A stretch of DNA of 64,000 nucleotides from Bacteroides sp. Marseille-P3684 (GTDB taxonomy: Bacteria > Bacteroidota > Bacteroidia > Bacteroidales > Bacteroidaceae), in the NCBI RefSeq assembly GCF_900291465.1, contig NZ_LT985808.1:1768408-1832407 (forward strand), read 5' to 3'. The translations under genes and the position numbers were made by a program. The notes under the pieces are model-generated. The model did no database searches and was not told where the DNA came from. It saw nothing but the letters and a program-made list of their open reading frames with translations. This document shows, piece after piece, positions 1 to 64,000 of this stretch; within the stretch, counting starts at the first letter, position 1, and the number at the start of each line of letters is the position of its first letter.

Positions 1-1197
1 GATGGCGACAATCTTGTCACGGGCGATGTGAAGCGACGGGTCGAGCTTGATGATTTGCTTGATTTGTACACCGGTGAAGGTGAAGCCTCCGTCAAGCAGG
101 AGCAGATAGCGGTCGCCTGTCGAAGGCTGCTCGCAGAGGAAATAGGCTACGACAGTCGGAGAATAGGCGTCGCCCGTAATGTTGGCACCTGCCGAGATGC
201 ATTCCAGATCGTCGGGATAGGTGCTTCCGTCAGCGGAAGTCACCAGAGAAGACGGCTGGAAGTTGAAGTTGACGTCGCGCAGGGCATGCTCGCTGTTGCT
301 CCAGTATACCATCTCCTGGCCATAGCTGGTGGGGATGATGAACTTGCTCGCTCCGTGCTCGTCGGCAGGGAACCCGAGACGTCCGCTGTTGTAGTTCGTC
401 CCCGAGAAGACGGTGGCGGCGGTGCGGATGCCTGTGTTCGAGAAGTAGACTGTGTGGTTGGGAGCACGGAAGATGATGTACGGCTCCTCGTTATCCATGT
501 TGCCGGCATAGAAGAGGGTTTCGTTGTTGAAGACTTCCGTCAGCGATTCACTCTCGAAACCTTTGTACTCGTTCTCTTCCGTGAAGATGTGGACAAGGTT
601 GCCGCGTGCCGTCCGGTTCAGTTCAGGATTGATAAACTCCCCGGTGTAGACCAGCGACAGGTTGCGTGGAGCACCGTTCATGGGGGCGCCGAGTTTCTTG
701 GCAAGGATGTCTTCGCTCAGGATGCCTTCATTCCAGAGGTCGATGTCCGTATTGCCGTCGGCTGTCTCCTTGAGGATATAGAATCCTTTGGAGAAGGCGG
801 TCGAGACGCTGAGATTCATCGTCGCTGTCTTGGAGAAGTCATTGGTCAGCGAGGTTACCTCGAAAACCAGGTGGTAGAGCCCCGAGGGCAGATTGACTTC
901 GTAGTTCAGGTCTTTGGTTGTGGCAATCCGGTCTTTGCGGAAGCCGTTCTCCTGTTCCGGCGTGTTGTCGGCGTAGATGTACCAGGCATATTCCAGCTGA
1001 TCCTCGGGATAATCGGTCGTAATGGTCGGCTGCACGTTCACGAAGTTTTGCGAGTAGGACACCACCGACTGGTCGGCGAGTCCGGCAATCTCGATGTCGC
1101 TCACATAGTTGGAGCCCAAGGTCGAATCATCGTCGTAGCATGACGAGAGGCAGCAGACGATTCCGACCAGGAGGTATTGGATGATTGTTCGTTTCAT
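1..1197 (-). CDS. PKD-like family outer-membrane lipoprotein (3' end outside window)
   Basis: The frame is open from an ATG at 1197 to the window edge, giving 399 codons without a stop, so the C-terminus is missing. The N-terminus MKRTIIQYLLVGIVCCLSSC is a lipoprotein signal peptide with the lipidated Cys in LSSC. The sequence that follows (YDDDSTLGSNYVSDIEI, then TITTDYPEDQLEYAWYIY) resembles the PKD-like Ig-fold lipoproteins that accompany SusC/SusD/DUF4843 genes in Bacteroides. It is probably a surface-exposed accessory of the uptake complex encoded just upstream, 12 bp after the DUF4843 gene. Substrate unknown. The long plus-strand frame over the same bases has no signal peptide or recognisable domain and is a shadow. 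Confidence 0.8.
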   Translation of the reverse strand, partial: MKRTIIQYLLVGIVCCLSSCYDDDSTLGSNYVSDIEIAGLADQSVVSYSQNFVNVQPTITTDYPEDQLEYAWYIYADNTPEQENGFRKDRIATTKDLNYEVNLPSGLYHLVFEVTSLTNDFSKTATMNLSVSTAFSKGFYILKETADGNTDIDLWNEGILSEDILAKKLGAPMNGAPRNLSLVYTGEFINPELNRTARGNLVHIFTEENEYKGFESESLTEVFNNETLFYAGNMDNEEPYIIFRAPNHTVYFSNTGIRTAATVFSGTNYNSGRLGFPADEHGASKFIIPTSYGQEMVYWSNSEHALRDVNFNFQPSSLVTSADGSTYPDDLECISAGANITGDAYSPTVVAYFLCEQPSTGDRYLLLLDGGFTFTGVQIKQIIKLDPSLHIARDKIVAI

Positions 1198-1209
1198 AGG
1201 TGTTGCATT

Positions 1210-2004
1210 TTAGAATCTGATTTCACTTCCGTCAGCTTCCCGGTAGATGTCGAGTCCGGCTTCCTGACGTTTGACATTCTCTTCTTCCAGTTTCTGTTGG
1301 AAGAATTCCTTGAGGTAGCTGAGGTAGCCACTGTCTCCATTCAGCAGGCTGCGGATGTAGCTTTCGTCCCACACTTCTCCTGTCCAGTCAATCATCAGCT
1401 GGTGTTTCACCGGTCCATAGGTGCCGAAGTACTGTTGTGACCAGTTGCCCGGTTCAAGCAGACGGTCGGTGATGTGCAGAGTACGTTCAGTCAGTCCGGT
1501 GTAGCCGGGTTTGAAGTATTCGTTTTCGGCGAAGCGGAAGACGAGGGTGACGTCGTGTTCCTCCAGCGAAGCGTCGCGCAGCACGATGACAGGCACCTGT
1601 GTGCGGTTCTGGTTGGCTGGAACGAAGCAGAGGCGAGTGAAGTCCGGGTCATCAAATGACACATAGTGTACGCCGGGGATAGCATCGTCCTCACCCGTGC
1701 TGACCTGTTCCAGACGGACGGGGCGGTTCTGGTCGGAGAGGAAGCCCATGGTGGACACGTCAAACCACAGGGTGTCGGTCGTGATGCGTTCAGTCGAGCC
1801 GGTACCGGCGGTGATGAATGAGTAGGATGCAGTACGTTCGGCTTCCGTGACGCGGTCACTGGTCATGACCTCGCCGGTATAGTCGAGGTAGACGAAGTTC
1901 AGCCGACAATCCGTCGAGCTGTAGGGCTCCAAGTCCCGTTCGCAGGCTGTGAAAGCTGCCAGGAGGGAGCAGTAGGCAAGAGTTCGTATGAGTGTTTTCA
2001 TCAT
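1210..2004 (-). CDS. DUF4843 domain lipoprotein
   Basis: 264 residues. The N-terminus (MMKTLIRTLAYCSLLAAFTAC) is a lipoprotein signal peptide ending in a Cys followed by ERDLEPYSS. The rest is a beta-rich domain with LNFVYLDY and a central DTLWFDVSTMGFLSDQNRPVRLEQ segment, the pattern I associate with DUF4843. Proteins of this family are typically encoded right after susD in Bacteroides uptake loci and are thought to sit on the outer membrane; a biochemical role is not established. It lies 12 bp after susD and 12 bp before the PKD-like gene on the same strand, so co-transcription is very likely. An ATG one codon further in is an equally good start. Confidence 0.8.
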   Translation of the reverse strand: MMKTLIRTLAYCSLLAAFTACERDLEPYSSTDCRLNFVYLDYTGEVMTSDRVTEAERTASYSFITAGTGSTERITTDTLWFDVSTMGFLSDQNRPVRLEQVSTGEDDAIPGVHYVSFDDPDFTRLCFVPANQNRTQVPVIVLRDASLEEHDVTLVFRFAENEYFKPGYTGLTERTLHITDRLLEPGNWSQQYFGTYGPVKHQLMIDWTGEVWDESYIRSLLNGDSGYLSYLKEFFQQKLEEENVKRQEAGLDIYREADGSEIRF

Positions 2005-2016
2005 CTTCGTAGTGTT

Positions 2017-3510
2017 TTAGTTGTTGGGGTTGTATTCGGTTCGCGGCAGGGGAAGGATGTAGCCGTCCTCGGTCATGGGTTCGTTGTCCCACAGCATCTG
2101 CGCGGTGTTGAGACGCTTGTAGGTGTAGAACATCTGACCTTCGGCGAAGAATTCCCGGCGGTATTCGTTGAGGAGGAACTCCGCACGGTCGTCGAGGGAG
2201 GCAAAGCCCGGCGTGTCGGGATCTTCATGGGCGAGCATATAGGTGCTGAAGAGGGAATTGGCTTCCTCCAGTGAGGTTGTGCCCTCCATGGCGATGAGGT
2301 AGATTTCCGACATGCGGAGCATGGGGATGTAGGCATACTTCAGCGAGGCGTTCTCCACCACGTTCACATCCCAGTAGTACTTGGTTGTTGTGACCCGTCT
2401 GTCACCATAGGTGTCCCGGAGGTTTGAGTTCCACCAGTAGCGGTAGCGGTTGTGGGCATTGGTATTGACCCCTGTATACAGGGCGTCGAGCCGGTCGGGA
2501 GTGATGGTCAGGTGGTTCCGTGAGTCATACTGTATGTTGAGGTTGCCGCCGATAAGGTAGGTTTCCGAGTAGGTCATGACGTTGTACTTGCTCAGTCCGA
2601 AGAGACACTCCGAGGGGCAGAGTTTGTAGCCGTTGGTGAAGTCGTCGGCGTTACTCAGGCTGATGACCGGGTTGCCGTTGAGGCGGGCGGAGATGATTTC
2701 CATGGCGACATCGTGTGCCTGTGACTTTTCGCCGGTGTAGAGCAACATGCGTGCTTCGAGTGCCCGCACAGCCCAGTAGTTCATTCGGAACTGACGGTAG
2801 AGCATGAACTCGTCGACCGGAGCCGTCGAGCCGCTGTTCAGGCTCGCGAAGGAGTATTGGAACACCGGGTCCTTGTCGATGAGCAGTGACTTGGCCATTT
2901 CGATGTCAGCCTTCAGCTTGGCAACGTAGCCTTCGAAGTCATAGTAGGGAGGTACGTCGTTGATGGATGTGGTTTCGGAGTAGGGCAGTGATACCTTCCG
3001 GCTTCCACCCGGCACCTCGCCAAAGAGTCGCAGAACGTCGAGCTGGCAGTAGGCACGGATGGCATAAGCCTCACCCTCAATGACAGAGCGGATGTCCGGA
3101 TTGGGGATGACTTCGCCCCGTTCCTCTACGTTCTTGATAATCATGTTTGCTTGTGCCACGGTGTTGAACAGGGCGGCATAAACCGATTGGATGGCCGATT
3201 CGGCAGTTGACTGAGTGTAGTCATGGTGCTGGAAGAACCACTCTGCCAAGCGGTTGGTTTCTGTTTGTTCTTTGGGGAGGTCCCACAGGCAGGCGAGTGC
3301 CTCGCTGTAGGTGATGCTCAGCTGTTCGCCGTAGATGTTGCGGTCAGCCATGGTCATGTAGCAGCCGATGAGGGCATCATAGAACCCTTGTGCCGTGGAG
3401 AACTGTTCTTCGTCCTTTTGTTCGGTGTTGGCACGGATGTCCAGCCAGTCGTTGCATGAAGAGGCTCCGAACGCCGTCAGCAGAAGAATCAGGATGTATA
3501 TCTTTCTCAT
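2017..3510 (-). CDS. SusD/RagB-family substrate-binding outer-membrane lipoprotein
   Basis: 497 residues. The signal peptide ends at a lipobox (FGASSC), followed by NDWLDI, the typical start of mature SusD-like proteins. Helical TPR-like segments follow, and the C-terminal part has YIPMLRMSEIYLIAMEGT and FLLNEYRREFFAEGQMFYTYKRL, both hallmark SusD/RagB stretches. It caps the SusC barrel, captures substrate at the cell surface and closes over the transporter. It lies 25 bp downstream of susC on the same strand and 12 bp upstream of the DUF4843 gene. The sequence does not tell what is bound. Confidence 0.95.
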   Translation of the reverse strand: MRKIYILILLLTAFGASSCNDWLDIRANTEQKDEEQFSTAQGFYDALIGCYMTMADRNIYGEQLSITYSEALACLWDLPKEQTETNRLAEWFFQHHDYTQSTAESAIQSVYAALFNTVAQANMIIKNVEERGEVIPNPDIRSVIEGEAYAIRAYCQLDVLRLFGEVPGGSRKVSLPYSETTSINDVPPYYDFEGYVAKLKADIEMAKSLLIDKDPVFQYSFASLNSGSTAPVDEFMLYRQFRMNYWAVRALEARMLLYTGEKSQAHDVAMEIISARLNGNPVISLSNADDFTNGYKLCPSECLFGLSKYNVMTYSETYLIGGNLNIQYDSRNHLTITPDRLDALYTGVNTNAHNRYRYWWNSNLRDTYGDRRVTTTKYYWDVNVVENASLKYAYIPMLRMSEIYLIAMEGTTSLEEANSLFSTYMLAHEDPDTPGFASLDDRAEFLLNEYRREFFAEGQMFYTYKRLNTAQMLWDNEPMTEDGYILPLPRTEYNPNN

Positions 3511-3535
3511 AGTGCTTTCTGTTTAGAGTGATTGG

Positions 3536-6500
3536 TTAGAATAAGAATTTGACGCTTCCCTGGATGTTACGGGCATAGGGGTATCCCGTACCGCGCTCCA
3601 TCTTGATGGTCGACCAGTGGAAGAGGTCGGACATGTTGACGGCGAAGGTAATGCTCTGTACACCGGTGTTGCGGCGTACCCAGTCACTGTCCCACCGGTA
3701 TTGGAGGCTGACCGACTGGAGCTCGAGTACATTGTCTGACATGACAAAGCGTGAGGTGGCGTCGGTAGCGTCGTTGCTGAATCCTTTAAAGAAGGTGTTG
3801 TCACCCGGTTTCAGCCAGCGGTTGGTGAGCACGCGGCGATCGGCGTTTGAGGAACGCAGGTTGTTGATAGGCACCTCCACGCGGCTGAGCAGGGTCGAGT
3901 TGTAGCTCTTGCCGCCCCAGTAGGCGCGGAAGGAGACATTCAGTGTGAACCCTTTCCACATGAACATCGTGCCGAAGATGCTGTTGTATAGCGGTTCAGA
4001 GGAGCCCAGGAATACCTTGTCACCGGGATTCCATACGTCGGTGATGTTGCCGTCCTTGTCAAGGTAAATCTCCTGTCCCGTACTGGGGTCGATGCCCAGG
4101 GAGCGTACGGCATAGATGGCGTTTTGCGGACGTCCTTCGTAGAAGAGCTTTGCCACGTCGTAGTCCTCGTTCTGGAGCATCTGTTCGTTCTGTCTCTTGA
4201 TGGCATCCGACAGGCGGGAAATCCAGTTCTTGTCATAGACCAGCTGTCCGGTGAGCAACCAGTTGATTTCGCGTTTCGGGTCGCGGATGAGGTAGGTGCT
4301 CAATGACAGTTCCCAGCCGCGGTTCTTCACTTCACCCACATTGGCCATGTAGGAGGGGAAACCCATGGACAAGGGGATGTTCATGTCCGAGAGGAGGTTT
4401 GTGGTGTGCTTGGTGTAGAAGTTGAACTCACCTTTCACGCGTCCTTGCCACAAGCCGAACTCTGTGCCGATATTGAACTCCTTGGTCGTCTGCCAGGTCA
4501 GGTTCGGGTTACCCCATTCGCTCAGTACGGCTCCCACCCAGTTGAGATACTTGTTGTTGTTCTGGTAGCGGTAGATGGTTGATGCACCCGATCCGGAGCC
4601 TTCCTGTGAGCCAGTGGAGCCGTAGGACATCTTCAGGCGCATGATGTTCAAGACCGGATTGCCGGCAAGGAAGTCTTCGTGGTGCATGTTCCAGCCTACA
4701 CCGGTACTCCAGAAGGGGGCATACTTCTTGTCGGCGCCGAAGGTGGAGCTTCCGTCGATGCGGTAGGACAGGTCGAGGTAGTAGCGCTGGTCATACGTAT
4801 AGTTGACGTTGGCTGTGAAGCCGATCATGCGTCGGCGAGTCTGTGCCTCGGTCGGGACAGCGTCCAGTGCAAACTGACGTCCGTTGCCGATGGAGGCCAT
4901 GTTCTCGTTGGAGAAGCCTTCCATGTAGAAGAAATACTTGTCCGACTCCGATTCGTTGATGGAGTAGTCGAGTCCGGCATAGAGGGAATGTTTGTCGGCA
5001 AACACGTGGTTGTATGAGAGGTTGAGGCTTCCGTTGTAGTTGTACGACTTTCCGGTGCCGTACTCATAGGAGCCACGACGGAGGAAGCCTTCATCACTGC
5101 TGTAGATGGAAGATGTAATCGGGTCGACGGTGAAGTAGGAGTCTTTCGGCGAGAGGAACGTGTCGTTGTGGTTGTTGTTGGTGGTGATGCCCACCTGTCC
5201 GCGCAAGGTCAGTCCTTTCAGGATGTTCCACTCGATGGCGAAGTTGTTGGTCAGCTCTTCGTAGCCGCTCTTCTCGAACGATTTCAACATGGCATCATAG
5301 AGCGGGTTGAACTCTCCTCCCGTTTTCGAGCCGTAGAAAGCGTCGAAGAATTGTACCACCTCGCCGTTCTCGTCATACGGATTGTTATACGGTTGTTGGG
5401 CAACGTAGTCACTGAATGTGCCATAGTTGCTTTCCGTCGAACGGGTCACGCCGTACGAGGTGTAGTTCTTGAAGATAAGGTTCTTCACGGTATACATCAG
5501 TGTGATGGAACCGTTGAACGTGCGGCGGGCAGAGTTCTTCATGGCACCTTCGACGTCCTTGTATCCTGCCGTGGCGCTCCAGCGGAACTCTTCGCTTCCA
5601 CCCTCCAGACGGAGGTTATAGTGTTGTCCCACGCCGGTGCGTATCGGTTTGCTGAGCCAGTCCGTGCTTTGTCCGGTGAGCACCTTGCGTAACCGTTCGT
5701 TGTAGACAGCCTGGTAGCGGATATCGGTAGAGGGAACCTCCGAGCTATAGAGTCCCAGGTAGTTCTCCAGGTAGAGTTTCTCTGAGGCATTCAGCATGTC
5801 GTAGGATGTCAGGTCGGGAGCTTCGATGTCGATGCCGACTTCGGCATTTACCTTCAGCTTTCCGGCTTCCGGCTGTTTGGTGACGACGACGATGACTCCG
5901 TTCGAACCTCTTGAACCATAGATGGCTGTAGCAGATGCATCTTTCAGGATGTTGATGGACTCGATTTCCTCGTCGTTGTAGTCCATGAGTTTCTCCAGGG
6001 AGATTTCAAAGCCGTCGAGGATAATCAGCGGACGGTTGATGTCGTTGGATGCTGTCTTGTTGAACTCCTCCACGCTCATGGGCAGGGATGAGTTGCCGCG
6101 GATGTTGATTTGCGGCAGGTTGTTGGGGTTACTTCCGGCAATATTGTTGACGGCGAAGTTGATGGAGGCATCGATGTTTTTCAGTGTCTGGAGCAGGTTC
6201 TGACCCTTATACATGTCGAGCTGCTCGGAGGTGATGGTCGACACGGCACCCGTATAGCTCTCCTTGGCTTTCTTGAAGATACCGGTCACCACGACGTCGT
6301 CCAGGGTCTGTGCATCGTTTTCCAGTGTGATGGTCATGTTGGGGGTGGCTGCTACCGTCAGTGTCTTCATGCCGATGTAGGACACTACCAGCTGTGCTCC
6401 GTCCGGGACATTGTTGAGGCTGAAGTTGCCGTCAATGTCTGTGGCAACACCGAGCTCTGTCCCATCCACACGGATGGAGGCTCCGATGACGGGCAGTCCG

Positions 6501-6928
6501 TCTTCTTTGGACACGACGGTTCCCTTCACACGGCGTCCTGTCTGTTGTTTGGCGTCAGCAGTTGCCTGTTTGATGATGATTTCCTTTCCCGATATTTCAT
6601 ACGTGAGGCTGGTCCCTCGCAGACACTTGTCCAGAATTTCCCGGATGCTCTTGTCTTTCTCATTGAGGGTAATGTTCCTGACTGCCTGGATGTCGTTGGA
6701 GCCATACATGAAGGTGAATCCCGTCTTCTTCTGAATTTCCCAAATGACTTGTTCCAGGGTCGCTTTCTGCAGGTTGAGCGTGATGCGTTGGTCACTTTGT
6801 GCCAACACCGTAAAGCTAAAAAAACAACATCCGGCCGTGATGAAGCAGCGCTTCAGACTTTTGGAAAGCAGTCTGTTGGTGGCATGACTACTCCGTCCGC
6901 CCGGCTTTTCTCTCAGATCTTCTCTCAT
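3536..6928 (-). CDS. SusC/RagA-family TonB-dependent transporter with STN domain
   Basis: From ATG 6928 the protein has 1130 residues. A signal peptide (CFITAGCCFFSFTVLAQ) is followed by an STN domain (ITLNLQKATLEQVIWEIQ), a carboxypeptidase-like regulatory domain (VKGTVVSKEDGLPVIGASI), the plug (DDVVVTGIFKKAKESYTGAV, then LIILDGFEI and ASATAIYGSRGSNGV) and a large beta-barrel ending in FLF. It imports a large ligand using TonB energy, with SusD as lid. STN domains usually talk to a FecR-type anti-sigma factor, but no FecI/FecR pair is visible nearby. An in-frame ATG at 6991 exists, but it adds only polar residues and lies inside a small hairpin (see the leader dyad entry), so 6928 is preferred. 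Confidence 0.95.
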   Translation of the reverse strand: MREDLREKPGGRSSHATNRLLSKSLKRCFITAGCCFFSFTVLAQSDQRITLNLQKATLEQVIWEIQKKTGFTFMYGSNDIQAVRNITLNEKDKSIREILDKCLRGTSLTYEISGKEIIIKQATADAKQQTGRRVKGTVVSKEDGLPVIGASIRVDGTELGVATDIDGNFSLNNVPDGAQLVVSYIGMKTLTVAATPNMTITLENDAQTLDDVVVTGIFKKAKESYTGAVSTITSEQLDMYKGQNLLQTLKNIDASINFAVNNIAGSNPNNLPQINIRGNSSLPMSVEEFNKTASNDINRPLIILDGFEISLEKLMDYNDEEIESINILKDASATAIYGSRGSNGVIVVVTKQPEAGKLKVNAEVGIDIEAPDLTSYDMLNASEKLYLENYLGLYSSEVPSTDIRYQAVYNERLRKVLTGQSTDWLSKPIRTGVGQHYNLRLEGGSEEFRWSATAGYKDVEGAMKNSARRTFNGSITLMYTVKNLIFKNYTSYGVTRSTESNYGTFSDYVAQQPYNNPYDENGEVVQFFDAFYGSKTGGEFNPLYDAMLKSFEKSGYEELTNNFAIEWNILKGLTLRGQVGITTNNNHNDTFLSPKDSYFTVDPITSSIYSSDEGFLRRGSYEYGTGKSYNYNGSLNLSYNHVFADKHSLYAGLDYSINESESDKYFFYMEGFSNENMASIGNGRQFALDAVPTEAQTRRRMIGFTANVNYTYDQRYYLDLSYRIDGSSTFGADKKYAPFWSTGVGWNMHHEDFLAGNPVLNIMRLKMSYGSTGSQEGSGSGASTIYRYQNNNKYLNWVGAVLSEWGNPNLTWQTTKEFNIGTEFGLWQGRVKGEFNFYTKHTTNLLSDMNIPLSMGFPSYMANVGEVKNRGWELSLSTYLIRDPKREINWLLTGQLVYDKNWISRLSDAIKRQNEQMLQNEDYDVAKLFYEGRPQNAIYAVRSLGIDPSTGQEIYLDKDGNITDVWNPGDKVFLGSSEPLYNSIFGTMFMWKGFTLNVSFRAYWGGKSYNSTLLSRVEVPINNLRSSNADRRVLTNRWLKPGDNTFFKGFSNDATDATSRFVMSDNVLELQSVSLQYRWDSDWVRRNTGVQSITFAVNMSDLFHWSTIKMERGTGYPYARNIQGSVKFLF

Positions 6929-6946
6929 TGTGCTAGTGCTTAAAGG

Positions 6947-7010
6947 GTTATAACTATACTGTGTGTACTCTCTTTTATGCTTCGTAAGCATTCTTTTATA
7001 TAGTTATAAC
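6947..7010 (-). promoter_or_regulatory. Nested inverted repeats in the susC leader
   Basis: A perfect 12-bp inverted repeat (GTTATAACTATA at 6947-6958, TATAGTTATAAC at 6999-7010) brackets a second dyad, TGCTT-cgt-AAGCA at 6979-6991. It lies 20-80 bp before the chosen susC start and is not part of a gene. It could be an operator pair or an alternative-folding leader; which one cannot be decided from sequence alone. Confidence 0.5.
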
Positions 7011-7081
7011 AATCCAGTGAGAGAAACGGGGTAGTCTTGTCTCTTGACTTTTATGCCTTTGTTTCCGGACCGGCCGGTTGT

Positions 7082-8977
7082 CTAGTTGTTCGTGCCTTCC
7101 GTGAGAATCAGGACGAAGCCTCCACGCGGCAGGCAGTCGATGTGCAGGACGTTGTCCGGGGAAACCGGTGTGGACGGTTCGATGTGGAAATGGCGGCCGT
7201 CGGCTTCATCGGTGATGAGGCAGGCAGTGCCGCTTCCGCCAAGGGACAGACGCTGCAGGGAGAACTTCAGTGTAGCAGCCGTGTCCTTTCCATTGATACC
7301 GGCGATGTACCACACCTTCCCCTTCCGCCGGGCTATCACCACATGGTCGCCCGGAGTGCCTGCCAGCAGACGGGTGTCATCCCAGACCGTAGGCAGGGTG
7401 GACAGCAGGCGACGTACCGTTTCGGGCAATTCCCGATAGACGGAAGGACGGTCGGGCATGTGCTGCATGCCTGATTCGAAGAGCAGGGGGAGGGCAAGCT
7501 CGTGGGCATGGGTCGTGATGTGCGGATGTTGTGAGTCAGAGAAGGTGCCCGGCGTATAGTCCATCGGACCGATGACGTTGCGTGTGAAGGGCAGGGTAGC
7601 GTTGTGGCAGGCGGCACGGTCTGTCAGGACAGCGTTGTTGTTGTACCACTCGGCACCGTAGACGGCTTCCTGGGTCAGCAGGTGCGGATAGGTGCGCTGC
7701 CAGCCTTTGGGCAGGATACCTCCGTGGAAGTTCACGGTGAGGTGATGGCGGGCTGCATCTTCCAGCAGGTCGATGTAGTAGTTGATGACGGAGAGACTGT
7801 CGTCGGGGAAGAAGTCAATTTTCACGCCTTTGAACCCTTCCTTCTCCAGCCAGGCGAACTCCTGTTCGCGTTTGTTCCTGTCGTTGAGCCGGTAGAACGG
7901 ACCCGGTGCCCCGTGGCTGACCCAGTTTGTGCTGGAGTTGTACCAGAGCAGGGGCTTGACCCCTTTGCCGTGTGCATAGTCGGCAACGGTTTCGATGGTG
8001 CCTCCGTTGCCCATGGAGTCCCATTCGGCGTCAATCAGTGTGTAGGGCCATCCCATGTCGGCTGCCAGGTCGACATACTCCTTCAGCAGGGCGCAGTCGC
8101 GCGAGCCGTGGTTGTGCGCCCAGTAAATCCAGGAAGCCACTCCCGGTTCGACCCACGAAGTGTCGTCCAGGCGGCAGGGGTCGGCCACATCGGTCACCAG
8201 GGTCGATTCCACTACGGTGGCTGCCGTGCCTATGATGGCAATGCGCCAGGGAGAGAGCCAGCCGTTGGTCAGCGGAAGGCTCCGGTCGACGAGGCGGATG
8301 CGGTAGTTGTCGCTCCGGAGGCTGTTGTCCAGGTAGGAGCCGCAGTGCGAGCGGTTCAGTCCGGATTCCGTCAGCAGGGCATACACGCCGTCGGTCGGTT
8401 CGCAGAGAGAAGGATAGCCCCATGCTCCTGCAGGTTGTCCGTCGGTGTTGAGGGGGAAGAAATCTTCGTTGCCCACCAGGTGACGGGGCATCCAGCGCGG
8501 ACGTCCTTCCGGGATGTCGTAAGCCGTACGTTCACCGGTCAGGTGTTCGCCCTCCTCACCGTCCAGGGCATAGCGGAAGGCAACACCGTCGTTATATACC
8601 CGCAGGATGACAGAGAGTACTTGCCCGTCGGCATTTTCCAGACGGAAGGTGCGCTCATTGGCGCGGTTGGTGCAATGGAGGCGTTTGCCGGAGAGCAGGG
8701 TGTAGTCGTCGGTGTGAAGGGTTGCTTCGGAGGCGGAACGGGGCGTGAGTCCCTTTTCCCACGCACGCCGGTCGGTTTGCAGTCCGAGGTTGATGTGACG
8801 GAACACCTCTTTATCCTGATAGTTCACGGAGAATCCCGTGGGACCGTCTGCCGGACAGGACAAGGTGACGCGGATGGATTGGTCGGGAGACAGGGTCTCG
8901 GTGTCAGTTGCCCGGAGGGGCAGGGAAGTCAGGAAGGCAAGCCCCAGGAGGCAGGCCGTTTGAAACAGATGTGTCAT
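7082..8977 (-). CDS. Glycoside hydrolase family 97, alpha-galactosidase-type
   Basis: 631 residues with a cleavable signal peptide (LLGLAFLTSLPLRATD). It has the N-terminal super-sandwich (SPDQSIRVTLSC, VILRVYNDGVAFRYAL) and a catalytic barrel starting near residue 280 (ASWIYWAHNHGSRD, YTLIDAEWDS). GH97 has inverting alpha-glucosidases and retaining alpha-galactosidases. The VKIDFF motif places an Asp at about residue 388 where retaining members carry their nucleophile, and TQEAVYGAEW around 437 fits the acid/base region, so the retaining branch is inferred. It acts in the periplasm or outside. It lies upstream of susC on the same strand, but the gap to the preferred susC start is about 150 bp with its own dyads, so it may be a separate transcript. 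Confidence 0.88.
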   Translation of the reverse strand: MTHLFQTACLLGLAFLTSLPLRATDTETLSPDQSIRVTLSCPADGPTGFSVNYQDKEVFRHINLGLQTDRRAWEKGLTPRSASEATLHTDDYTLLSGKRLHCTNRANERTFRLENADGQVLSVILRVYNDGVAFRYALDGEEGEHLTGERTAYDIPEGRPRWMPRHLVGNEDFFPLNTDGQPAGAWGYPSLCEPTDGVYALLTESGLNRSHCGSYLDNSLRSDNYRIRLVDRSLPLTNGWLSPWRIAIIGTAATVVESTLVTDVADPCRLDDTSWVEPGVASWIYWAHNHGSRDCALLKEYVDLAADMGWPYTLIDAEWDSMGNGGTIETVADYAHGKGVKPLLWYNSSTNWVSHGAPGPFYRLNDRNKREQEFAWLEKEGFKGVKIDFFPDDSLSVINYYIDLLEDAARHHLTVNFHGGILPKGWQRTYPHLLTQEAVYGAEWYNNNAVLTDRAACHNATLPFTRNVIGPMDYTPGTFSDSQHPHITTHAHELALPLLFESGMQHMPDRPSVYRELPETVRRLLSTLPTVWDDTRLLAGTPGDHVVIARRKGKVWYIAGINGKDTAATLKFSLQRLSLGGSGTACLITDEADGRHFHIEPSTPVSPDNVLHIDCLPRGGFVLILTEGTNN

Positions 8978-9018
8978 GGTATGTGATAATTGTTTTTAGT
9001 TCTTCAACGTTTGCGTGC

Positions 9019-9714
9019 TCAGTTGTGCTTCTTTTCCGGTTCCGGGAAGACGGGCACCAGCTTCATCAGTCGCATGATTTTCCGCTGACGTCTGTACAGG
9101 TAGCTCGACGGATGTCCCGAGTCGAAGCGCAGGGGGTTGGGCAGAGAGGCGGCGATGAGGGCACACTGGCTGCGCGACAGCCGGTCGGGCGTGGTGTTGA
9201 AGTGATGTTTTGCCACTGCTTCCGCTCCGTAGATGCCGTCGCCCATCTCGATGGAGTTCAGATAGACCTCCATGATGCGCTCCTTGGACCAGAAAAGCTC
9301 GATGAGCACGGTGAAATAGGCTTCGAAGCCTTTGCGTACCCACGACGAGCGTTCCCACAGGAAGACATTCTTTGCCGTTTGCTGGCTGATGGTGCTGGCA
9401 CCGCGACGCCGTTTCCCCTCCCTCCGTTCGTCGATGGCCTGCTGGATGGCATCGAAGTCGAACCCGTGATGCTCGGCAAAACGGTTGTCTTCCGACGCGA
9501 TGACTGCCATGGGAAGGTGACGGGATATGTCCTCCAGAGGCACCCACCGGTGGTAGAGCCGGGGACTCTCTCCGTCGAAGAGGTGTCCGATGCAACGGGT
9601 CACCATGAGCGGGGTGACATAGACCGGGATGAAACGATAGAGAATCACTGCTCCAATGCTGGAGACGAAGAAGAGCAGCACGAGCCGCATACACCACCTT
9701 TTGAGCTTTTTCAT
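9019..9714 (-). CDS. mtgA: Monofunctional peptidoglycan glycosyltransferase
   Basis: 231 residues from the ATG at 9714. One N-terminal membrane anchor ([19 protein letters not shown]) is followed by a GT51 domain with the family motifs: [16 protein letters not shown] (catalytic Glu), [35 protein letters not shown] and [15 protein letters not shown]. No transpeptidase domain follows, so it polymerises lipid II into glycan strands without cross-linking. The frame is open upstream of 9714, but those residues run back over the intergenic space toward hisS and precede the membrane anchor, so the shorter form is chosen. It is transcribed divergently from hisS. Confidence 0.93.
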
Positions 9715-9907
9715 TGTCGAAACGGATATTTTGGGCGCAAAGTTCGTAAATAGTTGCAATGTAAGAACGGCGTAAGGCATAAAAAGTCTTACCTTTGCTT
9801 CGGATTTTGTCACAAGCTGACATATCCTCCGCAGAACATGAACGGGGACAGCGTCCCTTCCGGACCTTTTCCCCATCGAACACAAACGTTTAAAATCACT
9901 TAGAACT

Positions 9908-11281
9908 ATGGCAGCAAAACCTTCCATTCCCAAAGGAACCAGAGATTTCTCGCCGCTCGAAATGGCGAAGCGTAACTATATATTCAATACCATCCGTGAA
10001 GTATTCCATCATTTCGGTTTCCAGCAGATTGAGACTCCCGCCATGGAGAACCTCTCGACCCTGATGGGCAAGTATGGCGACGAGGGCGACAAGCTCCTCT
10101 TCAAGATACAGAATTCGGGCGACTATTTCTCAGGACTGACTGACGAGGAACTGTTGTCGCGCAACGCTGCCAAGCTTGCCTCCAAATTCTGTGAGAAAGG
10201 CTTGCGCTATGACCTGACCGTGCCTTTTGCACGCTATGTGGTGATGCACCGCGAGGAAATCACGTTCCCTTTCAAGCGTTACCAGATTCAGCCGGTGTGG
10301 CGTGCCGACCGTCCGCAGAAAGGTCGTTACCGGGAGTTCTATCAGTGTGATGCCGACGTGGTGGGCAGCGACTCTCTGCTCAACGAGGTGGAACTGGTGC
10401 AGATGATTGATGCCGTGTTCACCGCTTTCGGGGTACGTGTCTCCATCAAAATCAACAACCGCAAGATTCTGGCAGGTATAGCCGAAATCATCGGTGAGGC
10501 AGACAAGATTGTCGACATCACCGTGGCCATCGACAAACTCGACAAGATTGGCCTGGAGAACGTCAACGCCGAGCTCGCTTCGAAGGGCATTCCGCAGGAA
10601 GCCATCGACAAGCTGCAACCCATCATCCTGCTCAGCGGAAGCAATGCCGAAAAGCTGGAGACGCTGAAGGAGGTACTTGCCGGCAGCGAGACCGGCATGA
10701 AGGGTGTGGAGGAAAGCGAATTCATCCTGAGCACCGTGGCAGGGCTGGACATCCGCAACGAGGTGGAGCTTGACCTGACACTGGCACGTGGCTTGAACTA
10801 CTACACGGGTGCCATCTTCGAGGTGAAGGCGCTCGATGTCCAGATTGGCAGCATCAGCGGAGGCGGACGTTATGACAACCTGACGGGCGTGTTCGGCATG
10901 CCCGGTGTTTCGGGCGTAGGTATCTCCTTTGGTGCCGACCGCATCTTCGATGTGCTCAATCAGCTGGACCTTTACCCCAAGGATGCCGTCAACGGGACCC
11001 GTCTTCTCTTTGTCAACTTCGGACAAGCCGAAGCCGCCTACTGTCTGCCTGTCCTGGCAAAGGTGCGTGCAGCGGGCGTCCGTGCGGAAATCTATCCTGA
11101 CAGTGCGAAGATGAAGAAGCAGATGAGCTATGCCAACGCCAAGAACATCCCCTTTGTGGCAATTGCCGGAGAGACGGAGATGAACGAGGGCAAGTTTACG
11201 CTGAAGAACATGTTGACCGGTGAACAGCATGCCGTGACAGCGGATGAACTGCTGGCAATGATGAAGGAGGATGCACGATGA
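9908..11281 (+). CDS. hisS: Histidyl-tRNA synthetase
   Basis: 457 residues. It attaches histidine to tRNA-His in the cytoplasm. The class II core is clear: the N-terminal [17 protein letters not shown] (motif 1 region), [25 protein letters not shown] (motif 2) and the histidine-binding [13 protein letters not shown] with [12 protein letters not shown], then an anticodon-binding domain at the C-terminus ([22 protein letters not shown]). A Bacteroidetes-type -7 element, TACCTTTG, lies at 9790-9797. The last four bases overlap the start of the deaminase gene (ATGA), implying translational coupling. Confidence 0.97.
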
Positions 11282-11742
11282 ACGAGGCATTCATGCGGAA
11301 GGCCATCGAGCTTTCCATCGAGAACGTGAAGAACGGCGGAGGTCCGTTCGGGGCAGTCATTGTGCGTGGCGACGAGATTATTGCCACGGGTGTGAACCGG
11401 GTGACCGACAACAATGACCCGACGGCACATGCCGAGGTCAGTGCCATCCGTGCCGCTTGCGAGAAGCTGGGCACCTTCAACCTCGAAGGATGTGAAATCT
11501 ATACTTCGTGCGAACCGTGTCCCATGTGTCTGGGTGCCATCTATTGGGCACACCTGGACCGGATGTACTATGGCAACAACAAGCATGATGCGGCTGCCAT
11601 CGGTTTCGATGACTCGTTCATCTATGAAGAGATAGCCCTCACGCCGGACAAACGTCGGCTGGTGTCACAGGAGTTGCTTCGCGATGAGGCACAGCAGGCA
11701 TTCCGCGACTGGATGGACAAGACCGACAAGGTGGAATATTGA
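11278..11742 (+). CDS. Guanine deaminase-like nucleoside deaminase (CDA fold)
   Basis: 154 residues with the zinc deaminase motifs [11 protein letters not shown] (HAE: zinc ligand and proton-shuttling Glu) and [13 protein letters not shown] (two Cys ligands). The length, [21 protein letters not shown] near the start and the C-terminal [12 protein letters not shown] resemble the small guanine deaminase of Bacillus rather than the tRNA-editing TadA. Likely reaction: guanine to xanthine, in purine salvage. It overlaps hisS by four bases, so it is co-translated. A purine permease sits at 27857-29146 but in a different operon. TadA-like tRNA adenosine deaminase remains the main alternative. Confidence 0.85.
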
Positions 11743-11785
11743 GACTGTCCGTCCGCTGACACCGGACGGTAAGCCGAATTGATAC

Positions 11786-11843
11786 ACGAAGGCATGGAGA
11801 AACGCTGTCTGCCTCTTGGCAGACTGTCTCTCCGTGCCTTCGT
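11786..11843. terminator. Bidirectional terminator-like hairpin
   Basis: Long stem between convergent genes: ACGAAGGCATGGAGA pairs with TCTCCGTGCCTTCGT, with an inner GTCTGCC/GGCAGAC stem. There is no strong T-run on the plus side, but the position between two 3' ends supports a shared terminator. Confidence 0.7.
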
Positions 11844-11884
11844 ACTGTTTTCGTATCCGTTCCCTGTTACTTCCTTCCGGATGC

Positions 11885-12820
11885 TTACCGCAATCCGTGC
11901 TCCTTCTTGTACTTCTTGATTTCCCGTTTGCTCATTTCCTGCGTGATGATGTCCAACGGATGTTCGCAAGGGAACGACACTCCGCCCTTGATGACCTCCA
12001 CTTTCCCGAATCCGTAAAGATACGGGTTGATGAGGCGGTAGGCACGATGGTAAACCAGGTCCTTGATGTTATCCTCTTCCGTGGCTGGCAGCCATCCATA
12101 CAGGCTCACATGCAGTCGCGAACCACTCCTGTAATTGGTTCCCCCTGCAAGTCCGATGGGTTGTCCCGGCAGGACCGTTTCTCCCGGTTGGACAAATATG
12201 CCGTCATTCTGAAGCAGGCTGTAAGTCATGAATGTATTGTCTTCGTGGTAGATGCGGACGTAGTTTTCCGTGTCGTTGTAAATCACGCCTTTCCCCTTGG
12301 ATGCCTTGTGGTTGACTACGTCCGTCACGACTCCCTTCCGCATGGCATAGATGGTATCCCCCTCTTCCGTGTGGAAAGAAAGTCCCGCTTTCTCCTTCTC
12401 TTCAACCTTCCGGTCGATGAATCCCTTGAGTGTTACGCCCCGTTGTACCACCACCGTTTTACCCGGACGCACTGGTGGCAGGTAGACGAACGCCGTGTCA
12501 GGCTTCTCCGTGAAATCCCCTTTGCGCCATGAATAGTTGTAGCGGAAGCCATAGTTGTTGCTTCCTTGCCGGGGTGTCAGTCTGAAGAGGGTCTTGCTGC
12601 CGCTGTTCAGCACGTAAGGTCGTCCGGAAGGGAGGTAACCGGTGAATCCTTGCAGGTCGGTGAAGCGGACGAATACGGACACGGGTATGTTCAGATTGTT
12701 CTCTCCAATGAATTCATAGACTCCTTTTTCCTTTTTTTCATAGCGGACGTTCACCTGTGCTCCGAGTGGCAGGGCTAACAGGAGGCAGTATGCGCAGAGG
12801 GCAAGTCGGTTGCATTTCAT
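11885..12820 (-). CDS. LytM/M23-fold secreted protein with degenerate catalytic site
   Basis: 311 residues from the ATG at 12820, with a signal peptide (LALCAYCLLLALPLGAQ). The C-terminal half follows the M23 pattern (GDTIYAMRKGVVTDVV, VQPGETVLPGQPIGLAGGTN), but the zinc ligands are missing. The HxGxD region reads SFHTEEGD, the YAHL position reads TYSLL, and the final HxH reads SRLHVSLYG, so one His is replaced by Arg. It is therefore probably not a peptidase; LytM relatives without metal often act as regulators of cell-wall enzymes, which is an inference here. The start is fixed by a promoter at 12844-12875, which would place transcription start inside any longer form. Confidence 0.75.
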   Translation of the reverse strand: MKCNRLALCAYCLLLALPLGAQVNVRYEKKEKGVYEFIGENNLNIPVSVFVRFTDLQGFTGYLPSGRPYVLNSGSKTLFRLTPRQGSNNYGFRYNYSWRKGDFTEKPDTAFVYLPPVRPGKTVVVQRGVTLKGFIDRKVEEKEKAGLSFHTEEGDTIYAMRKGVVTDVVNHKASKGKGVIYNDTENYVRIYHEDNTFMTYSLLQNDGIFVQPGETVLPGQPIGLAGGTNYRSGSRLHVSLYGWLPATEEDNIKDLVYHRAYRLINPYLYGFGKVEVIKGGVSFPCEHPLDIITQEMSKREIKKYKKEHGLR

Positions 12821-12843
12821 GGTTCTTTTAGATTTTAGGTTCT

Positions 12844-12875
12844 CAAAGGTATCTGTTTGTTTCATTTTGGACAAA
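12844..12875 (-). promoter_or_regulatory. Bacteroidetes-type promoter for the M23-fold gene
   Basis: On the minus strand TTTG (12875-12872), 20 bp, then TACCTTTG (12851-12844), an exact match to the TTTG/TAnnTTTG primary sigma consensus. It lies 24 bp before the ATG at 12820. Confidence 0.75.
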
Positions 12876-12959
12876 TGATTGTCAGTTTTTTTCTTGGATG
12901 CTTTTCAGTATCCGTAACGCTTGCAGGATTTTCAAAAAGACAGGAATCTTTCTCTTTTG

Positions 12960-13495
12960 CTTGACGGAAGTGCGGAAAGAGGTCTTTTCAGCTGACGCGT
13001 CCTTTTCAAGAATCCGATAATCTGGAGATGAAACGTGAATGATTGCAAACGAAACGCCTGAAAAAAGCCTCTGATTTTAGAAAACTATACATTTCATTTT
13101 CGAAAAACAGACAAAACGTGCCCGGAACAATATTGTTTCGCGAGCCAAACAATATAGTTTGACGCGTCAAACAATATAGTTTCATGTCCCAAACACGATT
13201 GTTTCGTGCCCGGAAGTCAAATCTTTGGAAAATGAAACGCAAAAACACCGGGTTTCATTCTCCAGAAGGAGTGCGGTGTCAATAAATCGGAAGCTTTCAT
13301 AAAGCGCGGTTCAGGAAGTGGAAAGCATCCGTCAGGAAAGGTTCTGTGCTGGGATACTTCCTGCATGACAGCCTCTAGGTCGAATGGATGGCAATGTGTA
13401 TTTTGCGAATCGCCTGAGAAGGGCCTCGGAATCCACCGAATCGTATTTTGGTGCGAGGAAGGGGCGTGTAGAGCGGTTCATTTGACACTTTGACA
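12960..13495 (+). repeat. Dispersed 540-bp element, copy A, with 22-bp-pitch dyad array
   Basis: Noncoding copy of a dispersed element (others at 60178-60713 and inverted at 49066-49610). It starts at CTTGAC and ends near TTTGACACTTTGACA. Inside, 14-bp units start at 13081, 13103, 13125, 13147, 13169, 13191, 13213 and 13235, exactly 22 bp apart. The best are AAACAATATAGTTT (twice), GAACAATATTGTTT and AAACACGATTGTTT; the outermost units are weak. Spacers are always 8 bp: for example cgcgagcc, gacgcgtc, catgtccc, with cgtgcccg on both sides. The right part (about 13398-13480, AATGTGTATTTTGCGAATCG onward) is strongly conserved in copy B. Short open frames across it are not conserved between copies. 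Confidence 0.85.
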
Positions 13496-13725
13496 GAATC
13501 GGGGGTATGACAGGCTCCGTCCGTCTGTCGAAGCCTACTATATAATAAGGTATAAAGGGAAAAGCCTGAACGCTGTCAAGATGTCACTCCTGTCAGTCGC
13601 AGCTGTCAATATGGAGCCCTCAATCACCTTTGGCACACTTTTCGTTGAAAGAATAGTACCGACCCGGAAAAGAGGGGCGGCAGAGATAACCGATTAAATA
13701 ATAAAATTCTAAAAATATAGGAACT
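13496..13725 (+). other. groES upstream region, no gene seen
   Basis: About 230 bp between the dispersed element and groES. I see no open frame worth calling, no CIRCE heat-shock operator (TTAGCACTC-N9-GAGTGCTAA) and no clear TAnnTTTG promoter. Several TGTCA/TGTCAA words recur between 13500 and 13610. The AT-rich stretch just before the groES ATG is a plausible ribosome-loading region. Confidence 0.4.
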
Positions 13726-13998
13726 ATGAACGTAAAACCGTTAGCAGACAGAGTGCTGATCCTTCCGGCACCCGCAGAAGAAAAGACCATTGGTGGAATC
13801 ATTATCCCCGACACCGCTAAAGAGAAACCTTTGCAGGGTAAAGTCGTAGCCGTTGGTAATGGAACCAAAGACGAAGAGATGGTAGTCAAGGTGGGTGATG
13901 AAGTTCTTTATGGAAAGTATTCCGGTACGGAACTCGAATTCGAAGGAACCAAATACCTCATCATGCGTCAGAGTGACGTGCTTGCCATCCTCGGATAA
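13726..13998 (+). CDS. groES: Co-chaperonin GroES
   Basis: 90 residues, the normal length. It forms the heptameric lid of the GroEL chamber. The sequence shows [12 protein letters not shown] at the start, the mobile loop with [17 protein letters not shown], and [13 protein letters not shown], all standard. It lies 75 bp before groEL on the same strand in the usual two-gene operon. The long noncoding stretch upstream contains the dispersed repeat copy A, an unusual neighbour for a heat-shock operon. Confidence 0.98.
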
Positions 13999-14055
13999 GC
14001 AGAGGCACTCCCCCGTTATTACTTCTTAGAAACATCGAACAACAAGAACCATTAA

Positions 14056-15708
<1,653 letters not shown>

Positions 15709-15742
15709 TCTTCCCCTCAAGATATAGATAACCACATAAAAG

Positions 15743-15787
15743 AAAAGAGTGTGCGTCTGAGCAATTCGGACGTACACTCTTTTTTTA
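15743..15787 (+). terminator. Rho-independent terminator of groESL
   Basis: Stem AAGAGTGTGCGTC / GACGTACACTCTT (one mismatch) with an 11-nt loop, followed by a run of T. The group II intron starts about 16 bp beyond the T-run. Confidence 0.9.
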
Positions 15788-15802
15788 GTACGCTCGGCAT
15801 GA

Positions 15803-17713
15803 GTGTTGTCTAACGGGTGCAAGTCCCGAGTAAGCCCTAATAGCGGGAATTACATAGCCCCAGGCAAGGGTGTTCATCGCGAGGTGAAATCTGAAGGAAG
15901 CCGTCGGCAAACATCTGGCCTAACGAACAGAAACTTCATACAAGGCATATGACCGTGGGTAAGATTGCTAAACAAATCGAAGCCCTATAGCTATTCGGAA
16001 CGGTCGGTGTAGATGAAGTAGGTATAAGATGGAAAGACAACGCCCTTATCCGAGGAGGTCTCACGGACACTTCGAATAGTTTTTTTTTTTTACGAAAGAA
16101 GTGGAGTAAAGCTTGTCGTGAGAAGTCAGCAGACGCCATAGTAGTGCAGCTGTCGATAGAGTTGCATGAAGGGCAGAACCTAACAATTAAACGATAGTAA
16201 TTGAAACATACCATATGAAGGACAGAATGCAGAAAACATTATCACGTTTTAATGGCTGCCCTCAAAGGAATAGGTCGGAAACCGAAAGATATGGGGGAGT
16301 GCAGACCTTTATGTGGATGTGTGAAGACAACATCGTGGAAGTACCATTCGACAAGGAACACCTTTTCGAGCAAATTCTCAGTCCGTCAAATCTCAACAGA
16401 GCCTACAAAACAGTGGTGAGAAACAAGGGATGTGGTGGTATCGACAAGATGTCGTGCGAGCAATTGCTCCCATGGCTCCTGACCAATAGGGAAATGCTCC
16501 TTAGTTCCTTGATGGACGGCTCTTACCGTCCGAACCCGGTAAGAAGGGTAGAAATCCCCAAAGACAATGGCAAGATGCGCCTTTTAGGTATCCCCACCGT
16601 GATAGACCGATTGGTGCAACAAGCCATAAACCAAGTGTTGACTCCCATCTATGAGAACCAATTCTCCAAGACAAGCTACGGCTTCCGTCCGAGAAGAGGA
16701 TGCCATGACGCACTACGTGAAGCGCAGAGGATAATCAATGAAGGCTACGTATATGTTGTAGACCTTGACCTTGAACTCTTCTTCGACACGGTGTGCCACA
16801 GCAAGCTCATAGAAATCCTCAGCCGTACCATAAAAGACGGCAGAGTGGTCAGTCTTATACATAAGTATCTCCGTAGCGGTGTAATGAATAAAGGCTTGTT
16901 TGAAGCGAGCGAGGAAGGAACTCCCCAAGGAGGTCCGCTAAGTCCCTTGTTGAGCAACATTATGCTCAATGAACTGGACAAAGAGCTGGAACTCAGAGGC
17001 CTCCCTTTTGTGCGCTATGCGGATGACTCGATGATATTCTGCAGGTCCCGAAGGGCAGCAATGCGAGTGAAGGAGAGCATAACCCGATTTATAGAGAACA
17101 ATCTATATCTCAAAGTCAACCAGGAGAAGACCGTAGTGTCGTATGTGCGCGGAGTGAAATATCTCGGCTATTCCTTTAATGTAATGAAAGGTAAATGCCA
17201 ACTTACGGTACACCCGACATCCAAAGCCAAGATGAAGTCAAGACTAAAAGAACTGACAAGTCGCAGCAATGGATGGGGATATTCCAAGAGAAAGCAAAAG
17301 CTCAAAGAATACATAAGAGGATGGGTCGGCTATTATCATCTTGCCAATATGAAACGTCTTCTACTTACCACTGACGAATGGTTAAGGCGTAGAATACGTA
17401 TGTGTATATGGAAAGCATGGAAGAAAGTCAAGACAAAAGTGGCAAACCTCATTAGATGCGGTATCGATAAGTACAAGGCATATGAATGGGGTAATACTCG
17501 CAAGGGCTGCTGGCGCATAGCAGACAGCCACATAATGCACAGGGCAATCACAAATGAGAACTTGCGCAAAGCAGGGTATGCTACTTTAATGGGTGAATAT
17601 CTCGAATGGTACCCAAAATAGGAACCGCCGTATGCGGAACCGCATGTACGGTGGTGTGAGAGGACGGAAAACGAAAGTAGGAAGAAAACTACGTCGTTTT
17701 CCTCCTACTCGAT
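15803..17713 (+). mobile_element. Complete group II intron with encoded reverse transcriptase
   Basis: About 1.9 kb. The 5' end is placed at GTGTTG (GUGYG-like), followed by the domain I words AACGGGTGCAAGTCCCG. Domain V is visible at about 17623-17656, with CCGTATGCGG pairing to CGCATGTACGG. Domain VI follows, with GGAAAACGA pairing to TCGTTTTCC. An unpaired A at 17707 lies seven bases from an end in GAT at 17713, as expected for the branch point and the AY 3' end. The protein has no HNH endonuclease. Insertion just past a terminator hairpin, in the sense direction, is the habit of class IIC introns; the class was not proven here. Ends may be off by a few bases. Confidence 0.85.
16215..17621 (+). 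CDS. ltrA: Group II intron-encoded reverse transcriptase/maturase
   Basis: 468 residues, encoded within the intron. The reverse transcriptase domain is intact: VVRNKGCGGIDKMSCEQL, KDNGKMRLLGIPTVIDRLVQ, YGFRPRRGCHDAL, VVDLDLELFFDTV (catalytic Asp), EGTPQGGPLSPLLSNI and RYADDSMIF, with the YADD aspartates at 270-271. A maturase/thumb region follows, with a C-terminal SHIMHRAITNENLRKAGY block. No HNH endonuclease is present, so mobility would need priming from the replication fork or nicked DNA, as in class C-like introns. No frameshift is seen, so the element may be active. It assists splicing of its own RNA and retrotransposition. Confidence 0.95.
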   Translation: MKDRMQKTLSRFNGCPQRNRSETERYGGVQTFMWMCEDNIVEVPFDKEHLFEQILSPSNLNRAYKTVVRNKGCGGIDKMSCEQLLPWLLTNREMLLSSLMDGSYRPNPVRRVEIPKDNGKMRLLGIPTVIDRLVQQAINQVLTPIYENQFSKTSYGFRPRRGCHDALREAQRIINEGYVYVVDLDLELFFDTVCHSKLIEILSRTIKDGRVVSLIHKYLRSGVMNKGLFEASEEGTPQGGPLSPLLSNIMLNELDKELELRGLPFVRYADDSMIFCRSRRAAMRVKESITRFIENNLYLKVNQEKTVVSYVRGVKYLGYSFNVMKGKCQLTVHPTSKAKMKSRLKELTSRSNGWGYSKRKQKLKEYIRGWVGYYHLANMKRLLLTTDEWLRRRIRMCIWKAWKKVKTKVANLIRCGIDKYKAYEWGNTRKGCWRIADSHIMHRAITNENLRKAGYATLMGEYLEWYPK

Positions 17714-17751
17714 TGTGGCTGGTGAATCGGATACGTGTCGGGGAGGGGAGG

Positions 17752-18888
17752 TTAGTCATCCTCCACCCAGAGGAGGTCGCTCATGATGCCGTCGGAGACA
17801 AAGATGCCCTGTCGTGTCAGGTGCAGGCGGTCGCCGTCGATGGCGAGGGTTCCTTGTTGCAGGTGCGGACGGGCATTGTTCAGGCAGAAGTCATGAAGCT
17901 CCTTGCCAAACTCTGCCAGCAGGGTGGAGAGGGAGAGTCCTCTGGCGGTGCGGATGGCTGTGATGATGCGGTCGTTGTAGCGGGTATGCAGGTCGAGTGT
18001 CTCCACTTCGCAAGGCAGTTTGCCGGCTTGGATGTCTTTGATGTACCGGTCGAGTGACGCAACGTTCCATTGGCGGCTTTCCCCGTTGTAGGAATGGGCG
18101 GCAGCCCCGCAACCCAGGTACCTGGTCCCGTCCCAGTAGGAAGAGTTGTGACGGGAGTGCATGCAGGGAAGGGCAAAGTTGGATATTTCATAATGCTCGA
18201 ACCCTGCATCCCGGAGCCGGTCGATGAGCATGCTGAAGAAGGTGAGGCTACTGTCCTCGTCGACTTCTTCCACCCGATGCCGGCGGCGCAGTTCCCACAG
18301 CTCCGTGCCTTCCTCGTAGATAAGGTGATAGGCGGAGATATGCTGCACCTGCAGACTGATGGCCTGTTGCAAATCGTCCGCCCAACTGTCACGGCTCTCT
18401 CCGGGCAGTCCGTACATCAGGTCGATGCTGATGTTCCCGAATCCTGCCTCCTGGCAGCGATGCACTGCCTCCACTGCCTGGCTTGCCGTGTGCCGTCTGT
18501 GCAGCAACCGCAACGTTTCGTCGTTGAATGTCTGGATGCCGATGCTGATCCGGTTGAACGGCAGACGGCGGAGCATGGCGACATAGTCGGGTGTAAGGTC
18601 GTCGGGGTTTGCCTCCAGTGTGATTTCAGCATCCGGACGGAGCCGGTAGTTGTTGCCGATGGTTTCGAATACCCGTTGGAAATGCCGTTCCTCCAGCTGT
18701 GAGGGAGTTCCTCCTCCGAAATAGACGGTTGCCACGGACGGTTCGCCCGTATAGTCCCGTCGCATTTCCAGTTCCCGGCAAAGTGCCTCGATGTATTCAT
18801 CCTTGCGCTGTTCCATCGTGGTGGAATAGAAGTCGCAGTAGATGCAGCGCCGCTTGCAAAACGGAATGTGTAGATAGATGCCTGCCAT
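17752..18888 (-). CDS. hemW: Radical SAM protein HemW (coproporphyrinogen III oxidase-like)
   Basis: 378 residues. The N-terminus carries the radical SAM cluster motif CKRRCIYCDFYS (Cys 11, 15, 18) in the HemW context MAGIYLHIPFC. The family core follows (TVYFGGGTPSQL, ISIGIQTFNDETLRLLHRRH, ISIDLMYGLPGES) and a C-terminal HemN-like domain with SYWDGTRYLGCGAAAHSY. HemW-type proteins bind haem and are proposed haem chaperones rather than true oxidases; many are annotated hemN. A -7 box, TAACTTTG, occurs on the minus strand at 18924-18917. The 3' end is only about 40 bp from the group II intron's 3' end, so the intron inserted between convergent genes. Confidence 0.93.
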   Translation of the reverse strand: MAGIYLHIPFCKRRCIYCDFYSTTMEQRKDEYIEALCRELEMRRDYTGEPSVATVYFGGGTPSQLEERHFQRVFETIGNNYRLRPDAEITLEANPDDLTPDYVAMLRRLPFNRISIGIQTFNDETLRLLHRRHTASQAVEAVHRCQEAGFGNISIDLMYGLPGESRDSWADDLQQAISLQVQHISAYHLIYEEGTELWELRRRHRVEEVDEDSSLTFFSMLIDRLRDAGFEHYEISNFALPCMHSRHNSSYWDGTRYLGCGAAAHSYNGESRQWNVASLDRYIKDIQAGKLPCEVETLDLHTRYNDRIITAIRTARGLSLSTLLAEFGKELHDFCLNNARPHLQQGTLAIDGDRLHLTRQGIFVSDGIMSDLLWVEDD

Positions 18889-18998
18889 AAATGGTTCGAT
18901 GATTAGCTTCAGGCGGCAAAGTTAGCGAAAATCACTCCCGGAAGAAGCAATGGGAAAGCCGTTTTTGTTGTCCCATTTTCAGCCGGATAAGCTGTAAA

Positions 18999-19014
18999 TA
19001 TGTTTTAAAACATA
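18999..19014. promoter_or_regulatory. 16-bp perfect palindrome upstream of EF-G2 gene
   Basis: TATGTTTTAAAACATA is a perfect palindrome 118 bp before the EF-G2 start, in the 243-bp gap shared with the divergent hemW. In position and form it could be an operator; no regulator is assigned. Confidence 0.4.
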
Positions 19015-19131
19015 GTTTAGTAACACTCCGATATAATTGGCGTTCCCGATAATAATCTCTATTTTGCGTCCATTAAAAAGAAAGAAGAGTACAGAACTCT
19101 TTTAGTAGCTAACTTTTAAATCTTAGGTATC

Positions 19132-21291
19132 ATGAAAGTATATCAGACTGATGAAATTAAAAACATTGCTCTTTTGGGCAATGATGGAGCCGGTAAAACC
19201 ACCCTCACAGAGGCCTTACTCTATGAGAGTGGGGTTATAAAACGTCGCGGAAGAATCACGCAGAAGAATACGGTGAGCGATTATTTCCCGGTAGAGCAAG
19301 AGTATGGCTATTCTGTCTTTTCTACAGTGTTCCATGTGGAGTGGAACGGCAAAAAGCTGAACATCATCGACTGTCCGGGAAGTGACGACTTTGTGGGAGC
19401 AGCCATCACGGCACTCAACGTCACCGATACCGCCATCCTGTTGTTGAACGGCCAGTACGGTCCCGAGGTGGGAACGCAGAACCATTTCCGGTATACCGAG
19501 AAGCTGGGCAAGCCCGTCATCTTCCTGGTGAACCAGCTGGACCATGAGAAATGTGATTACGACCACGTGCTGGAGCAGTTGAAGAACATCTACGGTTCGA
19601 AAGTGGTCCCCGTACAGTATCCGTTGGAGACAGGTCCCAACTTCCATGCCCTGATCGACGTGCTGTTGATGAAGAAATATTCCTGGAAGCCCGAAGGAGG
19701 CGAACCGATCATTGAAGATATTCCCGAAGAAGAAATGGAGAAAGCCACCGAGTGGCACAAGGCGTTGGTGGAAGCTGCCGCCGAGCATGATGAAGGACTG
19801 ATGGAGAAATTCTTCGAGCAGGATTCGCTGACGGAAGACGAGATGCGTGAGGGTATCCGCAAGGGTCTGGTCAGCCGTGGCATGTTCCCGGTGTTCTGTG
19901 TCTGTGCAGGCAAGGACATGGGTGTACGCCGACTGATGGAATTCTTGGGCAATGTGGTTCCGTTCGTTTCCGAGATGCCGAAGGTGTTCAATACACGGGG
20001 TGAAGTGGTTCCGCCCGATGCGAATGGTCCGACTTCCCTGTTCTTCTTCAAGACTGCCGTGGAGCCGCACATTGGCGATGTACAGTATTTCAAGGTGATG
20101 AGCGGTACCGTTCATGAGGGCGACGACCTCTCGAATGCCGACCGCGGTTCGAAGGAGCGCATCTCCCAGCTCTTCGTCTGTGCAGGTGCCACCCGTATCA
20201 AGGTGAGTGAACTGCGTGCCGGAGATATCGGCTGTACGGTGAAGCTCAAGGATGTGCACACCGGCAACACCCTGAACGGCAAAGACTGTGAAAACCGCTT
20301 CAACTTCATCAAATATCCGAACTTCAAATATTCGCGTGCCATCAAGCCGGTCAATGAGGCTGATACCGAGAAGATGATGGGCGCCCTCTTCCGCATGCGT
20401 GAGGAAGACCCGACTTGGGAAGTGGAACAATCGAAGGAATTGAAACAAATCATCGTGCACGGTCAGGGTGAGTTCCACTTGCGTACGTTGAAATGGCGTC
20501 TGGAGAACAACGAAAAGATATTCGTCAACTTCGAAGAACCGAAGATTCCTTACCGCGAAACCATCACGAAGGCTGCTCGGGCTGATTACCGTCACAAGAA
20601 ACAGTCGGGTGGAGCCGGACAGTTCGGTGAAGTGCACATGATTGTGGAACCCTACTACGAAGGCATGCCGTTGCCCGAGACCTATAAGTTCAATGGTCAG
20701 GAATACAAGGTGACGGTGAAGAGCCAGGAAGTGATCGACTTGGAGTGGGGTGGCAAGCTGGTGTTCATCAACAGCACCGTGGGCGGTTCCATCGACGCAC
20801 GCTTCATGCCGGCCATCCTGAAAGGTGTCATGAGCCGTATGGAGCAAGGTCCGTTGACCGGTTCGTATGCCCGTGATGTACGTGTGATTGTCTATGACGG
20901 CAAGATGCACCCGGTAGACTCCAACGAAGTCTCCTTCATGCTGGCGGGACGCAATGCGTTCAGTACCGCCTTCAAGAACGCCGGTCCGAAGATTCTGGAA
21001 CCGATTTACGATGTGGAAGTCTTTGTTCCGAGTGAGAAGATGGGTGATGTGATGGGCGATTTGCAGGGACGCCGTGCCATGATTATGGGTATGAGCAGCG
21101 AAAACGGCTATGAGAAGCTGGTTGCCAAGGTGCCTCTGAAAGAGATGTCATCCTACTCCACTGCACTCAGTTCGCTCACCGGCGGACGCGCTTCGTTCAT
21201 CATGAAGTTCGCCAGCTACGAACTGGTTCCGTCGGATGTTCAGGAGAAGCTCATCAAGGAGTTTGAAGCCAAACAGGAAAAAGACGATTAA
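19132..21291 (+). CDS. fusA2: Elongation factor G paralogue EF-G2, catalytic His replaced
   Basis: 719 residues with the full EF-G domain order: GTPase, beta-barrel, domains III-V (GQGEFHLRTLKW, KKQSGGAGQFGEVHMIVEP). The P-loop is kept (GNDGAGKTT) and G4 reads NQLD. In G3 the usual DTPGHVDF is DCPGSDDF, so the catalytic His after PG is Ser (about residue 84). Switch I lacks the usual RGITI (QEYGYSVFSTV instead). This agrees with published work on the Bacteroides EF-G2 paralogue, which supports translation without GTP hydrolysis, is used under carbon limitation and is needed for gut colonisation. The canonical EF-G must lie elsewhere. It is monocistronic, ending at the terminator at 21332-21366. 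Confidence 0.92.
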   Translation: MKVYQTDEIKNIALLGNDGAGKTTLTEALLYESGVIKRRGRITQKNTVSDYFPVEQEYGYSVFSTVFHVEWNGKKLNIIDCPGSDDFVGAAITALNVTDTAILLLNGQYGPEVGTQNHFRYTEKLGKPVIFLVNQLDHEKCDYDHVLEQLKNIYGSKVVPVQYPLETGPNFHALIDVLLMKKYSWKPEGGEPIIEDIPEEEMEKATEWHKALVEAAAEHDEGLMEKFFEQDSLTEDEMREGIRKGLVSRGMFPVFCVCAGKDMGVRRLMEFLGNVVPFVSEMPKVFNTRGEVVPPDANGPTSLFFFKTAVEPHIGDVQYFKVMSGTVHEGDDLSNADRGSKERISQLFVCAGATRIKVSELRAGDIGCTVKLKDVHTGNTLNGKDCENRFNFIKYPNFKYSRAIKPVNEADTEKMMGALFRMREEDPTWEVEQSKELKQIIVHGQGEFHLRTLKWRLENNEKIFVNFEEPKIPYRETITKAARADYRHKKQSGGAGQFGEVHMIVEPYYEGMPLPETYKFNGQEYKVTVKSQEVIDLEWGGKLVFINSTVGGSIDARFMPAILKGVMSRMEQGPLTGSYARDVRVIVYDGKMHPVDSNEVSFMLAGRNAFSTAFKNAGPKILEPIYDVEVFVPSEKMGDVMGDLQGRRAMIMGMSSENGYEKLVAKVPLKEMSSYSTALSSLTGGRASFIMKFASYELVPSDVQEKLIKEFEAKQEKDD

Positions 21292-21331
21292 TCAGGTTCA
21301 CGAAACAGTTTCTAACTAATCCATACAATAG

Positions 21332-21366
21332 AAAAGCCGCTTCCGTTAAAGGAAACGGCTTTTTTA
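21332..21366 (+). terminator. Rho-independent terminator of fusA2
   Basis: AAAGCCGCTTCC pairs with GGAAACGGCTTT (small internal mismatch) around a GTTAAA loop and runs into a T-stretch. Confidence 0.88.
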
Positions 21367-21399
21367 TTTAATTCCCCTTAAAAATTTAAGAACTGAACG

Positions 21400-21430
21400 T
21401 TGGTTACCAATTAAATTTCTATTAATTTTG
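21400..21430 (+). promoter_or_regulatory. Candidate promoter for rprXY
   Basis: TTG at 21400-21402, 20 bp, then TAATTTTG (21423-21430), in agreement with the Bacteroidetes consensus. A second TAATTTTG at 21556-21563 sits directly before the kinase ATG and has no -33 partner. Confidence 0.55.
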
Positions 21431-21568
21431 CACTTGTCTGAAAGCCCGTTAGGCGATAATGGCTGCTTTGTCAGCTAAAAACGTCTTTTCGGTTAATAAT
21501 AGAGAATCGGCATGTAAAATCTGTTAATCAGACGCCAACGTTATTTATGCGTTGTTAATTTTGCTCCT

Positions 21569-23089
21569 ATGAAAAAGTCAACGATTTGGATTTTAGGCAT
21601 CATCATGGGTCTCTCGTTCGTCAGCTTGCTCTATTTGCAGGTGAGCTACATCGAGGAGATGATCAAAATGCGCCGGGAGCAGTTTGACGAGTCCGTCAAG
21701 CGCAGTCTTTCCAGTGCGGCCAATTCCCTGGAACTGGCTGAGGCTGCTACGTACTTGCAAAAAGAGATGAGCAGCGGATACAAGAAAAGGACTTCGTCGG
21801 TGGGCAATCTGAATACGTCCGATACCCCGGGTATGATTCAGGTCCATCAACAGATGGTGAGGACCGGTAACGGATTCGCCCTGCGCATCCGCATCGGAGG
21901 TAGCTTGTTTGGTGATTCGGTCCGCAAGTCGTTGAGCGAAACCAACGATGACCTGCGTCAGGAGTTCTACGGACGTTTCAAGCAAAAGCGCGACCTGGTG
22001 AACGATGTGGCACTGAAACTGTTGCACCGTGCCAGTGACAAGTCGCTGGAGGAACGGGTGAACTTCAAGACACTCGACGAATGCATTAAGACGGAACTGG
22101 CAAACAACGGAATCGACATCCCTTACCACTTCACGGTGCAGACCAATGACGGACGGGAGGTGTACCGTTGTCCCGACTACGAGGAAGCCGGTTCGGAACA
22201 TGTCATCCCGCAGGTGCTCTTCCAGAATGACCCGCCGGCAAAGCGCGGATGGGTGCAGATTCATTTTCCGACGCTGAACGATTATATTTACAGTTCGGTG
22301 AAGTTCATGATACCGTCGTTGATATTCACGTTCGTGCTGCTGGTGACTTTCATCTTTACGCTCTACCAGATTTTCCGTCAGAAGAAGCTGACCGAGATAA
22401 AGAACGACTTCATCAACAACATGACCCACGAGTTCAAGACACCTATCTCTACCATTTCGCTTGCAGCCCAGATGCTGAAGGACCCGGCTGTCGGGAAGTC
22501 GCCCCAGATGTTCCAGCACATATCGGGAGTCATCAACGATGAGACCAAGCGTCTGCGTTTCCAGGTGGAGAAAGTCTTGCAGATGTCGATGTTCGAACGG
22601 CAGAAAGCCACTCTGAAGATGAAAGAGGTCGATGCCAACGAACTGATAGCTGGTGTCATTCACACCTTTGCTTTGAAGGTGGAGAAGTACAACGGACGCA
22701 TTACCTCCGACCTGTCGGCGCTCGACCCGTTGATCTTTGTGGATGAGATGCACTTTACCAATGTCATATTCAACCTCATGGACAATGCCGTGAAGTATAA
22801 GAGACCGGAAGAGGACCTCTTGCTGAACGTGCGGACCTGGAATGAGGGCAACAAGCTCTGCATCTCCATTGAGGACAATGGCATCGGCATCAAGAAAGAG
22901 AATTTGAAGAAGATTTTCGATAAGTTCTACCGCGTTCATACCGGCAACCTTCATGACGTGAAGGGCTTCGGCCTGGGCTTGGCATACGTCAAGAAAATCA
23001 TTCAGGACCATAAGGGAACCATCCGGGCTGAGAGTGAGTTGGGCGTAGGAACGAAGTTTATCATTGTATTACCCTTATTAAAAAATTAA
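21569..23089 (+). CDS. rprX: Sensor histidine kinase RprX
   Basis: 506 residues. A transmembrane helix at about 6-24, a periplasmic sensor region to about 240 and a second helix at about 246-268 (FMIPSLIFTFVLLVTFIFTLY) precede the HisKA domain. The phosphoacceptor His lies at about 287 in NNMTHEFKTPIST. The ATPase domain has NLMDNAVKYK, SIEDNGIGI and FGLGLAYVKKI. It is followed after 5 bp by an OmpR-type regulator, and the pair matches the RprX/RprY system of Bacteroides. The signal is unknown. Membrane-bound; phosphorylates RprY. Confidence 0.9.
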   Translation: MKKSTIWILGIIMGLSFVSLLYLQVSYIEEMIKMRREQFDESVKRSLSSAANSLELAEAATYLQKEMSSGYKKRTSSVGNLNTSDTPGMIQVHQQMVRTGNGFALRIRIGGSLFGDSVRKSLSETNDDLRQEFYGRFKQKRDLVNDVALKLLHRASDKSLEERVNFKTLDECIKTELANNGIDIPYHFTVQTNDGREVYRCPDYEEAGSEHVIPQVLFQNDPPAKRGWVQIHFPTLNDYIYSSVKFMIPSLIFTFVLLVTFIFTLYQIFRQKKLTEIKNDFINNMTHEFKTPISTISLAAQMLKDPAVGKSPQMFQHISGVINDETKRLRFQVEKVLQMSMFERQKATLKMKEVDANELIAGVIHTFALKVEKYNGRITSDLSALDPLIFVDEMHFTNVIFNLMDNAVKYKRPEEDLLLNVRTWNEGNKLCISIEDNGIGIKKENLKKIFDKFYRVHTGNLHDVKGFGLGLAYVKKIIQDHKGTIRAESELGVGTKFIIVLPLLKN

Positions 23090-23094
23090 ATTAT

Positions 23095-23793
23095 ATGGAT
23101 GAGAAGTTGAACATTTTATTGTGCGAAGACGATGAGAATCTTGGCATGCTTTTGAGAGAATATTTGCAGGCAAAAGGCTATTCTGCAGAGTTGTGTCCGG
23201 ATGGTGAAGCCGGTTACAAGGCTTTCCTGAAGACTAAGTTCGACCTGTGCGTACTCGATGTGATGATGCCGAAAAAGGACGGTTTCACATTGGCACAGGA
23301 GATTCGTGCAGCCAATGCTGAAATCCCCATCATCTTCTTGACAGCCAAGACGCTGAAGGAGGATATCCTGGAAGGTTTCAAGATTGGTGCCGACGACTAC
23401 ATCACCAAGCCCTTCAGCATGGAAGAGCTGGTGTTCCGTATTGAAGCCATCTTGCGTCGTGTACGTGGAAAGAAGAACAAGGAAAGCAGTGTCTACAAAA
23501 TCGGCCGCTTTACGTTCGACACACAGAAGCAAATCCTGGCTATCGACGGCAAGCAGACCAAGCTGACTACAAAGGAATCGGAACTCTTGAGTCTGCTCTG
23601 TGCACATGCCAATGAGATTCTGCAACGTGACTTTGCATTGAAGACCATCTGGATTGATGACAACTACTTCAATGCACGAAGCATGGACGTTTACATCACC
23701 AAGCTCCGTAAACACTTGAAAGCCGATGATTCCATCGAAATCATCAACATCCACGGCAAAGGCTATAAGCTGATTACTCCGGACGTTGACTGA
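23095..23793 (+). CDS. rprY: OmpR/PhoB-family response regulator RprY
   Basis: 232 residues. The receiver domain shows the acidic pocket (LCEDDEN), the phosphorylated Asp at about 55 (LCVLDVMMPKKDG) and the conserved FLTAK and DYITKPFS. A C-terminal winged-helix DNA-binding domain follows (LTTKESELLSLLCAHANEIL, MDVYITKLRKHL, IINIHGKGYKL). It lies 5 bp after the kinase gene and is the output partner of RprX. In Bacteroides, RprY-type regulators have been linked to stress and central metabolism, and the operon ends here at a strong terminator. Confidence 0.93.
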   Translation: MDEKLNILLCEDDENLGMLLREYLQAKGYSAELCPDGEAGYKAFLKTKFDLCVLDVMMPKKDGFTLAQEIRAANAEIPIIFLTAKTLKEDILEGFKIGADDYITKPFSMEELVFRIEAILRRVRGKKNKESSVYKIGRFTFDTQKQILAIDGKQTKLTTKESELLSLLCAHANEILQRDFALKTIWIDDNYFNARSMDVYITKLRKHLKADDSIEIINIHGKGYKLITPDVD

Positions 23794-23811
23794 TTTGCGA
23801 GTCTACCTGAT

Positions 23812-23855
23812 AAAAAAGACGCCGTTTGTGCCTCAGTACAAACGGCGTCTTTTTT
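23812..23855. terminator. Bidirectional terminator between rprY and the small membrane gene
   Basis: AAAAAAGACGCCGTTTGT pairs perfectly with ACAAACGGCGTCTTTTTT around an 8-nt loop, with T-runs in both directions. Confidence 0.93.
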
Positions 23856-23889
23856 ATGTCAGGGCTGAAGCCTCGAGCTTCTGTCCGTA

Positions 23890-24066
23890 TCATACAATGT
23901 ACTTGTTGAAGAAGATGTAAGCGGCAAGTCCGCCAAAGATAAATACGAGTGAAGTCACCAGCATGGCGTTGCTGTCCATGCAGTGCGTGAAGAATCCCCC
24001 AAGCAGGATGAGGGTTCCGATGATGATAAGGATCAGGCCAATGTGTTTACAGAACTGTTTGAGCAT
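23890..24066 (-). CDS. Small two-helix membrane protein
   Basis: 58 residues from the ATG at 24066 (MLKQFCKHIGLILIIIGTLI). Two hydrophobic segments at about 8-25 and 35-53 leave a short loop with TH and a C-terminal FFNKYIV. I do not recognise a named family, though similar short proteins are common in Bacteroides genomes. It lies 37 bp downstream of the MarR regulator on the same strand and is probably co-transcribed. Longer in-frame starts would overlap the regulator and precede the hydrophobic start, so they were set aside. Confidence 0.7.
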   Translation of the reverse strand: MLKQFCKHIGLILIIIGTLILLGGFFTHCMDSNAMLVTSLVFIFGGLAAYIFFNKYIV

Positions 24067-24103
24067 CGTTGTAATGTATTTGGTAGAGTGATAAAAGTCC
24101 GGG

Positions 24104-24550
24104 TTACTCTTTCGTGTTGGTGAAAATCTTCCGCAACACATTCTGGCTGACGCGCAATTCCTCTACGGTCAGTCCGTAAAGCGCTTCTTTCAGCGTACGG
24201 TTGGCGATGAAGCGCGTACGTTCCTCCAGCTCCCGCCCGGTTTGGGTCAGGTGTATCAGGTTGATGCGCCGGTCCGACTTGTCGGAGGTACGCACCACCA
24301 GGTGCATCCGCTCCATGTTGTCGATAAGGCGTGTCATACTGGGTTTGTCCTTGAAGGTGGCATTGCAAAGCTCCTGCTGCGTCACACCGTCTTTCTCCCA
24401 CAGGAACAGGAGGACCGTCCATTGTTCAGGAGTAATTTCCAGATTGTTCTGTCTGAAGTTGCGGTAGAGCTTGCGGTTGATGGCAGCCGAGACCTTGCCG
24501 TTGAGTATGGCAAATATCAGGCGTGTGTCAAAATTGAATTCTTCAGTCAT
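24104..24550 (-). CDS. MarR-family transcriptional regulator
   Basis: 148 residues with a winged helix-turn-helix: LEITPEQWTVLLFLWEKDGVTQQEL, then TFKDKPSMTRLIDNMERMHLV as recognition helix and wing, with the Asp-Arg signature SDKSDRRINLIHLTQTGREL. Such proteins are dimeric repressors that respond to small ligands. A -7 element, TACCTTTG, lies on the minus strand at 24583-24576. Its only evident operon partner is the small membrane protein downstream. Ligand and targets are unknown. Confidence 0.9.
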   Translation of the reverse strand: MTEEFNFDTRLIFAILNGKVSAAINRKLYRNFRQNNLEITPEQWTVLLFLWEKDGVTQQELCNATFKDKPSMTRLIDNMERMHLVVRTSDKSDRRINLIHLTQTGRELEERTRFIANRTLKEALYGLTVEELRVSQNVLRKIFTNTKE

Positions 24551-24732
24551 GAAATTATTGTTTAAGCAACTAAGGCAAAGGTACGAATACTATTCTTGTC
24601 GGAGGTGCTATTGTTAGTAAAATTTGTGAATATCCTGAATTTCCTTGCCGTTCCATGACCTGACGACTTTCCGCAAATCGGCACAAAAAGGAAGGTAAGT
24701 GGCTTATTTTCGTAAGAAAACACTTTCAAAGA

Positions 24733-24763
24733 TTTGCAGGTTCATGAAAAATATCTACCTTTG
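24733..24763 (+). promoter_or_regulatory. Promoter of the rpsF-rpsR-rplI operon
   Basis: TTTG (24733-24736), 19 bp, TACCTTTG (24756-24763), an exact match to the Bacteroidetes primary-sigma consensus, 38 bp before the rpsF start. Confidence 0.85.
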
Positions 24764-24800
24764 CGCTCGATTTTCAAAAACATAATATTAATCTATTAAT

Positions 24801-25154
24801 TTGACACGTATGAATCAATACGAAACCGTTTTCATTTTGACTCCCGTTTTGTCTGATGTTCAGATGAAGGAAACGGTAGACAAGTTCAAAGGTATTCTTA
24901 CTGCCGAAGGTGCTGAAATTGTCAATGAGGAGAACTGGGGATTGAAGAAGTTGGCTTATCCCATCGAGAAGAAATCCACCGGTTTTTATCAACTGATTGA
25001 GTTTAAAGCAGACCCGACTGTAATTGAAAAACTTGAAGTAAACTACCGTCGTGACGAACGCGTAATCCGCTACTTGACTACCAAGTTGGATAAATACGCT
25101 ATCGAATATGCTGCAAAAAGAAGAAGTGTAAAATCAACTAAAAAGGAGGATTAA
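24801..25154 (+). CDS. rpsF: Ribosomal protein S6
   Basis: 117 residues. The start [14 protein letters not shown], the middle [19 protein letters not shown] and [19 protein letters not shown] are typical S6. It is a small-subunit protein that pairs with S18 on the 30S platform. First gene of a three-gene operon; the order S6-S18-L9 without an intervening ssb or priB gene is usual in Bacteroidetes. Confidence 0.98.
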
Positions 25155-25157
25155 TCC

Positions 25158-25427
25158 ATGGCACAACAACAATCCGAAATCAGATATTTGACTCCGCCTT
25201 CAGTGGATGTAAAGAAGAAGAAATACTGCCGTTTCAAAAAGGCTGGTATCAAGTATATCGACTACAAAGATCCTGAATTCTTGAAGAAATTCTTGAATGA
25301 GCAAGGTAAGATTCTGCCTCGCCGCATTACCGGTACTTCATTGAAATATCAGAGAAGAGTTGCTCAAGCAGTGAAAAGAGCCCGTCACTTGGCATTGCTT
25401 CCATTCGTAACTGACATGATGAAATAA
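25158..25427 (+). CDS. rpsR: Ribosomal protein S18
   Basis: 89 residues with [39 protein letters not shown] and [12 protein letters not shown], the standard S18 core. It forms a heterodimer with S6 in the 30S subunit. It starts 4 bp after rpsF and ends 15 bp before rplI; both junctions carry an AGGAGG-like purine run (AAGGAGGATTAATCC, AAGGAGGAATTTG), which is noteworthy because strong Shine-Dalgarno sites are uncommon in this phylum. Confidence 0.98.
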
Positions 25428-25442
25428 TAAGGAGGAATTTGT

Positions 25443-25892
25443 ATGGAAATCATTTTGAAAGAAGACATTGCAAACTTGGGTTACAAGAATGACATTGTAA
25501 CAGTGAAATCAGGTTACGGTCGTAACTATCTTATTCCTACCGGTAAAGCCGTTATCGCATCTCCGGCTGCAAAGAAAATGCTGGCTGAAGAGTTGAAACA
25601 ACGTGCTCACAAACTTGAGAAAATCAAGAAGGATGCTGAAGCTTTGGCTGCTCAGTTGGAAGGCGTATCGTTGAAGATCGCTACCAAGGTCAGCTCTACT
25701 GGAACCATCTTCGGTTCTGTGGGAAGCATTCAGATTGCTGAAGAACTGGAGAAGCTGGGTCACAAGATTGACAGAAAGATTATCTTCGTGAAGGATGCCG
25801 TGAAAGAAGTTGGTTCTTACAAGGCTACCGTAAGACTTCACAAAGAGGTTTCTGTTGAAATCCCCTTCGAAGTAGTTGCTGAAGAAGCATAA
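25443..25892 (+). CDS. rplI: Ribosomal protein L9
   Basis: 149 residues. The N-terminal domain has [20 protein letters not shown] and [14 protein letters not shown], followed by the long connecting helix ([21 protein letters not shown]) and the C-terminal rRNA-binding domain ([16 protein letters not shown]). It belongs to the 50S subunit and influences reading-frame fidelity. Last gene of the operon, followed by a hairpin at 25923-25959. Confidence 0.98.
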
Positions 25893-25922
25893 ACGTAGAA
25901 TTATAAGTTTTCTATGAAAGTG

Positions 25923-25959
25923 CAAGGGCATTCCTCCCGTCGTGGAGTGAATGCCCTTG
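25923..25959 (+). terminator. Hairpin after rplI
   Basis: CAAGGGCATTC pairs perfectly with GAATGCCCTTG around a 15-nt loop; the T-run after it is weak. Confidence 0.65.
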
Positions 25960-26105
25960 TTGCATATATGCCAGGATGGCAAAGAAGAAACCGGCAACAG
26001 TCAGGCTTGTTGTCCTCGACTGTGCCGGTCGTTCATACCCTTTATTAATCAATCAAATTATTTGAAATGGCGGCAACGACTCGTCGCGAGTGCTTGCCGT
26101 ATGTC

Positions 26106-26750
26106 TTAGTCTTTTCTTACGAACTTTCCGTCTTTCCATTCATAGACCACGGACTTGCGTATATACGGGATAATCTGCTGACGGTCATCCGCGTTCATAT
26201 AGTCCGGGGTGGTATAGGTGAAGGATAGTGTGTTCTCCTTGGGGGAGAGCGAAGCTTTCAGGAAGGTGATGTCTGCCTTGCGCTGCAACTCGTTCAGGCT
26301 GTCAGCCTTTTCAGCGGAAGGCTGGAGGAAGAAGTCGTCAGGTCCGGGTCGTTGGGGGAGGAAATCGCTCACCGGCAACTCTTTCCAGTCCGTTGAATAG
26401 AAACGGAGGCTGCTGTCCTCCACCGGTCCTTTGACCGTCTTCACCCAGCAGACGACCGACACGGAATCGTTGAGCGGGAGACGGCGCATTTCCCATACAC
26501 TGCTTTCGGTCACCTGTGCCAGCAGGTAGTCATCGGTGAGTGTCTTGACTTCCGACGTACGGTTGAAGCGGTTGGTGACCCGTGCCTTCATGTTGCTGGC
26601 AATGAAGTCCACACAGTCAGCCCGGTTGACGGGAGTCAGGATGGGCGACAACGTGTCGGGCATGTGGACAAATATTTCTTTTAGGGTCTGTGCCTGCATG
26701 CCGCCGATGCACAGCAGGCAGCCAAGGACCGACAGGAATCTCTTTTTCAT
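26106..26750 (-). CDS. DUF3256 family secreted protein
   Basis: 214 residues with a signal peptide (FLSVLGCLLCIGGMQAQ). The mature part begins TLKEIFVHMPDTLSPILTPVNRADCVDFI, which I recognise as DUF3256, a family confined to Bacteroidales. Function is unknown; the size and export suggest a periplasmic or surface protein. It follows the EamA transporter gene after 9 bp on the same strand and is probably in the same transcript. Confidence 0.8.
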   Translation of the reverse strand: MKKRFLSVLGCLLCIGGMQAQTLKEIFVHMPDTLSPILTPVNRADCVDFIASNMKARVTNRFNRTSEVKTLTDDYLLAQVTESSVWEMRRLPLNDSVSVVCWVKTVKGPVEDSSLRFYSTDWKELPVSDFLPQRPGPDDFFLQPSAEKADSLNELQRKADITFLKASLSPKENTLSFTYTTPDYMNADDRQQIIPYIRKSVVYEWKDGKFVRKD

Positions 26751-26759
26751 TTACTCTTG

Positions 26760-27680
26760 TTATTTGGAACCCAAATATAGGAAAATCATACCGATTAGCA
26801 CCAATGCCAAATCGACAACCTTGCTTTTTAAATTCTTTTCACGGAAGAAGAGCGCACCGCACAGGAAGGAGACCACCACACTGCCGCGCCGCACCATCGA
26901 CACGATGGAAATCATGGCACCTTCCAGACTCAGGGAGTAGAAGTAGACGAAGTCGGCTGCCGACAGGAAGATGGAGATGAGGATGATGCACCAGTCCCAG
27001 TGGAACGGGGTGGTCGTCTTCCGCTTGGGAAGCCACAGCAGGGCAATCACGGCTCCCATCATGAAAAGCTGGTAGATGTTGTACCACGACTGCACCACCA
27101 TGCGGTCCAGTCCCAGTCCGCCTTCACTGACGGGTGCCATCAGGTATTTGTCATAGAGTCCGCTGATGGCGCCGGTGACGGCTGCCAGTACGACGTAGAA
27201 GATGTAGCGGTTATGCTTGAAGTCGATGCCTTCCTTTTTTCCCGAACGGCTCAGCATGAAGAAGGAAATGACTGCCATCAGCACACCTGCCCACTGGTAG
27301 AGGTTCAGCCTTTCGCCAAACACGAGCAGGGCACCCACCAGTACCATGACCGGACGGGTCGCATTGATCGGTCCCACGATGGTGAGCGGCAGGTGCTTCA
27401 TGCCGAAATAGCCGAACGTCCATGAGGAGAGCACGATGACCGACTTGAGCAACACATACTTGTGTACCTCCCAACCGGCAGCCGGCACATGGAAGATGGT
27501 GCCGTCGAGACTGTCGCTCCAAGCTGAAATCAGGATGAAGGGAAGGAAAATCAGGCTGGAGAACAAGGTGTTCAGGAACAGGACCGGAAGGACGGCGTTG
27601 TCGCGTAACGATTCTTTCTTGAATGCGTCATAGAAGCCCAGCAGTGCAGCCGAGAGGAATGCCAGAAGTAACCACATCAT
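26760..27680 (-). CDS. EamA/DMT-family membrane transporter
   Basis: 306 residues with about ten hydrophobic helices in two repeats, as in drug/metabolite transporters (GPINATRPVMVLVGALLVFGERL in the first half; SMVRRGSVVVSFLCGALFFREKNL in the second). These proteins export or import small metabolites across the inner membrane; the substrate cannot be told. The Met pair at the start leaves one codon of doubt. A -7 element, TATCTTTG, lies on the minus strand at 27724-27717. The DUF3256 gene follows directly. Confidence 0.88.
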   Translation of the reverse strand: MMWLLLAFLSAALLGFYDAFKKESLRDNAVLPVLFLNTLFSSLIFLPFILISAWSDSLDGTIFHVPAAGWEVHKYVLLKSVIVLSSWTFGYFGMKHLPLTIVGPINATRPVMVLVGALLVFGERLNLYQWAGVLMAVISFFMLSRSGKKEGIDFKHNRYIFYVVLAAVTGAISGLYDKYLMAPVSEGGLGLDRMVVQSWYNIYQLFMMGAVIALLWLPKRKTTTPFHWDWCIILISIFLSAADFVYFYSLSLEGAMISIVSMVRRGSVVVSFLCGALFFREKNLKSKVVDLALVLIGMIFLYLGSK

Positions 27681-27856
27681 GGATGTAACGATTTATGTAT
27701 TCTTTCTTTCGGGGTGCAAAGATACGGCTTAATTGCGCTCGGTGGATATTCCCGGATAAAAAGTAGGGTGGGGAAGAGGGTTAAAAAAGAAAAACGCCTA
27801 CCTTTGCACTCGTCTTTTTAGGAACTGATGTCCATCTACATTTTTTAATACGTAAT

Positions 27857-29146
27857 ATGAAACTACTGACTACGCTCTTCGGTTTCGACCCGAAGAAACA
27901 TTCCGTGAAGACAGAGCTCTTCGCGGGCATTACTACTTTCCTGACCATGGCCTATATCCTGGCGGTCAATCCGGAAATCCTCAGCGCCACCGGAATGGAT
28001 AAAGAAGCTGTGTTTACATCGACTGCCCTGGCAGCTATCCTGGCTACCGTCATCATGGCACTATGGGCGAAACTTCCGTTTGCGCAGGCATCGGGCATGG
28101 GGCTGAACGCCTTCTTTGCCTACACCATCTGCCTCAACATGGGCTATTCCTGGCAGTTTGCCCTGACGGCGGTCTTCCTGGAGGGCATCATTTTCATTCT
28201 GCTGACGGTCAGCAACCTCCGTACCCTGATTGTCGACCTCATCCCCGAATCGCTGAAATATGCCACGACCGTGGGTATCGGACTCTTCATCGCGTTCATC
28301 GGACTTCAGAATTCCGGCATTGTGGTGGGCAATCCCGCAACCATGCTTTCCCTCGGTCACATCACGTCCGGTGCTCCCTTGCTGGCAATCATCGGTATGG
28401 TCATCACACTGATGTTCATGGTACACAAGGTGCGTGGCGGACTCCTGTGGGGCATCCTCCTCACGACCCTTATCGGTATCCCCATGGGTCTGACCACCTT
28501 TCACGGACTGTTCAACCTGCCGCCTTCCATTGCTCCCGTTTTCTTCAAGCTCGACTTTACCCATCTGTGGAGTGTCGATATGCTGATTGCCGTCTGCACC
28601 CTGCTGTTCATGGACCTCTTTGACACCATCGGCACGTTCATCGGTGTTGCCACCAAGGCAGGCATGATGGAGAATGGCAAGCTTCCCCGTGCCAAGCAGG
28701 CATTCATGTCCGATGCCATCGGTACGACGGCAGCCGGTCTGTTGGGAACGAGTACCATCGTCACCTTCCTGGAGAGTGCTGCCGGTGTGAACGAAGGCGG
28801 ACGTACGGGACTGACTTCCTTCACGACGGCTGTCTGCATGGCGTTGGCACTGTTCCTTTCGCCCCTGTTCCTGTCCATTCCGGCTGCTGCCACTTCCGCC
28901 GTCCTCATCATCGTCGGCATGATGATGGTCGCCCCCGTGGCAAAGATTCCTCTTGACGATTACACCGAAGCCCTGCCTGCCTTCCTTTGCATGATTCTCA
29001 TGCCCCTGGCATACAGCATTGCCGATGGCATCATCATCGGTTTCATCAGTTACGTGGTCATCAACCTGCTCTGTGGACAGCACAAGAAAATCACCATCCC
29101 CATGTATGTGATGGCCATCCTGTTCTGCTTCAAGTTCCTGCTCTAG
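27857..29146 (+). CDS. NCS2-family purine (guanine/hypoxanthine) permease
   Basis: 429 residues and roughly 12-14 membrane helices. TELFAGITTFLTMAYILAVN, ASGMGLNAFFAYT, LFMDLFDTIGTFIGVA and GTSTIVTFLESAAGVNEGGRTG are the AzgA/PbuG-branch signatures of NCS2 proton symporters. It moves guanine, hypoxanthine or adenine across the inner membrane. A -7 element, TACCTTTG, lies at 27799-27806. The next gene, 52 bp on, encodes an outer-membrane protein of Tsx-like fold, so the two may form a purine uptake route spanning both membranes. Confidence 0.92.
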   Translation: MKLLTTLFGFDPKKHSVKTELFAGITTFLTMAYILAVNPEILSATGMDKEAVFTSTALAAILATVIMALWAKLPFAQASGMGLNAFFAYTICLNMGYSWQFALTAVFLEGIIFILLTVSNLRTLIVDLIPESLKYATTVGIGLFIAFIGLQNSGIVVGNPATMLSLGHITSGAPLLAIIGMVITLMFMVHKVRGGLLWGILLTTLIGIPMGLTTFHGLFNLPPSIAPVFFKLDFTHLWSVDMLIAVCTLLFMDLFDTIGTFIGVATKAGMMENGKLPRAKQAFMSDAIGTTAAGLLGTSTIVTFLESAAGVNEGGRTGLTSFTTAVCMALALFLSPLFLSIPAAATSAVLIIVGMMMVAPVAKIPLDDYTEALPAFLCMILMPLAYSIADGIIIGFISYVVINLLCGQHKKITIPMYVMAILFCFKFLL

Positions 29147-29198
29147 GCGGAAGAAGATACTGACAAACTCAAGCATTCATAACCTAACAAATTCAAAC

Positions 29199-29900
29199 AT
29201 GAAAAGAATCCTATTGCTTTGTTTCATTGCGTGTGCGGCTTTCCAGTTGAAAGCGCAGAATGTACAGTTGCATTACGACTTCGGTCGTACCCTTTACCAG
29301 GAGTTGGAAGATGCCGACCGTCCTCCTGTTACCGCTACGGTGGAGTTCTTCAAACCCGACAGGTGGGGAAACACCTACTTCTTCGTTGACTTCGACTGGA
29401 CCAAGAAAGGACTGGCTTCCGCCTATACGGAGATTTCCCGCGAACTGAAGTTCTGGGACGCTCCCATTTCAGCCCATGTCGAGTATAACGGCGGACTGAG
29501 CAACACCGTGTCGTTTGACAATGCCTACTTGGTGGGACCCTCTTACTCCTGGAACAGTGCCGACTTCACCAAGGGCTTTACGCTGATGGCGATGTACAAG
29601 TATATCCAGAAGCATGAAGACCCGAACAACTTCCAGATTACCGGAACCTGGTATGTGCACTGCTGTGACGGCAAGTTCACCTGCAGCGGTTTTGCCGACT
29701 TCTGGCGCGAGAAGAACCCTCACGGTTACTTCATCTTCCTGTCAGAACCCCAGTTCTGGGTCAACCTGAACAAGTTCAAGGCTTTTGACGATAAATTCAA
29801 CCTCAGCATCGGTACTGAAATCGAGCTGAGCCAGAACTTCAGCTTCCGCGACGGTTTCTACACCATTCCGACACTGGCTCTGAAGTGGAGCTTTGATTAA
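29199..29900 (+). CDS. DUF5020 / Tsx-like outer-membrane protein
   Basis: 233 residues with a signal peptide (LLLCFIACAAFQLKAQ). The mature protein alternates short amphipathic strands (VQLHYDFGRTLYQEL, NTYFFVDFDWTKKG, ISAHVEYNGGLSN, FTLMAMYKYIQK) and ends in an aromatic residue in a beta strand (LALKWSFD), as in small outer-membrane barrels. I assign DUF5020, related to the nucleoside channel Tsx. It follows the purine permease and probably supplies it; that link is inferred from context. Confidence 0.8.
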   Translation: MKRILLLCFIACAAFQLKAQNVQLHYDFGRTLYQELEDADRPPVTATVEFFKPDRWGNTYFFVDFDWTKKGLASAYTEISRELKFWDAPISAHVEYNGGLSNTVSFDNAYLVGPSYSWNSADFTKGFTLMAMYKYIQKHEDPNNFQITGTWYVHCCDGKFTCSGFADFWREKNPHGYFIFLSEPQFWVNLNKFKAFDDKFNLSIGTEIELSQNFSFRDGFYTIPTLALKWSFD

Positions 29901-29929
29901 CGGTTGAGGCCGCAAGGCTGAATTATCTG

Positions 29930-29988
29930 CAGAGGCACAAAGAGACAGGGCGATTTTATTCCCCTGTGTCTTTGTGCCTCTGTGTTTT
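29930..29988 (+). terminator. Terminator after the purine uptake pair
   Basis: CAGAGGCACAAAGA pairs with TCTTTGTGCCTCTG, with an inner CAGGG/CCCTG stem, followed by TGTTTTTA. Confidence 0.85.
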
Positions 29989-30164
29989 TATGCCCTGTCA
30001 GGAGGTATGGCGGATGTCTGTGCGGCTGAAAGTATGTATTTTTTGTCATCTGACGCTCTTTTACAGCCCGTCATGTCTCCATCCTCTGACAAAATCACTA
30101 CATTTGTTAGCCGTAACGAGAAACGGATAAGCGAAACAGAATTACTTAACCCTGAAAAGACGAT

Positions 30165-31892
30165 ATGAAAATCAAATTGATGTGTGCGCTTTGTGCGCTT
30201 TTGCTTTTGTCGTCGTTCCGGTCCGATGAACGCGACACCATTACAGTTTTCATGATTGGAGATTCTACCATGGCAAACAAACCCCTGGGAGGTGACAACC
30301 CCGAACGTGGCTGGGGGCAGATGCTTGCCGGTTACTTCACCGAGGATGTCCGGGTGGACAACCATGCCCTCAACGGACGCAGTTCGAAAAGCTTCATCGA
30401 CGAAGGTCACTGGGAGGAAGTGCGTCGGCTGATTCGTCCGGGCGACTACGTGTTCATCCAGTTCGGGCATAACGATGAAAAGCCGAAGCCCGACCGCCAT
30501 ACCGACCCCGGCACGACATTCGACGCCAACCTGCGTCGGTTTGTCGAGGAGACACGTGCCAAGGGAGGCAAGCCGGTGTTGCTCAACTCCATCGTCCGCC
30601 GGAACTTCTTTGACAACAAGCAGGCTGTGACGGATGACGACCTGCGCCGTGAGAAGGTGGAAGGAACGAAACTCGAAGGCGACACGCTGATTGATACCCA
30701 CGGGGCTTACCTCGACTCTCCGCGCAACGTGGCTGCTGCCATGGATGTCCCCTTCATCGACATGAACCGGCTGACACATGACCTCGTGCAGGGATTGGGA
30801 CGCGAAGCCTCGAAGTCACTCTTCTGCTGGATTCCCGAAGGAACCTGTGTGGCCTGTCCGAAGGGCCGTCAGGACAACACCCACCTCAATGTCTACGGTG
30901 CACGCCGGGTGGCAGGTCTGGCAGCAACCGCCATCGAGCAGGTGATTCCCGAGCTGGGCAAGTATGTGCGTCACTATGACTTTGTCGTGGCAAAAGACGG
31001 AAGCGGCGACTTCTTCACCGTGCAGGAGGCCATCAATGCCGTGCCCGACTTCCGCAAGAACGTCCGCACGACCATCCTGGTCCGTCCGGGTGAATACAAG
31101 GAGCGCGTCATCGTGCCGGAGTGCAAAATCAACATCTCCCTCATCGGTCAGGAAGGAGCCATCATCACCAACGACGGCTATGCCAGCAAGAAGAACCGCT
31201 TCGGTGAAGAGATGTCGACGTCCGGCTCTTCGACCTGCTACATCTATGCTCCCGACTTCTATGCCGAGAACATCACCTTTGCCAACACGGCAGGACGCGT
31301 CGGTCAGGCAGTTGCCTGCTTCGTGAGTGCGGACCGTGCCTACTTCAAGGGCTGCCGTTTCCTGGGCAATCAGGACACCCTCTATACCTATGGCAAGGGT
31401 TGCCGCCAGTATTACGAAGACTGCTACGTGGAAGGAACGGTGGATTTCATCTTCGGATGGTCGACGGCAGTGTTCAGCCGCTGCACCATCCACAGCCTGG
31501 GGAAAGGCTACCTCACTGCTCCGTCGACCGACAAGGAGCAGAAGTACGGTTATGTGTTCTATGACTGCAAGATGACTGCCGAGCCGGGTGTGGAGGGAGT
31601 CGCCCTGTCCCGTCCGTGGCGTCCGTATGCCAAGGCAGTGTTTGTCCGTTGCGATCTGGGCGGACACATTGCGCCTGCCGGCTGGGACAACTGGGGCAAG
31701 AAGAGCAACGAGGAAACCGTGACCTACGCCGAGTATCAGAGCACCGGAGCCGGTGCCCGTCCGTCTGAACGCGCCTCGTTCGGTCATCAGCTGAAGGACC
31801 TCACCGGCTACAGCATCGAGGAAGTGCTGGGAGGCACCGACGGCTGGAACCCCGTGAAGAACGGAAATGCGCTGGTGAGCGTGAAACGCTGA
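30165..31892 (+). CDS. Fused rhamnogalacturonan acetylesterase (CE12) - pectin methylesterase (CE8)
   Basis: 575 residues with a signal peptide. Residues about 25-260 form an SGNH esterase: IGDSTMA (Ser 34), NGRSSKSF, QFGHNDEKP and DNTHLNVYGA (catalytic Asp/His), the CE12 pattern. From about 268 a right-handed beta-helix pectinesterase begins (VVAKDGSGDFFTVQEAINAV), with GNQDTLYTYG, EGTVDFIFG (catalytic Asp residues) and LSRPWRPYA. Together they remove acetyl and methyl esters from pectin, opening it to lyases. A -7 element, TACATTTG, lies at 30099-30106. It precedes the GH31-GH2-GH3 genes but is separated from them by a terminator and a repeat array. Confidence 0.93.
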   Translation: MKIKLMCALCALLLLSSFRSDERDTITVFMIGDSTMANKPLGGDNPERGWGQMLAGYFTEDVRVDNHALNGRSSKSFIDEGHWEEVRRLIRPGDYVFIQFGHNDEKPKPDRHTDPGTTFDANLRRFVEETRAKGGKPVLLNSIVRRNFFDNKQAVTDDDLRREKVEGTKLEGDTLIDTHGAYLDSPRNVAAAMDVPFIDMNRLTHDLVQGLGREASKSLFCWIPEGTCVACPKGRQDNTHLNVYGARRVAGLAATAIEQVIPELGKYVRHYDFVVAKDGSGDFFTVQEAINAVPDFRKNVRTTILVRPGEYKERVIVPECKINISLIGQEGAIITNDGYASKKNRFGEEMSTSGSSTCYIYAPDFYAENITFANTAGRVGQAVACFVSADRAYFKGCRFLGNQDTLYTYGKGCRQYYEDCYVEGTVDFIFGWSTAVFSRCTIHSLGKGYLTAPSTDKEQKYGYVFYDCKMTAEPGVEGVALSRPWRPYAKAVFVRCDLGGHIAPAGWDNWGKKSNEETVTYAEYQSTGAGARPSERASFGHQLKDLTGYSIEEVLGGTDGWNPVKNGNALVSVKR

Positions 31893-31924
31893 TGCGTGGT
31901 GCATGGTATCAGGAATTGGAAAGG

Positions 31925-31957
31925 AGGGTGTGTCGTCATGAGCGATGCACCCTTTTT
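31925..31957 (+). terminator. Terminator after the CE12-CE8 gene
   Basis: AGGGTGTGTCG pairs imperfectly with CGATGCACCCT around a short loop, then TTTTT. Confidence 0.7.
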
Positions 31958-31994
31958 ACATAAAAGGGCGGTATACATTTCGGACACACCCGCC

Positions 31995-32273
31995 AGACAT
32001 TCGTGTTTGACTGGGCAAACACAAGTCTTTGACCGGGTAAACACAAGCGTTTGACTTGTCAAACTCATTAGTTTGATAGGGGTAAGTATCATACTTAGCT
32101 TGGAAAGGTATCATACTTAGCCTGGAAAGGTATTATACTTAGACCCCCTAAGTATAATACTTAGGCAGCCTAAGTATTATACTTTGGTCTATTAAACTAC
32201 TATGTTTGTCAGGTCAAACGCTTGTGTTTGGCAAATCAAACACTTGTGTTTCATCCGTCGGACAATTGTGTTT
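31995..32273 (+). repeat. Array D: 13 dyads at 22-bp pitch upstream of GH31
   Basis: Thirteen 14-bp dyads start at 31995, 32017, 32039, 32061, 32083, 32105, 32127, 32149, 32171, 32194, 32216, 32238 and 32260. Steps are 22 bp with one of 23. Outer units are AAAC...GTTT types (AAACACAAGCGTTT, AAACTCATTAGTTT, AAACACTTGTGTTT). The central five switch to AAGTAT-n-ATACTT (TAAGTATCATACTT, TAAGTATAATACTT). Spacers are 8 bp and mostly different. Unlike copies A-C there is no conserved flanking sequence. A possible -7 box for the GH31 gene (TAAGTTTG, 32335-32342) lies 60 bp beyond the last unit. No gene lies in the 509-bp gap. Confidence 0.85.
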
Positions 32274-32401
32274 GCCGGGGGAAAGTCATGTATGAAATTG
32301 AGCGAAAGATAATTCATAAATGAAGAATAAAGTGTAAGTTTGTCAATGTATAGACCTTTTCTCTAAATACGGAATGAAAACAACAGTTTAAAAGAACATA
32401 T

Positions 32402-35365
32402 ATGAACTATAAGCATTTATTATTGACCGTCGGCTTACTCCTGGGAGTCTGTTCCATGACCCGTGCCGGCAATTATGTCAAACAGGGCAATACGGTGACA
32501 GTGACCGTCACTTCCCCACAGGACAAGGGTGCCCGAAAGGTACGGCTTCAGGTGATTGGCGACAAGATTGTCCGGGTGGAAGCTACTCCGGAAGCAGACT
32601 TCCCGGTGAAGCAGAGCCTGATGGTCGTCAGTCAACCGGACTTCAATGATTTTCAGGTCACCGAGACCGAGGATGCCGTGCAAGTGAAGACACGTGCCGT
32701 CTGTGCTACCGTCAGTAAGACCGACGGACGGGTGGTGTTCCGTGACGGGAAAGGACATCTGCTGCTGGCAGAGACAGCCCGGGGAGGAAAAGTCTTCACG
32801 CCCTTCCGGGTACCGGAGCGGGAAATCGGAGTCGGCACGTTGACCGAACAGCAACGCAACGCCTGGTCGTGGCAGATGAAGTTTGACAGTCCCGTCGATG
32901 AGGCTTTCTACGGACTGGGACAACACCAGTCGGGAGAGCTGAACATGAAGGGAAAGAATGAAGACCTGTTCCAATATAACACGAAGGTGAGTGTACCGTT
33001 TGTGGTGAGCAACCGGGGCTACGGACTGCTCTGGGACAGCTATTCCTACTGTCGCTTCGGCAATCCGGAAGACTACCTGCAGCTGAACCGCGCCTTTACC
33101 TTATATGATAAGAACGGGCAGGAGGGAGCGTTGACAGGAACCTATACGGATAAGGCGGGACGGACGTTGGTACGTCGGGAAGACAGCCTCTATTTCGAAT
33201 ATGCTTGTCCGGAGACGTCGGAGCTGTGCCGGAAATACGACCGTGGCGGTCTTGCCAACCTGCCGCAAGGTTTCCAGCTGGACGGGGCAAAGGTCGTCTA
33301 TGAAGGCTCGTTGCTGGCGGAGGGAGACAGTCCGTCCGCAACCTTTCACTTTATCCTTTATTATGCCGGTTACATAAAGGTGTTCGTCGATGGCAGGGAA
33401 GTGGTTCCGGAACGTTGGCGCACGGCGTGGAATCCCAATGCGTGGAAGTTCGCCTGCCGCCTGCGTACGGGAGTGAGAATCCCCGTCCGGATTGAATGGA
33501 GACCCGACGGCGGCGTCAGCTACTGCGGACTGCGTGTCGCACAGCCGCGCAGTGAGGAAGAACAAGGCAAGCTGAGCGTATGGAGTGAGATGAGCCGCGA
33601 CATGGACTACTACTTCATAGCCGGCGATAACCTGGACGAGGTGATAGCAGGCTACCGTGCCCTGACGGGAAAGGCACAGGTGATGCCCCGCTGGGTCATG
33701 GGGTTCTGGCAGAGCCGGGAACGCTACAAGACAAGCGACGAGATTGTCCGTACCCTGGCAGAGTTCCGCCGCCGTCACATCCCGGTAGACAACATCGTGC
33801 AGGACTGGAACTACTGGCCCGAAGATGCATGGGGAAGCCATGAGTTCGAGTCCGTCCGTTACCCCGACCCACAGGCAATGCTCGACAGCGTGCATGCCCT
33901 GCACGGGCGCTTCATGATTTCCGTCTGGCCCAAGTTCTATTGTTCCACAAAGAATTACCAGGAGCTTGACGCTCACGGATGGATGTACCGTCAAGCCGTG
34001 ACAGACTCCATCAAGGACTGGGTCGGACCGGGCTATGTAGGCTCGTTCTATGATGCCTATGCCGAAGGAGCGCGGAAGATGTTCTGGCAGCAGATGGATG
34101 AGAACCTCTATTCCAAGTACCAGCAAGGCATCGATGCCTGGTGGATGGATGCCTCGGAACCCAATGTCAGGGACTGCACGCCCATGTGGTATCGCAAGGC
34201 GTTGTGCGGACCGACGGCGTTAGGTTCTTCCACCGAATACTTCAATGCGTACAGCATCGTCAATGCCGATGCCATATACAACGGACAGCGTTCCGTGAAT
34301 CCGGACCGACGGGTGTTCCTGCTCACACGCAGTGGCTTTGCCGGAGAACAGCGATACGGCACAGCCACCTGGAGCGGTGACATCGCGACCCGTTGGGAAG
34401 ACATGCGTGCCCAGATGACTGCCGGCATGAACTTCTCGCTCGCCGGTATCCCGTTCTGGGGAATGGACCAGGGTGGCTTCTGTGTAGAGAAACGTTACGT
34501 GGCTGCTCAGAAACTGTTTGACTCGACCGGGCAGGAGAACGAGGACCTGAAGGAGTGGCGTGAGCTGCAGACCCGCTGGCATCAGTTCGGTTGCTTTGTC
34601 CCCTTGTTCCGTACACACGGACAGTGGCCCACGCGTGAAGTGTGGAACATTGCTCCCGAGGACCATCCCGCTTATCAGAGCATTGTCTGGTATGACCGTC
34701 TGCGCTACCGGCTGATGCCTTACCTCTACAGCCTGGCAGGAGCCGTCCACTTCAGGGACTATACGATGATGCGTGCCCTCGTGATGGATTTCAATGGCGA
34801 TGCAAACGTCTATGACATCAAGGACCAGTGGATGTTCGGTCCGTCGTTGATGGCTTGTCCCGTCGGGTATTATCAGGCACGTTCCCGCCGCGTCTATCTG
34901 CCGGAGCAGTGTGGCTGGTATGATTTCTATACCGGACGTTACCATGCAGGCGGGCAGACCATTACGGCTGAGGCACCTTACGAGCGCATCCCGGTCTATG
35001 TCCCTGCCGGGAGCATCCTTCCTTTCGGTCCGGAGATGGAGTGGAGCGATGAGAAGCCTGCCGAGTTGATAAACCTGTATGTGTACACCGGACGTGACGC
35101 TTCGTTTACGCTTTATGAGGACGAGAATACGAACTACGGTTACGAGCGCGGACATTATGCGACCATCCGCTTCAGCTACAACGAGGCAACGGGGGAACTG
35201 ACCATTGCTGACCGGAAGGGCCGTTTCGACGGCATGTTGCAACGGCGCCGCTTCAATGTGGCCGTGGTGAGTCCGGCAAAGGCACAGCCACTGGACCTCG
35301 ATGCTCCCCAAGGCACGATGGTGGACTATGACGGAAAGGCCGTAACGGTGAAAATTGTAAAGTGA
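32402..35365 (+). CDS. GH31 alpha-xylosidase-type enzyme with PA14-like insert
   Basis: 987 residues, secreted (LLLTVGLLLGVCSMTRA). N-terminal beta-sandwich (YGLGQHQSGELNMKG, LLWDSYSY), a PA14-like insertion at about 290-385 (FHFILYYAGYIKVFVDGREV), then the barrel. The nucleophile is Asp 583 in WWMDASEPN and the acid/base Asp 660 in TWSGDIATRWED. The PA14 insert is the arrangement known from the alpha-xylosidases of Bacteroides xyloglucan loci, which remove xylose from xyloglucan oligosaccharides; alpha-glucosidase is the main alternative. First of three genes with 4-bp gaps, preceded by the repeat array D. Confidence 0.9.
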   Translation: MNYKHLLLTVGLLLGVCSMTRAGNYVKQGNTVTVTVTSPQDKGARKVRLQVIGDKIVRVEATPEADFPVKQSLMVVSQPDFNDFQVTETEDAVQVKTRAVCATVSKTDGRVVFRDGKGHLLLAETARGGKVFTPFRVPEREIGVGTLTEQQRNAWSWQMKFDSPVDEAFYGLGQHQSGELNMKGKNEDLFQYNTKVSVPFVVSNRGYGLLWDSYSYCRFGNPEDYLQLNRAFTLYDKNGQEGALTGTYTDKAGRTLVRREDSLYFEYACPETSELCRKYDRGGLANLPQGFQLDGAKVVYEGSLLAEGDSPSATFHFILYYAGYIKVFVDGREVVPERWRTAWNPNAWKFACRLRTGVRIPVRIEWRPDGGVSYCGLRVAQPRSEEEQGKLSVWSEMSRDMDYYFIAGDNLDEVIAGYRALTGKAQVMPRWVMGFWQSRERYKTSDEIVRTLAEFRRRHIPVDNIVQDWNYWPEDAWGSHEFESVRYPDPQAMLDSVHALHGRFMISVWPKFYCSTKNYQELDAHGWMYRQAVTDSIKDWVGPGYVGSFYDAYAEGARKMFWQQMDENLYSKYQQGIDAWWMDASEPNVRDCTPMWYRKALCGPTALGSSTEYFNAYSIVNADAIYNGQRSVNPDRRVFLLTRSGFAGEQRYGTATWSGDIATRWEDMRAQMTAGMNFSLAGIPFWGMDQGGFCVEKRYVAAQKLFDSTGQENEDLKEWRELQTRWHQFGCFVPLFRTHGQWPTREVWNIAPEDHPAYQSIVWYDRLRYRLMPYLYSLAGAVHFRDYTMMRALVMDFNGDANVYDIKDQWMFGPSLMACPVGYYQARSRRVYLPEQCGWYDFYTGRYHAGGQTITAEAPYERIPVYVPAGSILPFGPEMEWSDEKPAELINLYVYTGRDASFTLYEDENTNYGYERGHYATIRFSYNEATGELTIADRKGRFDGMLQRRRFNVAVVSPAKAQPLDLDAPQGTMVDYDGKAVTVKIVK

Positions 35366-35369
35366 ACCG

Positions 35370-37820
35370 ATGATGAACACATGGAATCTTGGATTACGGA
35401 AGGCACTGCTGCTGATAGCCGCCTTCTGTTCGGTGGCGTGTCAGGCACGCGATGTCAGGCTCTTTGACGAAGGCTGGCTGTTCCTGTTGGGCGACGAGCC
35501 GGAGATGGCACAACCCGGTTATGACGACAGCCGGTGGCGTCAGTTGTCGCTGCCGCATGACTGGGCGATAGAGGGTGACTTCTCGGCAACGAACCCTTCG
35601 GGAGTGGGAGGCGGTGCCTTGCCCGGTGGCGTCGGGTGGTATCGCAAACATTTCAGGTTGCCTGCAACGGAAGGGGAGCGCCGTTACTATCTCGCGTTCG
35701 ACGGGGTATACATGAACTCCACCGTGTATGTCAACGGACATGAGGTCGGTTCCCGTCCCTACGGTTACAGTTCGTTTGAGTATGACCTGACGCCCTACGT
35801 CCGTCGGGACAGCGACAACGTGGTGGCGGTCAGGGTGGATAACAGCGACCAGCCCAATTCCCGTTGGTACAGTGGCTGTGGCATTTACCGTCATGTCTGG
35901 CTGACGGCAACGAGTCCCTTGCACATTGCCCGCTGGGGTGTCCATGTGGTGACAGACGTCGGAGGTACCGTCGATGTGGAGCTTGCCGTTTCCGGCGATG
36001 CGGACGGTCAGCACCGGCCGGTGTTCCGTCATACCCTTCTTGCCCCTGACGGACGTACGGTCGCCGTGACGTCGGCAAAGTCGTTGCGGCAAAAGCTGCG
36101 TGTAAGGCATCCGTTACGGTGGTCGGTCGACAGCCCGCATCTCTATACCCTGAAGTCAGAGGTGCTGGTCGATGGAGAAGTTGTCGATGCCGTGACCACG
36201 CGGACCGGGTTCCGTGAGTTCCGCTTTGATGCCGCGACCGGTTTCTGGCTCAACGGACGCAATCTGAAAATCAATGGCGTGTGCCTGCATCATGACCTGG
36301 GCTGTCTGGGAGCGGCGGTGAATGAAGACGCGATGTGCCGTCAGCTGGTGAAATTGAAAGCGATGGGGTGCAATGCCATACGGTGCAGTCACAATCCTCC
36401 TGCGCCCGAACTGCTGGACCTGTGCGATGAGATGGGGTTCATCGTGATGGACGAGAGCTTTGACATGTGGCGTCGTCGGAAGACCCGGAATGACTACGCC
36501 CGTTTCTTTGACAAGTGGCACGAACGGGACCTGTCGGACCTGCTCCTGCGGGACCGTAACCATCCCTCTGTCCTGGTGTGGTCCATCGGAAACGAGGTAC
36601 TGGAGCAGTGGAGCGGTGTCGGTGCCGATGAGCTGACGCTCGAACAGGCGAACCTCCTTCTGAACGCCGGACACGATGGCTCCACGCTGGCACACGGCGA
36701 GGAACTGACTCCCAACTCACTGCTGACCCTGCACCTGGCAGGGATTGTGCGGAAGTATGACCGTACACGTCCCGTCACGGCAGGATGCAATGAACCGTCT
36801 CCCGACAATCACCTCTTCAAGAGCGGTGCACTCGACCTCATTGGTTTCAATTACCATCGTGAGTGGATCAAAGATGTTCCGTGCAATTTCCCCGGCAAAC
36901 CGTTCCTGCTCACCGAGAGTGTCTCTGCCCTGCAGACACGCGGCTATTACCGGATGCCGTCGGACAGCCTGTTCATCGCTCCGGAACGTTGGGACAAACC
37001 CTATACGGACCCGTCGATGATGTGCTCGTCCTATGACAACCAGCACGTCCCGTGGGGCTCGACCCACGAAGAGACCTGGGACATTGTCAAGCATACGCCC
37101 TATTGTGCCGGGCAATTCATCTGGACGGGCTTTGACTACCTTGGCGAGCCGACTCCTTACGGCTTTCCTGCCCGTAGCAGTTACTTTGGCATCATCGACC
37201 TGGCGGGCTTCCCCAAAGACATCTATTATATGTATCAGAGCGAATGGACCGACCGTCCCGTGCTGCACCTGTTCCCTCACTGGAACTGGACGGAAGGACA
37301 GACGGTGGACCTCTGGTGCTATTACAATGACGCCGATGAAGTGGAGCTGTTTGTCAATGGCAAGAGCCGGGGCGTACGCTCCAAAAAGGACAGCCATCAG
37401 TACCACGTAGCCTGGCGGGTCGCCTATGAGCCCGGTGAAGTGAAAGTGGTGGCGCGTAAAGGCGGACAGGAAGTGCGTTCCTCGTCCATCCGTACCGCAG
37501 GAGCACCTGCCCGCATCCGGCTTGAAGTGGACTATGAAGGCGAGACGACCGTCTTTGTCAATGCGTATGTCACGGACGAAGCCGGCAACCTCTGCCCCTG
37601 GGCGGAAGATGACTTGCGGTTCAGCGTATCCGGAGGGACTGTCATCGGTGTGGACAATGGCTCTCCGACCAGTATGGAACGTTTCAAGGCTGACCACCGC
37701 AAAGCCTTCTTCGGCAAGGCACTGGTGGTTATCCGGAAAGATAAAGATGCCGGACCAATCCGGCTGGAGGCTGTAAGTCCGATGCTTGCAGCCGGACAAC
37801 TTGTAATCACGAACAATTAG
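35370..37820 (+). CDS. GH2 beta-galactosidase-type glycoside hydrolase
   Basis: 816 residues with a signal peptide (KALLLIAAFCSVACQA). Sugar-binding sandwich (LSLPHDWAIEGDFSATNPSG, VYMNSTVYVNGHEVGSRPYGY), immunoglobulin-like domain, then the barrel with KINGVCLHHDLGCLGAAVN. The acid/base is Glu 409 in WSIGNEV and the nucleophile Glu 516 in LLTESVSA. C-terminal Ig-like modules follow. The motifs fit beta-galactosidase; beta-glucuronidase or other GH2 activities cannot be excluded. Beside an alpha-xylosidase and a GH3, it could remove galactose from xyloglucan side chains. Starts 4 bp after the GH31 stop; a second ATG is one codon in. Confidence 0.9.
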   Translation: MMNTWNLGLRKALLLIAAFCSVACQARDVRLFDEGWLFLLGDEPEMAQPGYDDSRWRQLSLPHDWAIEGDFSATNPSGVGGGALPGGVGWYRKHFRLPATEGERRYYLAFDGVYMNSTVYVNGHEVGSRPYGYSSFEYDLTPYVRRDSDNVVAVRVDNSDQPNSRWYSGCGIYRHVWLTATSPLHIARWGVHVVTDVGGTVDVELAVSGDADGQHRPVFRHTLLAPDGRTVAVTSAKSLRQKLRVRHPLRWSVDSPHLYTLKSEVLVDGEVVDAVTTRTGFREFRFDAATGFWLNGRNLKINGVCLHHDLGCLGAAVNEDAMCRQLVKLKAMGCNAIRCSHNPPAPELLDLCDEMGFIVMDESFDMWRRRKTRNDYARFFDKWHERDLSDLLLRDRNHPSVLVWSIGNEVLEQWSGVGADELTLEQANLLLNAGHDGSTLAHGEELTPNSLLTLHLAGIVRKYDRTRPVTAGCNEPSPDNHLFKSGALDLIGFNYHREWIKDVPCNFPGKPFLLTESVSALQTRGYYRMPSDSLFIAPERWDKPYTDPSMMCSSYDNQHVPWGSTHEETWDIVKHTPYCAGQFIWTGFDYLGEPTPYGFPARSSYFGIIDLAGFPKDIYYMYQSEWTDRPVLHLFPHWNWTEGQTVDLWCYYNDADEVELFVNGKSRGVRSKKDSHQYHVAWRVAYEPGEVKVVARKGGQEVRSSSIRTAGAPARIRLEVDYEGETTVFVNAYVTDEAGNLCPWAEDDLRFSVSGGTVIGVDNGSPTSMERFKADHRKAFFGKALVVIRKDKDAGPIRLEAVSPMLAAGQLVITNN

Positions 37821-37824
37821 CTAT

Positions 37825-40023
37825 ATGAGTACTATGAAACGATTGAAGATGATGGCAATGGCCCTAATGATGGGAGCCTCTGCCCTGGCGCAGGTCCCTG
37901 CGTATCTGGATGACTCACAACCGCTCGAAGTGAGGGTGCAGGATGCGCTGAGCCGCATGACGACACACGAGAAAATACAGCTTCTGCATGCACAGAGCAA
38001 ATTCACTTCGGCAGGAGTGCCCCGTTTGGGTATCCGTCAGCTGAACATGGACGACGGACCTCACGGGGTACGTGAAGAGTTGGAATGGAACACGTGGAAG
38101 CCGGCGCGGTGGACCAATGACTCGGTGGTAGCGTTCCCGTCGCTGACGTGCCTCGCTGCCACATGGAACCCGGAGCTGTCGGCAGTCTATGGCAATGCAG
38201 TGAGCGAGGAGTTTGCCTTCCGGGGCAAGGACGTGATGCTGGGCCCCGGCGTGAACATGGCACGTACACCGCTCAACGGACGCAACTTTGAATACATGGG
38301 GGAGGACCCGTACCTGGCAGGACACATGATTGTGCCTTACATCCGGAGTGCGCAGGCAAACGGGGTAGCGTGCTGCCTCAAGCATTTCGCATTGAATAAT
38401 CAGGAGATTGACCGCTTTGCCGTCAATGTCAATGTGGACGAGCGTACGCTGCATGAAATCTACCTGCCGGCATTCAAGGCTGCGGTGCAGGAAGGCGGCG
38501 TGTGGACGGTGATGCCGTCGTATCCTCTTTGGAACGGGATACATTGCTGTCAGAATGACTCGTTGCTGAACGGCATCCTGAAACGCGACTGGGGCTTTGA
38601 CGGAGCAACCATCAGCGATTGGGGCGGCACGACGGACACCTGGCAGGCGGCTACCGGCGGACTGGACATCGAGATGGGAACCTTCACCGACGGGAAGGTG
38701 AAGGAGGCAGAGTTCGGTTACGACGACTATTACCTGGCAGACAAGTTCGAGAAGCTGATTGATGAAGGCAAGATACCGATGTCGGTACTTGACGACAAGG
38801 CTACGCGAGTCCTGCGTACGATTTTCCGAACGTCGATGAATCGACAGAAGGTCATTGGCTCACTGTGTTCCGAGGCGCACTATGATGCCTGTCTGCGGAT
38901 TGGTGAGGAAGGTATCGTGTTGCTGAAAAATGCGGAGGACATGCTGCCCTTGGATTTCAATCGGTATGAGCGTATCCTGGTGGTGGGCGAGAATGCCGTG
39001 CGTTCCCTGACGAAGGGAGGCGGTTCTTCGGAACTGAAGACCCTGCACGACTGGTCTCCGTTGGAGAGTCTGCAAAAACGGTTTGGAGCAAAGATTGATT
39101 ATGCCCAAGGCTACAGTTCGGGCAGAGCCATGTATGACAAGGTAGACCCGGTGGACCCGGCGTTGAGCCGTCAGCTGAAGGCAGAGGCGCTGGAGAAGGC
39201 CCGTCAGGCAGACCTCATCCTCTTCATTGGCGGCATGAACAAGAACTGCCGGCAGGATTGTGAAAACTCCGACCGGGAGAACTACCACCTGTCTTTCGGA
39301 CAAGATGAGCTGATTCAGGAACTGGCAGCCATCCAGAAGAACATCATTGTATGTACCTTTGGCGGCAATGCATTTGCGACCCCTTGGATTGACGAGGTGA
39401 AAGGATTTGTCCATGCCTGGTACCTGGGTTCCATGGCAGGAGAAGCCCTGGTCCGTGTGCTCGATGGTACGGTGAACCCCAGTGGCAAACTGCCCGTCAC
39501 TTTTGCCAGACGTCTCGAAGACTATCCTTTTATGGAATATGGAGCGGAAGCCTATCCGGGCGTAAATAAGCAGGTTTACTATAAGGAAGGCATCTTCATG
39601 GGTTACCGTCACTTTGACACTCGCAAGGTGAAACCGCAGTTCCCTTTCGGCTACGGATTGAGTTATACGACGTTTGAGTATGGCAAGTCACGCCTCTCCT
39701 CCAAGACCCTTTCGGATGGCAAGATTGTCCTGTCCGTGGACATCACCAATACAGGCAACCGTGCCGGTAAAGAGACGGTGCAGTTGTACATCGGACAGCG
39801 CAAACCCTCGGAAGTACGTCCTGTCAAAGAGCTGAAAGCCTTTGAGAAGGTCGAGTTGCAGCCCGGTGAGACGCGGACCGTCGAGTTCTCCATTGACCGG
39901 TCGATGCTGTCCTTCTTCTCGGCAAAGAGCCATGACTGGGTGGTAGAGCCTGGACGTTTCGATGCCTATGTCTGTGCTTCCTCAGCCGATGTACGCGGAC
40001 AGGCGGACTTCCGGGTAGAGTAA
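37825..40023 (+). CDS. GH3 beta-glucosidase-type glycoside hydrolase
   Basis: 732 residues with a signal peptide (MALMMGASALAQ). Barrel domain: LNMDDGPHGVREE, GRNFEYMGEDPYLAG, CCLKHFALNNQE, and the nucleophile Asp 265 in ATISDWGGTTDT. A second alpha/beta domain (LFIGGMNKNCRQDCENSDRE) and a fibronectin type III-like C-terminus (FPFGYGLSYTTFEYG, GKETVQLYI) complete the usual architecture. Beta-glucosidase is the most probable activity; beta-xylosidase is possible. Last gene of the operon, 4 bp after GH2; a dyad at 40035-40101 may end transcription. Confidence 0.92.
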   Translation: MSTMKRLKMMAMALMMGASALAQVPAYLDDSQPLEVRVQDALSRMTTHEKIQLLHAQSKFTSAGVPRLGIRQLNMDDGPHGVREELEWNTWKPARWTNDSVVAFPSLTCLAATWNPELSAVYGNAVSEEFAFRGKDVMLGPGVNMARTPLNGRNFEYMGEDPYLAGHMIVPYIRSAQANGVACCLKHFALNNQEIDRFAVNVNVDERTLHEIYLPAFKAAVQEGGVWTVMPSYPLWNGIHCCQNDSLLNGILKRDWGFDGATISDWGGTTDTWQAATGGLDIEMGTFTDGKVKEAEFGYDDYYLADKFEKLIDEGKIPMSVLDDKATRVLRTIFRTSMNRQKVIGSLCSEAHYDACLRIGEEGIVLLKNAEDMLPLDFNRYERILVVGENAVRSLTKGGGSSELKTLHDWSPLESLQKRFGAKIDYAQGYSSGRAMYDKVDPVDPALSRQLKAEALEKARQADLILFIGGMNKNCRQDCENSDRENYHLSFGQDELIQELAAIQKNIIVCTFGGNAFATPWIDEVKGFVHAWYLGSMAGEALVRVLDGTVNPSGKLPVTFARRLEDYPFMEYGAEAYPGVNKQVYYKEGIFMGYRHFDTRKVKPQFPFGYGLSYTTFEYGKSRLSSKTLSDGKIVLSVDITNTGNRAGKETVQLYIGQRKPSEVRPVKELKAFEKVELQPGETRTVEFSIDRSMLSFFSAKSHDWVVEPGRFDAYVCASSADVRGQADFRVE

Positions 40024-40034
40024 GGTAACTTCCC

Positions 40035-40101
40035 AATCGCATCAGACTTCGGGAGTTCTGTGTTTGCAACCAGGCAGGACATCGAGTAGTCTGGTGCGAT
40101 T
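40035..40101 (+). terminator. Long-loop inverted repeat after GH3
   Basis: AATCGCATCAGACT (40035-40048) pairs with AGTCTGGTGCGATT (40088-40101), one wobble, with a 39-nt loop, then TTGGG. It could be a terminator or the edge of the AT-rich island that follows. Confidence 0.4.
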
Positions 40102-40258
40102 TTGGGTTAAGAAGTCATTCGGAAAGCGAAAGACAGCGGAGAATTCAGGAGTGATACGGACGTGAAGAAAGCGGCGGTCCTGTTCCGGCAGATGTTTTTC
40201 GGGCTGTCTTACGAGCAAGCGTTCCTGAACGGTCGTTCAGAAGTGAATGCTTTTATCT
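40102..40258 (+). other. Island entry, no intact gene
   Basis: No gene is supported. A short open stretch from about 40162 (VKKAAVLFRQMFFGLSYEQA in translation) has no start and no recognisable family; it may be a decayed fragment. Confidence 0.3.
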
Positions 40259-40291
40259 TATCTTTGTGCGCATGGAGCAAAACTCTGCGAC

Positions 40292-40369
40292 ATGGATAAG
40301 GCTCAGCAACAACAGGGTCGCATCGTTCTTTTCAAGGAAGAAAAGGATGGTACAGCTATTAGAGATTAG
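40292..40369 (+). pseudogene. 25-codon fragment resembling a RhuM-type N-terminus
   Basis: A TATCTTTG -7 box (40259-40266) is followed by an ATG at 40292 and only 25 codons (MDKAQQQQGRIVLFKEEKDG, then TAIRD). The sequence is like the first residues of RhuM-type proteins of Bacteroidetes, which usually run on for 300 or more residues. If so, this is a truncated remnant with its promoter intact. The family call is by eye from a very short stretch. Confidence 0.3.
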
Positions 40370-40466
40370 GAAACACACCTGCCGGGTGTCGGTTATCGAA
40401 ATATCCTACACCTAAAGGTGCATTTATTAATACATTATCGTCAATTATTAAAAATATAATCAAGCC

Positions 40467-40742
40467 GTGATATATAATAAATCTTTTACAGTCGTTTTAG
40501 ATGATTTATCAGAGTATATAGATACCCATGATAAGCTTCTGCTCAAAGAAGATATGCTTCAATTAGCATATAAAAATTATATCATTGATGTTGGATTTTA
40601 CTCTAAAGGATTTATTCTATATGTGATACAAGACCACAATTGGGATATCCCTATAAGAAAAGAGTTTATCCAAGAGAATGATATTATAAATAGAATAAAC
40701 AAGGCTTGTATTGAAGTCTTATCTATTCGTAATGAACGATAA
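40467..40742 (+). CDS. Small cytoplasmic protein of unknown family, orphan-immunity-like
   Basis: 91 residues, no signal peptide, no membrane helix. It is acidic and rich in Ile, Asn and Lys (SFTVVLDDLSEYIDTHDK, NWDIPIRKEFIQENDIINR) and made of AT-rich codons unlike the genes around it. I do not recognise a family. The size, composition and placement in an island beside tRNA-Ser resemble unpaired immunity genes against interbacterial toxins; this is only a suggestion. The ankyrin-repeat gene follows after 75 bp. Confidence 0.6.
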   Translation: MIYNKSFTVVLDDLSEYIDTHDKLLLKEDMLQLAYKNYIIDVGFYSKGFILYVIQDHNWDIPIRKEFIQENDIINRINKACIEVLSIRNER

Positions 40743-40817
40743 CAAGGTCGAGATAACAGCTTAACGCTGTTCCTCCCCCAAACCATTAGCATTAATGTGC
40801 GACTTAAAAAAGTAAAT

Positions 40818-41438
40818 ATGAAGATAATAAATTGGACATTACTTTTTCTTGCAACGTTTTTTTGTTGCTTTGATAGCGTGAAAGCAAGCACATTGCTGCA
40901 AGATACTATACGGGATGTAACCTATCAACTTTATCCGTTGGGGGTTGCCTGCCGTGATAATGATATGGCAACCATAAAACGGTTGCTGGCAGCAAAAGAT
41001 GAACCTATGGCAATGGGTAACGATTTTTATGAGTTTGACATATTCTATACGGCAATTTACTTTGACAAAGAGGATGTACTGACGTATGCTCTTACCAGGT
41101 ATAAGGACATTAATAACAGATTATATAGTGACGAATACGGGCTGACGCTCCTGACATACGCCTGTAAATTGTCTAATGTGAAGTTAGCCCGCATATTGCT
41201 GGAGCATGGCATTGATGTAAACGGTTACCAAAGTCCATACGATATATACAACGTATATCCGATTATGGAAGCCATTGCCAATAATAACATTGAACTGGTA
41301 AAGTTGCTTTTAGAATATCATGCAGATCTTAATATAAAAGATAGTAACGGCAACACCCCTCTTGCTTTAGCTAAGGAAACAGGTGCTAAAGAGGTAGAAG
41401 ATTTACTTTTACAATGGATGAAATTCCCAGGAAAATAA
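40818..41438 (+). CDS. Secreted ankyrin-repeat protein
   Basis: 206 residues from the ATG at 40818, with a signal peptide (WTLLFLATFFCCFDSVKA). At least three ankyrin units follow: LTLLTYACKLSNVKLARILLEHGIDVNG, then PIMEAIANNNIELVKLLLEYHADLNIKD and NTPLALAKETGAKEVEDLLL. Such repeats bind other proteins. Codon use is AT-rich like the preceding gene, pointing to joint acquisition. Exported ankyrin proteins occur next to toxins or as protectors in other bacteria; no toxin is seen here. A GTG at 40797 would precede the signal peptide and is less likely. Confidence 0.8.
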   Translation: MKIINWTLLFLATFFCCFDSVKASTLLQDTIRDVTYQLYPLGVACRDNDMATIKRLLAAKDEPMAMGNDFYEFDIFYTAIYFDKEDVLTYALTRYKDINNRLYSDEYGLTLLTYACKLSNVKLARILLEHGIDVNGYQSPYDIYNVYPIMEAIANNNIELVKLLLEYHADLNIKDSNGNTPLALAKETGAKEVEDLLLQWMKFPGK

Positions 41439-41473
41439 ACTGAGCCCTCGCTTGGGAGGCTTATTGTCTGTTA

Positions 41474-41508
41474 CAAAAAGAGCCTGAGTTTCTAAAACTC
41501 AGGCTCTT
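41474..41508 (-). terminator. Terminator of tRNA-Ser
   Basis: On the minus strand AAGAGCCTGAGTT pairs with AACTCAGGCTCTT around a short loop and is followed by TTTTTG. It lies just past the tRNA 3' end. Confidence 0.88.
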
Positions 41509-41513
41509 ATCAG

Positions 41514-41598
41514 CGGAGAGACAGGGATTCGAACCCCGGGTACCTCTCGGTACAACGGTTTTCAAGACCGCCGCAATCGACCACTCTGCCACCTCTCC
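41514..41598 (-). tRNA. tRNA-Ser (anticodon UGA)
   Basis: 85 nt. Acceptor arm GGAGAGG pairs with TCTCTCC (one G-T) and the discriminator is G, as in serine tRNAs. Anticodon loop CTTGAAA (anticodon TGA) within GCGGTCTTGAAAACCG; long variable arm (TACCGAGAGGTA) and T-loop GGTTCGAATCC. CCA is not encoded. The AT-rich island lies immediately on its 3' side, consistent with use of the tRNA as an integration point, though no integrase or repeated tRNA end is seen. Confidence 0.95.
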
Positions 41599-41636
41599 AA
41601 ACTCCTTTGCAGAAGTACTTCCTTTCAAAAGCGTTG

Positions 41637-41667
41637 CAAAGGTAACGCTTTTTTTGAATACTGCAAA
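41637..41667 (-). promoter_or_regulatory. Promoter of tRNA-Ser
   Basis: On the minus strand TTTG (41667-41664), 19 bp, TACCTTTG (41644-41637): exact consensus, about 39 bp before the tRNA 5' end. Confidence 0.8.
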
Positions 41668-41750
41668 GGTTTGGCGTAAAAAATGTGCAAGGAAGTGCCT
41701 TTTTCCGTCAAAAGGCTTTATCTTTGTCATCATTCATAATCTCAAATACG

Positions 41751-44402
41751 ATGAAAACAACGTTTCAGATTCATTATCGTACGGTCTGGGGAGAAAGCCT
41801 GAAGGTCGTTCTGCCTGACAGGAACGTCGACCTGCATACAGATGACGGTTCGCTTTGGACCGGGGATGCAGAGCTTCCGAAGGGAGGCAAGCCTATACCT
41901 TATTATTATTGTGTGTTTGCCGGCGGACATTGCACACGCCGGGAGTGGCATCTGGCGCCTCATTACCTGATGCCCGGTGTGGCAAAGACCTGCCGGGTGT
42001 TTGATGACTGGCGCGACATCCCGTCGGATGCCTATTTTTTCACCTCGGCATTCGTTGCCCGTCAGGGAGAGGTTGAGGAGAAAGTCATGCTTCCCGGTGG
42101 GACAAAGCAGGTGGTCTTCCGTGCCACTTGTCCCATGTTGCCGGCTCCCGGGTGGCGGATGAAACTGGTCGGTAGTCACCGAGTGCTGGGAGCCTGGGAG
42201 GTATGCCGTGCCGTGGAGATGCACCAGTTGGCCCCTCATCTGTGGGTGGCTGCTGTCCCGGCAGACGAACTGACCGTGCCTTTTGAGTACAAGTTCATTC
42301 TGGTCAGTCCGGAGGGCGAAGTGCATTGGGAGCAGGGCAACAATCATCAGTGGCAATATTTGCCGGGACAGGGGGAAGGCTTGGTCCTGCCCGAGTCCGA
42401 AATACCGTTCGACTTGCCGCTCCTCCGCCTGGCGGGAACGGCGATACCAGTCTTTTCACTCCGTTCGGAACAGAGCTTCGGAGTAGGGGACTTCGGCGAT
42501 CTGAAACGTTTGGTCGATTGGGCGGTACTGACCCATCAGCAGGCCATCCAGATACTTCCTATCAATGACACCACCATGACTCACCGGTGGACAGACTCTT
42601 ATCCTTACAAAGCCATTTCCATCTATGCGCTTCACCCGATGTTCATTGACCTGAATCAGCTGGGCAAGCTGGCGGATGCCGGAAAGAATGCCGGGTTCGA
42701 GCAGTTGCGTGTCGAGCTGAATGCATTGCCCGATGTGGACTACGAACGGGTAAACCAGGCGAAGTGGGAGTACGTTCGTCTGAAGTTTGCGGAAGAGGGG
42801 GCAGCGATCCTGAAGACAGAGGCTTACCGGAAGTTCTTTGCCGACAACGAAGACTGGTTGCGTCCCTATGCGGCATTCTGCTACCTGCGTGACAAGTTCG
42901 GGACGCCCGATTTCTCGGAATGGGGAGATTATGCCGTCTATAGTCGGAAAGCCATCGAGAAGTTGGCGGCTCCCGGCAGTGCCGCTCATGATGAGATTGC
43001 CCTCATTTACTACATGCAGTACCAGCTCCACTGCCAGTTGCTGAATGTGAGCGATTATGCACGTTCGCACGGTGTCATTCTGAAGGGCGACATTCCCATC
43101 GGAGTCAGCCGGGTCAGTGTGGAGGCATGGACGGAACCGCATTACTTCCACCTGAACGGACAGGCAGGTGCGCCGCCTGACCCCTTCTCGGTGAACGGAC
43201 AGAACTGGGGACTCCCTACGTATGACTGGGAGCGGATGGCACAGGACGGCTATCGTTGGTGGGTGCGCCGGTTTAGCAAGATGGCGGAATACTTCACGGC
43301 ATACCGCATCGACCACGTCCTGGGATTCTTCCGTATCTGGGAAATTCCTTCGCATGCCGTGCACGGGCTTTTGGGACACTTCGTCCCGGCACTCCCGCTT
43401 TCGCCGCAGGAGATTGAGAGCTTCGGACTGCCTTTCCGTGAAGACTTCTATACGAAACCTTACATCGACGACGAGCTGCTGAACCGGACGTTCGGCAATG
43501 ATGCCGTCATCGTGAAGGAAGAGTTTGTCCATCCCAGCTGGGACGGGCGGTATGAGCTGTATCCCGAGTATGCCACCCAACGTCAGGTAGAGGCATATTT
43601 TGCCGGGAAGGAGGATGCCCGCAGTCTGCGTCTGCGTGACGGACTGTACGCCCTGATCAGCAACGTGCTTTTCATTCGCGACACGTACCAGCCGAACCGT
43701 TTCCATCCGCGCATCCAGGCACAGGACGACTATTTCTACAGCCGTCTCAACCGCTATGAGAAGGGCGCCTTTGCACGGCTGCACCATCATTTCTACTACG
43801 AACGTCACAACGACTTCTGGTATCACGAGGCGATGAAGAAGCTGCCGCTGCTGACACAGTGCACCCCGATGCTTTCCTGTGCGGAGGACTTGGGAATGAT
43901 TCCGGCATGTGTGCCCTGGGTGATGGAGCAGCTGCGCATCTTGAGCCTGGAGATTGAACGGATGCCGAAGACTCCCGGCTTGGCCTTTGCCGATGTGCCG
44001 CATTATCCCTACAGCTCCGTCTGCACGGTGTCGACCCATGACATGACAACCTTGCGGGGGTGGTGGCGTGAGACGCCTGCCCTGACGGATGACTATTGGC
44101 ACTGGGTGCTGCAACGTCAGGGCTCTGCCCCGTCGGATGTGGATGGGGCGACGTGCGAGGCTATCCTGAGACGTCAGCTGGCTTCCCCGTCGATGCTGTG
44201 CATCCTGAGCTGGCAGGACTGGATGTCGACCGACGAACAGTTGCGCTGTCCGGATGTGGAGCGCGAACGCATCAATGTGCCTGCCAACCCGCTCAACTAC
44301 TGGCACTACCGCATGCACCTGACGTTGGAAGAGCTGATGCAGGCTGATGAGCTGAATGCACGCATCCGTCGGATGATCGACGAGTCGGGCAGAAGCTGCT
44401 GA
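41751..44402 (+). CDS. malQ: 4-alpha-glucanotransferase (GH77) with N-terminal starch-binding modules
   Basis: 883 residues from the ATG at 41751. The first 240 residues hold two CBM20-like modules ([46 protein letters not shown]). The GH77 barrel follows: [17 protein letters not shown], catalytic Asp in [16 protein letters not shown], Glu in CAEDLGMIP and Asp in [12 protein letters not shown]. It disproportionates maltodextrins in the cytoplasm during starch or glycogen use. A -7 element, TATCTTTG, lies at 41719-41726 and puts transcription start close to the chosen ATG; the upstream in-frame start at 41685 is excluded by it. No signal peptide. Confidence 0.95.
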
Positions 44403-44437
44403 CGTGGAATAGGTCCGAGAGAGAGGACTACAGACTG

Positions 44438-44496
44438 AAGACGCCGGTAACACGCTTCCCTTTGCAAAGGCAATCGGATCGTGTTACCGGCGTCTT
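44438..44496. terminator. Bidirectional terminator between malQ and pncB
   Basis: AAGACGCCGGTAACACG pairs perfectly with CGTGTTACCGGCGTCTT around a 25-nt loop, between convergent genes. Confidence 0.88.
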
Positions 44497-44527
44497 GTTG
44501 TATCCGGACGGTGTGTGCGGCAGTGGG

Positions 44528-45694
44528 TTACTTCAGTCCCAGTTCGTAGAGGCAGGCTTCCGTTTCCTGGTCGCTGCCCATGTGCTTGCCCAGGTCATCG
44601 GAGAGCTTGACACACTCTTTCCACGGCTGGTTGACATTCATCTTGCAGCGGGCGAGCTTCATCACGATGTTGGAAGGTTTGTAGCCCGTGTCGTTGGTGA
44701 GGTTGGTGCCGATGCCGAACGAGCAGCGTATCTTGCCGCGGCAGTAGTCCTGTATCTGGAGTGCCTTGTCAAAGTCGAGGGCGTTGCTGAAGATGATGGT
44801 CTTGGTCGTCGGGTCGACTCCCAGCTCGCGGTAACGGGCAATGAGGCGGTCGGTGAAGAGGAATTCGTCACCGGAATCGCAGCGGACGCCGTCGAAGAGC
44901 TTGGCCTGCTTGCGGCTGATGTTGCTCAGGAAGATGTCTGACGTATAGGTGTCCGACAGGGCAGTGCCCAGGTCGCCGTCGTAGACATTGACCCAGTTCT
45001 CGAGTGCCATGTAGTTGGCATGTTTGTAGCCGAACTGTGCGCCGTGGAACATGAACCATTCGTGGGGATGCGTCCCCAGCGGTTTCATGTTGTATTTCAT
45101 GGCGAAGTAGCAGTTGGAGGTTCCGGCGCAGTAGTGCGCATTTTCGTTGAGGTAGCTGATGACGGCGTCCTGCACGTTGAAGGAGAAGCGACGCCGTGTC
45201 CCGAATTCCGAGAAGGTGAGTTTGTGCTCGTCCGAGAGCTGCACCTTTTCTGCCAGTTTGGAGCAGATTTGTTCCATGTTGGCTACGTTGCCGAAGAACC
45301 GGTTGCGCAGTTCGGAGATGATGGCGAGCAGAGGGACTTCATAGAGGGTTACCTTATACATGAAGTCGCTCACCTCTACGTGCAGGTGATGTTGCTCATC
45401 CCGTTCAATGCGGATTTTCTCCGGGTCGAAGTGGAACGACGAAAGCCATTCCCAGTAGAACGGGGGAAGGAAACGACAGGCGCCCGACATGAACCGGATT
45501 TCTCCGGTAGTGAGACGGAGGCTGCTCATGGCTTTCACTTCTTCCTTCAGGGCTTCGACGAATGCGTCGGGATATTCCGTTTCATCCCGGTCCTTGAACG
45601 TGAAGGTTCCCATGGCGTACGGGAACAGTTTGATATAAGCGTACGAGGTCGTAAACTTATACAGGTCGGTATCTAGTATACTCTTGATAATCAT
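44528..45694 (-). CDS. pncB: Nicotinate phosphoribosyltransferase
   Basis: 388 residues from the ATG at 45694 (MIIKSILDTDLYKFTTSYAY). Typical blocks: GTFTFKDRDETEYP, EFGTRRRFSFNVQDAVISYL, GTSNCYFAMKYNMKPLGTHPHEWFM and the phosphoribosyl-binding FDGVRCDSGDEF, IFSNALDFDKAL and SFGIGTNLTND. It converts nicotinate and PRPP to nicotinate mononucleotide in NAD salvage, with ATP use. A TTG six codons upstream is in frame but weaker. A TAATTTTG box lies on the minus strand at 45736-45729. Transcribed alone. Confidence 0.96.
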   Translation of the reverse strand: MIIKSILDTDLYKFTTSYAYIKLFPYAMGTFTFKDRDETEYPDAFVEALKEEVKAMSSLRLTTGEIRFMSGACRFLPPFYWEWLSSFHFDPEKIRIERDEQHHLHVEVSDFMYKVTLYEVPLLAIISELRNRFFGNVANMEQICSKLAEKVQLSDEHKLTFSEFGTRRRFSFNVQDAVISYLNENAHYCAGTSNCYFAMKYNMKPLGTHPHEWFMFHGAQFGYKHANYMALENWVNVYDGDLGTALSDTYTSDIFLSNISRKQAKLFDGVRCDSGDEFLFTDRLIARYRELGVDPTTKTIIFSNALDFDKALQIQDYCRGKIRCSFGIGTNLTNDTGYKPSNIVMKLARCKMNVNQPWKECVKLSDDLGKHMGSDQETEACLYELGLK

Positions 45695-45812
45695 AGTCAG
45701 CGTGTTTGACAAATAGGATGTATGCGGACAAAATTACTGTTTGTTTTTCAAATGCTGACTGAAATGCGGGGCTTTTTCTGTTTTTCCGGCTGTTTTTGTC
45801 CGTGAAAGAAGA

Positions 45813-45880
45813 CGGGAGACATCCGGGTACGGCTGGGAACGGAGGGATTCTCCGTCCTGTCTGTACGCGGGTGTCTCCCG
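45813..45880 (-). terminator. Hairpin after ribB
   Basis: CGGGAGACATCCG pairs with CGGGTGTCTCCCG (one wobble) with a 42-nt loop, 10 bp past the ribB stop. No T-run follows on the minus strand, so termination is only likely. Confidence 0.45.
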
Positions 45881-45889
45881 GTTTTATGT

Positions 45890-46525
45890 TCAGCAGTTGT
45901 TGCGCTGACGGTAGGCAATCAGGTCGGCAATCGAGATGACTTTCAGGCCGAAGCGTCCGGCAATCTCCAGCAGCTGAGGCAGACGTGCCATGGTCCCGTC
46001 GGCGTTCATGACTTCAATCAGGGCTCCGGCAGGACGCAGACCGGCAAGGCGTGCCAGGTCGATGGCGGCTTCGGTGTGTCCGTCACGTCCCAACACACCC
46101 CGTTCGTTGGCATAGAGGGGGCAGATGTGTCCGGGACGTCCGAAATCATCCGCCTGAAAGGCAGGGTCGCTCAGGGCGCGGATGGTGGCTGCACGGTCGT
46201 GGGCAGAGACACCGGTCGTGCAGTCGTGTCCCAGCAAATCGGCGGTGACGGTAAACGGGGTACCCAGCAGCGAGGTGTTCCGTTGTGTCATGGGCTCCAG
46301 CTCCAGTTCGCGGCAACGTTCCTGGGTCAGAGGGGCGCAGAGCACACCGCGTCCCTGGGTGATCATGAAGTTGACGATTTCCGGTGTCACCTTCTCGGCT
46401 GCCACGATGAAGTCGCCTTCGTTCTCGCGGTCCTCGTCATCGACCACTATGATTACTTTTCCGGCCTTGATTTCCTCAATGCCTTCTTCAATTGTGCTTA
46501 GTCCAGTTTGTTTGTTCATCATCAT
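45890..46525 (-). CDS. ribB: 3,4-dihydroxy-2-butanone-4-phosphate synthase (stand-alone RibB)
   Basis: 211 residues from the first of three adjacent ATGs at 46525. The signature [16 protein letters not shown] (metal and substrate acids), [55 protein letters not shown] are all present. It makes the four-carbon riboflavin precursor from ribulose 5-phosphate. The usual C-terminal GTP cyclohydrolase II (RibA) half of RibBA is absent; the frame ends normally. A TATCTTTG box lies on the minus strand at 46551-46544 and rules out the upstream in-frame start at 46564. No FMN riboswitch is apparent. Confidence 0.93.
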
Positions 46526-46551
46526 TAAAAATAGAGTTCGGCACAAAGATA

Positions 46552-46933
46552 CGCAGTTTTCCATGATATCCGCGAAGAAACGGACAGGCTTAGCATAATT
46601 ATGTACAATAAATGTTACCGTCCGGTGCAGGGCGGTCCGTCCTTCGTCTGTCGGGACGACAAGAGGTTGTCGGTAAATCGAAAAGTGACGGATTGAAATG
46701 AAAGTTTGATTAAATGCTTTCTGTTTATCTTTAATAGATGCTTGTTTTGTGATGACTGTAAGAAGGTGCGCTTCGAACGGAATAAAAAGGGACTATCTGT
46801 ATGACTTTCGGGAGAGGATACCTACTTTTGTAACCAAACGCAAGGAAACTGATGGACTTTACTTGCATATTGATGGATATGTCGGGGAAAGGATGACATC
46901 AGTGAATGTTTAACTCGAAAGAATGCAGACGTT
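46552..46933 (+). other. Gap between ribB and dapF, no gene called
   Basis: About 380 bp. A -7 box TACTTTTG (46823-46830) points toward dapF, about 100 bp upstream, with no clear -33 partner. A 53-codon frame starting at 46752 ([20 protein letters not shown]) has no family or context support and is not called. No repeat array is seen here. Confidence 0.4.
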
Positions 46934-47743
46934 ATGAAAGTCAGATTTACGAAAATGCACGGCGCAGGAAACGACTATATCTATGTCAACACGATGAACT
47001 ATCCGGTCGATGAACCCGGTAAATGGGCGGTGGAGTGGAGCCGTTTTCACACGGGCATCGGCAGCGACGGACTGGTGCTGATAGGCTCGTCGGAGAAAGG
47101 CGATTTCAGCATGCGTATCTTCAATGCCGACGGTTCGGAGGCGAAGATGTGTGGCAATGCCAGCCGTTGCATCGGCAAATACGTGTATGAAGCAGGATTG
47201 ACGGCAAAGAGGGACATTGCACTCGATACGCTTTCCGGCATCCGTCGGCTCCATCTGGATGTCGATGCGGACAACCGTGTGAACCGGGTCACGGTGGACA
47301 TGGGAGTACCTTCGGACATCCATCCGCTGACACTCGGTTGTGAGGCGCCGGCACACACGGGCATTGCCGTGTCGATGGGCAATCCGCATCTGGTGCTGTT
47401 TGTCGACAGGGTGATGGAGATTGATTTGGCAGCCGTGGGACCGCGGCTGGAACACCATCCGCATTTCCCCGACCGGGTGAATGTGGAGTTTGCACAGGTC
47501 ATCGACGCACGACACATCCGGATGCGTGTCTGGGAACGTGGTTCCGGAGTGACCCAGGCCTGTGGCACCGGTGCTTGTGCCACGGCAGCTGCCGCCATCG
47601 CCTCGGGCTTGTGTGAACGGAAGGTGGAGGTGGAGATGGACGGCGGGACCCTGCAACTGGACTGGGACGCTTCCACCGGACACATCCTGATGACGGGACC
47701 GGCAACGAAGGTCTTTGACGGAGAAATTGATTGGAATGTATAG
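46934..47743 (+). CDS. dapF: Diaminopimelate epimerase
   Basis: 269 residues. It interconverts LL- and meso-diaminopimelate for lysine and peptidoglycan. Both catalytic cysteines are visible: [12 protein letters not shown] and [14 protein letters not shown]; the N-terminus has [14 protein letters not shown] and the substrate site [10 protein letters not shown]. It lies 81 bp before dapL, whose product makes its substrate, so the two form a pathway operon. Confidence 0.97.
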
Positions 47744-47824
47744 CGGAGGAGGAGCGTCGGCTGGAGAAAAGCCGTATCTTCGTCCGTTGACAAGCATAAG
47801 AACAAGAAAAAGCAATAACATACT

Positions 47825-49048
47825 ATGGCACTGGTAAACGAACATTTTCTGAAACTTCCGGGAAGCTACCTGTTTTCCGACATTGCGAAGAAGATAAACT
47901 CTTTTAAAGTGACGCACCCGAAGGCGCAGCTGATTCGTCTGGGTATTGGCGATGTGACCCGTCCGCTGCCCAAAGCCTGCATCGAGGCCATGCATCGTGC
48001 GGTGGACGACATGGCGGAGGCTGCCACCTTTCATGGATATGGCCCCGAGCAGGGGTACGATTTCCTGATTGATGCCATCATCCGGCACGACTTCGCACCG
48101 CGCGGCATCAGTCTGAGCCCGTCGGAGGTGTTTATCAGCGACGGCGCGAAGAGCGACCTGGGCAACATCGGCGAACTGCTCCGCTGGGACAACAGCATGG
48201 CAATCACCGACCCGGTCTATCCGGTCTATGTCGACAGCAACATCATGTGCGGTCGTTCGGGGGTGCTCGATGAGCAGGGAAAGTGGAGCAACGTTACCTA
48301 TCTGCCCTGTACGGCGGAAAACGGCTTTGTTCCCGAACTGCCCAAGCACCGCATCGACCTGATTTATCTGTGTTATCCGAACAACCCGACCGGCACCACG
48401 CTGACCCGTGAACAGCTGAAGCAGTGGGTCGATTATGCCTTGGCAAACGACACGCTCCTGATTTTTGATTCCGCCTACGAGGCCTATATCAGCGAGGACG
48501 ACGTTCCGCACTCCATCTACGAGATACGCGGTGCGAAGAAGGTCGCTATCGAGATTCGCAGTTTCTCGAAGACAGCCGGCTTTACAGGCGTACGCTGTGG
48601 CTATACGGTGGTGCCCAAGGAGCTGACAGCCGCCAACTTCGAGGGGAAGCGCATCCCGCTCAATCCGCTTTGGAACCGCCGTCAGTGTACCAAGTTCAAC
48701 GGGACGAGCTACATCACCCAGCGGGGCGCCGAGGCGGTCTATACACCGGAAGGTCAGGCACAGATACGGGAGACCATTGCCTACTACATGGAGAATGCAC
48801 GCATCATGCGTGAGAGCCTTTCGGCGGCGGGCTTCCAGGTGTATGGAGGCGTGAATGCACCGTATGTATGGGTGCAGGCACCGGACGGGATGAGCTCGTG
48901 GAAGTTCTTCGACAAGTTGCTGTATGAGGCCCATGTGGTGACTACTCCCGGCATCGGCTTCGGACCGAGTGGGGAAGGGTATGTGCGCCTGACTGCCTTC
49001 GGCGAACGGGAGGACTGCGAGGAGGCGATGCGCCGCATCCGGAGATGA
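47825..49048 (+). CDS. dapL: LL-diaminopimelate aminotransferase
   Basis: 407 residues, a class I/II PLP aminotransferase. The PLP lysine lies in [16 protein letters not shown]; other blocks are [42 protein letters not shown] and [17 protein letters not shown]. It makes LL-diaminopimelate directly from tetrahydrodipicolinate, replacing the succinylase steps, which is the route used by Bacteroidetes. Downstream of dapF in one operon. The dispersed repeat copy C begins 18 bp after the stop codon. Confidence 0.97.
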
Positions 49049-49065
49049 ACGCCATCCGGACTGTT

Positions 49066-49610
49066 TGTCATAATGTCAAAATGTCAAATGAATCGCTCCG
49101 CAGTGCCCTTCGTTGCACCCGAATACGAGTTGGTGGCTGAAAAGGGCATTCTGGAGCGATTCGCAAAATACACCGTGTCAGGTGTAGAGTAGTATTTCCT
49201 TTCCTTTTGAACGCTTTCCGGGGGATTGTCTTCTTCCGAAGTGAGTTGTATCCTTTCTTATGTTCCCTTTTAATAGCTTCCGATTTGTTGACGCCGTTCA
49301 TCTTCCAGCAAGCGAAACCTGCACTTTTTGCCTTTTAGTTTCCGAAGATTTGAGTTTTGCGGACGAAACAATATTGTTTGGAAGGTGAAACAATATTGTT
49401 TGACTCGTCAAACACTTGTGTTTCGCACGTGAAACAATATTGTTTGAGCCTCAAAATGTAAGTATTTCGAAAATGAAATGTATAGTTTTCTAAAATCAGA
49501 GGCTTTTTAAGCCGTTTTTGTTCACAGACGTTTGCTTTTGCTTGCTGGTTTGACGGAAATCTGCAAAGTATGCGTTAGCCGAAAAACGTGTTTTTGTCGG
49601 TTTTGTCAAG
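49066..49610 (-). repeat. Dispersed 540-bp element, copy C (inverted), with dyad array
   Basis: Reverse-complement copy of the element seen at 12960-13495 and 60178-60713. Its left end is TGTCATAATGTCAAAATGTC and its right end GTCAAG overlaps the stop codon of the Fur-family gene. Units start at 49366, 49388, 49410, 49432, 49454 and 49476, again 22 bp apart: AAACAATATTGTTT (three times), AAACACTTGTGTTT, AAATGTAAGTATTT and AAATGTATAGTTTT. Near the left end a long hairpin is clear (GAATCGCTCCGCAGTGCCCTT at 49090-49110, AAGGGCATTCTGGAGCGATTC at 49143-49163). The block around 49460-49500 is nearly identical to copy A. No gene is called inside. Confidence 0.85.
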
Positions 49611-50058
49611 CGTCTGGTGTCTTTCCCTTTCTTTTTGCTTTCCGGGCACACTCGTTGCAAAGTCCCTTGATGACATAGTTTATGCTGTTCATGGAGAAAC
49701 CTTCGGGCAGGGTGACCCGGGGAATGTGTATTTGCTTGAAGCAGAACGTCCGGTGGCACGCCTCACAGTAGAAATGGGTATGCAGGTCATCCACCTCGCA
49801 GTTGCAGTCGCTGCTGCAGAGGGCGTACTTCAGCGACCCCGAACCGTCGTCGATGGCGTGGATGAGGTGATGTCCGAGGAAGAGGGTAATGGTGCGGAAG
49901 ATGGTCGACTTGTCCATCGTCACGAGGCGGTCTTCCAGGTCGAGCAGGGAGAAGGCACGGTCGGCAGCCAGCATCTCCCGCAGCACCAACAGGCGGTTGG
50001 CGGTAGGCTTGATGTCGCGCAGGGCGAGCAGTTTCAGATAGGTTTCTTCATTTGCCAT
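49606..50058 (-). CDS. Fur-family metalloregulator
   Basis: 150 residues. Winged helix: LLALRDIKPTANRLLVLREML, then DKSTIFRTITLFLGHHL as recognition region. The dimerisation half carries metal-site residues (LHTHFYCEACHRTFCF) and the structural zinc pairs CEAC and CNEC. Zur, Fur and PerR types cannot be told apart here; the partner gene, a Zn/Cd/Co-type P-ATPase 14 bp upstream in the same operon, favours zinc or another divalent metal. The stop codon is shared with the end of repeat copy C. Confidence 0.88.
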   Translation of the reverse strand: MANEETYLKLLALRDIKPTANRLLVLREMLAADRAFSLLDLEDRLVTMDKSTIFRTITLFLGHHLIHAIDDGSGSLKYALCSSDCNCEVDDLHTHFYCEACHRTFCFKQIHIPRVTLPEGFSMNSINYVIKGLCNECARKAKRKGKTPDA

Positions 50059-50072
50059 GGTTTGATAGCGAG

Positions 50073-51974
50073 TTAGGGGCGTACCGGAAGGGGCGTTTCA
50101 TACTTGCCCAGCTGGATGCGCAGCGCATTGCAGATGGCGAGCATCGCCACCCCGACGTCGGCAAAGACAGCTGCCCACAGGTTGGCAAAACCCAGTACGC
50201 CGAGCAGCAGGATGATGATTTTGATGCCCAGGGCAAAGGTGATGTTCTGCCAGATGATTTGCCGGGTCCGTCGTCCGATGCGGAGGGCGGTTGCCACTTT
50301 GCCCGGCTGGTCGGTCTGTATTACCACATCCGCCGTTTCGATGGCGGCGTCGCTGCCCAATCCGCCCATGGCGATGCCCACGTCGCTCAGTGCCAGCACC
50401 GGTGCATCGTTCATGCCGTCGCCCACGAAAGCCACGCGGTGTCCGTGGTCCTTGAGTTCCTTCAGGTGTGCCACTTTGCCTTCAGGCAGGAGGTTCCCGT
50501 ATGCCCGGCGGACGCCCAATTGTCCGGCAAATTTAGAGACGATGCCCTGTTTGTCGCCCGAGAGCATCTGAATATTATCAATCTTTAAGTCTTTCAGGGC
50601 CTGGATGGCGGCTGCGCTGTCCGCTTTCACGGTGTCCGACAGCACGAGGTAGCCCTCATAGTGCCCGTTGATGGTGCAGAGGATGACGGTCTCCTCCATC
50701 TCGTCCACAGTTGCCGGATAGCTGATTCCTTCCTGACGGAGCAGCCGGCTGTTGCCTGCCAGGTAGGTGTGTCCGTTGGCGGAGGTGGTCCGGATGCCCA
50801 GTCCGCTCATTTCCTTCTCTTCGGGGAAGGTCCGCAGGGGTAGCCGACGTTCGTTTGCCGTCCGCACGATGGCCTGGGCGATGGGGTGGTTGCTGTGCTG
50901 TTCCATCGAGGCCACCAGTTCGAGCAGTCCTTCCTCGGAAAGCGTGGTGGCGTGGATTTCGCTCACTTCAAATTCCCCTTTCGTCAGCGTACCGGTCTTG
51001 TCGAAAACCACCGAGTCAATCCGGGTGATGGCATCCAGGTAGTTCCCTCCCTTGAACAGGATACCCTGTCGGGAGGCTGCACCGATACCTCCGAAATAGC
51101 CCAACGGGATGCTCACCACCAGGGCACAGGGGCAGGAGATGACCAGGAACACCAGTCCGCGGTAGAGCCAGTCGTCGAACACATACGTGAAGCCGGGGGC
51201 AAAGAGACTATATATATAAGGTAAGAGCACGACCAGGGCAGCCAGCAGGGTGACCGTCGGTGTGTAGACACGGGCAAAGCGTCGGATGAAGAGTTCGGCC
51301 GGTGCCTTTCGGGCGGACGCCTCTTCGACCAGCCGCAGGATGCGTGCCAGGGCACTCTCTCCGGCAGGACGGCTGACACGGAAGCGTGCAGGGGTGTCGG
51401 TGACAATCATGCCTGCCAGTACCTCGCCGTCGCGTTCGATGAGGCGAGGCATGCTCTCTCCCGTCAGGGCAGCCGTGTCGAAGGTGGCATGAGGCGTGAG
51501 CAGTACTCCGTCGAGCGGGACACGTTCACCGGGACGCACTTCCACTGTGTCGCCGGGGTGTACGGCTTCCGGATTCCGTTCGTCGGTCTGTCCGTCGGCA
51601 GAGACGACACGTGCGGTCTCCGGACGCACATCGAGCAGGGAACGGATGTGCCCGCGTGCCCGGCTGACGGCGCCATCCTGAAGCTTTTCGCCCACTGAAT
51701 AGAAGAGCATGACTGCCACCCCTTCCGGGTATTCGCCGATGTAGAACGCTCCGATGGATGCCAGCACCATCAGGGTAAACTCGTTGAAGAACTCTTTTTC
51801 GCAGATACATTCCCAGGCCTCCTTCACCACGGGAACGCCGACCGGCAGGAAGGCAATCAGGAAGTAGAGCAGTTCCGCTCCCTGAAAGGGGAACAGGTCC
51901 GTTGCATGGCTGCGAAGCCAGATTCCCAGTGCAAGCAGCACGAAGGAGAGGATTTCCGGTATATATTTCTTCAT
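50073..51974 (-). CDS. Heavy-metal P1B-type ATPase (Zn/Cd/Co type)
   Basis: 633 residues from the ATG at 51974. It shows the phosphatase loop (LTGESMPRLIERDGEVLAG), the membrane metal site CPC in VISCPCALVVSIPLGYFGG, the phosphorylated Asp in FDKTGTLTKGEF, and the hinge GDGMNDAPVLALSDVGIAMGG. No N-terminal metal-binding domain is present. CPC with this layout is typical of exporters of Zn(II), Cd(II) or Co(II). A -7 element, TACCTTTG, lies on the minus strand at 52014-52007 near three TTGCAA words. Transcribed with the Fur-family gene; divergent from the ROK kinase. The longer in-frame start at 52109 would run through the promoter. Confidence 0.93.
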   Translation of the reverse strand: MKKYIPEILSFVLLALGIWLRSHATDLFPFQGAELLYFLIAFLPVGVPVVKEAWECICEKEFFNEFTLMVLASIGAFYIGEYPEGVAVMLFYSVGEKLQDGAVSRARGHIRSLLDVRPETARVVSADGQTDERNPEAVHPGDTVEVRPGERVPLDGVLLTPHATFDTAALTGESMPRLIERDGEVLAGMIVTDTPARFRVSRPAGESALARILRLVEEASARKAPAELFIRRFARVYTPTVTLLAALVVLLPYIYSLFAPGFTYVFDDWLYRGLVFLVISCPCALVVSIPLGYFGGIGAASRQGILFKGGNYLDAITRIDSVVFDKTGTLTKGEFEVSEIHATTLSEEGLLELVASMEQHSNHPIAQAIVRTANERRLPLRTFPEEKEMSGLGIRTTSANGHTYLAGNSRLLRQEGISYPATVDEMEETVILCTINGHYEGYLVLSDTVKADSAAAIQALKDLKIDNIQMLSGDKQGIVSKFAGQLGVRRAYGNLLPEGKVAHLKELKDHGHRVAFVGDGMNDAPVLALSDVGIAMGGLGSDAAIETADVVIQTDQPGKVATALRIGRRTRQIIWQNITFALGIKIIILLLGVLGFANLWAAVFADVGVAMLAICNALRIQLGKYETPLPVRP

Positions 51975-52025
51975 AGCTGTGATGTGTTTTAGCGGTTTGA
52001 CTGTTGCAAAGGTAAGAGAAAGCAC

Positions 52026-52042
52026 TTGCAACTTGATTGCAA
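52026..52042. promoter_or_regulatory. TTGCAA-N5-TTGCAA dyad, candidate metalloregulator operator
   Basis: TTGCAACTTGATTGCAA lies between the divergent ATPase and ROK genes; a third TTGCAA occurs at 52004-52009, next to the ATPase -7 box. The right half overlaps the -33 region of the ROK promoter. The Fur-family protein encoded in the ATPase operon is an obvious candidate ligand. Confidence 0.45.
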
Positions 52043-52066
52043 ACAGAAATATTGTTCGTAATTTTG
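52037..52066 (+). promoter_or_regulatory. Promoter of the ROK kinase gene
   Basis: TTG (52037-52039), 19 bp, TAATTTTG (52059-52066), 30 bp before the ATG at 52096. Confidence 0.65.
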
Positions 52067-52095
52067 GGCGCTGAATCAAATAGAATACAAGAGTT

Positions 52096-53061
52096 ATGGA
52101 AAAGACCATGGAGAAGCCCTACACTGTAGGAATTGACATTGGAGGTACGAACACCGTGTTCGGTGTGGTGGATGCACGTGCGAACATTCTTTCACACGAC
52201 AGTATCAAGACAAAAGATTATCCGGATATCCATACTTACGTGAATACGCTGGCTGAACGTCTGATGGTGCTGATTGATGCCGCCGGAGGCATCGACACCA
52301 TCAAGGGCGTAGGCGTGGGAGCACCCAACGGAAACTACTATACCGGGCAGATCGAGCAGGCTCCCAACCTGCCGTGGAAAGGCATTGTCCCCCTGGCACA
52401 GTTGCTGAAGGACCGTCTGGGTGTCCCGGTAGTCCTGACGAACGATGCCAATGCTGCCGCGTTGGGTGAGATGACCTACGGGGTGGCACGCGGCATGAAG
52501 GACTTCATCATGATTACGTTGGGAACCGGTGTCGGCAGCGGCGTCGTTGTCAATGGGCAGTTGGTCTACGGACACGACGGCTTTGCCGGAGAACTGGGAC
52601 ACGTCATTGTACGTCCCGGCGGACGCTTGTGCGGCTGCGGCCGTCACGGTTGCCTGGAGACCTATTGTTCCGCGACGGGCATTGTCCGCACGGTGCATGA
52701 GGTGCTGTCCTCGTCCGACGAACCCAGCCTGCTGCGCAACATTGCGCCGGAGAAGGTCACTTCAAAAGACATTTACGATGCTGCCGAGCAGGGCGACAAG
52801 CTTGCCCTGGAGATTTTCCGTTTCACCGGAACCATCCTGGGAGAGGCCTTCGCCAACTTCATCGCCTTCTCCAGTCCCGAAGCCATCGTGCTCTTCGGTG
52901 GTCTCGCCAAGGCAGGGCACTACATCATCGACCCCATCTGCGAGGCGATGGAGGCGAACGTGATGCCCATCTACAAAGGCAAGACCCGTCTGCTGGTTTC
53001 GGAACTGAAGGACTCGGATGCCGCAGTCCTGGGCGCCAGTGCGTTGGGCTGGGAGGCTTGA
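52096..53061 (+). CDS. ROK-family sugar kinase (glucokinase-type)
   Basis: 321 residues. The phosphate-binding start is GIDIGGTNTVFGVVDARANIL, followed by TNDANAAALGEMTYG (catalytic Asp region), TLGTGVGSGVVVNG and the zinc-binding ROK signature CGCGRHGCLETYCSATG. It phosphorylates glucose or a related hexose in the cytoplasm; N-acetyl sugars are possible. An ATG four codons in is equally plausible as the start. Transcribed divergently from the metal ATPase and followed by the ExbB operon after 80 bp. Confidence 0.92.
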   Translation: MEKTMEKPYTVGIDIGGTNTVFGVVDARANILSHDSIKTKDYPDIHTYVNTLAERLMVLIDAAGGIDTIKGVGVGAPNGNYYTGQIEQAPNLPWKGIVPLAQLLKDRLGVPVVLTNDANAAALGEMTYGVARGMKDFIMITLGTGVGSGVVVNGQLVYGHDGFAGELGHVIVRPGGRLCGCGRHGCLETYCSATGIVRTVHEVLSSSDEPSLLRNIAPEKVTSKDIYDAAEQGDKLALEIFRFTGTILGEAFANFIAFSSPEAIVLFGGLAKAGHYIIDPICEAMEANVMPIYKGKTRLLVSELKDSDAAVLGASALGWEA

Positions 53062-53141
53062 CCGGGCAGGTTGGGGCGGGCGGACGTCTGCTCCAGCCCG
53101 ACAAATGAACATACAACCTCAAAAACTTAAGAACTCAAACT

Positions 53142-53894
53142 ATGAAATGGATAGGAGTAGGCTTGTGTCTCCTCTGTCTGCTCTTCCCCGCTGAAGTAGG
53201 GGCACAGGTGCAGGCGGCACTCGGCGAGGCACAACAGGCGACGGGATTTCACCAGGTGGTCAAGGAAAAGTTCATCGAAGGCAACGCGGGCTTCATGTCC
53301 CTGGTTGCCATCACGCTGGTGCTCGGTCTCGCCCTGTGCATCGAGCGCATCATCTACCTGAGCCTGGCGGACATTGATGCCAAGCGTCTGCTGACGGGCA
53401 TCGACGATGCCTTGCAACAGGGGGATGTGGAACAGGCCAAGACCCTCTGCCGCGACACCCGGGGACCGGTAGCGTCCATCTGCTACCAGGGACTGATGCG
53501 TGCCGATGAGGACATCGAGGTGGTGGAACGCTCCATCGTGGCATACGGCACGGTGCAGGCGGGCTACCTGGAGAAAGGCTGTTCCTGGATTACCCTCTTC
53601 ATCACTATCGCCCCTTCGCTCGGTTTCCTCGGGACGGTCATCGGCATGGTGATGGCATTTGACGACATCGAGCAGGCAGGCGAAATCTCCTCCGACATCG
53701 TGGCGGGAGGCATGAAGGTGGCACTCATCACGACCATCTTCGGACTGATTGTGGCACTCATCCTTCAGGTGTTCTACAACTACATCCTCTCCAAAATAGA
53801 GTCCATTACGGCGGATATGGAGGATGCCGCCATCTCGTTGCTCGACATGCTGTTGCAGTATAACTCCCGACGCGAAAAGAAGCAAGTCCCATGA
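53142..53894 (+). CDS. exbB: ExbB/TolQ/MotA-family proton channel subunit
   Basis: 250 residues. An N-terminal signal-like segment (IGVGLCLLCLLFPAEVGAQ) precedes three membrane helices: about 53-73, then 155-175 (FITIAPSLGFLGTVIGMVMAF) and 195-215 (KVALITTIFGLIVALILQVFY). The GFLGTVIGM block is the family signature. With ExbD it uses the proton gradient to energise TonB, and so SusC-type importers. It overlaps the next gene by 4 bp (ATGA) and starts a four-gene operon. Confidence 0.93.
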   Translation: MKWIGVGLCLLCLLFPAEVGAQVQAALGEAQQATGFHQVVKEKFIEGNAGFMSLVAITLVLGLALCIERIIYLSLADIDAKRLLTGIDDALQQGDVEQAKTLCRDTRGPVASICYQGLMRADEDIEVVERSIVAYGTVQAGYLEKGCSWITLFITIAPSLGFLGTVIGMVMAFDDIEQAGEISSDIVAGGMKVALITTIFGLIVALILQVFYNYILSKIESITADMEDAAISLLDMLLQYNSRREKKQVP

Positions 53895-54367
53895 AAGCCC
53901 GTTGTTTCTACAAGGTCTCCTATGCCGTGCTCTATGTGCTGTTGGCACTGGTGCTGGTGGCAGTCGCACTCTTCTTCGGGGTCGGCTATGACAATCCGGT
54001 CGGCGATTACAACCTGCCGCTGAACACCGACGTGCTGCTCTATGTGGTCTATGCCATGACGGTGCTGGCTGTCGGGGTGGCATTGGGTGCCGTTGCTCTC
54101 CGTTTTGCCCGTGTCTGGCGTCAGACACGCAGACGTGCCTACCGTCTGGTGGCGGGTACGGGGCTGTTCATCCTGCTGCTGGGGGTGACGTTGCTGTGTG
54201 CTTCGTCCCGTCCGATGCTGGTCAACGGGGAGTGGTTTGAAAGTGTGGTCTGGCTGCGTGTGACCGACATGCTGCTCTATGCCATCTATTTGTTGCTGGT
54301 CGTCGCCGTACTCTGTGCGGTCCTGTCCGTGACGGGCGTGTTCCGTCGTATCCATTTTAAACGCTGA
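53891..54367 (+). CDS. Four-helix membrane protein inside the ExbBD operon
   Basis: 158 residues with four hydrophobic segments at about 12-30, 48-68, 86-106 and 126-150, joined by basic loops (RFARVWRQTRRRAYR). I do not recognise a family. It overlaps exbB by 4 bp and ends 5 bp before exbD, so its synthesis is tied to the motor subunits. It may be an assembly or regulatory subunit of this TonB energiser; that is inferred only from position. Confidence 0.75.
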   Translation: MKARCFYKVSYAVLYVLLALVLVAVALFFGVGYDNPVGDYNLPLNTDVLLYVVYAMTVLAVGVALGAVALRFARVWRQTRRRAYRLVAGTGLFILLLGVTLLCASSRPMLVNGEWFESVVWLRVTDMLLYAIYLLLVVAVLCAVLSVTGVFRRIHFKR

Positions 54368-54372
54368 AGTCT

Positions 54373-54969
54373 ATGTTTGGGAAGCGCATCAAACGGAGAG
54401 TGCCTGAAATCAATGCTACGTCGACCGCCGACATGGCATTCATGCTGCTGGTGTTCTTCCTGCTCGCCACCTCCATGGGCGTGAAGAAGAGCATCCGTCG
54501 TGAGCTTCCCCCTTCGACCGACTCGGTGCGTGTGGAACCCTTGCGGGTGAAGGAGCGTGACCTGCTGGTGTTCCGTCTGGACGGAGAAGGCAGGCTGTTT
54601 GCAGGTTCCGAAGAAATCCCACTGACGGACGTCAAGGAGCGTGTGAAGCATTTCATTGCCAATCCGGACAATGAGGAGTCGTTGCCGGAGAAGCACTCGC
54701 GCGAAGTGCCGTTGCTGGGAACAGTGGAGGTGACGGATACCCATGTCATCGCGTTGCGTTATGACCCCCATACCGATTACCGGACCTATTTCGAGGTGCA
54801 GAACCTGTTGCTGGAGGCTTACTGCGAACTGCGCGATGCCGAGGCGGAGAAACGTTTCCATTGCACCTTTGACCGCGCCTCCTCCGAACAGCAGGAAGCC
54901 ATCCGTGCCTGTTATCCGCAGCGCATTTCCGAGACGATGACCGCGGAGGAGAAAGGAGGGCGTGACTGA
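54373..54969 (+). CDS. exbD: ExbD/TolR-family protein (first copy)
   Basis: 198 residues. One N-terminal membrane helix with the functional Asp in ATSTADMAFMLLVFFLLAT, then a periplasmic domain with DKERV-like segments (PLTDVKERVKHFI) and EVQNLLLEAYCELRDAEAEK. It is longer than typical ExbD (about 140), with extra C-terminal residues. It partners the ExbB channel; the stop overlaps the next start by one base (TGATG). Confidence 0.92.
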   Translation: MFGKRIKRRVPEINATSTADMAFMLLVFFLLATSMGVKKSIRRELPPSTDSVRVEPLRVKERDLLVFRLDGEGRLFAGSEEIPLTDVKERVKHFIANPDNEESLPEKHSREVPLLGTVEVTDTHVIALRYDPHTDYRTYFEVQNLLLEAYCELRDAEAEKRFHCTFDRASSEQQEAIRACYPQRISETMTAEEKGGRD

Positions 54970-55412
54970 TGGGAATGTTCATGCGCAGGAAACGTCGGCA
55001 GATTCCAGGACTGAACACAGCCTCGCTGCCCGACCTGATATTCACCATGCTGTTCTTCTTCATGATTGTGACCAACATGCGGGAATCTTCGCCTCATGTA
55101 CCCTTGGAGTTGCCTGCCGGACAAGGGCTGGAGAAGGTGGGTGAGATGTCCGGTCTGCACTATATCTATATAGGTATGGAGCAAGGAAAGACTTATGTGC
55201 AGTGGGACGACGATGTGTTGCCTCTTGGACAGCTGGAACATCGGCTTCGTCTGTCGCAACAGTCGGTAGAGACCGACGGACCCCTTGAAATTGCCTTGGG
55301 GGTCGACGGACGGGTGGAGATGCAGCAAGTCGAAGAGGTGAAGCAGGTGCTGCGTCGCAATCGGGTGTCGGTGGTCTATTATCTGGGTGAGGAATCCCGT
55401 CCGGAACATTAA
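54969..55412 (+). CDS. exbD: ExbD/TolR-family protein (second copy)
   Basis: 147 residues. The helix with the key Asp reads LNTASLPDLIFTMLFFFMIVT; the periplasmic part includes VPLELPAGQGLEK and GRVEMQQVEEVKQVLRRNRVS. Two ExbD paralogues per ExbB are common in Bacteroidetes. Its start overlaps the stop of the preceding exbD by one base; an ATG two codons later (54975) is also possible. Last gene of the operon. Confidence 0.92.
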   Translation: MGMFMRRKRRQIPGLNTASLPDLIFTMLFFFMIVTNMRESSPHVPLELPAGQGLEKVGEMSGLHYIYIGMEQGKTYVQWDDDVLPLGQLEHRLRLSQQSVETDGPLEIALGVDGRVEMQQVEEVKQVLRRNRVSVVYYLGEESRPEH

Positions 55413-55670
55413 GACGAATCTTTACGTATTTAAGCTTTAAACGTTAAATGCGTCCCGAATCTTTAAAGAATGCCCCTGTCGGGACAGGTGATAAAATGTT
55501 CGGATTAATGACTGCATGGGCGGATTGTAACCCTTGTGGATGTCGGTTGAAAACCCTTGCTCTTTCTGTTTTGTTGTCAAAATGTTATTAAGGAGTGCTT
55601 CTGTTCCGCTTTTGGCTCCTTTCCTTCTTGTTTTTTTATTATCTGTTTTCACTATTTAGCATGTAAAATA

Positions 55671-55700
55671 TTTGTATGTCTATGAAAAGGACTACTTTTG
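55671..55700 (+). promoter_or_regulatory. Promoter of the M16 peptidase gene
   Basis: TTTG (55671-55674), 18 bp, TACTTTTG (55693-55700). It covers an in-frame ATG at 55676, which therefore cannot be the start. Confidence 0.75.
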
Positions 55701-55729
55701 TTCGACAATCATTTAACTATTCAACGAAC

Positions 55730-58549
55730 ATGAAGAGAAAGTTACTTTTCCTGCCTCTGCTCTTCCTTTGTCTCTTGGGTTATGCCCAACAGATAAACTG
55801 GAACGAGGCATTGCCTGCCGACTCGAAAACGTTGGTGGGTAAATTGCCGAACGGCATGACCTATTATCTTCGTCACAATGAAGAACCTAAGGAGCGCGCC
55901 AGCTTCTACATCATCCGTAACGCCGGCGCCTTGCTGGAGAATGACGACCAGGACGGTTTGGCACACTTCCTGGAGCACATGGCATTCAACGGCAGTAAGA
56001 ATTTCCCGGGCAACAGCATGATCTCCACCCTGGAGCGTCACGGTGTGTCATTCGGTGGTAACCTGAATGCCTACACAGCCCACAACGAGACGGTCTATAA
56101 CATCAGCTCGGTGCCTGTGACCGATGAGGCTGTCATTGACACCTGTCTGCTGATTCTGCACGACTGGACCTATTACCTGACGCTCTCCGACAAGGATATC
56201 GACGAGGAGCGTGGTGTCATCACCGAAGAGTACCGTACCCGTAACACCAGTGCCGCCCGTCTGCAGAAACAGCAGCTGGCTGCCTTGCTGAAGGGGTCCC
56301 AGTATGTGGAGCGCGATGTCATCGGTGACTTGAACGTCATCCAGAACTTCAAGCCGCAGACCATCCGTGACTTCTATCACAAGTGGTACCGCACCGACTT
56401 GCAGGCCATCGCCATCGTGGGCGACTTTGACGTGGCAAAGATGGAACAGAAGATCAAGGATATCTTCACTTCCATTCCTGCCGTGAAGAATCCTGCCAAG
56501 CGTCCGTTCTATGAAATCCCGTCTCACGAAGAGACCTACTTCTGTCTGGCAACCGACAAGGAAGCCACCAGCTCACGGGTGGAACTGGTACGCATTTACC
56601 GCGATGAGGACAACACCGGCAAGGTGACTTATCAGGACATCAAGGACGGTCTGATGCAAAGCTTCTACAACACGATGCTGTCAAACCGTATTGCTGAAAT
56701 CATCCAGCGTGGCAATGCTCCCTTCCTGGGTGCCTCCATAGGGGTAGGAGGTATGGTGCGCGGCTATGCAGGCTATTCGTTGTCTGCCACTGCCAAACCC
56801 AATCAGGAGAAGGAAGCCCTGGAGGCTGTCATCCGTGAGAACGAACGTGTCATCCAACACGGGTTTACCGAGTCCGAACTGGACCGTGTGAAGACCAACA
56901 TGCTCACCAGCTTGCGCTCGATGCTGAAAGACGTCGACAAGACCAACAACGAACAATACATCCGCGACATGCAGGCCAACTTCCTGGAGAATGCCGGCAT
57001 GATCAGTACGGAGGACTATGTGGCTGCTGCCGAGAAGGTCATTCCGACCATCACTGCCAAGGAGGTATCAGACCAGGTGAAGAAATGGTGGAAGGCTGAC
57101 AACCGTGTCATCCTTATCTCCGGTCCGAGCGAGGGTGTGACCCACCTGACCGAGCAGGAAGCCCGTGACATCATCGCAGCTACTGAGGGCAAGCCCGTGG
57201 AGGCTTATACCGACAATGTGGTAAGCGGTAGCCTGATTGCCGAGGACCTGAAGGGTTCCAAGGTTGTGGCTACGAAGGAACTTCCGCAGTTTGAGGCTGT
57301 AGAATGGACGTTGGAGAACGGTGCCAAGGTGGTATTCCGCAAAGCTGACTTCGAGAAGGACAACGTGGCATTGAGCGCCTTCAGTGCTGGTGGTACTTCC
57401 ATGTATGCCGACCTCGACCTGCTGCCTGCCGCCAGCAACGTGAGCGCCTTCGTGGCTGCTTATGGTCTGGGCGACTATGACGCCATCTCCCTGAGAAAAG
57501 TGCTGACCGGTAAGAAGGCAGGTACGGGCATCGGTATCGGCGGTCTGTATGAGAGCGTGAGCGGAAGTGCTACGCCGCAGGATTTCGAGACCATGATGCA
57601 GATGATTTACCTCCGCTTCCAGAAACCGCGCTTCGATGCCAAGGCACACGAGGTACTGCTCAGCCAGAACCGCATCCGCGTACAGCAGATGGAGGGACAA
57701 CCGCAGAAGATGATGCAGGACTCTCTGAGCCTGATTTCGACTGACTACAATCCCCGTACCCTCCTCTTCAACGAGGCTTATCTGGACAAGATTACATTGG
57801 ACCGTATCGAGAAAGTCTATCGTGACCGCATCTGCGATGCCAGCGACTTCACCTTCATCATTGTCGGTAATGTGGAGCAGGAAGTGGCAAAGGCAATGGT
57901 TGAGAAATACATCGGTTCCATCCCCTCGCTCAACCGTCATGAGAAATGGGTTGACCGGAAGGTGAGAGGTCCGAAGGGCAAGGTGGAGAAAGTACTCTAC
58001 TTCCCGTTGCAGAACCCGAAGTCAACGGTACTCGTGTCGTTCACTCACGAAATGAAGTATACGTTGAAGGACGGTTACCTGATTGATATCCTTGCCAACA
58101 TCCTGACCAACCGCTACACCAAGTCCATCCGCGAGGAGCAGGGTGGTACATACGGGGTAGGCGTGAGCGGAAACGTTTCGCGTGAACCGGTGAACAGCTA
58201 CAACATCTCCATGCAGTTCGACTGCGACCCTGCAAAGGCTGCCGAACTGAAGCCGTTGCTCTATGCAGAGGTTGACAAAATCATCAAGGATGGTGTGACA
58301 ACCGAAGAACTCGACAAGGTGGTGAAGAACGCCTTGAAGGAGAGCGAACAGAGCAAGAACCACAATGGCTACTGGATGTCTGTCCTGACCAGCTACTACC
58401 AGATGGGCATTGACTTGAACGACCCGAAGAACTACGAGGAAATCATGAAATCGTTGACTCCGAAGGATGTTCAGGACTTTACGAAGAGATTCTTCAAGAA
58501 TGCCGATGTGCTTGACCTGATTCTTGCACCGGATTCTGCCAAGAAATAA
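55730..58549 (+). CDS. M16-family zinc metallopeptidase (pitrilysin type)
   Basis: 939 residues from the ATG at 55730, with a signal peptide (LLFLPLLFLCLLGYAQ). The inverted zinc motif HFLEH (His 79, Glu 82, His 83) lies in DGLAHFLEHMAFNGSKNFPG, with the third ligand likely in AYTAHNETVYNIS. Two tandem M16 halves follow (KWYRTDLQAIAIVGDFDV; later AYLDKITLDRIEKVYRD and GGTYGVGVSGNVSREP), the second without zinc ligands, as is normal. It probably degrades peptides in the periplasm. Transcribed alone; terminator at 58580-58617. Confidence 0.95.
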   Translation: MKRKLLFLPLLFLCLLGYAQQINWNEALPADSKTLVGKLPNGMTYYLRHNEEPKERASFYIIRNAGALLENDDQDGLAHFLEHMAFNGSKNFPGNSMISTLERHGVSFGGNLNAYTAHNETVYNISSVPVTDEAVIDTCLLILHDWTYYLTLSDKDIDEERGVITEEYRTRNTSAARLQKQQLAALLKGSQYVERDVIGDLNVIQNFKPQTIRDFYHKWYRTDLQAIAIVGDFDVAKMEQKIKDIFTSIPAVKNPAKRPFYEIPSHEETYFCLATDKEATSSRVELVRIYRDEDNTGKVTYQDIKDGLMQSFYNTMLSNRIAEIIQRGNAPFLGASIGVGGMVRGYAGYSLSATAKPNQEKEALEAVIRENERVIQHGFTESELDRVKTNMLTSLRSMLKDVDKTNNEQYIRDMQANFLENAGMISTEDYVAAAEKVIPTITAKEVSDQVKKWWKADNRVILISGPSEGVTHLTEQEARDIIAATEGKPVEAYTDNVVSGSLIAEDLKGSKVVATKELPQFEAVEWTLENGAKVVFRKADFEKDNVALSAFSAGGTSMYADLDLLPAASNVSAFVAAYGLGDYDAISLRKVLTGKKAGTGIGIGGLYESVSGSATPQDFETMMQMIYLRFQKPRFDAKAHEVLLSQNRIRVQQMEGQPQKMMQDSLSLISTDYNPRTLLFNEAYLDKITLDRIEKVYRDRICDASDFTFIIVGNVEQEVAKAMVEKYIGSIPSLNRHEKWVDRKVRGPKGKVEKVLYFPLQNPKSTVLVSFTHEMKYTLKDGYLIDILANILTNRYTKSIREEQGGTYGVGVSGNVSREPVNSYNISMQFDCDPAKAAELKPLLYAEVDKIIKDGVTTEELDKVVKNALKESEQSKNHNGYWMSVLTSYYQMGIDLNDPKNYEEIMKSLTPKDVQDFTKRFFKNADVLDLILAPDSAKK

Positions 58550-58579
58550 GCGGCTTCCCATAAAGCCGGATTGAAAACT

Positions 58580-58617
58580 GCCGTCGTGAGCCGGGTGCTT
58601 GCGACGGCTATTTTTTT
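58580..58617 (+). terminator. Terminator of the M16 peptidase gene
   Basis: GCCGTCG pairs with CGACGGC around a 15-nt loop, followed by TATTTTTTT. Confidence 0.85.
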
Positions 58618-58690
58618 GTATGCCCGGAGGATTTACTCCGCTTCCTTGCGCTTATTTGGCTGAAAAGCACTAATTTTGCAGACCTTTTAT

Positions 58691-58771
58691 CCCAAGTCGG
58701 TCATTAGACTTTGAGCATCTTGCTCTTTTGGAACAGTCAGGAACTTTGAGCGGTTTAATGACCGATTTGGG
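58691..58771 (+). repeat. 16-bp inverted repeat enclosing 9-bp direct repeats, upstream of cls
   Basis: CCCAAGTCGGTCATTA (58691-58706) pairs with TAATGACCGATTTGGG (58756-58771), one G-T. The 49-nt interior carries ACTTTGAGC twice, near each arm. It lies between a TAATTTTG box (58671-58678) and the cardiolipin-synthase-like gene, so it would be in that gene's leader. Confidence 0.55.
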
Positions 58772-58792
58772 TTTAGGTTTTGAATTTGTCGG

Positions 58793-60109
58793 GTGATGTC
58801 GGTCCGGCTTTCGTGTAGACCGGAACAGCTTCCGACAATCCTCTTCTTTAATTTAAACGCATTGAAGGTGAAGAATATTAGACTGATTGTTTGGATAACA
58901 GCCTGTCTGCTGTCTGTGCAGTGCTTGTGGGCGCAGCCGGCAGTGAGCAGCGACTCGATAGTGAAACACTTCCTGATGGACTCCGGTGTCAAGGTGACCG
59001 AAGGCAATCAGGTGAAACTGCTGAAAAGCGGTAAGGACAAGTTTGCAGATTTGTTTGAAGAGGTGCGCCGTGCCCGGCATCATGTGCACCTGGAATATTT
59101 CAACTTCCGCAACGACTCCATTGCCAATGCGCTCTTTGCCCTGTTGGCGGAGAAAGTGAAGGAAGGCGTGGAGGTGCGTGCCCTGTTTGATGACTTCGGG
59201 AACATGTCCAACAACCAGCCGTTGAAGAACAGTCACCTGCGCAAGCTGCGCCGGTTGGGAATCCAGATTTATGCCTTCGACCCCATCCGCTTCCCTTACG
59301 TGAATCATGTCCTGAAGCGTGACCACCGGAAGATTGTGGTCATTGACGGACGCGTCGCCTACATGGGTGGCATGAATGTGGCGGACTATTACATCAACGG
59401 GACGGAAGTCGTGGGCAAGTGGCGCGACATGCACATGCGGGTGGAAGGTCCTGCCGTGGCGGAACTCCAACTGATTTTCATGGACATGTGGAAGCAGGTG
59501 ACCCATGAAGACCTGGTTGCACAAGCCGCTTATTTCCCACAGCCCGAGGCAGTGACCGACAGTGTGGAGATGGCGATTGTAGACCGGTATCCCGGACGCA
59601 CCCCGAAGTCGATACGTCGGGCTTATGTAGCATCCATCGACGCGGCACAGCGGAAAATCCAACTCATCAATCCATATTTTGTCCCGACCCATTCCATCAA
59701 GAAAGCCCTGAAGGACGCCATTGACCGTGGTATCGACGTGGAGATTATGATTTCCGCCAAGTCGGACATCCCCTTTACGCCCGACGCTTCCACTTATTTT
59801 GCCTATCAGCTTGCCAAACGGGGTGCAAGGGTCTATCTGTACAACGGCGGATTTCATCATTCCAAGATTATGATGGTCGACGACATCTTCTGCACGTTGG
59901 GTTCCGCCAACCTGAACAGCCGCAGCCTGCGCTACGATTATGAGGTGAATGCGTTCATGTTCAACCGGGATGTGACCGACGAGCTGATCCGTATGTTTGA
60001 GGACGACAAGCTCTCTTCCACGCCGCTGACACGGGAAGTCTGGATGCGCCGTACTCCCTGGAAACGCTTCGTCGGCTGGTTTGCCAACCTGTTCGCTCCT
60101 TTCCTGTGA
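58793..60109 (+). CDS. cls: Phospholipase D-superfamily, cardiolipin synthase-like
   Basis: 438 residues if started at 58793. Two HKD motifs are intact: DHRKIVVIDGRVAYMGGMN and HHSKIMMVDDIFCTLGSANL. An N-terminal hydrophobic stretch (IRLIVWITACLLSVQCLWAQ) looks like a signal peptide or anchor. It would join phosphatidylglycerol molecules to make cardiolipin, or act as a related phospholipase. The start is uncertain: a TTG at 58862 or GTG at 58868 would place the hydrophobic segment at the very N-terminus, which is the usual arrangement, while the ATG at 58793 adds about 23 residues without a clear role. Confidence 0.88.
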   Translation: MMSVRLSCRPEQLPTILFFNLNALKVKNIRLIVWITACLLSVQCLWAQPAVSSDSIVKHFLMDSGVKVTEGNQVKLLKSGKDKFADLFEEVRRARHHVHLEYFNFRNDSIANALFALLAEKVKEGVEVRALFDDFGNMSNNQPLKNSHLRKLRRLGIQIYAFDPIRFPYVNHVLKRDHRKIVVIDGRVAYMGGMNVADYYINGTEVVGKWRDMHMRVEGPAVAELQLIFMDMWKQVTHEDLVAQAAYFPQPEAVTDSVEMAIVDRYPGRTPKSIRRAYVASIDAAQRKIQLINPYFVPTHSIKKALKDAIDRGIDVEIMISAKSDIPFTPDASTYFAYQLAKRGARVYLYNGGFHHSKIMMVDDIFCTLGSANLNSRSLRYDYEVNAFMFNRDVTDELIRMFEDDKLSSTPLTREVWMRRTPWKRFVGWFANLFAPFL

Positions 60110-60177
60110 TGCCCTGAGTACATCCCGGAACTGACTTGCCTCTGCCCAATCAGAAAGACACCGATTCGTCCGGAATG

Positions 60178-60713
60178 CTTGACAGAATCAGCAAAATTCC
60201 TCTTTCCTGCTAACACGCCTTTTTCAAAAAGCAGTCCAACCGGAAGCCAACCGTGAATGAATGCAAATAAAAACGAGGGAAAAAGGCTTCCATTTTAGAA
60301 AACTATACATTCTATTTTCGAAAAACAGGCAAAACGTGCCCGGAACAATATTGTTTCGCGCGCCAAACAATATCGTTTGCCGCCTCAAACAATATAGTTT
60401 CACCTGCCAAACACGATTGTTTCGTGCCCGGAAGTCAAATCTTTGGAAAGTGAAAGCGAAAAATCCGGAGTTTCACTCTCCAGAAGGAGTGCCGTGTCAA
60501 CAAATCGGAAGGTAGCAAAAAGGGATGGCTGTGGAGTGACGAGTGTCAGGAATGCCATGATGACCGTCACCCGGCTTTCTGGATGACACCGTCTGATGCC
60601 CAGATGCAGCAATGTGTATTTTGCGAATCGCCTGAGAAGGGCCTCGAAATCCACCAAATCGTATTTGGGTGCAAGGAAGGGCACTGTCGAGCGCTTCGTT
60701 TGACAAAATGACA
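60178..60713 (+). repeat. Dispersed 540-bp element, copy B, with 22-bp-pitch dyad array
   Basis: Same orientation as copy A. It begins CTTGACAGAATC and ends TTTGACAAAATGACA. Units start at 60299, 60321, 60343, 60365, 60387, 60409 and 60431; the clear ones are GAACAATATTGTTT, AAACAATATCGTTT, AAACAATATAGTTT and AAACACGATTGTTT, in the same order as copy A. The spacers cgtgcccg are identical to copy A, the others differ (cgcgcgcc, gccgcctc, cacctgcc). The right part (TTTTGCGAATCGCCTGAGAA onward, from about 60618) is almost the same as copy A. Frames over this region (85 and 108 codons) are not conserved in the other copies. Confidence 0.85.
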
Positions 60714-60788
60714 CATGAGGGCGCAAGTCCCGTCCGCCTCCCTTCCCTTCAGCAGGAAGGGGCGCTGCGGAGAGACTTGTTCCGAAAC

Positions 60789-62246
60789 TTATTCCGTCAG
60801 GATAGCGGCAGGAAGATGCTTCTTCTGCCAGGTCGAATAGCCCGGTGTCAGGGCACGGGTAAAGCGGGTGGGGGAGGTCCCTTCGTCGGTAGACGTATCG
60901 GGATTCTCCGGGTTCTCAGGCTCCTCCGGAGTTTCAGGTTCCTCGGTCGACCCGGTGTTCTCGGCATTGGGCGGAATGTTGCCTTCTACCCACTCCAGGG
61001 TATTGGCGAGGAGCAGCTCGCGTTCGTCGCCCAGGTCATACCAGGGGAAATAGGACAGCTCATTGATGACATACCGGGGCTCGAAGCCGGAGGCATAGTC
61101 CGACTCGCCCTTGGCATTGTAGACGGTGGAAGTCACGGGGTAGATGACAAAGTCATACGGACTGTCGATGCGTGTCATGGCGACATTCTTGCCGGTGGTA
61201 GTTACGCCGATGAGGTTCACCTCCATGTAGGGGCGCAGGCAGTTGATCATCATTTCCGACGCCGATGCCGTGTAGAGACCCGAGATAATGAAGAGGCGTC
61301 CCAGGTTGAGGTTGTAGGAACTGTATTGAGGGTCGAGGTTCAGGGCGTAGTTCAGGTCCTGCCGTTTGTCGTTGAACTCGAAGTGGGCGAATTCCTCTCC
61401 CAGTGCACTGGAGGGAGCCAGCAGACTGCCCAGTTCCTGGGCGCTGGTCACATAGCCTCCCTGGTTGTAGCGCAGGTCGAGGATGAAGTCGTTGACGCCC
61501 GCCTGTCTGAATTGCTGGAAGACGGAGAGCATCTGCTGCATGTAGGCGACATCGTCCGTGTTGTTGTCGTCGCGTCCCCTCATGAACTCGTTGTAGACCA
61601 GATAGCCAATCTTCCGTCCGTTCCGTTCGATGACCTTCTGCACGAAGAAGGGATTGTTTTCCATTGCCACGGCAGCCGGTAGTGTCACCTCGCGTGTCTC
61701 AGGCATCCACACGATGTTTCCCGTTGTCGGGTCGGTCATGGGTGTCGAGAGAGTCAGGCTGACACCCGAGCCGGTCGTCAGCAGGTCGGCATTCGAGGAG
61801 CTGACGTTCTTGCCGTTGATGGCGGTGATGTAGTCGCCCCGTTTGATGCCTGCCTGTTCGGCTGGAGACCCCGGCAGGACAAGCAGGACACGTGCCGTCT
61901 GGTGGGTCGTTGTTCCCGTCGGGTCGTTGCTGACGACAACGTCCATGCCGTAAGTGACGGGTTGCAGGTAGTTGCGGGTCCGGCTCTCCTCCTTCATCTC
62001 CAGGTAAGAATAACGGTCGTGCGAAGCCAGCAGCATGGGGAAGAACTCATCCACGGGGTAGAAGTAGTTTTCCGATTTCAGCTCGGGAATCTCCTGGTAG
62101 TAGAGATAGACATCCTTCATCTGGTTGGCAATCCACTGGTCCTCCTCCGTCTTCTCGATATATTCGTGGGTGCGGTCTTCGCCACAGGAGCTCAGCAAGG
62201 AAGCGACGGTGAGCAGGAGACCGGTCAGGTAAATGTTTCGTTTCAT
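60789..62246 (-). CDS. S41-family serine protease, PDZ-containing lipoprotein
   Basis: 485 residues from the ATG at 62246. The signal peptide ends in LLSSC, so it is lipid-anchored. A PDZ domain (LPGSPAEQAGIKRGDYITAING) is followed by the S41 core: FILDLRYNQGGYVTSAQELG and the catalytic Ser region GLYTASASEMMINCL, with a Lys in TTTGKNVAM. The last about 60 residues are an unusual Pro/Glu-rich tail (STEEPETPEEPENPENPD) before ALTPGYSTWQKKHLP. It cleaves protein C-termini outside the inner membrane; target unknown. The longer in-frame start at 62345 precedes the promoter box. Confidence 0.9.
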   Translation of the reverse strand: MKRNIYLTGLLLTVASLLSSCGEDRTHEYIEKTEEDQWIANQMKDVYLYYQEIPELKSENYFYPVDEFFPMLLASHDRYSYLEMKEESRTRNYLQPVTYGMDVVVSNDPTGTTTHQTARVLLVLPGSPAEQAGIKRGDYITAINGKNVSSSNADLLTTGSGVSLTLSTPMTDPTTGNIVWMPETREVTLPAAVAMENNPFFVQKVIERNGRKIGYLVYNEFMRGRDDNNTDDVAYMQQMLSVFQQFRQAGVNDFILDLRYNQGGYVTSAQELGSLLAPSSALGEEFAHFEFNDKRQDLNYALNLDPQYSSYNLNLGRLFIISGLYTASASEMMINCLRPYMEVNLIGVTTTGKNVAMTRIDSPYDFVIYPVTSTVYNAKGESDYASGFEPRYVINELSYFPWYDLGDERELLLANTLEWVEGNIPPNAENTGSTEEPETPEEPENPENPDTSTDEGTSPTRFTRALTPGYSTWQKKHLPAAILTE

Positions 62247-62270
62247 GTCTGATAAGATTTTTTGTCGTTG

Positions 62271-62302
62271 CAAAAATAGCCGATTCCACGCACATACGGC
62301 AA
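62271..62302 (-). promoter_or_regulatory. Promoter of the S41 protease gene
   Basis: On the minus strand TTG (62302-62300), 21 bp, TATTTTTG (62278-62271), 25 bp before the ATG at 62246. Confidence 0.55.
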
Positions 62303-62390
62303 GGAGTGAGCCTTTCTTTTCGGACTTTTTAGGAGCTTCGCCCAAGATTTTGTACTATATTTGCCTCTCGATATCCCTTGTGCGCAAGTT

Positions 62391-64000
62391 ATGAAGAAAT
62401 TCCTGAAGGTGGCGGGACTTGTGATAGCCATTCCCGTCGGCTTGTTTATCATATTGGCTGTCCTGCTCTATGTTCCTGCCATCCAGAACTTCGTGGTGGA
62501 CAAGGTGACGGGCATCGCTTCCGAAAAGACCGGCATGCAGATTCGTGTGGACAATGTGCGTCTGGGTTTTCCGCTCAGCCTGCGTGTCAACGGGGTGGAC
62601 ATCCTGTCGCATCGTCAGGACACCCTGCTGTCTGCCGGACAGTTGCAGGTTGATGTCCAGTTGCTCCCGTTGCTCCGTAAGCAGATTGAGGTCGACGGCG
62701 TCAGTCTGAAAGACGTACGGATGAACACCGAGGACCTGATTCCGTCCGTTGCCCTCCAGGGGACGTTGGGCGAATTCTACCTCTCGTCGCACGGAGTGGC
62801 ACTCGACCCCGAGATTGCCATTGTCAACAAGGCGCTGCTGCGCCGGACACACCTGACCGTCAGTCTGCGTGACACCACTACTACAGATACCACTGAAACC
62901 TCTTCCCCCACGTACTGGAAAATCTTGGTGAAAAGCCTCCAATGCGAAGACGTCGATGTCGCGTTACACCTGACCGATACCACACGGATGGCTGTCGGAC
63001 TGGGCAACCTCGACCTGCAGGGAGGGGAAATCGACTTGCGACATGCTGCTTACAGCCTGCGTCGGCTGGTCGTGAAGGACGGCGCCTTCTCGATGGACAA
63101 TGACACGTTGGAAGCCCTCCCGGGACTTGACCCTGCCCACCTGTCTTTCACACAGTGGAATGCCGAGATTGATTCGGCCTCTTATCAGGGACGGCGGATG
63201 GCGGCTGTCATCCGGAACTTTGCGTTGAACGAGCGTTCCGGTTTGCAGGTCCGTTCGTTCACCGGACGGCTGGATGCCGACGACGAAGCAATCCGTCTGC
63301 CGGAGCTTCGCCTGGAGACCTCCGACTCGTATGTGGAAACACGTGCCCGCATCGACTGGAAGGCACTGGAGGGAGGCGGCACTGCCGACATGAGCGTCCG
63401 TCTGCTTGCCGAACTGGGTAAGCAGGACCTGATGCTGCTGGCAGGTGGTATGCCGGAAGCCTTTGTGCGTGCCTACCCGAATGCGCCGCTCACCCTGCGT
63501 GTCGGGGTGGACGGCAACATGCAGCAACTGAAGCTCACCGGTCTGCAGTCCGAGCTGAAGGGTGTCTATGAGCTGAGTGCCAAGGGAGAGGTCTACGATG
63601 TGCTCGACAACAGGAAGCGTCGGGGCGAAGTAGTGCTGGATGCCGTGACGCATGACCTGGACTGTGTGGCAGCCCTGGCAGGTCTGGCGGACAGTACCCT
63701 GGTCATCCCGCGAGGCATCACTTTCAAGGGCAATGCCGGGGTTGCCGGTGAACAGTATACGGCGGACCTGGTGGTCACCGAGGGCACTGGTCGGGTGGAA
63801 CTGCAAGCCGACTGCCGGACGGATACCGAGACGTATGACGTGACATTGGCGGTGGACAGCCTCTACGGACGGGACTTCCTGCCTCACGATTCCTTATATT
63901 ATGTGTCGGCTACGCTGGCGGCTCACGGACGCGGGTTCGACCCCTACCATCCTGCCACGCATGCACAGGCAGACTTGTCGGTGGAACGTCTGCAATATGC
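62391..64000 (+). CDS. AsmA/TamB-like translocation and assembly protein (3' end outside window)
   Basis: Open from ATG 62391 to the window end: 536 codons and no stop. The N-terminus MKKFLKVAGLVIAIPVGLFI is one membrane anchor, then KTGMQIRVDNVRLGFPLSLRVNGVDIL, the start typical of TamB/AsmA-like proteins, followed by long beta-rich sequence (LSVERLQY near the edge). Such proteins bridge the periplasm and move phospholipids or help outer-membrane assembly; Bacteroidetes versions exceed 1,400 residues. A -7 box TATATTTG lies at 62356-62363. Transcribed divergently from the S41 protease. Confidence 0.85.
   Translation, partial: MKKFLKVAGLVIAIPVGLFIILAVLLYVPAIQNFVVDKVTGIASEKTGMQIRVDNVRLGFPLSLRVNGVDILSHRQDTLLSAGQLQVDVQLLPLLRKQIEVDGVSLKDVRMNTEDLIPSVALQGTLGEFYLSSHGVALDPEIAIVNKALLRRTHLTVSLRDTTTTDTTETSSPTYWKILVKSLQCEDVDVALHLTDTTRMAVGLGNLDLQGGEIDLRHAAYSLRRLVVKDGAFSMDNDTLEALPGLDPAHLSFTQWNAEIDSASYQGRRMAAVIRNFALNERSGLQVRSFTGRLDADDEAIRLPELRLETSDSYVETRARIDWKALEGGGTADMSVRLLAELGKQDLMLLAGGMPEAFVRAYPNAPLTLRVGVDGNMQQLKLTGLQSELKGVYELSAKGEVYDVLDNRKRRGEVVLDAVTHDLDCVAALAGLADSTLVIPRGITFKGNAGVAGEQYTADLVVTEGTGRVELQADCRTDTETYDVTLAVDSLYGRDFLPHDSLYYVSATLAAHGRGFDPYHPATHAQADLSVERLQY

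Follow-up and report, generated by a model that had tools for sequence, protein, structure and literature searches.

Copies of a noncoding repeat in the window and in the genome

The window, meaning the whole 64,000-nucleotide stretch of DNA analysed here (1.768–1.832 Mb of the genome), contains three copies of a noncoding repeat (A, B and C; Table 1). SusC/SusD-like genes, suggestive of Bacteroidota, are also present, and a group II intron (15873–17713) carrying a reverse-transcriptase-like ORF (16215–17621) lies just downstream of groEL. The three dispersed copies had been proposed by a sequence-only reading of the window, and alignment of A, B and C confirms them. The alignment of copies A and B covers about 513 bp with 79% identity (E 8e-118), while copy C matches A in two blocks of 77–78% identity (E 1e-51 and 3e-16); the shared sequence therefore extends beyond the short dyads. 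We refined the extents of all three copies from their inverted ends, which moved the start of the element ~30 bp to the left of where it had been placed. The earlier statement that the copies follow gene 3′ ends or lie between transcription units needs correction for copy A, which is not 3′ of a gene.

Table 1. Coordinates of the three element copies and their parts in the window
Feature	Position	Strand	Remark
Element copy A, type 1	12929..13495	+	Upstream of groES, in divergent gap
Left-arm block, type 1, TTTTAGAAAACTATACATT, copy A	13075..13093	+	Pattern match
Array of four 14-bp palindromes (AAAC-N6-GTTT type), 22-bp period, copy A	13125..13204	+	
Right-end block, GTGTATTTTGCGAATCGCC ... 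TTTGACACTTTGACA, copy A	13396..13495	+	
Element copy C (inverted)	49074..49640	-	Between convergent dapL-like and Fur-family-like genes
Palindrome array, spacings 22/22/22, copy C	49366..49445	-	
Left-arm block, copy C	49477..49495	-	Pattern match
Element copy B, type 1	60147..60714	+	Between convergent phospholipase-D-like and S41-peptidase-like genes
Left-arm block, copy B	60293..60311	+	Pattern match
Palindrome array, 22-bp period, copy B	60343..60422	+	
Right-end block, copy B	60614..60714	+	

The sequence-only reading had argued that three copies in one window imply many more in the genome and had proposed a genome-wide count. That count gives ~97 copies of the ~570-bp repeat in the 3.71-Mb genome (three contigs), so the earlier argument understated the case. 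Pattern searches yielded 102 merged candidates, about 97 of them real, with 46 genome matches for the left block, 85 for the right block and 78 for the left end, compared with 2, 0 and 10 for the respective reversed-pattern controls; a nucleotide search with copy A alone reaches about 40 genomic places. The copies are intergenic, occur in both orientations with no clear strand bias across the genome, and each have unique flanks. Gene-context counts by a naive ORF caller were too noisy for use. A single repeat family thus makes up roughly 1.5% of the chromosome. We could not find a description of this family in the searchable literature, and our literature search, in which subscription journals are sparsely covered, returned no account of 22-bp palindrome arrays in this group.

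The element is bounded by short inverted ends, with TTTGTCAAAA at the left terminus and its complement at the right terminus, and conservation falls off sharply beyond both. About 62 bp in from the left inverted end is a left site, TTTTC-GCTAACGCGTACTTTT. It is followed in order by a stretch that differs between subtypes, the palindrome array, a block of moderate conservation, a ~100-bp spacer that is hypervariable between copies, and a right-end block, TGTATTTTGCGAATCGCC...CACCAA..CGTATTTTGGTG...TTCGTTTGACATTTTGACA. The element has several features of a MITE: a length of ~567 bp, inside the 50–1000 bp typical of that class, a copy number of ~97, no transposase gene (no reading frame is conserved) and terminal inverted repeats. 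Internal frames are not conserved, as had been noted before, with single-base indels separating copies in the right block. Reverse-strand coding, considered for a peptide-like stretch (RFAKYT), is broken by stops and single-base indels in the right block and was rejected. A separate short palindromic repeat, GGGCGACCGGTCTGGTCGCCC, is often found just outside the element (in the flanks of L186, L213, L228, L255 and other copies).

Different parts of the element have diverged to very different degrees. The median identity over all pairs of copies is 0.79 in the end blocks compared with 0.32 in the spacer, and the median spacer identity between nearest neighbours is 0.53. Close groups are few (L213/L228, L186/L215/L255), several of them adjoining rRNA operons, and the remaining copies are well diverged; at five of the six rRNA operons, a copy is located about 0.5–0.7 kb upstream of 16S. 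Despite the decayed spacer, nearly every copy retains intact end blocks, and almost all type-1 copies keep the left site and the right block the same distance apart, give or take one or two bases. Conserved ends held at a fixed distance, beside a decayed spacer, are unlike what would be expected of uniformly decaying fossils, and the geometry of the element, besides its sequence, appears to be under selection.

Palindrome array and helical phasing

In nearly all AAAC-type copies the array consists of 14-bp palindromes (AAAC-N6-GTTT), four or five in number, whose centres are separated by 22 bp. AAAC on one side and GTTT on the other are constant, while the inner six letters vary (AATATT, ACTTGT, ACAAGT, AATATA). 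With a detector whose sole requirement was palindromes in register, six order-1 Markov shuffles of the window gave no exact 22-bp palindrome array. The GC-rich subfamily of 19 copies that we call type 4 is built on an unrelated palindrome unit, about GTACGGACGCGTCCGCAC, again with a 22-bp period, and 18 of these 19 copies group together in the tree (support 100/94). Another intergenic 22-bp-period array lies at 31990–32330 of the window, where AAGTAT-ATACTT units, a second dyad family, are flanked by AAAC-GTTT units; this array lacks the ends of the element, and the AAGTAT-ATACTT family recurs in the ter region at 2.00, 2.14, 2.15, 2.39, 2.53 and 2.64 Mb. In L246 (3.314 Mb), the array stretch appears twice, once on each side of a lone N, which probably reflects an artefact of assembly.

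The length of the element is quantised. Measured between the left site and the right end, lengths are confined to 466, 474–480, 485–489, 497–499 and 510, with the gaps between them empty, and the length classes are about 10.5 bp apart (477, 487, 498). None of 20,000 Monte Carlo runs on the distinct values was as extreme, a result to be read with the relatedness of the copies in mind, since related copies are not independent and part of the quantisation is inherited. The tree requires at least 13 changes of length class. Aside from a jitter of one to three bases, the length changes seen correspond to roughly one turn of the helix or a whole number of turns. Furthermore, 67 of 73 copies have the array at phase 2–3 (mod 11) relative to the left site, and the array lies at a distance near 0 (mod 11) from the right end. 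Because lengths are quantised and the array is phase-locked to both ends, the constraint is likely to be helical phasing of a putative DNA–protein complex, with array and ends on one face of the helix.

Chromosomal distribution and relatives in other genomes

Among sampled loci, the GC skew reverses near 0.58 Mb and again near 2.32 Mb, and each of the six rRNA operons is directed away from 0.58 Mb. This places ori near 0.58 Mb and ter near 2.32 Mb; the position of dnaA, 2.95 Mb, is not that of the origin in this genome. Over ten bins of relative ori–ter distance the copies number 11, 13, 13, 11, 11, 15, 13, 9, 1 and 3, so that density is flat along 80% of both arms and then falls around ter (KS test on the whole distribution, 0.003). 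The last 20% toward ter contains 4 copies against 20 expected (binomial 4e-6, with the cut picked after seeing the data). A profile search of 0.78 Mb around ter recovered these four copies, all complete, along with some weak remnants. In addition, the subtypes are graded along the ori–ter axis, with medians of 0.16 for type 4, 0.43 for type 2 and 0.58 for type 1. The ter depletion, the helical phasing and this grading lend weight to a structural chromosome element, one of three possibilities offered by the sequence-only reading.

The family is close to private to this genome. Six sister genomes contain no instance of the AAAC dyad pair, of which there are 219 in this genome; across 301 genomes of the taxonomic family, the right block gives only single matches outside this genome, little above control, and among GTDB contigs single matches at about chance level. 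In sister species the family is absent apart from one divergent copy, adjoining a Tex-like gene in genome G001, whose array is built of G001's own CGGAAAGGA motif. When stretches of this and six sister genomes were scanned for 7-mers occurring three times at a constant spacing, with periods of 12 to 44 allowed, period 22 came out almost alone (a few of the matches in this genome are runs of N). The 22-bp arrays of the sister species are mostly intergenic-looking and differ in palindrome from species to species (CGGAAAGGA, GATGTACATC, AAAGGACACGTGCTTT, GAACGTTCGTTC and others). Loci L336–L375, from G001, G011, G012, G002 and G013, are such arrays, each genome with a different palindrome of its own.

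Origin and possible function of the family

Several observations are compatible with a mobile origin, namely the sharp ends, the unique flanks, a deletion derivative in which the two ends are joined without an array (L253), and a copy, L187, that is cut short by a transposase-like reading frame. The sequence-only reading had proposed checking for target-site duplications, and the check gave no signal: k-mers common to the two flanks of a copy are no commoner than those shared between flanks of different copies, a comparison that degenerate or very short duplications could escape. An autonomous partner with the same ends was not found among the fetched loci, the window and the 0.78-Mb ter stretch. 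These two results, together with the scarcity of close copies, argue against recent movement. Local hopping left no linear-distance signal outside type 4. The dapL and groEL neighbourhoods of sister species contain no element, although synteny between sister species is broken, and so an exact empty site was not obtained. Comparison with known repeats gave no match to a known transposon in plasmids or phages; in IMG/VR there are two matches to the dyad pair, which look like coincidences, and four to the right block. The earlier suggestion of a non-autonomous mobile element is accordingly upheld in part: boundaries, inverted ends, flanks and species-specific expansion agree with it, whereas the target sites, the lack of a visible transposase partner and the divergence of most copies do not.

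The closest known kind of element is the BrickBuilt MITE of Porphyromonas gingivalis, as described in the passages of the report on which we draw here (PMC4596501). Both are intergenic and comprise a leader, a short-period tandem array and a tail bounded by short inverted repeats, and in both the copies are non-identical, species-limited and without coding capacity. BrickBuilt differs in its period (23 versus 22 here), repeat number (1–23 versus 4–5), copy number (19, few of them complete, versus ~97, nearly all complete) and ends (GAGACCTTTGCA, IS5-like, versus TTTGTCAAAA); its target-site duplications are irregular, and those passages make no mention of helical phasing to the ends or of ter depletion (PMC4596501). 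Given the different ends, period, copy number and repeat number, our element is a look-alike rather than a member of BrickBuilt. The same passages describe MITE464/PgRS of P. gingivalis, likewise small and non-autonomous with inverted ends and internal tandem repeats, but with 41-nt repeats, other ends and around 10–20 copies (PMC4596501).

Our leading explanation, held with moderate confidence, is that the family is an old MITE-like repeat of BrickBuilt-like layout, expanded in this species and kept as a helically phased platform for a putative protein. The repeat would originally have spread by transposition, with the enzyme supplied in trans. A putative dimeric DNA-binding protein would read the half-sites AAAC/GTTT, its dimers occupying four (or five) sites 22 bp, or two helical turns, apart, a spacing that would place all of them on one helix face. 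As the two end sites share the same helical phase, ends and array could form one nucleoprotein complex. Selection would maintain the copies today, most plausibly for chromosome organisation or local regulation.

That the repeat is a plain MITE seems to us somewhat unlikely; such a non-autonomous transposon would serve no host function and would depend on a transposase not seen here. The array would then be an enhancer-like binding site for the enzyme or its regulator, and the short inverted ends, the intergenic dispersal, the confinement to one species, the ends-only derivative lacking an array and the match in layout to what is described of BrickBuilt (PMC4596501) would all be accounted for. 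Harder to accommodate are the lack of target-site duplication, the few close pairs with a nearest-neighbour spacer identity of 0.53 (median), ends kept intact in nearly all copies though the spacer has decayed, and the nearly empty terminus. Folding of the right-end palindrome into a noncoding RNA family or transcript-end structures, the former also suggested by the sequence-only reading, is very improbable. Some right ends do fold into long perfect hairpins (L172, −61 kcal/mol), but the paired fraction of the outer helix is 0.646 both as observed and after re-dealing 3′ arms between copies within type, so the fold-back pairing shows no covariation, which argues against a noncoding RNA. Alignment folding of the copies yields no structure, Rfam has no match to the window copies, and an RNA would need no exact DNA-helical spacing.

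The copies may alternatively be chromosome-organising sites analogous to those of Noc or SlmA, bound by a putative nucleoid protein that would time division or shape the nucleoid; we consider this unlikely. Noc of Bacillus subtilis provides a precedent, with about 70 palindromic sites, none in the terminus (PMC4331003), and here too palindromic sites are spread by the tens across the chromosome with few in the terminus (4 of ~100 in the last 20%). Noc sites are, however, discrete and bound by a known protein (PMC4331003), whereas here arrays lie inside a ~570-bp repeat with defined ends. SlmA sites of E. coli, in the passages drawn on, are likewise specific DNA sites that are richer toward the origin (PMC4331003, PMC4117426). 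The flat density over 80% of both arms followed by 4 copies against 20 expected, the ori–ter assignment backed by both GC skew and rRNA operons, and the subtype grading all favour such a role. To our knowledge, SlmA-binding sites do not occur within a dispersed repeat, and we claim no sequence relation between them and the element. Against this role stand the post hoc choice of the 20% boundary, a ter region that may merely be rich in acquired DNA, the occurrence there of another dyad family (AAGTATAATACTT), conserved ends and a 570-bp body that a simple binding site does not need, and the absence of the family from sister species.

A broader proposal, speculative and in our view quite unlikely, is that each species of this genus has chromosome-wide palindrome arrays with a fixed 22-bp period, whose sequence would change from one species to the next in step with a binding protein particular to each. 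In this species the arrays would be carried on a domesticated repeat with helically phased ends that is excluded from ter. They would then represent a hitherto undescribed system for organising the chromosome, its sites co-evolving quickly.

If one protein binds the arrays of this repeat, it would have some 300 sites and act as a global organiser of DNA, and through the ter depletion a role in division or chromosome organisation could be tested directly. Palindromes that change between sister species while the 22-bp period stays fixed would, moreover, offer a model of protein–site co-evolution.

Follow-up and report, generated by a model that had tools for sequence, protein, structure and literature searches.

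Several repetitive chromosomal sites have been described that resemble the DNA studied here. Within the Bacteroidales, Porphyromonas gingivalis carries BrickBuilt, which the passages describing it present as a minisatellite of intergenic regions, particular to the species and contained in a MITE, with a 23-nt tandem unit in 1-23 copies per element and 19 dispersed copies; the same passages also mention 22-nt tandem repeats in strain W83 (PMC4596501). In Escherichia coli, the terminus macrodomain is marked by the MatP sites matS, a 13-bp palindrome present in tens of copies in the terminus region, and the SlmA-binding sites of nucleoid occlusion are 12-bp palindromes that occur in 50 copies and are absent from Ter (PMC3116907). 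REP and BIME sequences are numerous dispersed extragenic palindromes near gene ends (PMC3733652).

Our analysis concerns an array of short dyads in a window of 64,000 nucleotides, the whole stretch analysed, from Bacteroides sp. Marseille-P3684. The closest described repeat is BrickBuilt, which shares with the arrays of this genome the order Bacteroidales, the intergenic position, the short tandem unit, species specificity and dispersal (PMC4596501), but which fails on unit length and on ends. Its unit measures 23 nt, whereas the arrays here step by exactly 22 bp (126 genome-wide pairs and the window array), and its leader and tail carry IS5-like terminal inverted repeats (GAGACC... and ...GGTCTC), whereas the long arrays here have defined ends, TCCGGACATTTGCG... 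and ...AAAGTCCGGAC, with a short common TCCGGAC motif. The passages on BrickBuilt further describe one unit family with no fixed core number and report no chromosomal zoning (PMC4596501), in contrast to the fixed three or four units of the pure arrays here and to their zoning. As working analogues, matS and SlmA sites would come closest. Like matS, the AAGTAT-type dyads are palindromes with a free central base in tens of copies enriched at the terminus, but matS sites are single, scattered GTGACRNYGTCAC sequences confined to Ter, whereas AAGTATNATACTT forms tandem trios at 22 bp that are enriched there and not exclusive to it. The four-unit AAAC arrays are, like SlmA sites, depleted near the terminus, but SlmA sites (GTGAGTACTCAC) are absent from Ter, whereas the AAAC arrays have another sequence, stand in tandem and are depleted only partially. 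We claim membership in neither class, since sequences and tandem form differ. REPs are single hairpins of 20-40 bp, bearing a GTAG or CGTC tag, maintained through compensatory change and associated with a RAYT transposase, in contrast to the loop-poor dyads at a fixed 22-bp pitch found here, which show no sign of hairpin selection.

The window array (Table 1) consists of 13 dyads, four of AAAC type (centres 32001.5, 32023.5, 32045.5 and 32067.5) followed by five of AAGTAT type (32090, 32112, 32134, 32156 and 32178) and again four of AAAC type (32200.5, 32222.5, 32244.5 and 32266.5). Start-to-start steps are 22 bp throughout except for one of 23 bp, and the centres shift by half a base where the dyad type changes because AAAC dyads are even and AAGTAT dyads odd in length. 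Dyad mapping and a shuffle test thus confirm the unit number and pitch given by an earlier sequence-only reading: a nine-unit chain at pitch 22 scored 46 of 54, whereas the best of 1000 shuffles reached 35 and the other pitches from 16 to 29 gave 30-33. Strong four-unit chains across the whole window were essentially confined to pitch 22 and its 33/44 harmonics. The same reading had given the central dyads as AAGTAT-n-ATACTT; the type is right and three of the five are perfect, but the other two carry one mismatch each. The outermost dyads are weaker, with 4/7 and 3/7 complementary pairs, and the right-flank units have position-homologous units in ~14 other long arrays.

Table 1. Features of the window array and its neighbours, in window positions.
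Feature	Position	Strand	Basis or remark
Left flank, four AAAC-type dyads AGACATTCGTGTTT, AAACACAAGTCTTT, AAACACAAGCGTTT, AAACTCATTAGTTT	31995..32074	.	pitch 22
Core, five dyads of AAGTATNATACTT type (three perfect, two AGGTATNATACTT)	32084..32184	.	pitch 22
Right flank, four AAAC-type dyads AAACTACTATGTTT, AAACGCTTGTGTTT, AAACACTTGTGTTT, GGACAATTGTGTTT	32194..32273	.	pitch 22
Decayed 'B end' of long-array family, consensus TCCGGACATTTGCGTTTGA, here GCCAGACATTCGTGTTTGA	31988..32009	+	15/19 match
Decayed 'A end' of long-array family, consensus GCCGGGAGAAAGTCCGGAC, here GCCGGGGGAAAGTCATGTA	32275..32293	+	14/19 match
Pectinesterase and GDSL lipase/acylhydrolase gene	30165..31892	+	Pfam; upstream neighbour
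Terminator-like hairpin of pectinesterase gene, GGGTGTGTC...GATGCACCC then TTTTT	31926..31957	+	read from sequence
GH31 gene	32402-35365	+	Pfam; downstream neighbour
GH2 gene	35370-37820	+	Pfam; downstream neighbour
GH3 gene	37825-40023	+	Pfam; downstream neighbour; the three genes together 32402..40023

Genome-wide searches place this array among dozens, a point missing from the sequence-only reading. With three mismatches allowed, the 3.7-Mb, nearly closed genome yielded 126 pairs of AAGTATNATACTT dyads with a spacing of exactly 22 bp (113 exact) and 0 in a reversed-pattern control. Array loci were listed by exact cores, and 120 of the pairs fell into 46 arrays; the total is ~49 arrays, ~3 of them unplaced. 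Since only 6 of the 126 pairs lie outside this list, few imperfect copies are likely to have escaped it. About 31 arrays are pure, with exactly three AAGTAT cores, and ~15 resemble the window copy in being long composites, in which AAAC units flank 1 to 17 AAGTAT cores; these are copies of each other, position by position. At one of them (L192, ~1.4438-1.4442 Mb), 17 near-identical AAGTAT cores form a clear minisatellite-type expansion. A separate AAAC family occupies 42 loci with four units, AAACACTTGTGTTT beside AAACAATATTGTTT, the number being exactly four in all 20 loci inspected; the reversed-pattern control for AAAC (181 of 287) is invalid, because the inter-unit TTTG..CAAA matches the pattern too. 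Four-unit arrays (L310-L329) lie in unusually large AT-rich gaps, with GC of ~0.37-0.42 inside surroundings of 0.55, and sometimes adjoin low-scoring AT-rich ORFs. Counted together, intergenic arrays with a 22-bp step number well over 100. The 540-bp element, of which the window holds copies at 12986-13500, 60250-60690 and, inverted, 49060-49560, forms a family dispersed in ~40 copies, carries an AAAC array of its own as well as a distal segment that is conserved (AATGTGTATTTTGCGAATCGCC...), and shows no gene-end bias. Its conserved flanks are indeed absent at the window array, and arrays of each dyad type occur alone, which bears out the earlier claim that array and element are separable. By eye, no target-site duplication was seen at the decayed ends of 15 long arrays. 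Neither the AAGTAT nor the AAAC pair matched in viral contigs, and a phage origin was rejected on this ground.

In the pure arrays, selection acts on the core. All 31 hold three perfect AAGTAT cores in which the central base is free, and every array combines a spacer from one G-rich class with a spacer from a second, the classes being sorted by eye (GGCAGGC/GGTAGGC/GGCTGCC and GGGTGCC/GGGGGTC), in free relative orientation. Outside this centre the 22-bp register persists in degenerate form (TGGTCcGTc tAagCCggGcTT.tatc.cgTc taTcCC...), the information falling over successive units from 0.63 to 0.44, 0.17 and 0.07 bits and, by six units, to 0.03 bits per base; three-core arrays thus have no sharp ends. 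Decayed flanks around an invariant core argue that the core is old, constrained and selected rather than freshly copied. That the symmetry itself is selected, as had been suggested, is a weaker proposition, since covariation between dyad arms within copies reaches just z of about 2-3.5, with relatedness as a confounder.

We then examined relatives, for which TRF and tandem-lag scans (lags 15-40) were decisive and dyad-only scans too noisy. AAGTAT pairs were absent from 14 congeners, and among 399 genomes of the family only 2, the own one included, contain exact pairs. At gyrB, a close MAG (L092) carries the same array in the same place. In L091, a more distant MAG of the Prevotellaceae, four AAGTAT dyads stand at 22-bp pitch in a convergent gap, their spacers unrelated. 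Around gyrB, 30 genomes gave eight arrays of lag 22 (one in the own genome), two of lag 21 and none of other lags; flanks of GH31 gave six of lag 22 (again one in the own genome) and none of other lags. A further ~1 Mb of other stretches held 23 arrays of lag 22, five of lag 21 and two of lag 23; block shuffling left none, and 87 kb of DNA from other families contained none either. Their dyads differ: AAGATTTAAATCTT occurs in two congeners, AACGCTTAAGCGTT, AAAGCTATGCTTT and others elsewhere, and CATATG within CGAGC...GCTCG is another at 22 bp. The 22-bp step is therefore kept in relatives while the sequence changes, and the earlier remark on dyads preserved across changed letters holds in related species; at the orthologous gyrB and GH31 loci, relatives have either no array in that place or one with other dyads. 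Lag-22 arrays in the stretches are modestly more dyadic than those of other lags (p=0.03), and not every 22-bp repeat of the relatives is clearly palindromic. One genome from another genus of the family (G023; L122:333-630 and L121:1051-1227) bears, in a span of 100 kb, several 22-bp arrays that differ from each other, and in one array two dyad types adjoin each other.

Within the own genome, the arrays lie between genes, at their 3' ends. All 45 AAGTAT arrays examined for context are intergenic, in 20 convergent, 24 co-directional and one divergent gap, compared with 9, 30 and 12 among array-free gaps; convergent against divergent, 20:1 versus 9:12, gives Fisher p=5e-4. Orientations come from home-made gene calls, and AAAC arrays were left out of these statistics, as gene calls are unreliable at some AT-rich loci. 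The 45 proteins adjoining three-core arrays fall into 91 Pfam families, of which the most repeated, MFS and OmpA, occur three times each. The rarity of divergent context and the diverse housekeeping neighbours mark these as gene-end elements, not promoters.

The two pure families are also zoned differently along the chromosome. Sign changes of sampled GC skew put the origin near 0.36 Mb and the terminus near 2.3 Mb, about opposite; dnaA lies at 2.947 Mb, far from the skew origin. Three-core arrays gather within 0.6 Mb of this terminus (20 of 31 versus 10 expected, p=3e-4; Rayleigh p=2e-4), and four-unit AAAC arrays avoid it (6 of 42 versus 13.6 expected, p=0.012); between 1.9 and 2.9 Mb there is just one, at 2.199 Mb. 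Compared directly, the positions differ at Mann-Whitney p=2e-5, a post hoc figure, as the zoning was seen first and tested afterwards on the same data. GC content falls unusually steeply from ~0.59 in the majority of stretches around the skew origin to ~0.42 near the terminus (L259-L278), so that a bias of insertion or retention could mimic zoning. The differing distributions make the earlier proposal of two binding proteins for the two dyads plausible.

What, then, might the arrays do? The sequence-only reading had placed the window array just before a carbohydrate operon and linked the two. GH31, GH2 and GH3 do follow, but a pectinesterase gene equally precedes, and the array lies past its terminator-like hairpin (which the scan used for sigma-70-like promoters did not flag). 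A role as local operator for GH31-GH2-GH3, recognised by one or two sugar-use regulators, would suit the array's position ~130 bp ahead of the GH31 start codon; we nevertheless consider this very improbable, because the ~49 family copies adjoin unrelated genes, divergent promoter regions are nearly avoided (1 of 45), the scan of the locus saw no sigma-70-like promoter, and the GH31 gene of congeners lacks AAGTAT arrays. The 31 sister arrays stand beside diverse housekeeping genes with no carbohydrate theme, so the proposed link finds no support, an operon-specific operator was rejected, and the sugar-gene neighbourhood looks incidental. The gene-end position raises instead the idea that the arrays act as RNA, as transcribed palindromes serving as terminators, 3'-end stabilisers or REP-like elements. 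Terminator-like hairpins nearby fit this, as does the RNA fold predicted for the entire array, which is very stable (z -11.8 and -10.0), but tandem palindromes must fold well, and the fold is a by-product. In the transcribed direction G-U pairs show no excess (70, versus 84 C-A mismatches), a copy's two flanks resemble each other no more than random partners do (z -1.0 to 1.7), the two spacers of an array are less complementary than shuffled pairs, and 16 array loci gave no Rfam match. Without G-U excess or flank co-evolution, an RNA hairpin or long cis palindrome was discarded, recognition is argued to occur on DNA, and selection looks DNA-level; an RNA role is accordingly improbable. Curved DNA through phased A-tracts is not favoured either, as AAGTAT cores, judged from their sequence, have no A-tract.

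Our preferred reading, to which we give roughly a 40% probability, is that the window array is a copy of an interspersed family of DNA-level sites, bound cooperatively by dimers and probably organising the chromosome. Each dyad would receive one dimer of a sequence-specific protein, and 22 bp, being two helical turns, would align the dimers along the same face of the helix, making cooperative binding possible. The working core would be a trio of AAGTATNATACTT dyads or, in the second family, four AAACNNNNNNGTTT dyads, and the window copy would be a composite of both types. Gene-end sites all round the genome suggest action at chromosome scale, which may be domain marking, compaction or the coordination of segregation with division, and terminus-gathered AAGTAT arrays with terminus-avoiding AAAC arrays could parallel the division of labour between matS and SlmA sites in E. 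coli. Points against a chromosome-site reading include the presence of AAGTAT pairs in so few family genomes, since a vital system would usually be conserved more widely, rapid co-evolution of protein and site excepted, and the minisatellite behaviour of long arrays, up to the 17 near-identical units of L192. Both lead to the main rival, a possible and somewhat less probable one, that the arrays are neutral or selfish minisatellites like BrickBuilt, spread and expanded by slippage and recombination, turned over as families between species and intergenic only through selection against genic insertion. Species-restricted families, variable unit number, long arrays with defined ends and a common motif, and the published relative in P. 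gingivalis, as its passages describe it (PMC4596501), all speak for such an origin. It does not, however, account readily for pure arrays that have a fixed number of perfect cores, decayed flanks and no sharp boundary, or for the avoidance of divergent regions and the different zoning of two families; the decayed long-array ends inspected by eye and the viral contigs offered neither target-site duplications nor a carrier, and slippage alone does not predict a strict 22-bp step across sequence-unrelated families.

For readers of genomes, one caution is that arrays beside CAZyme operons are not necessarily operators. In the open-access literature searched we found no account of the 22-bp rule in this group and no macrodomain system described in Bacteroidales. 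Somewhat unlikely, though worth stating, is the broader idea that members of the family mark their chromosomes with dyads at a 22-bp step whose letters are rapidly replaced, with one type here marking the terminus half and another the rest, as an address code read by co-evolving proteins. A spacing rule that outlives sequence points either to a geometry read by proteins that track the changing letters or to a process that builds 22-bp palindromic repeats, and either would be new for the Bacteroidales, a dominant gut group. The zoned families offer concrete candidate sites for chromosome organisation in this order.
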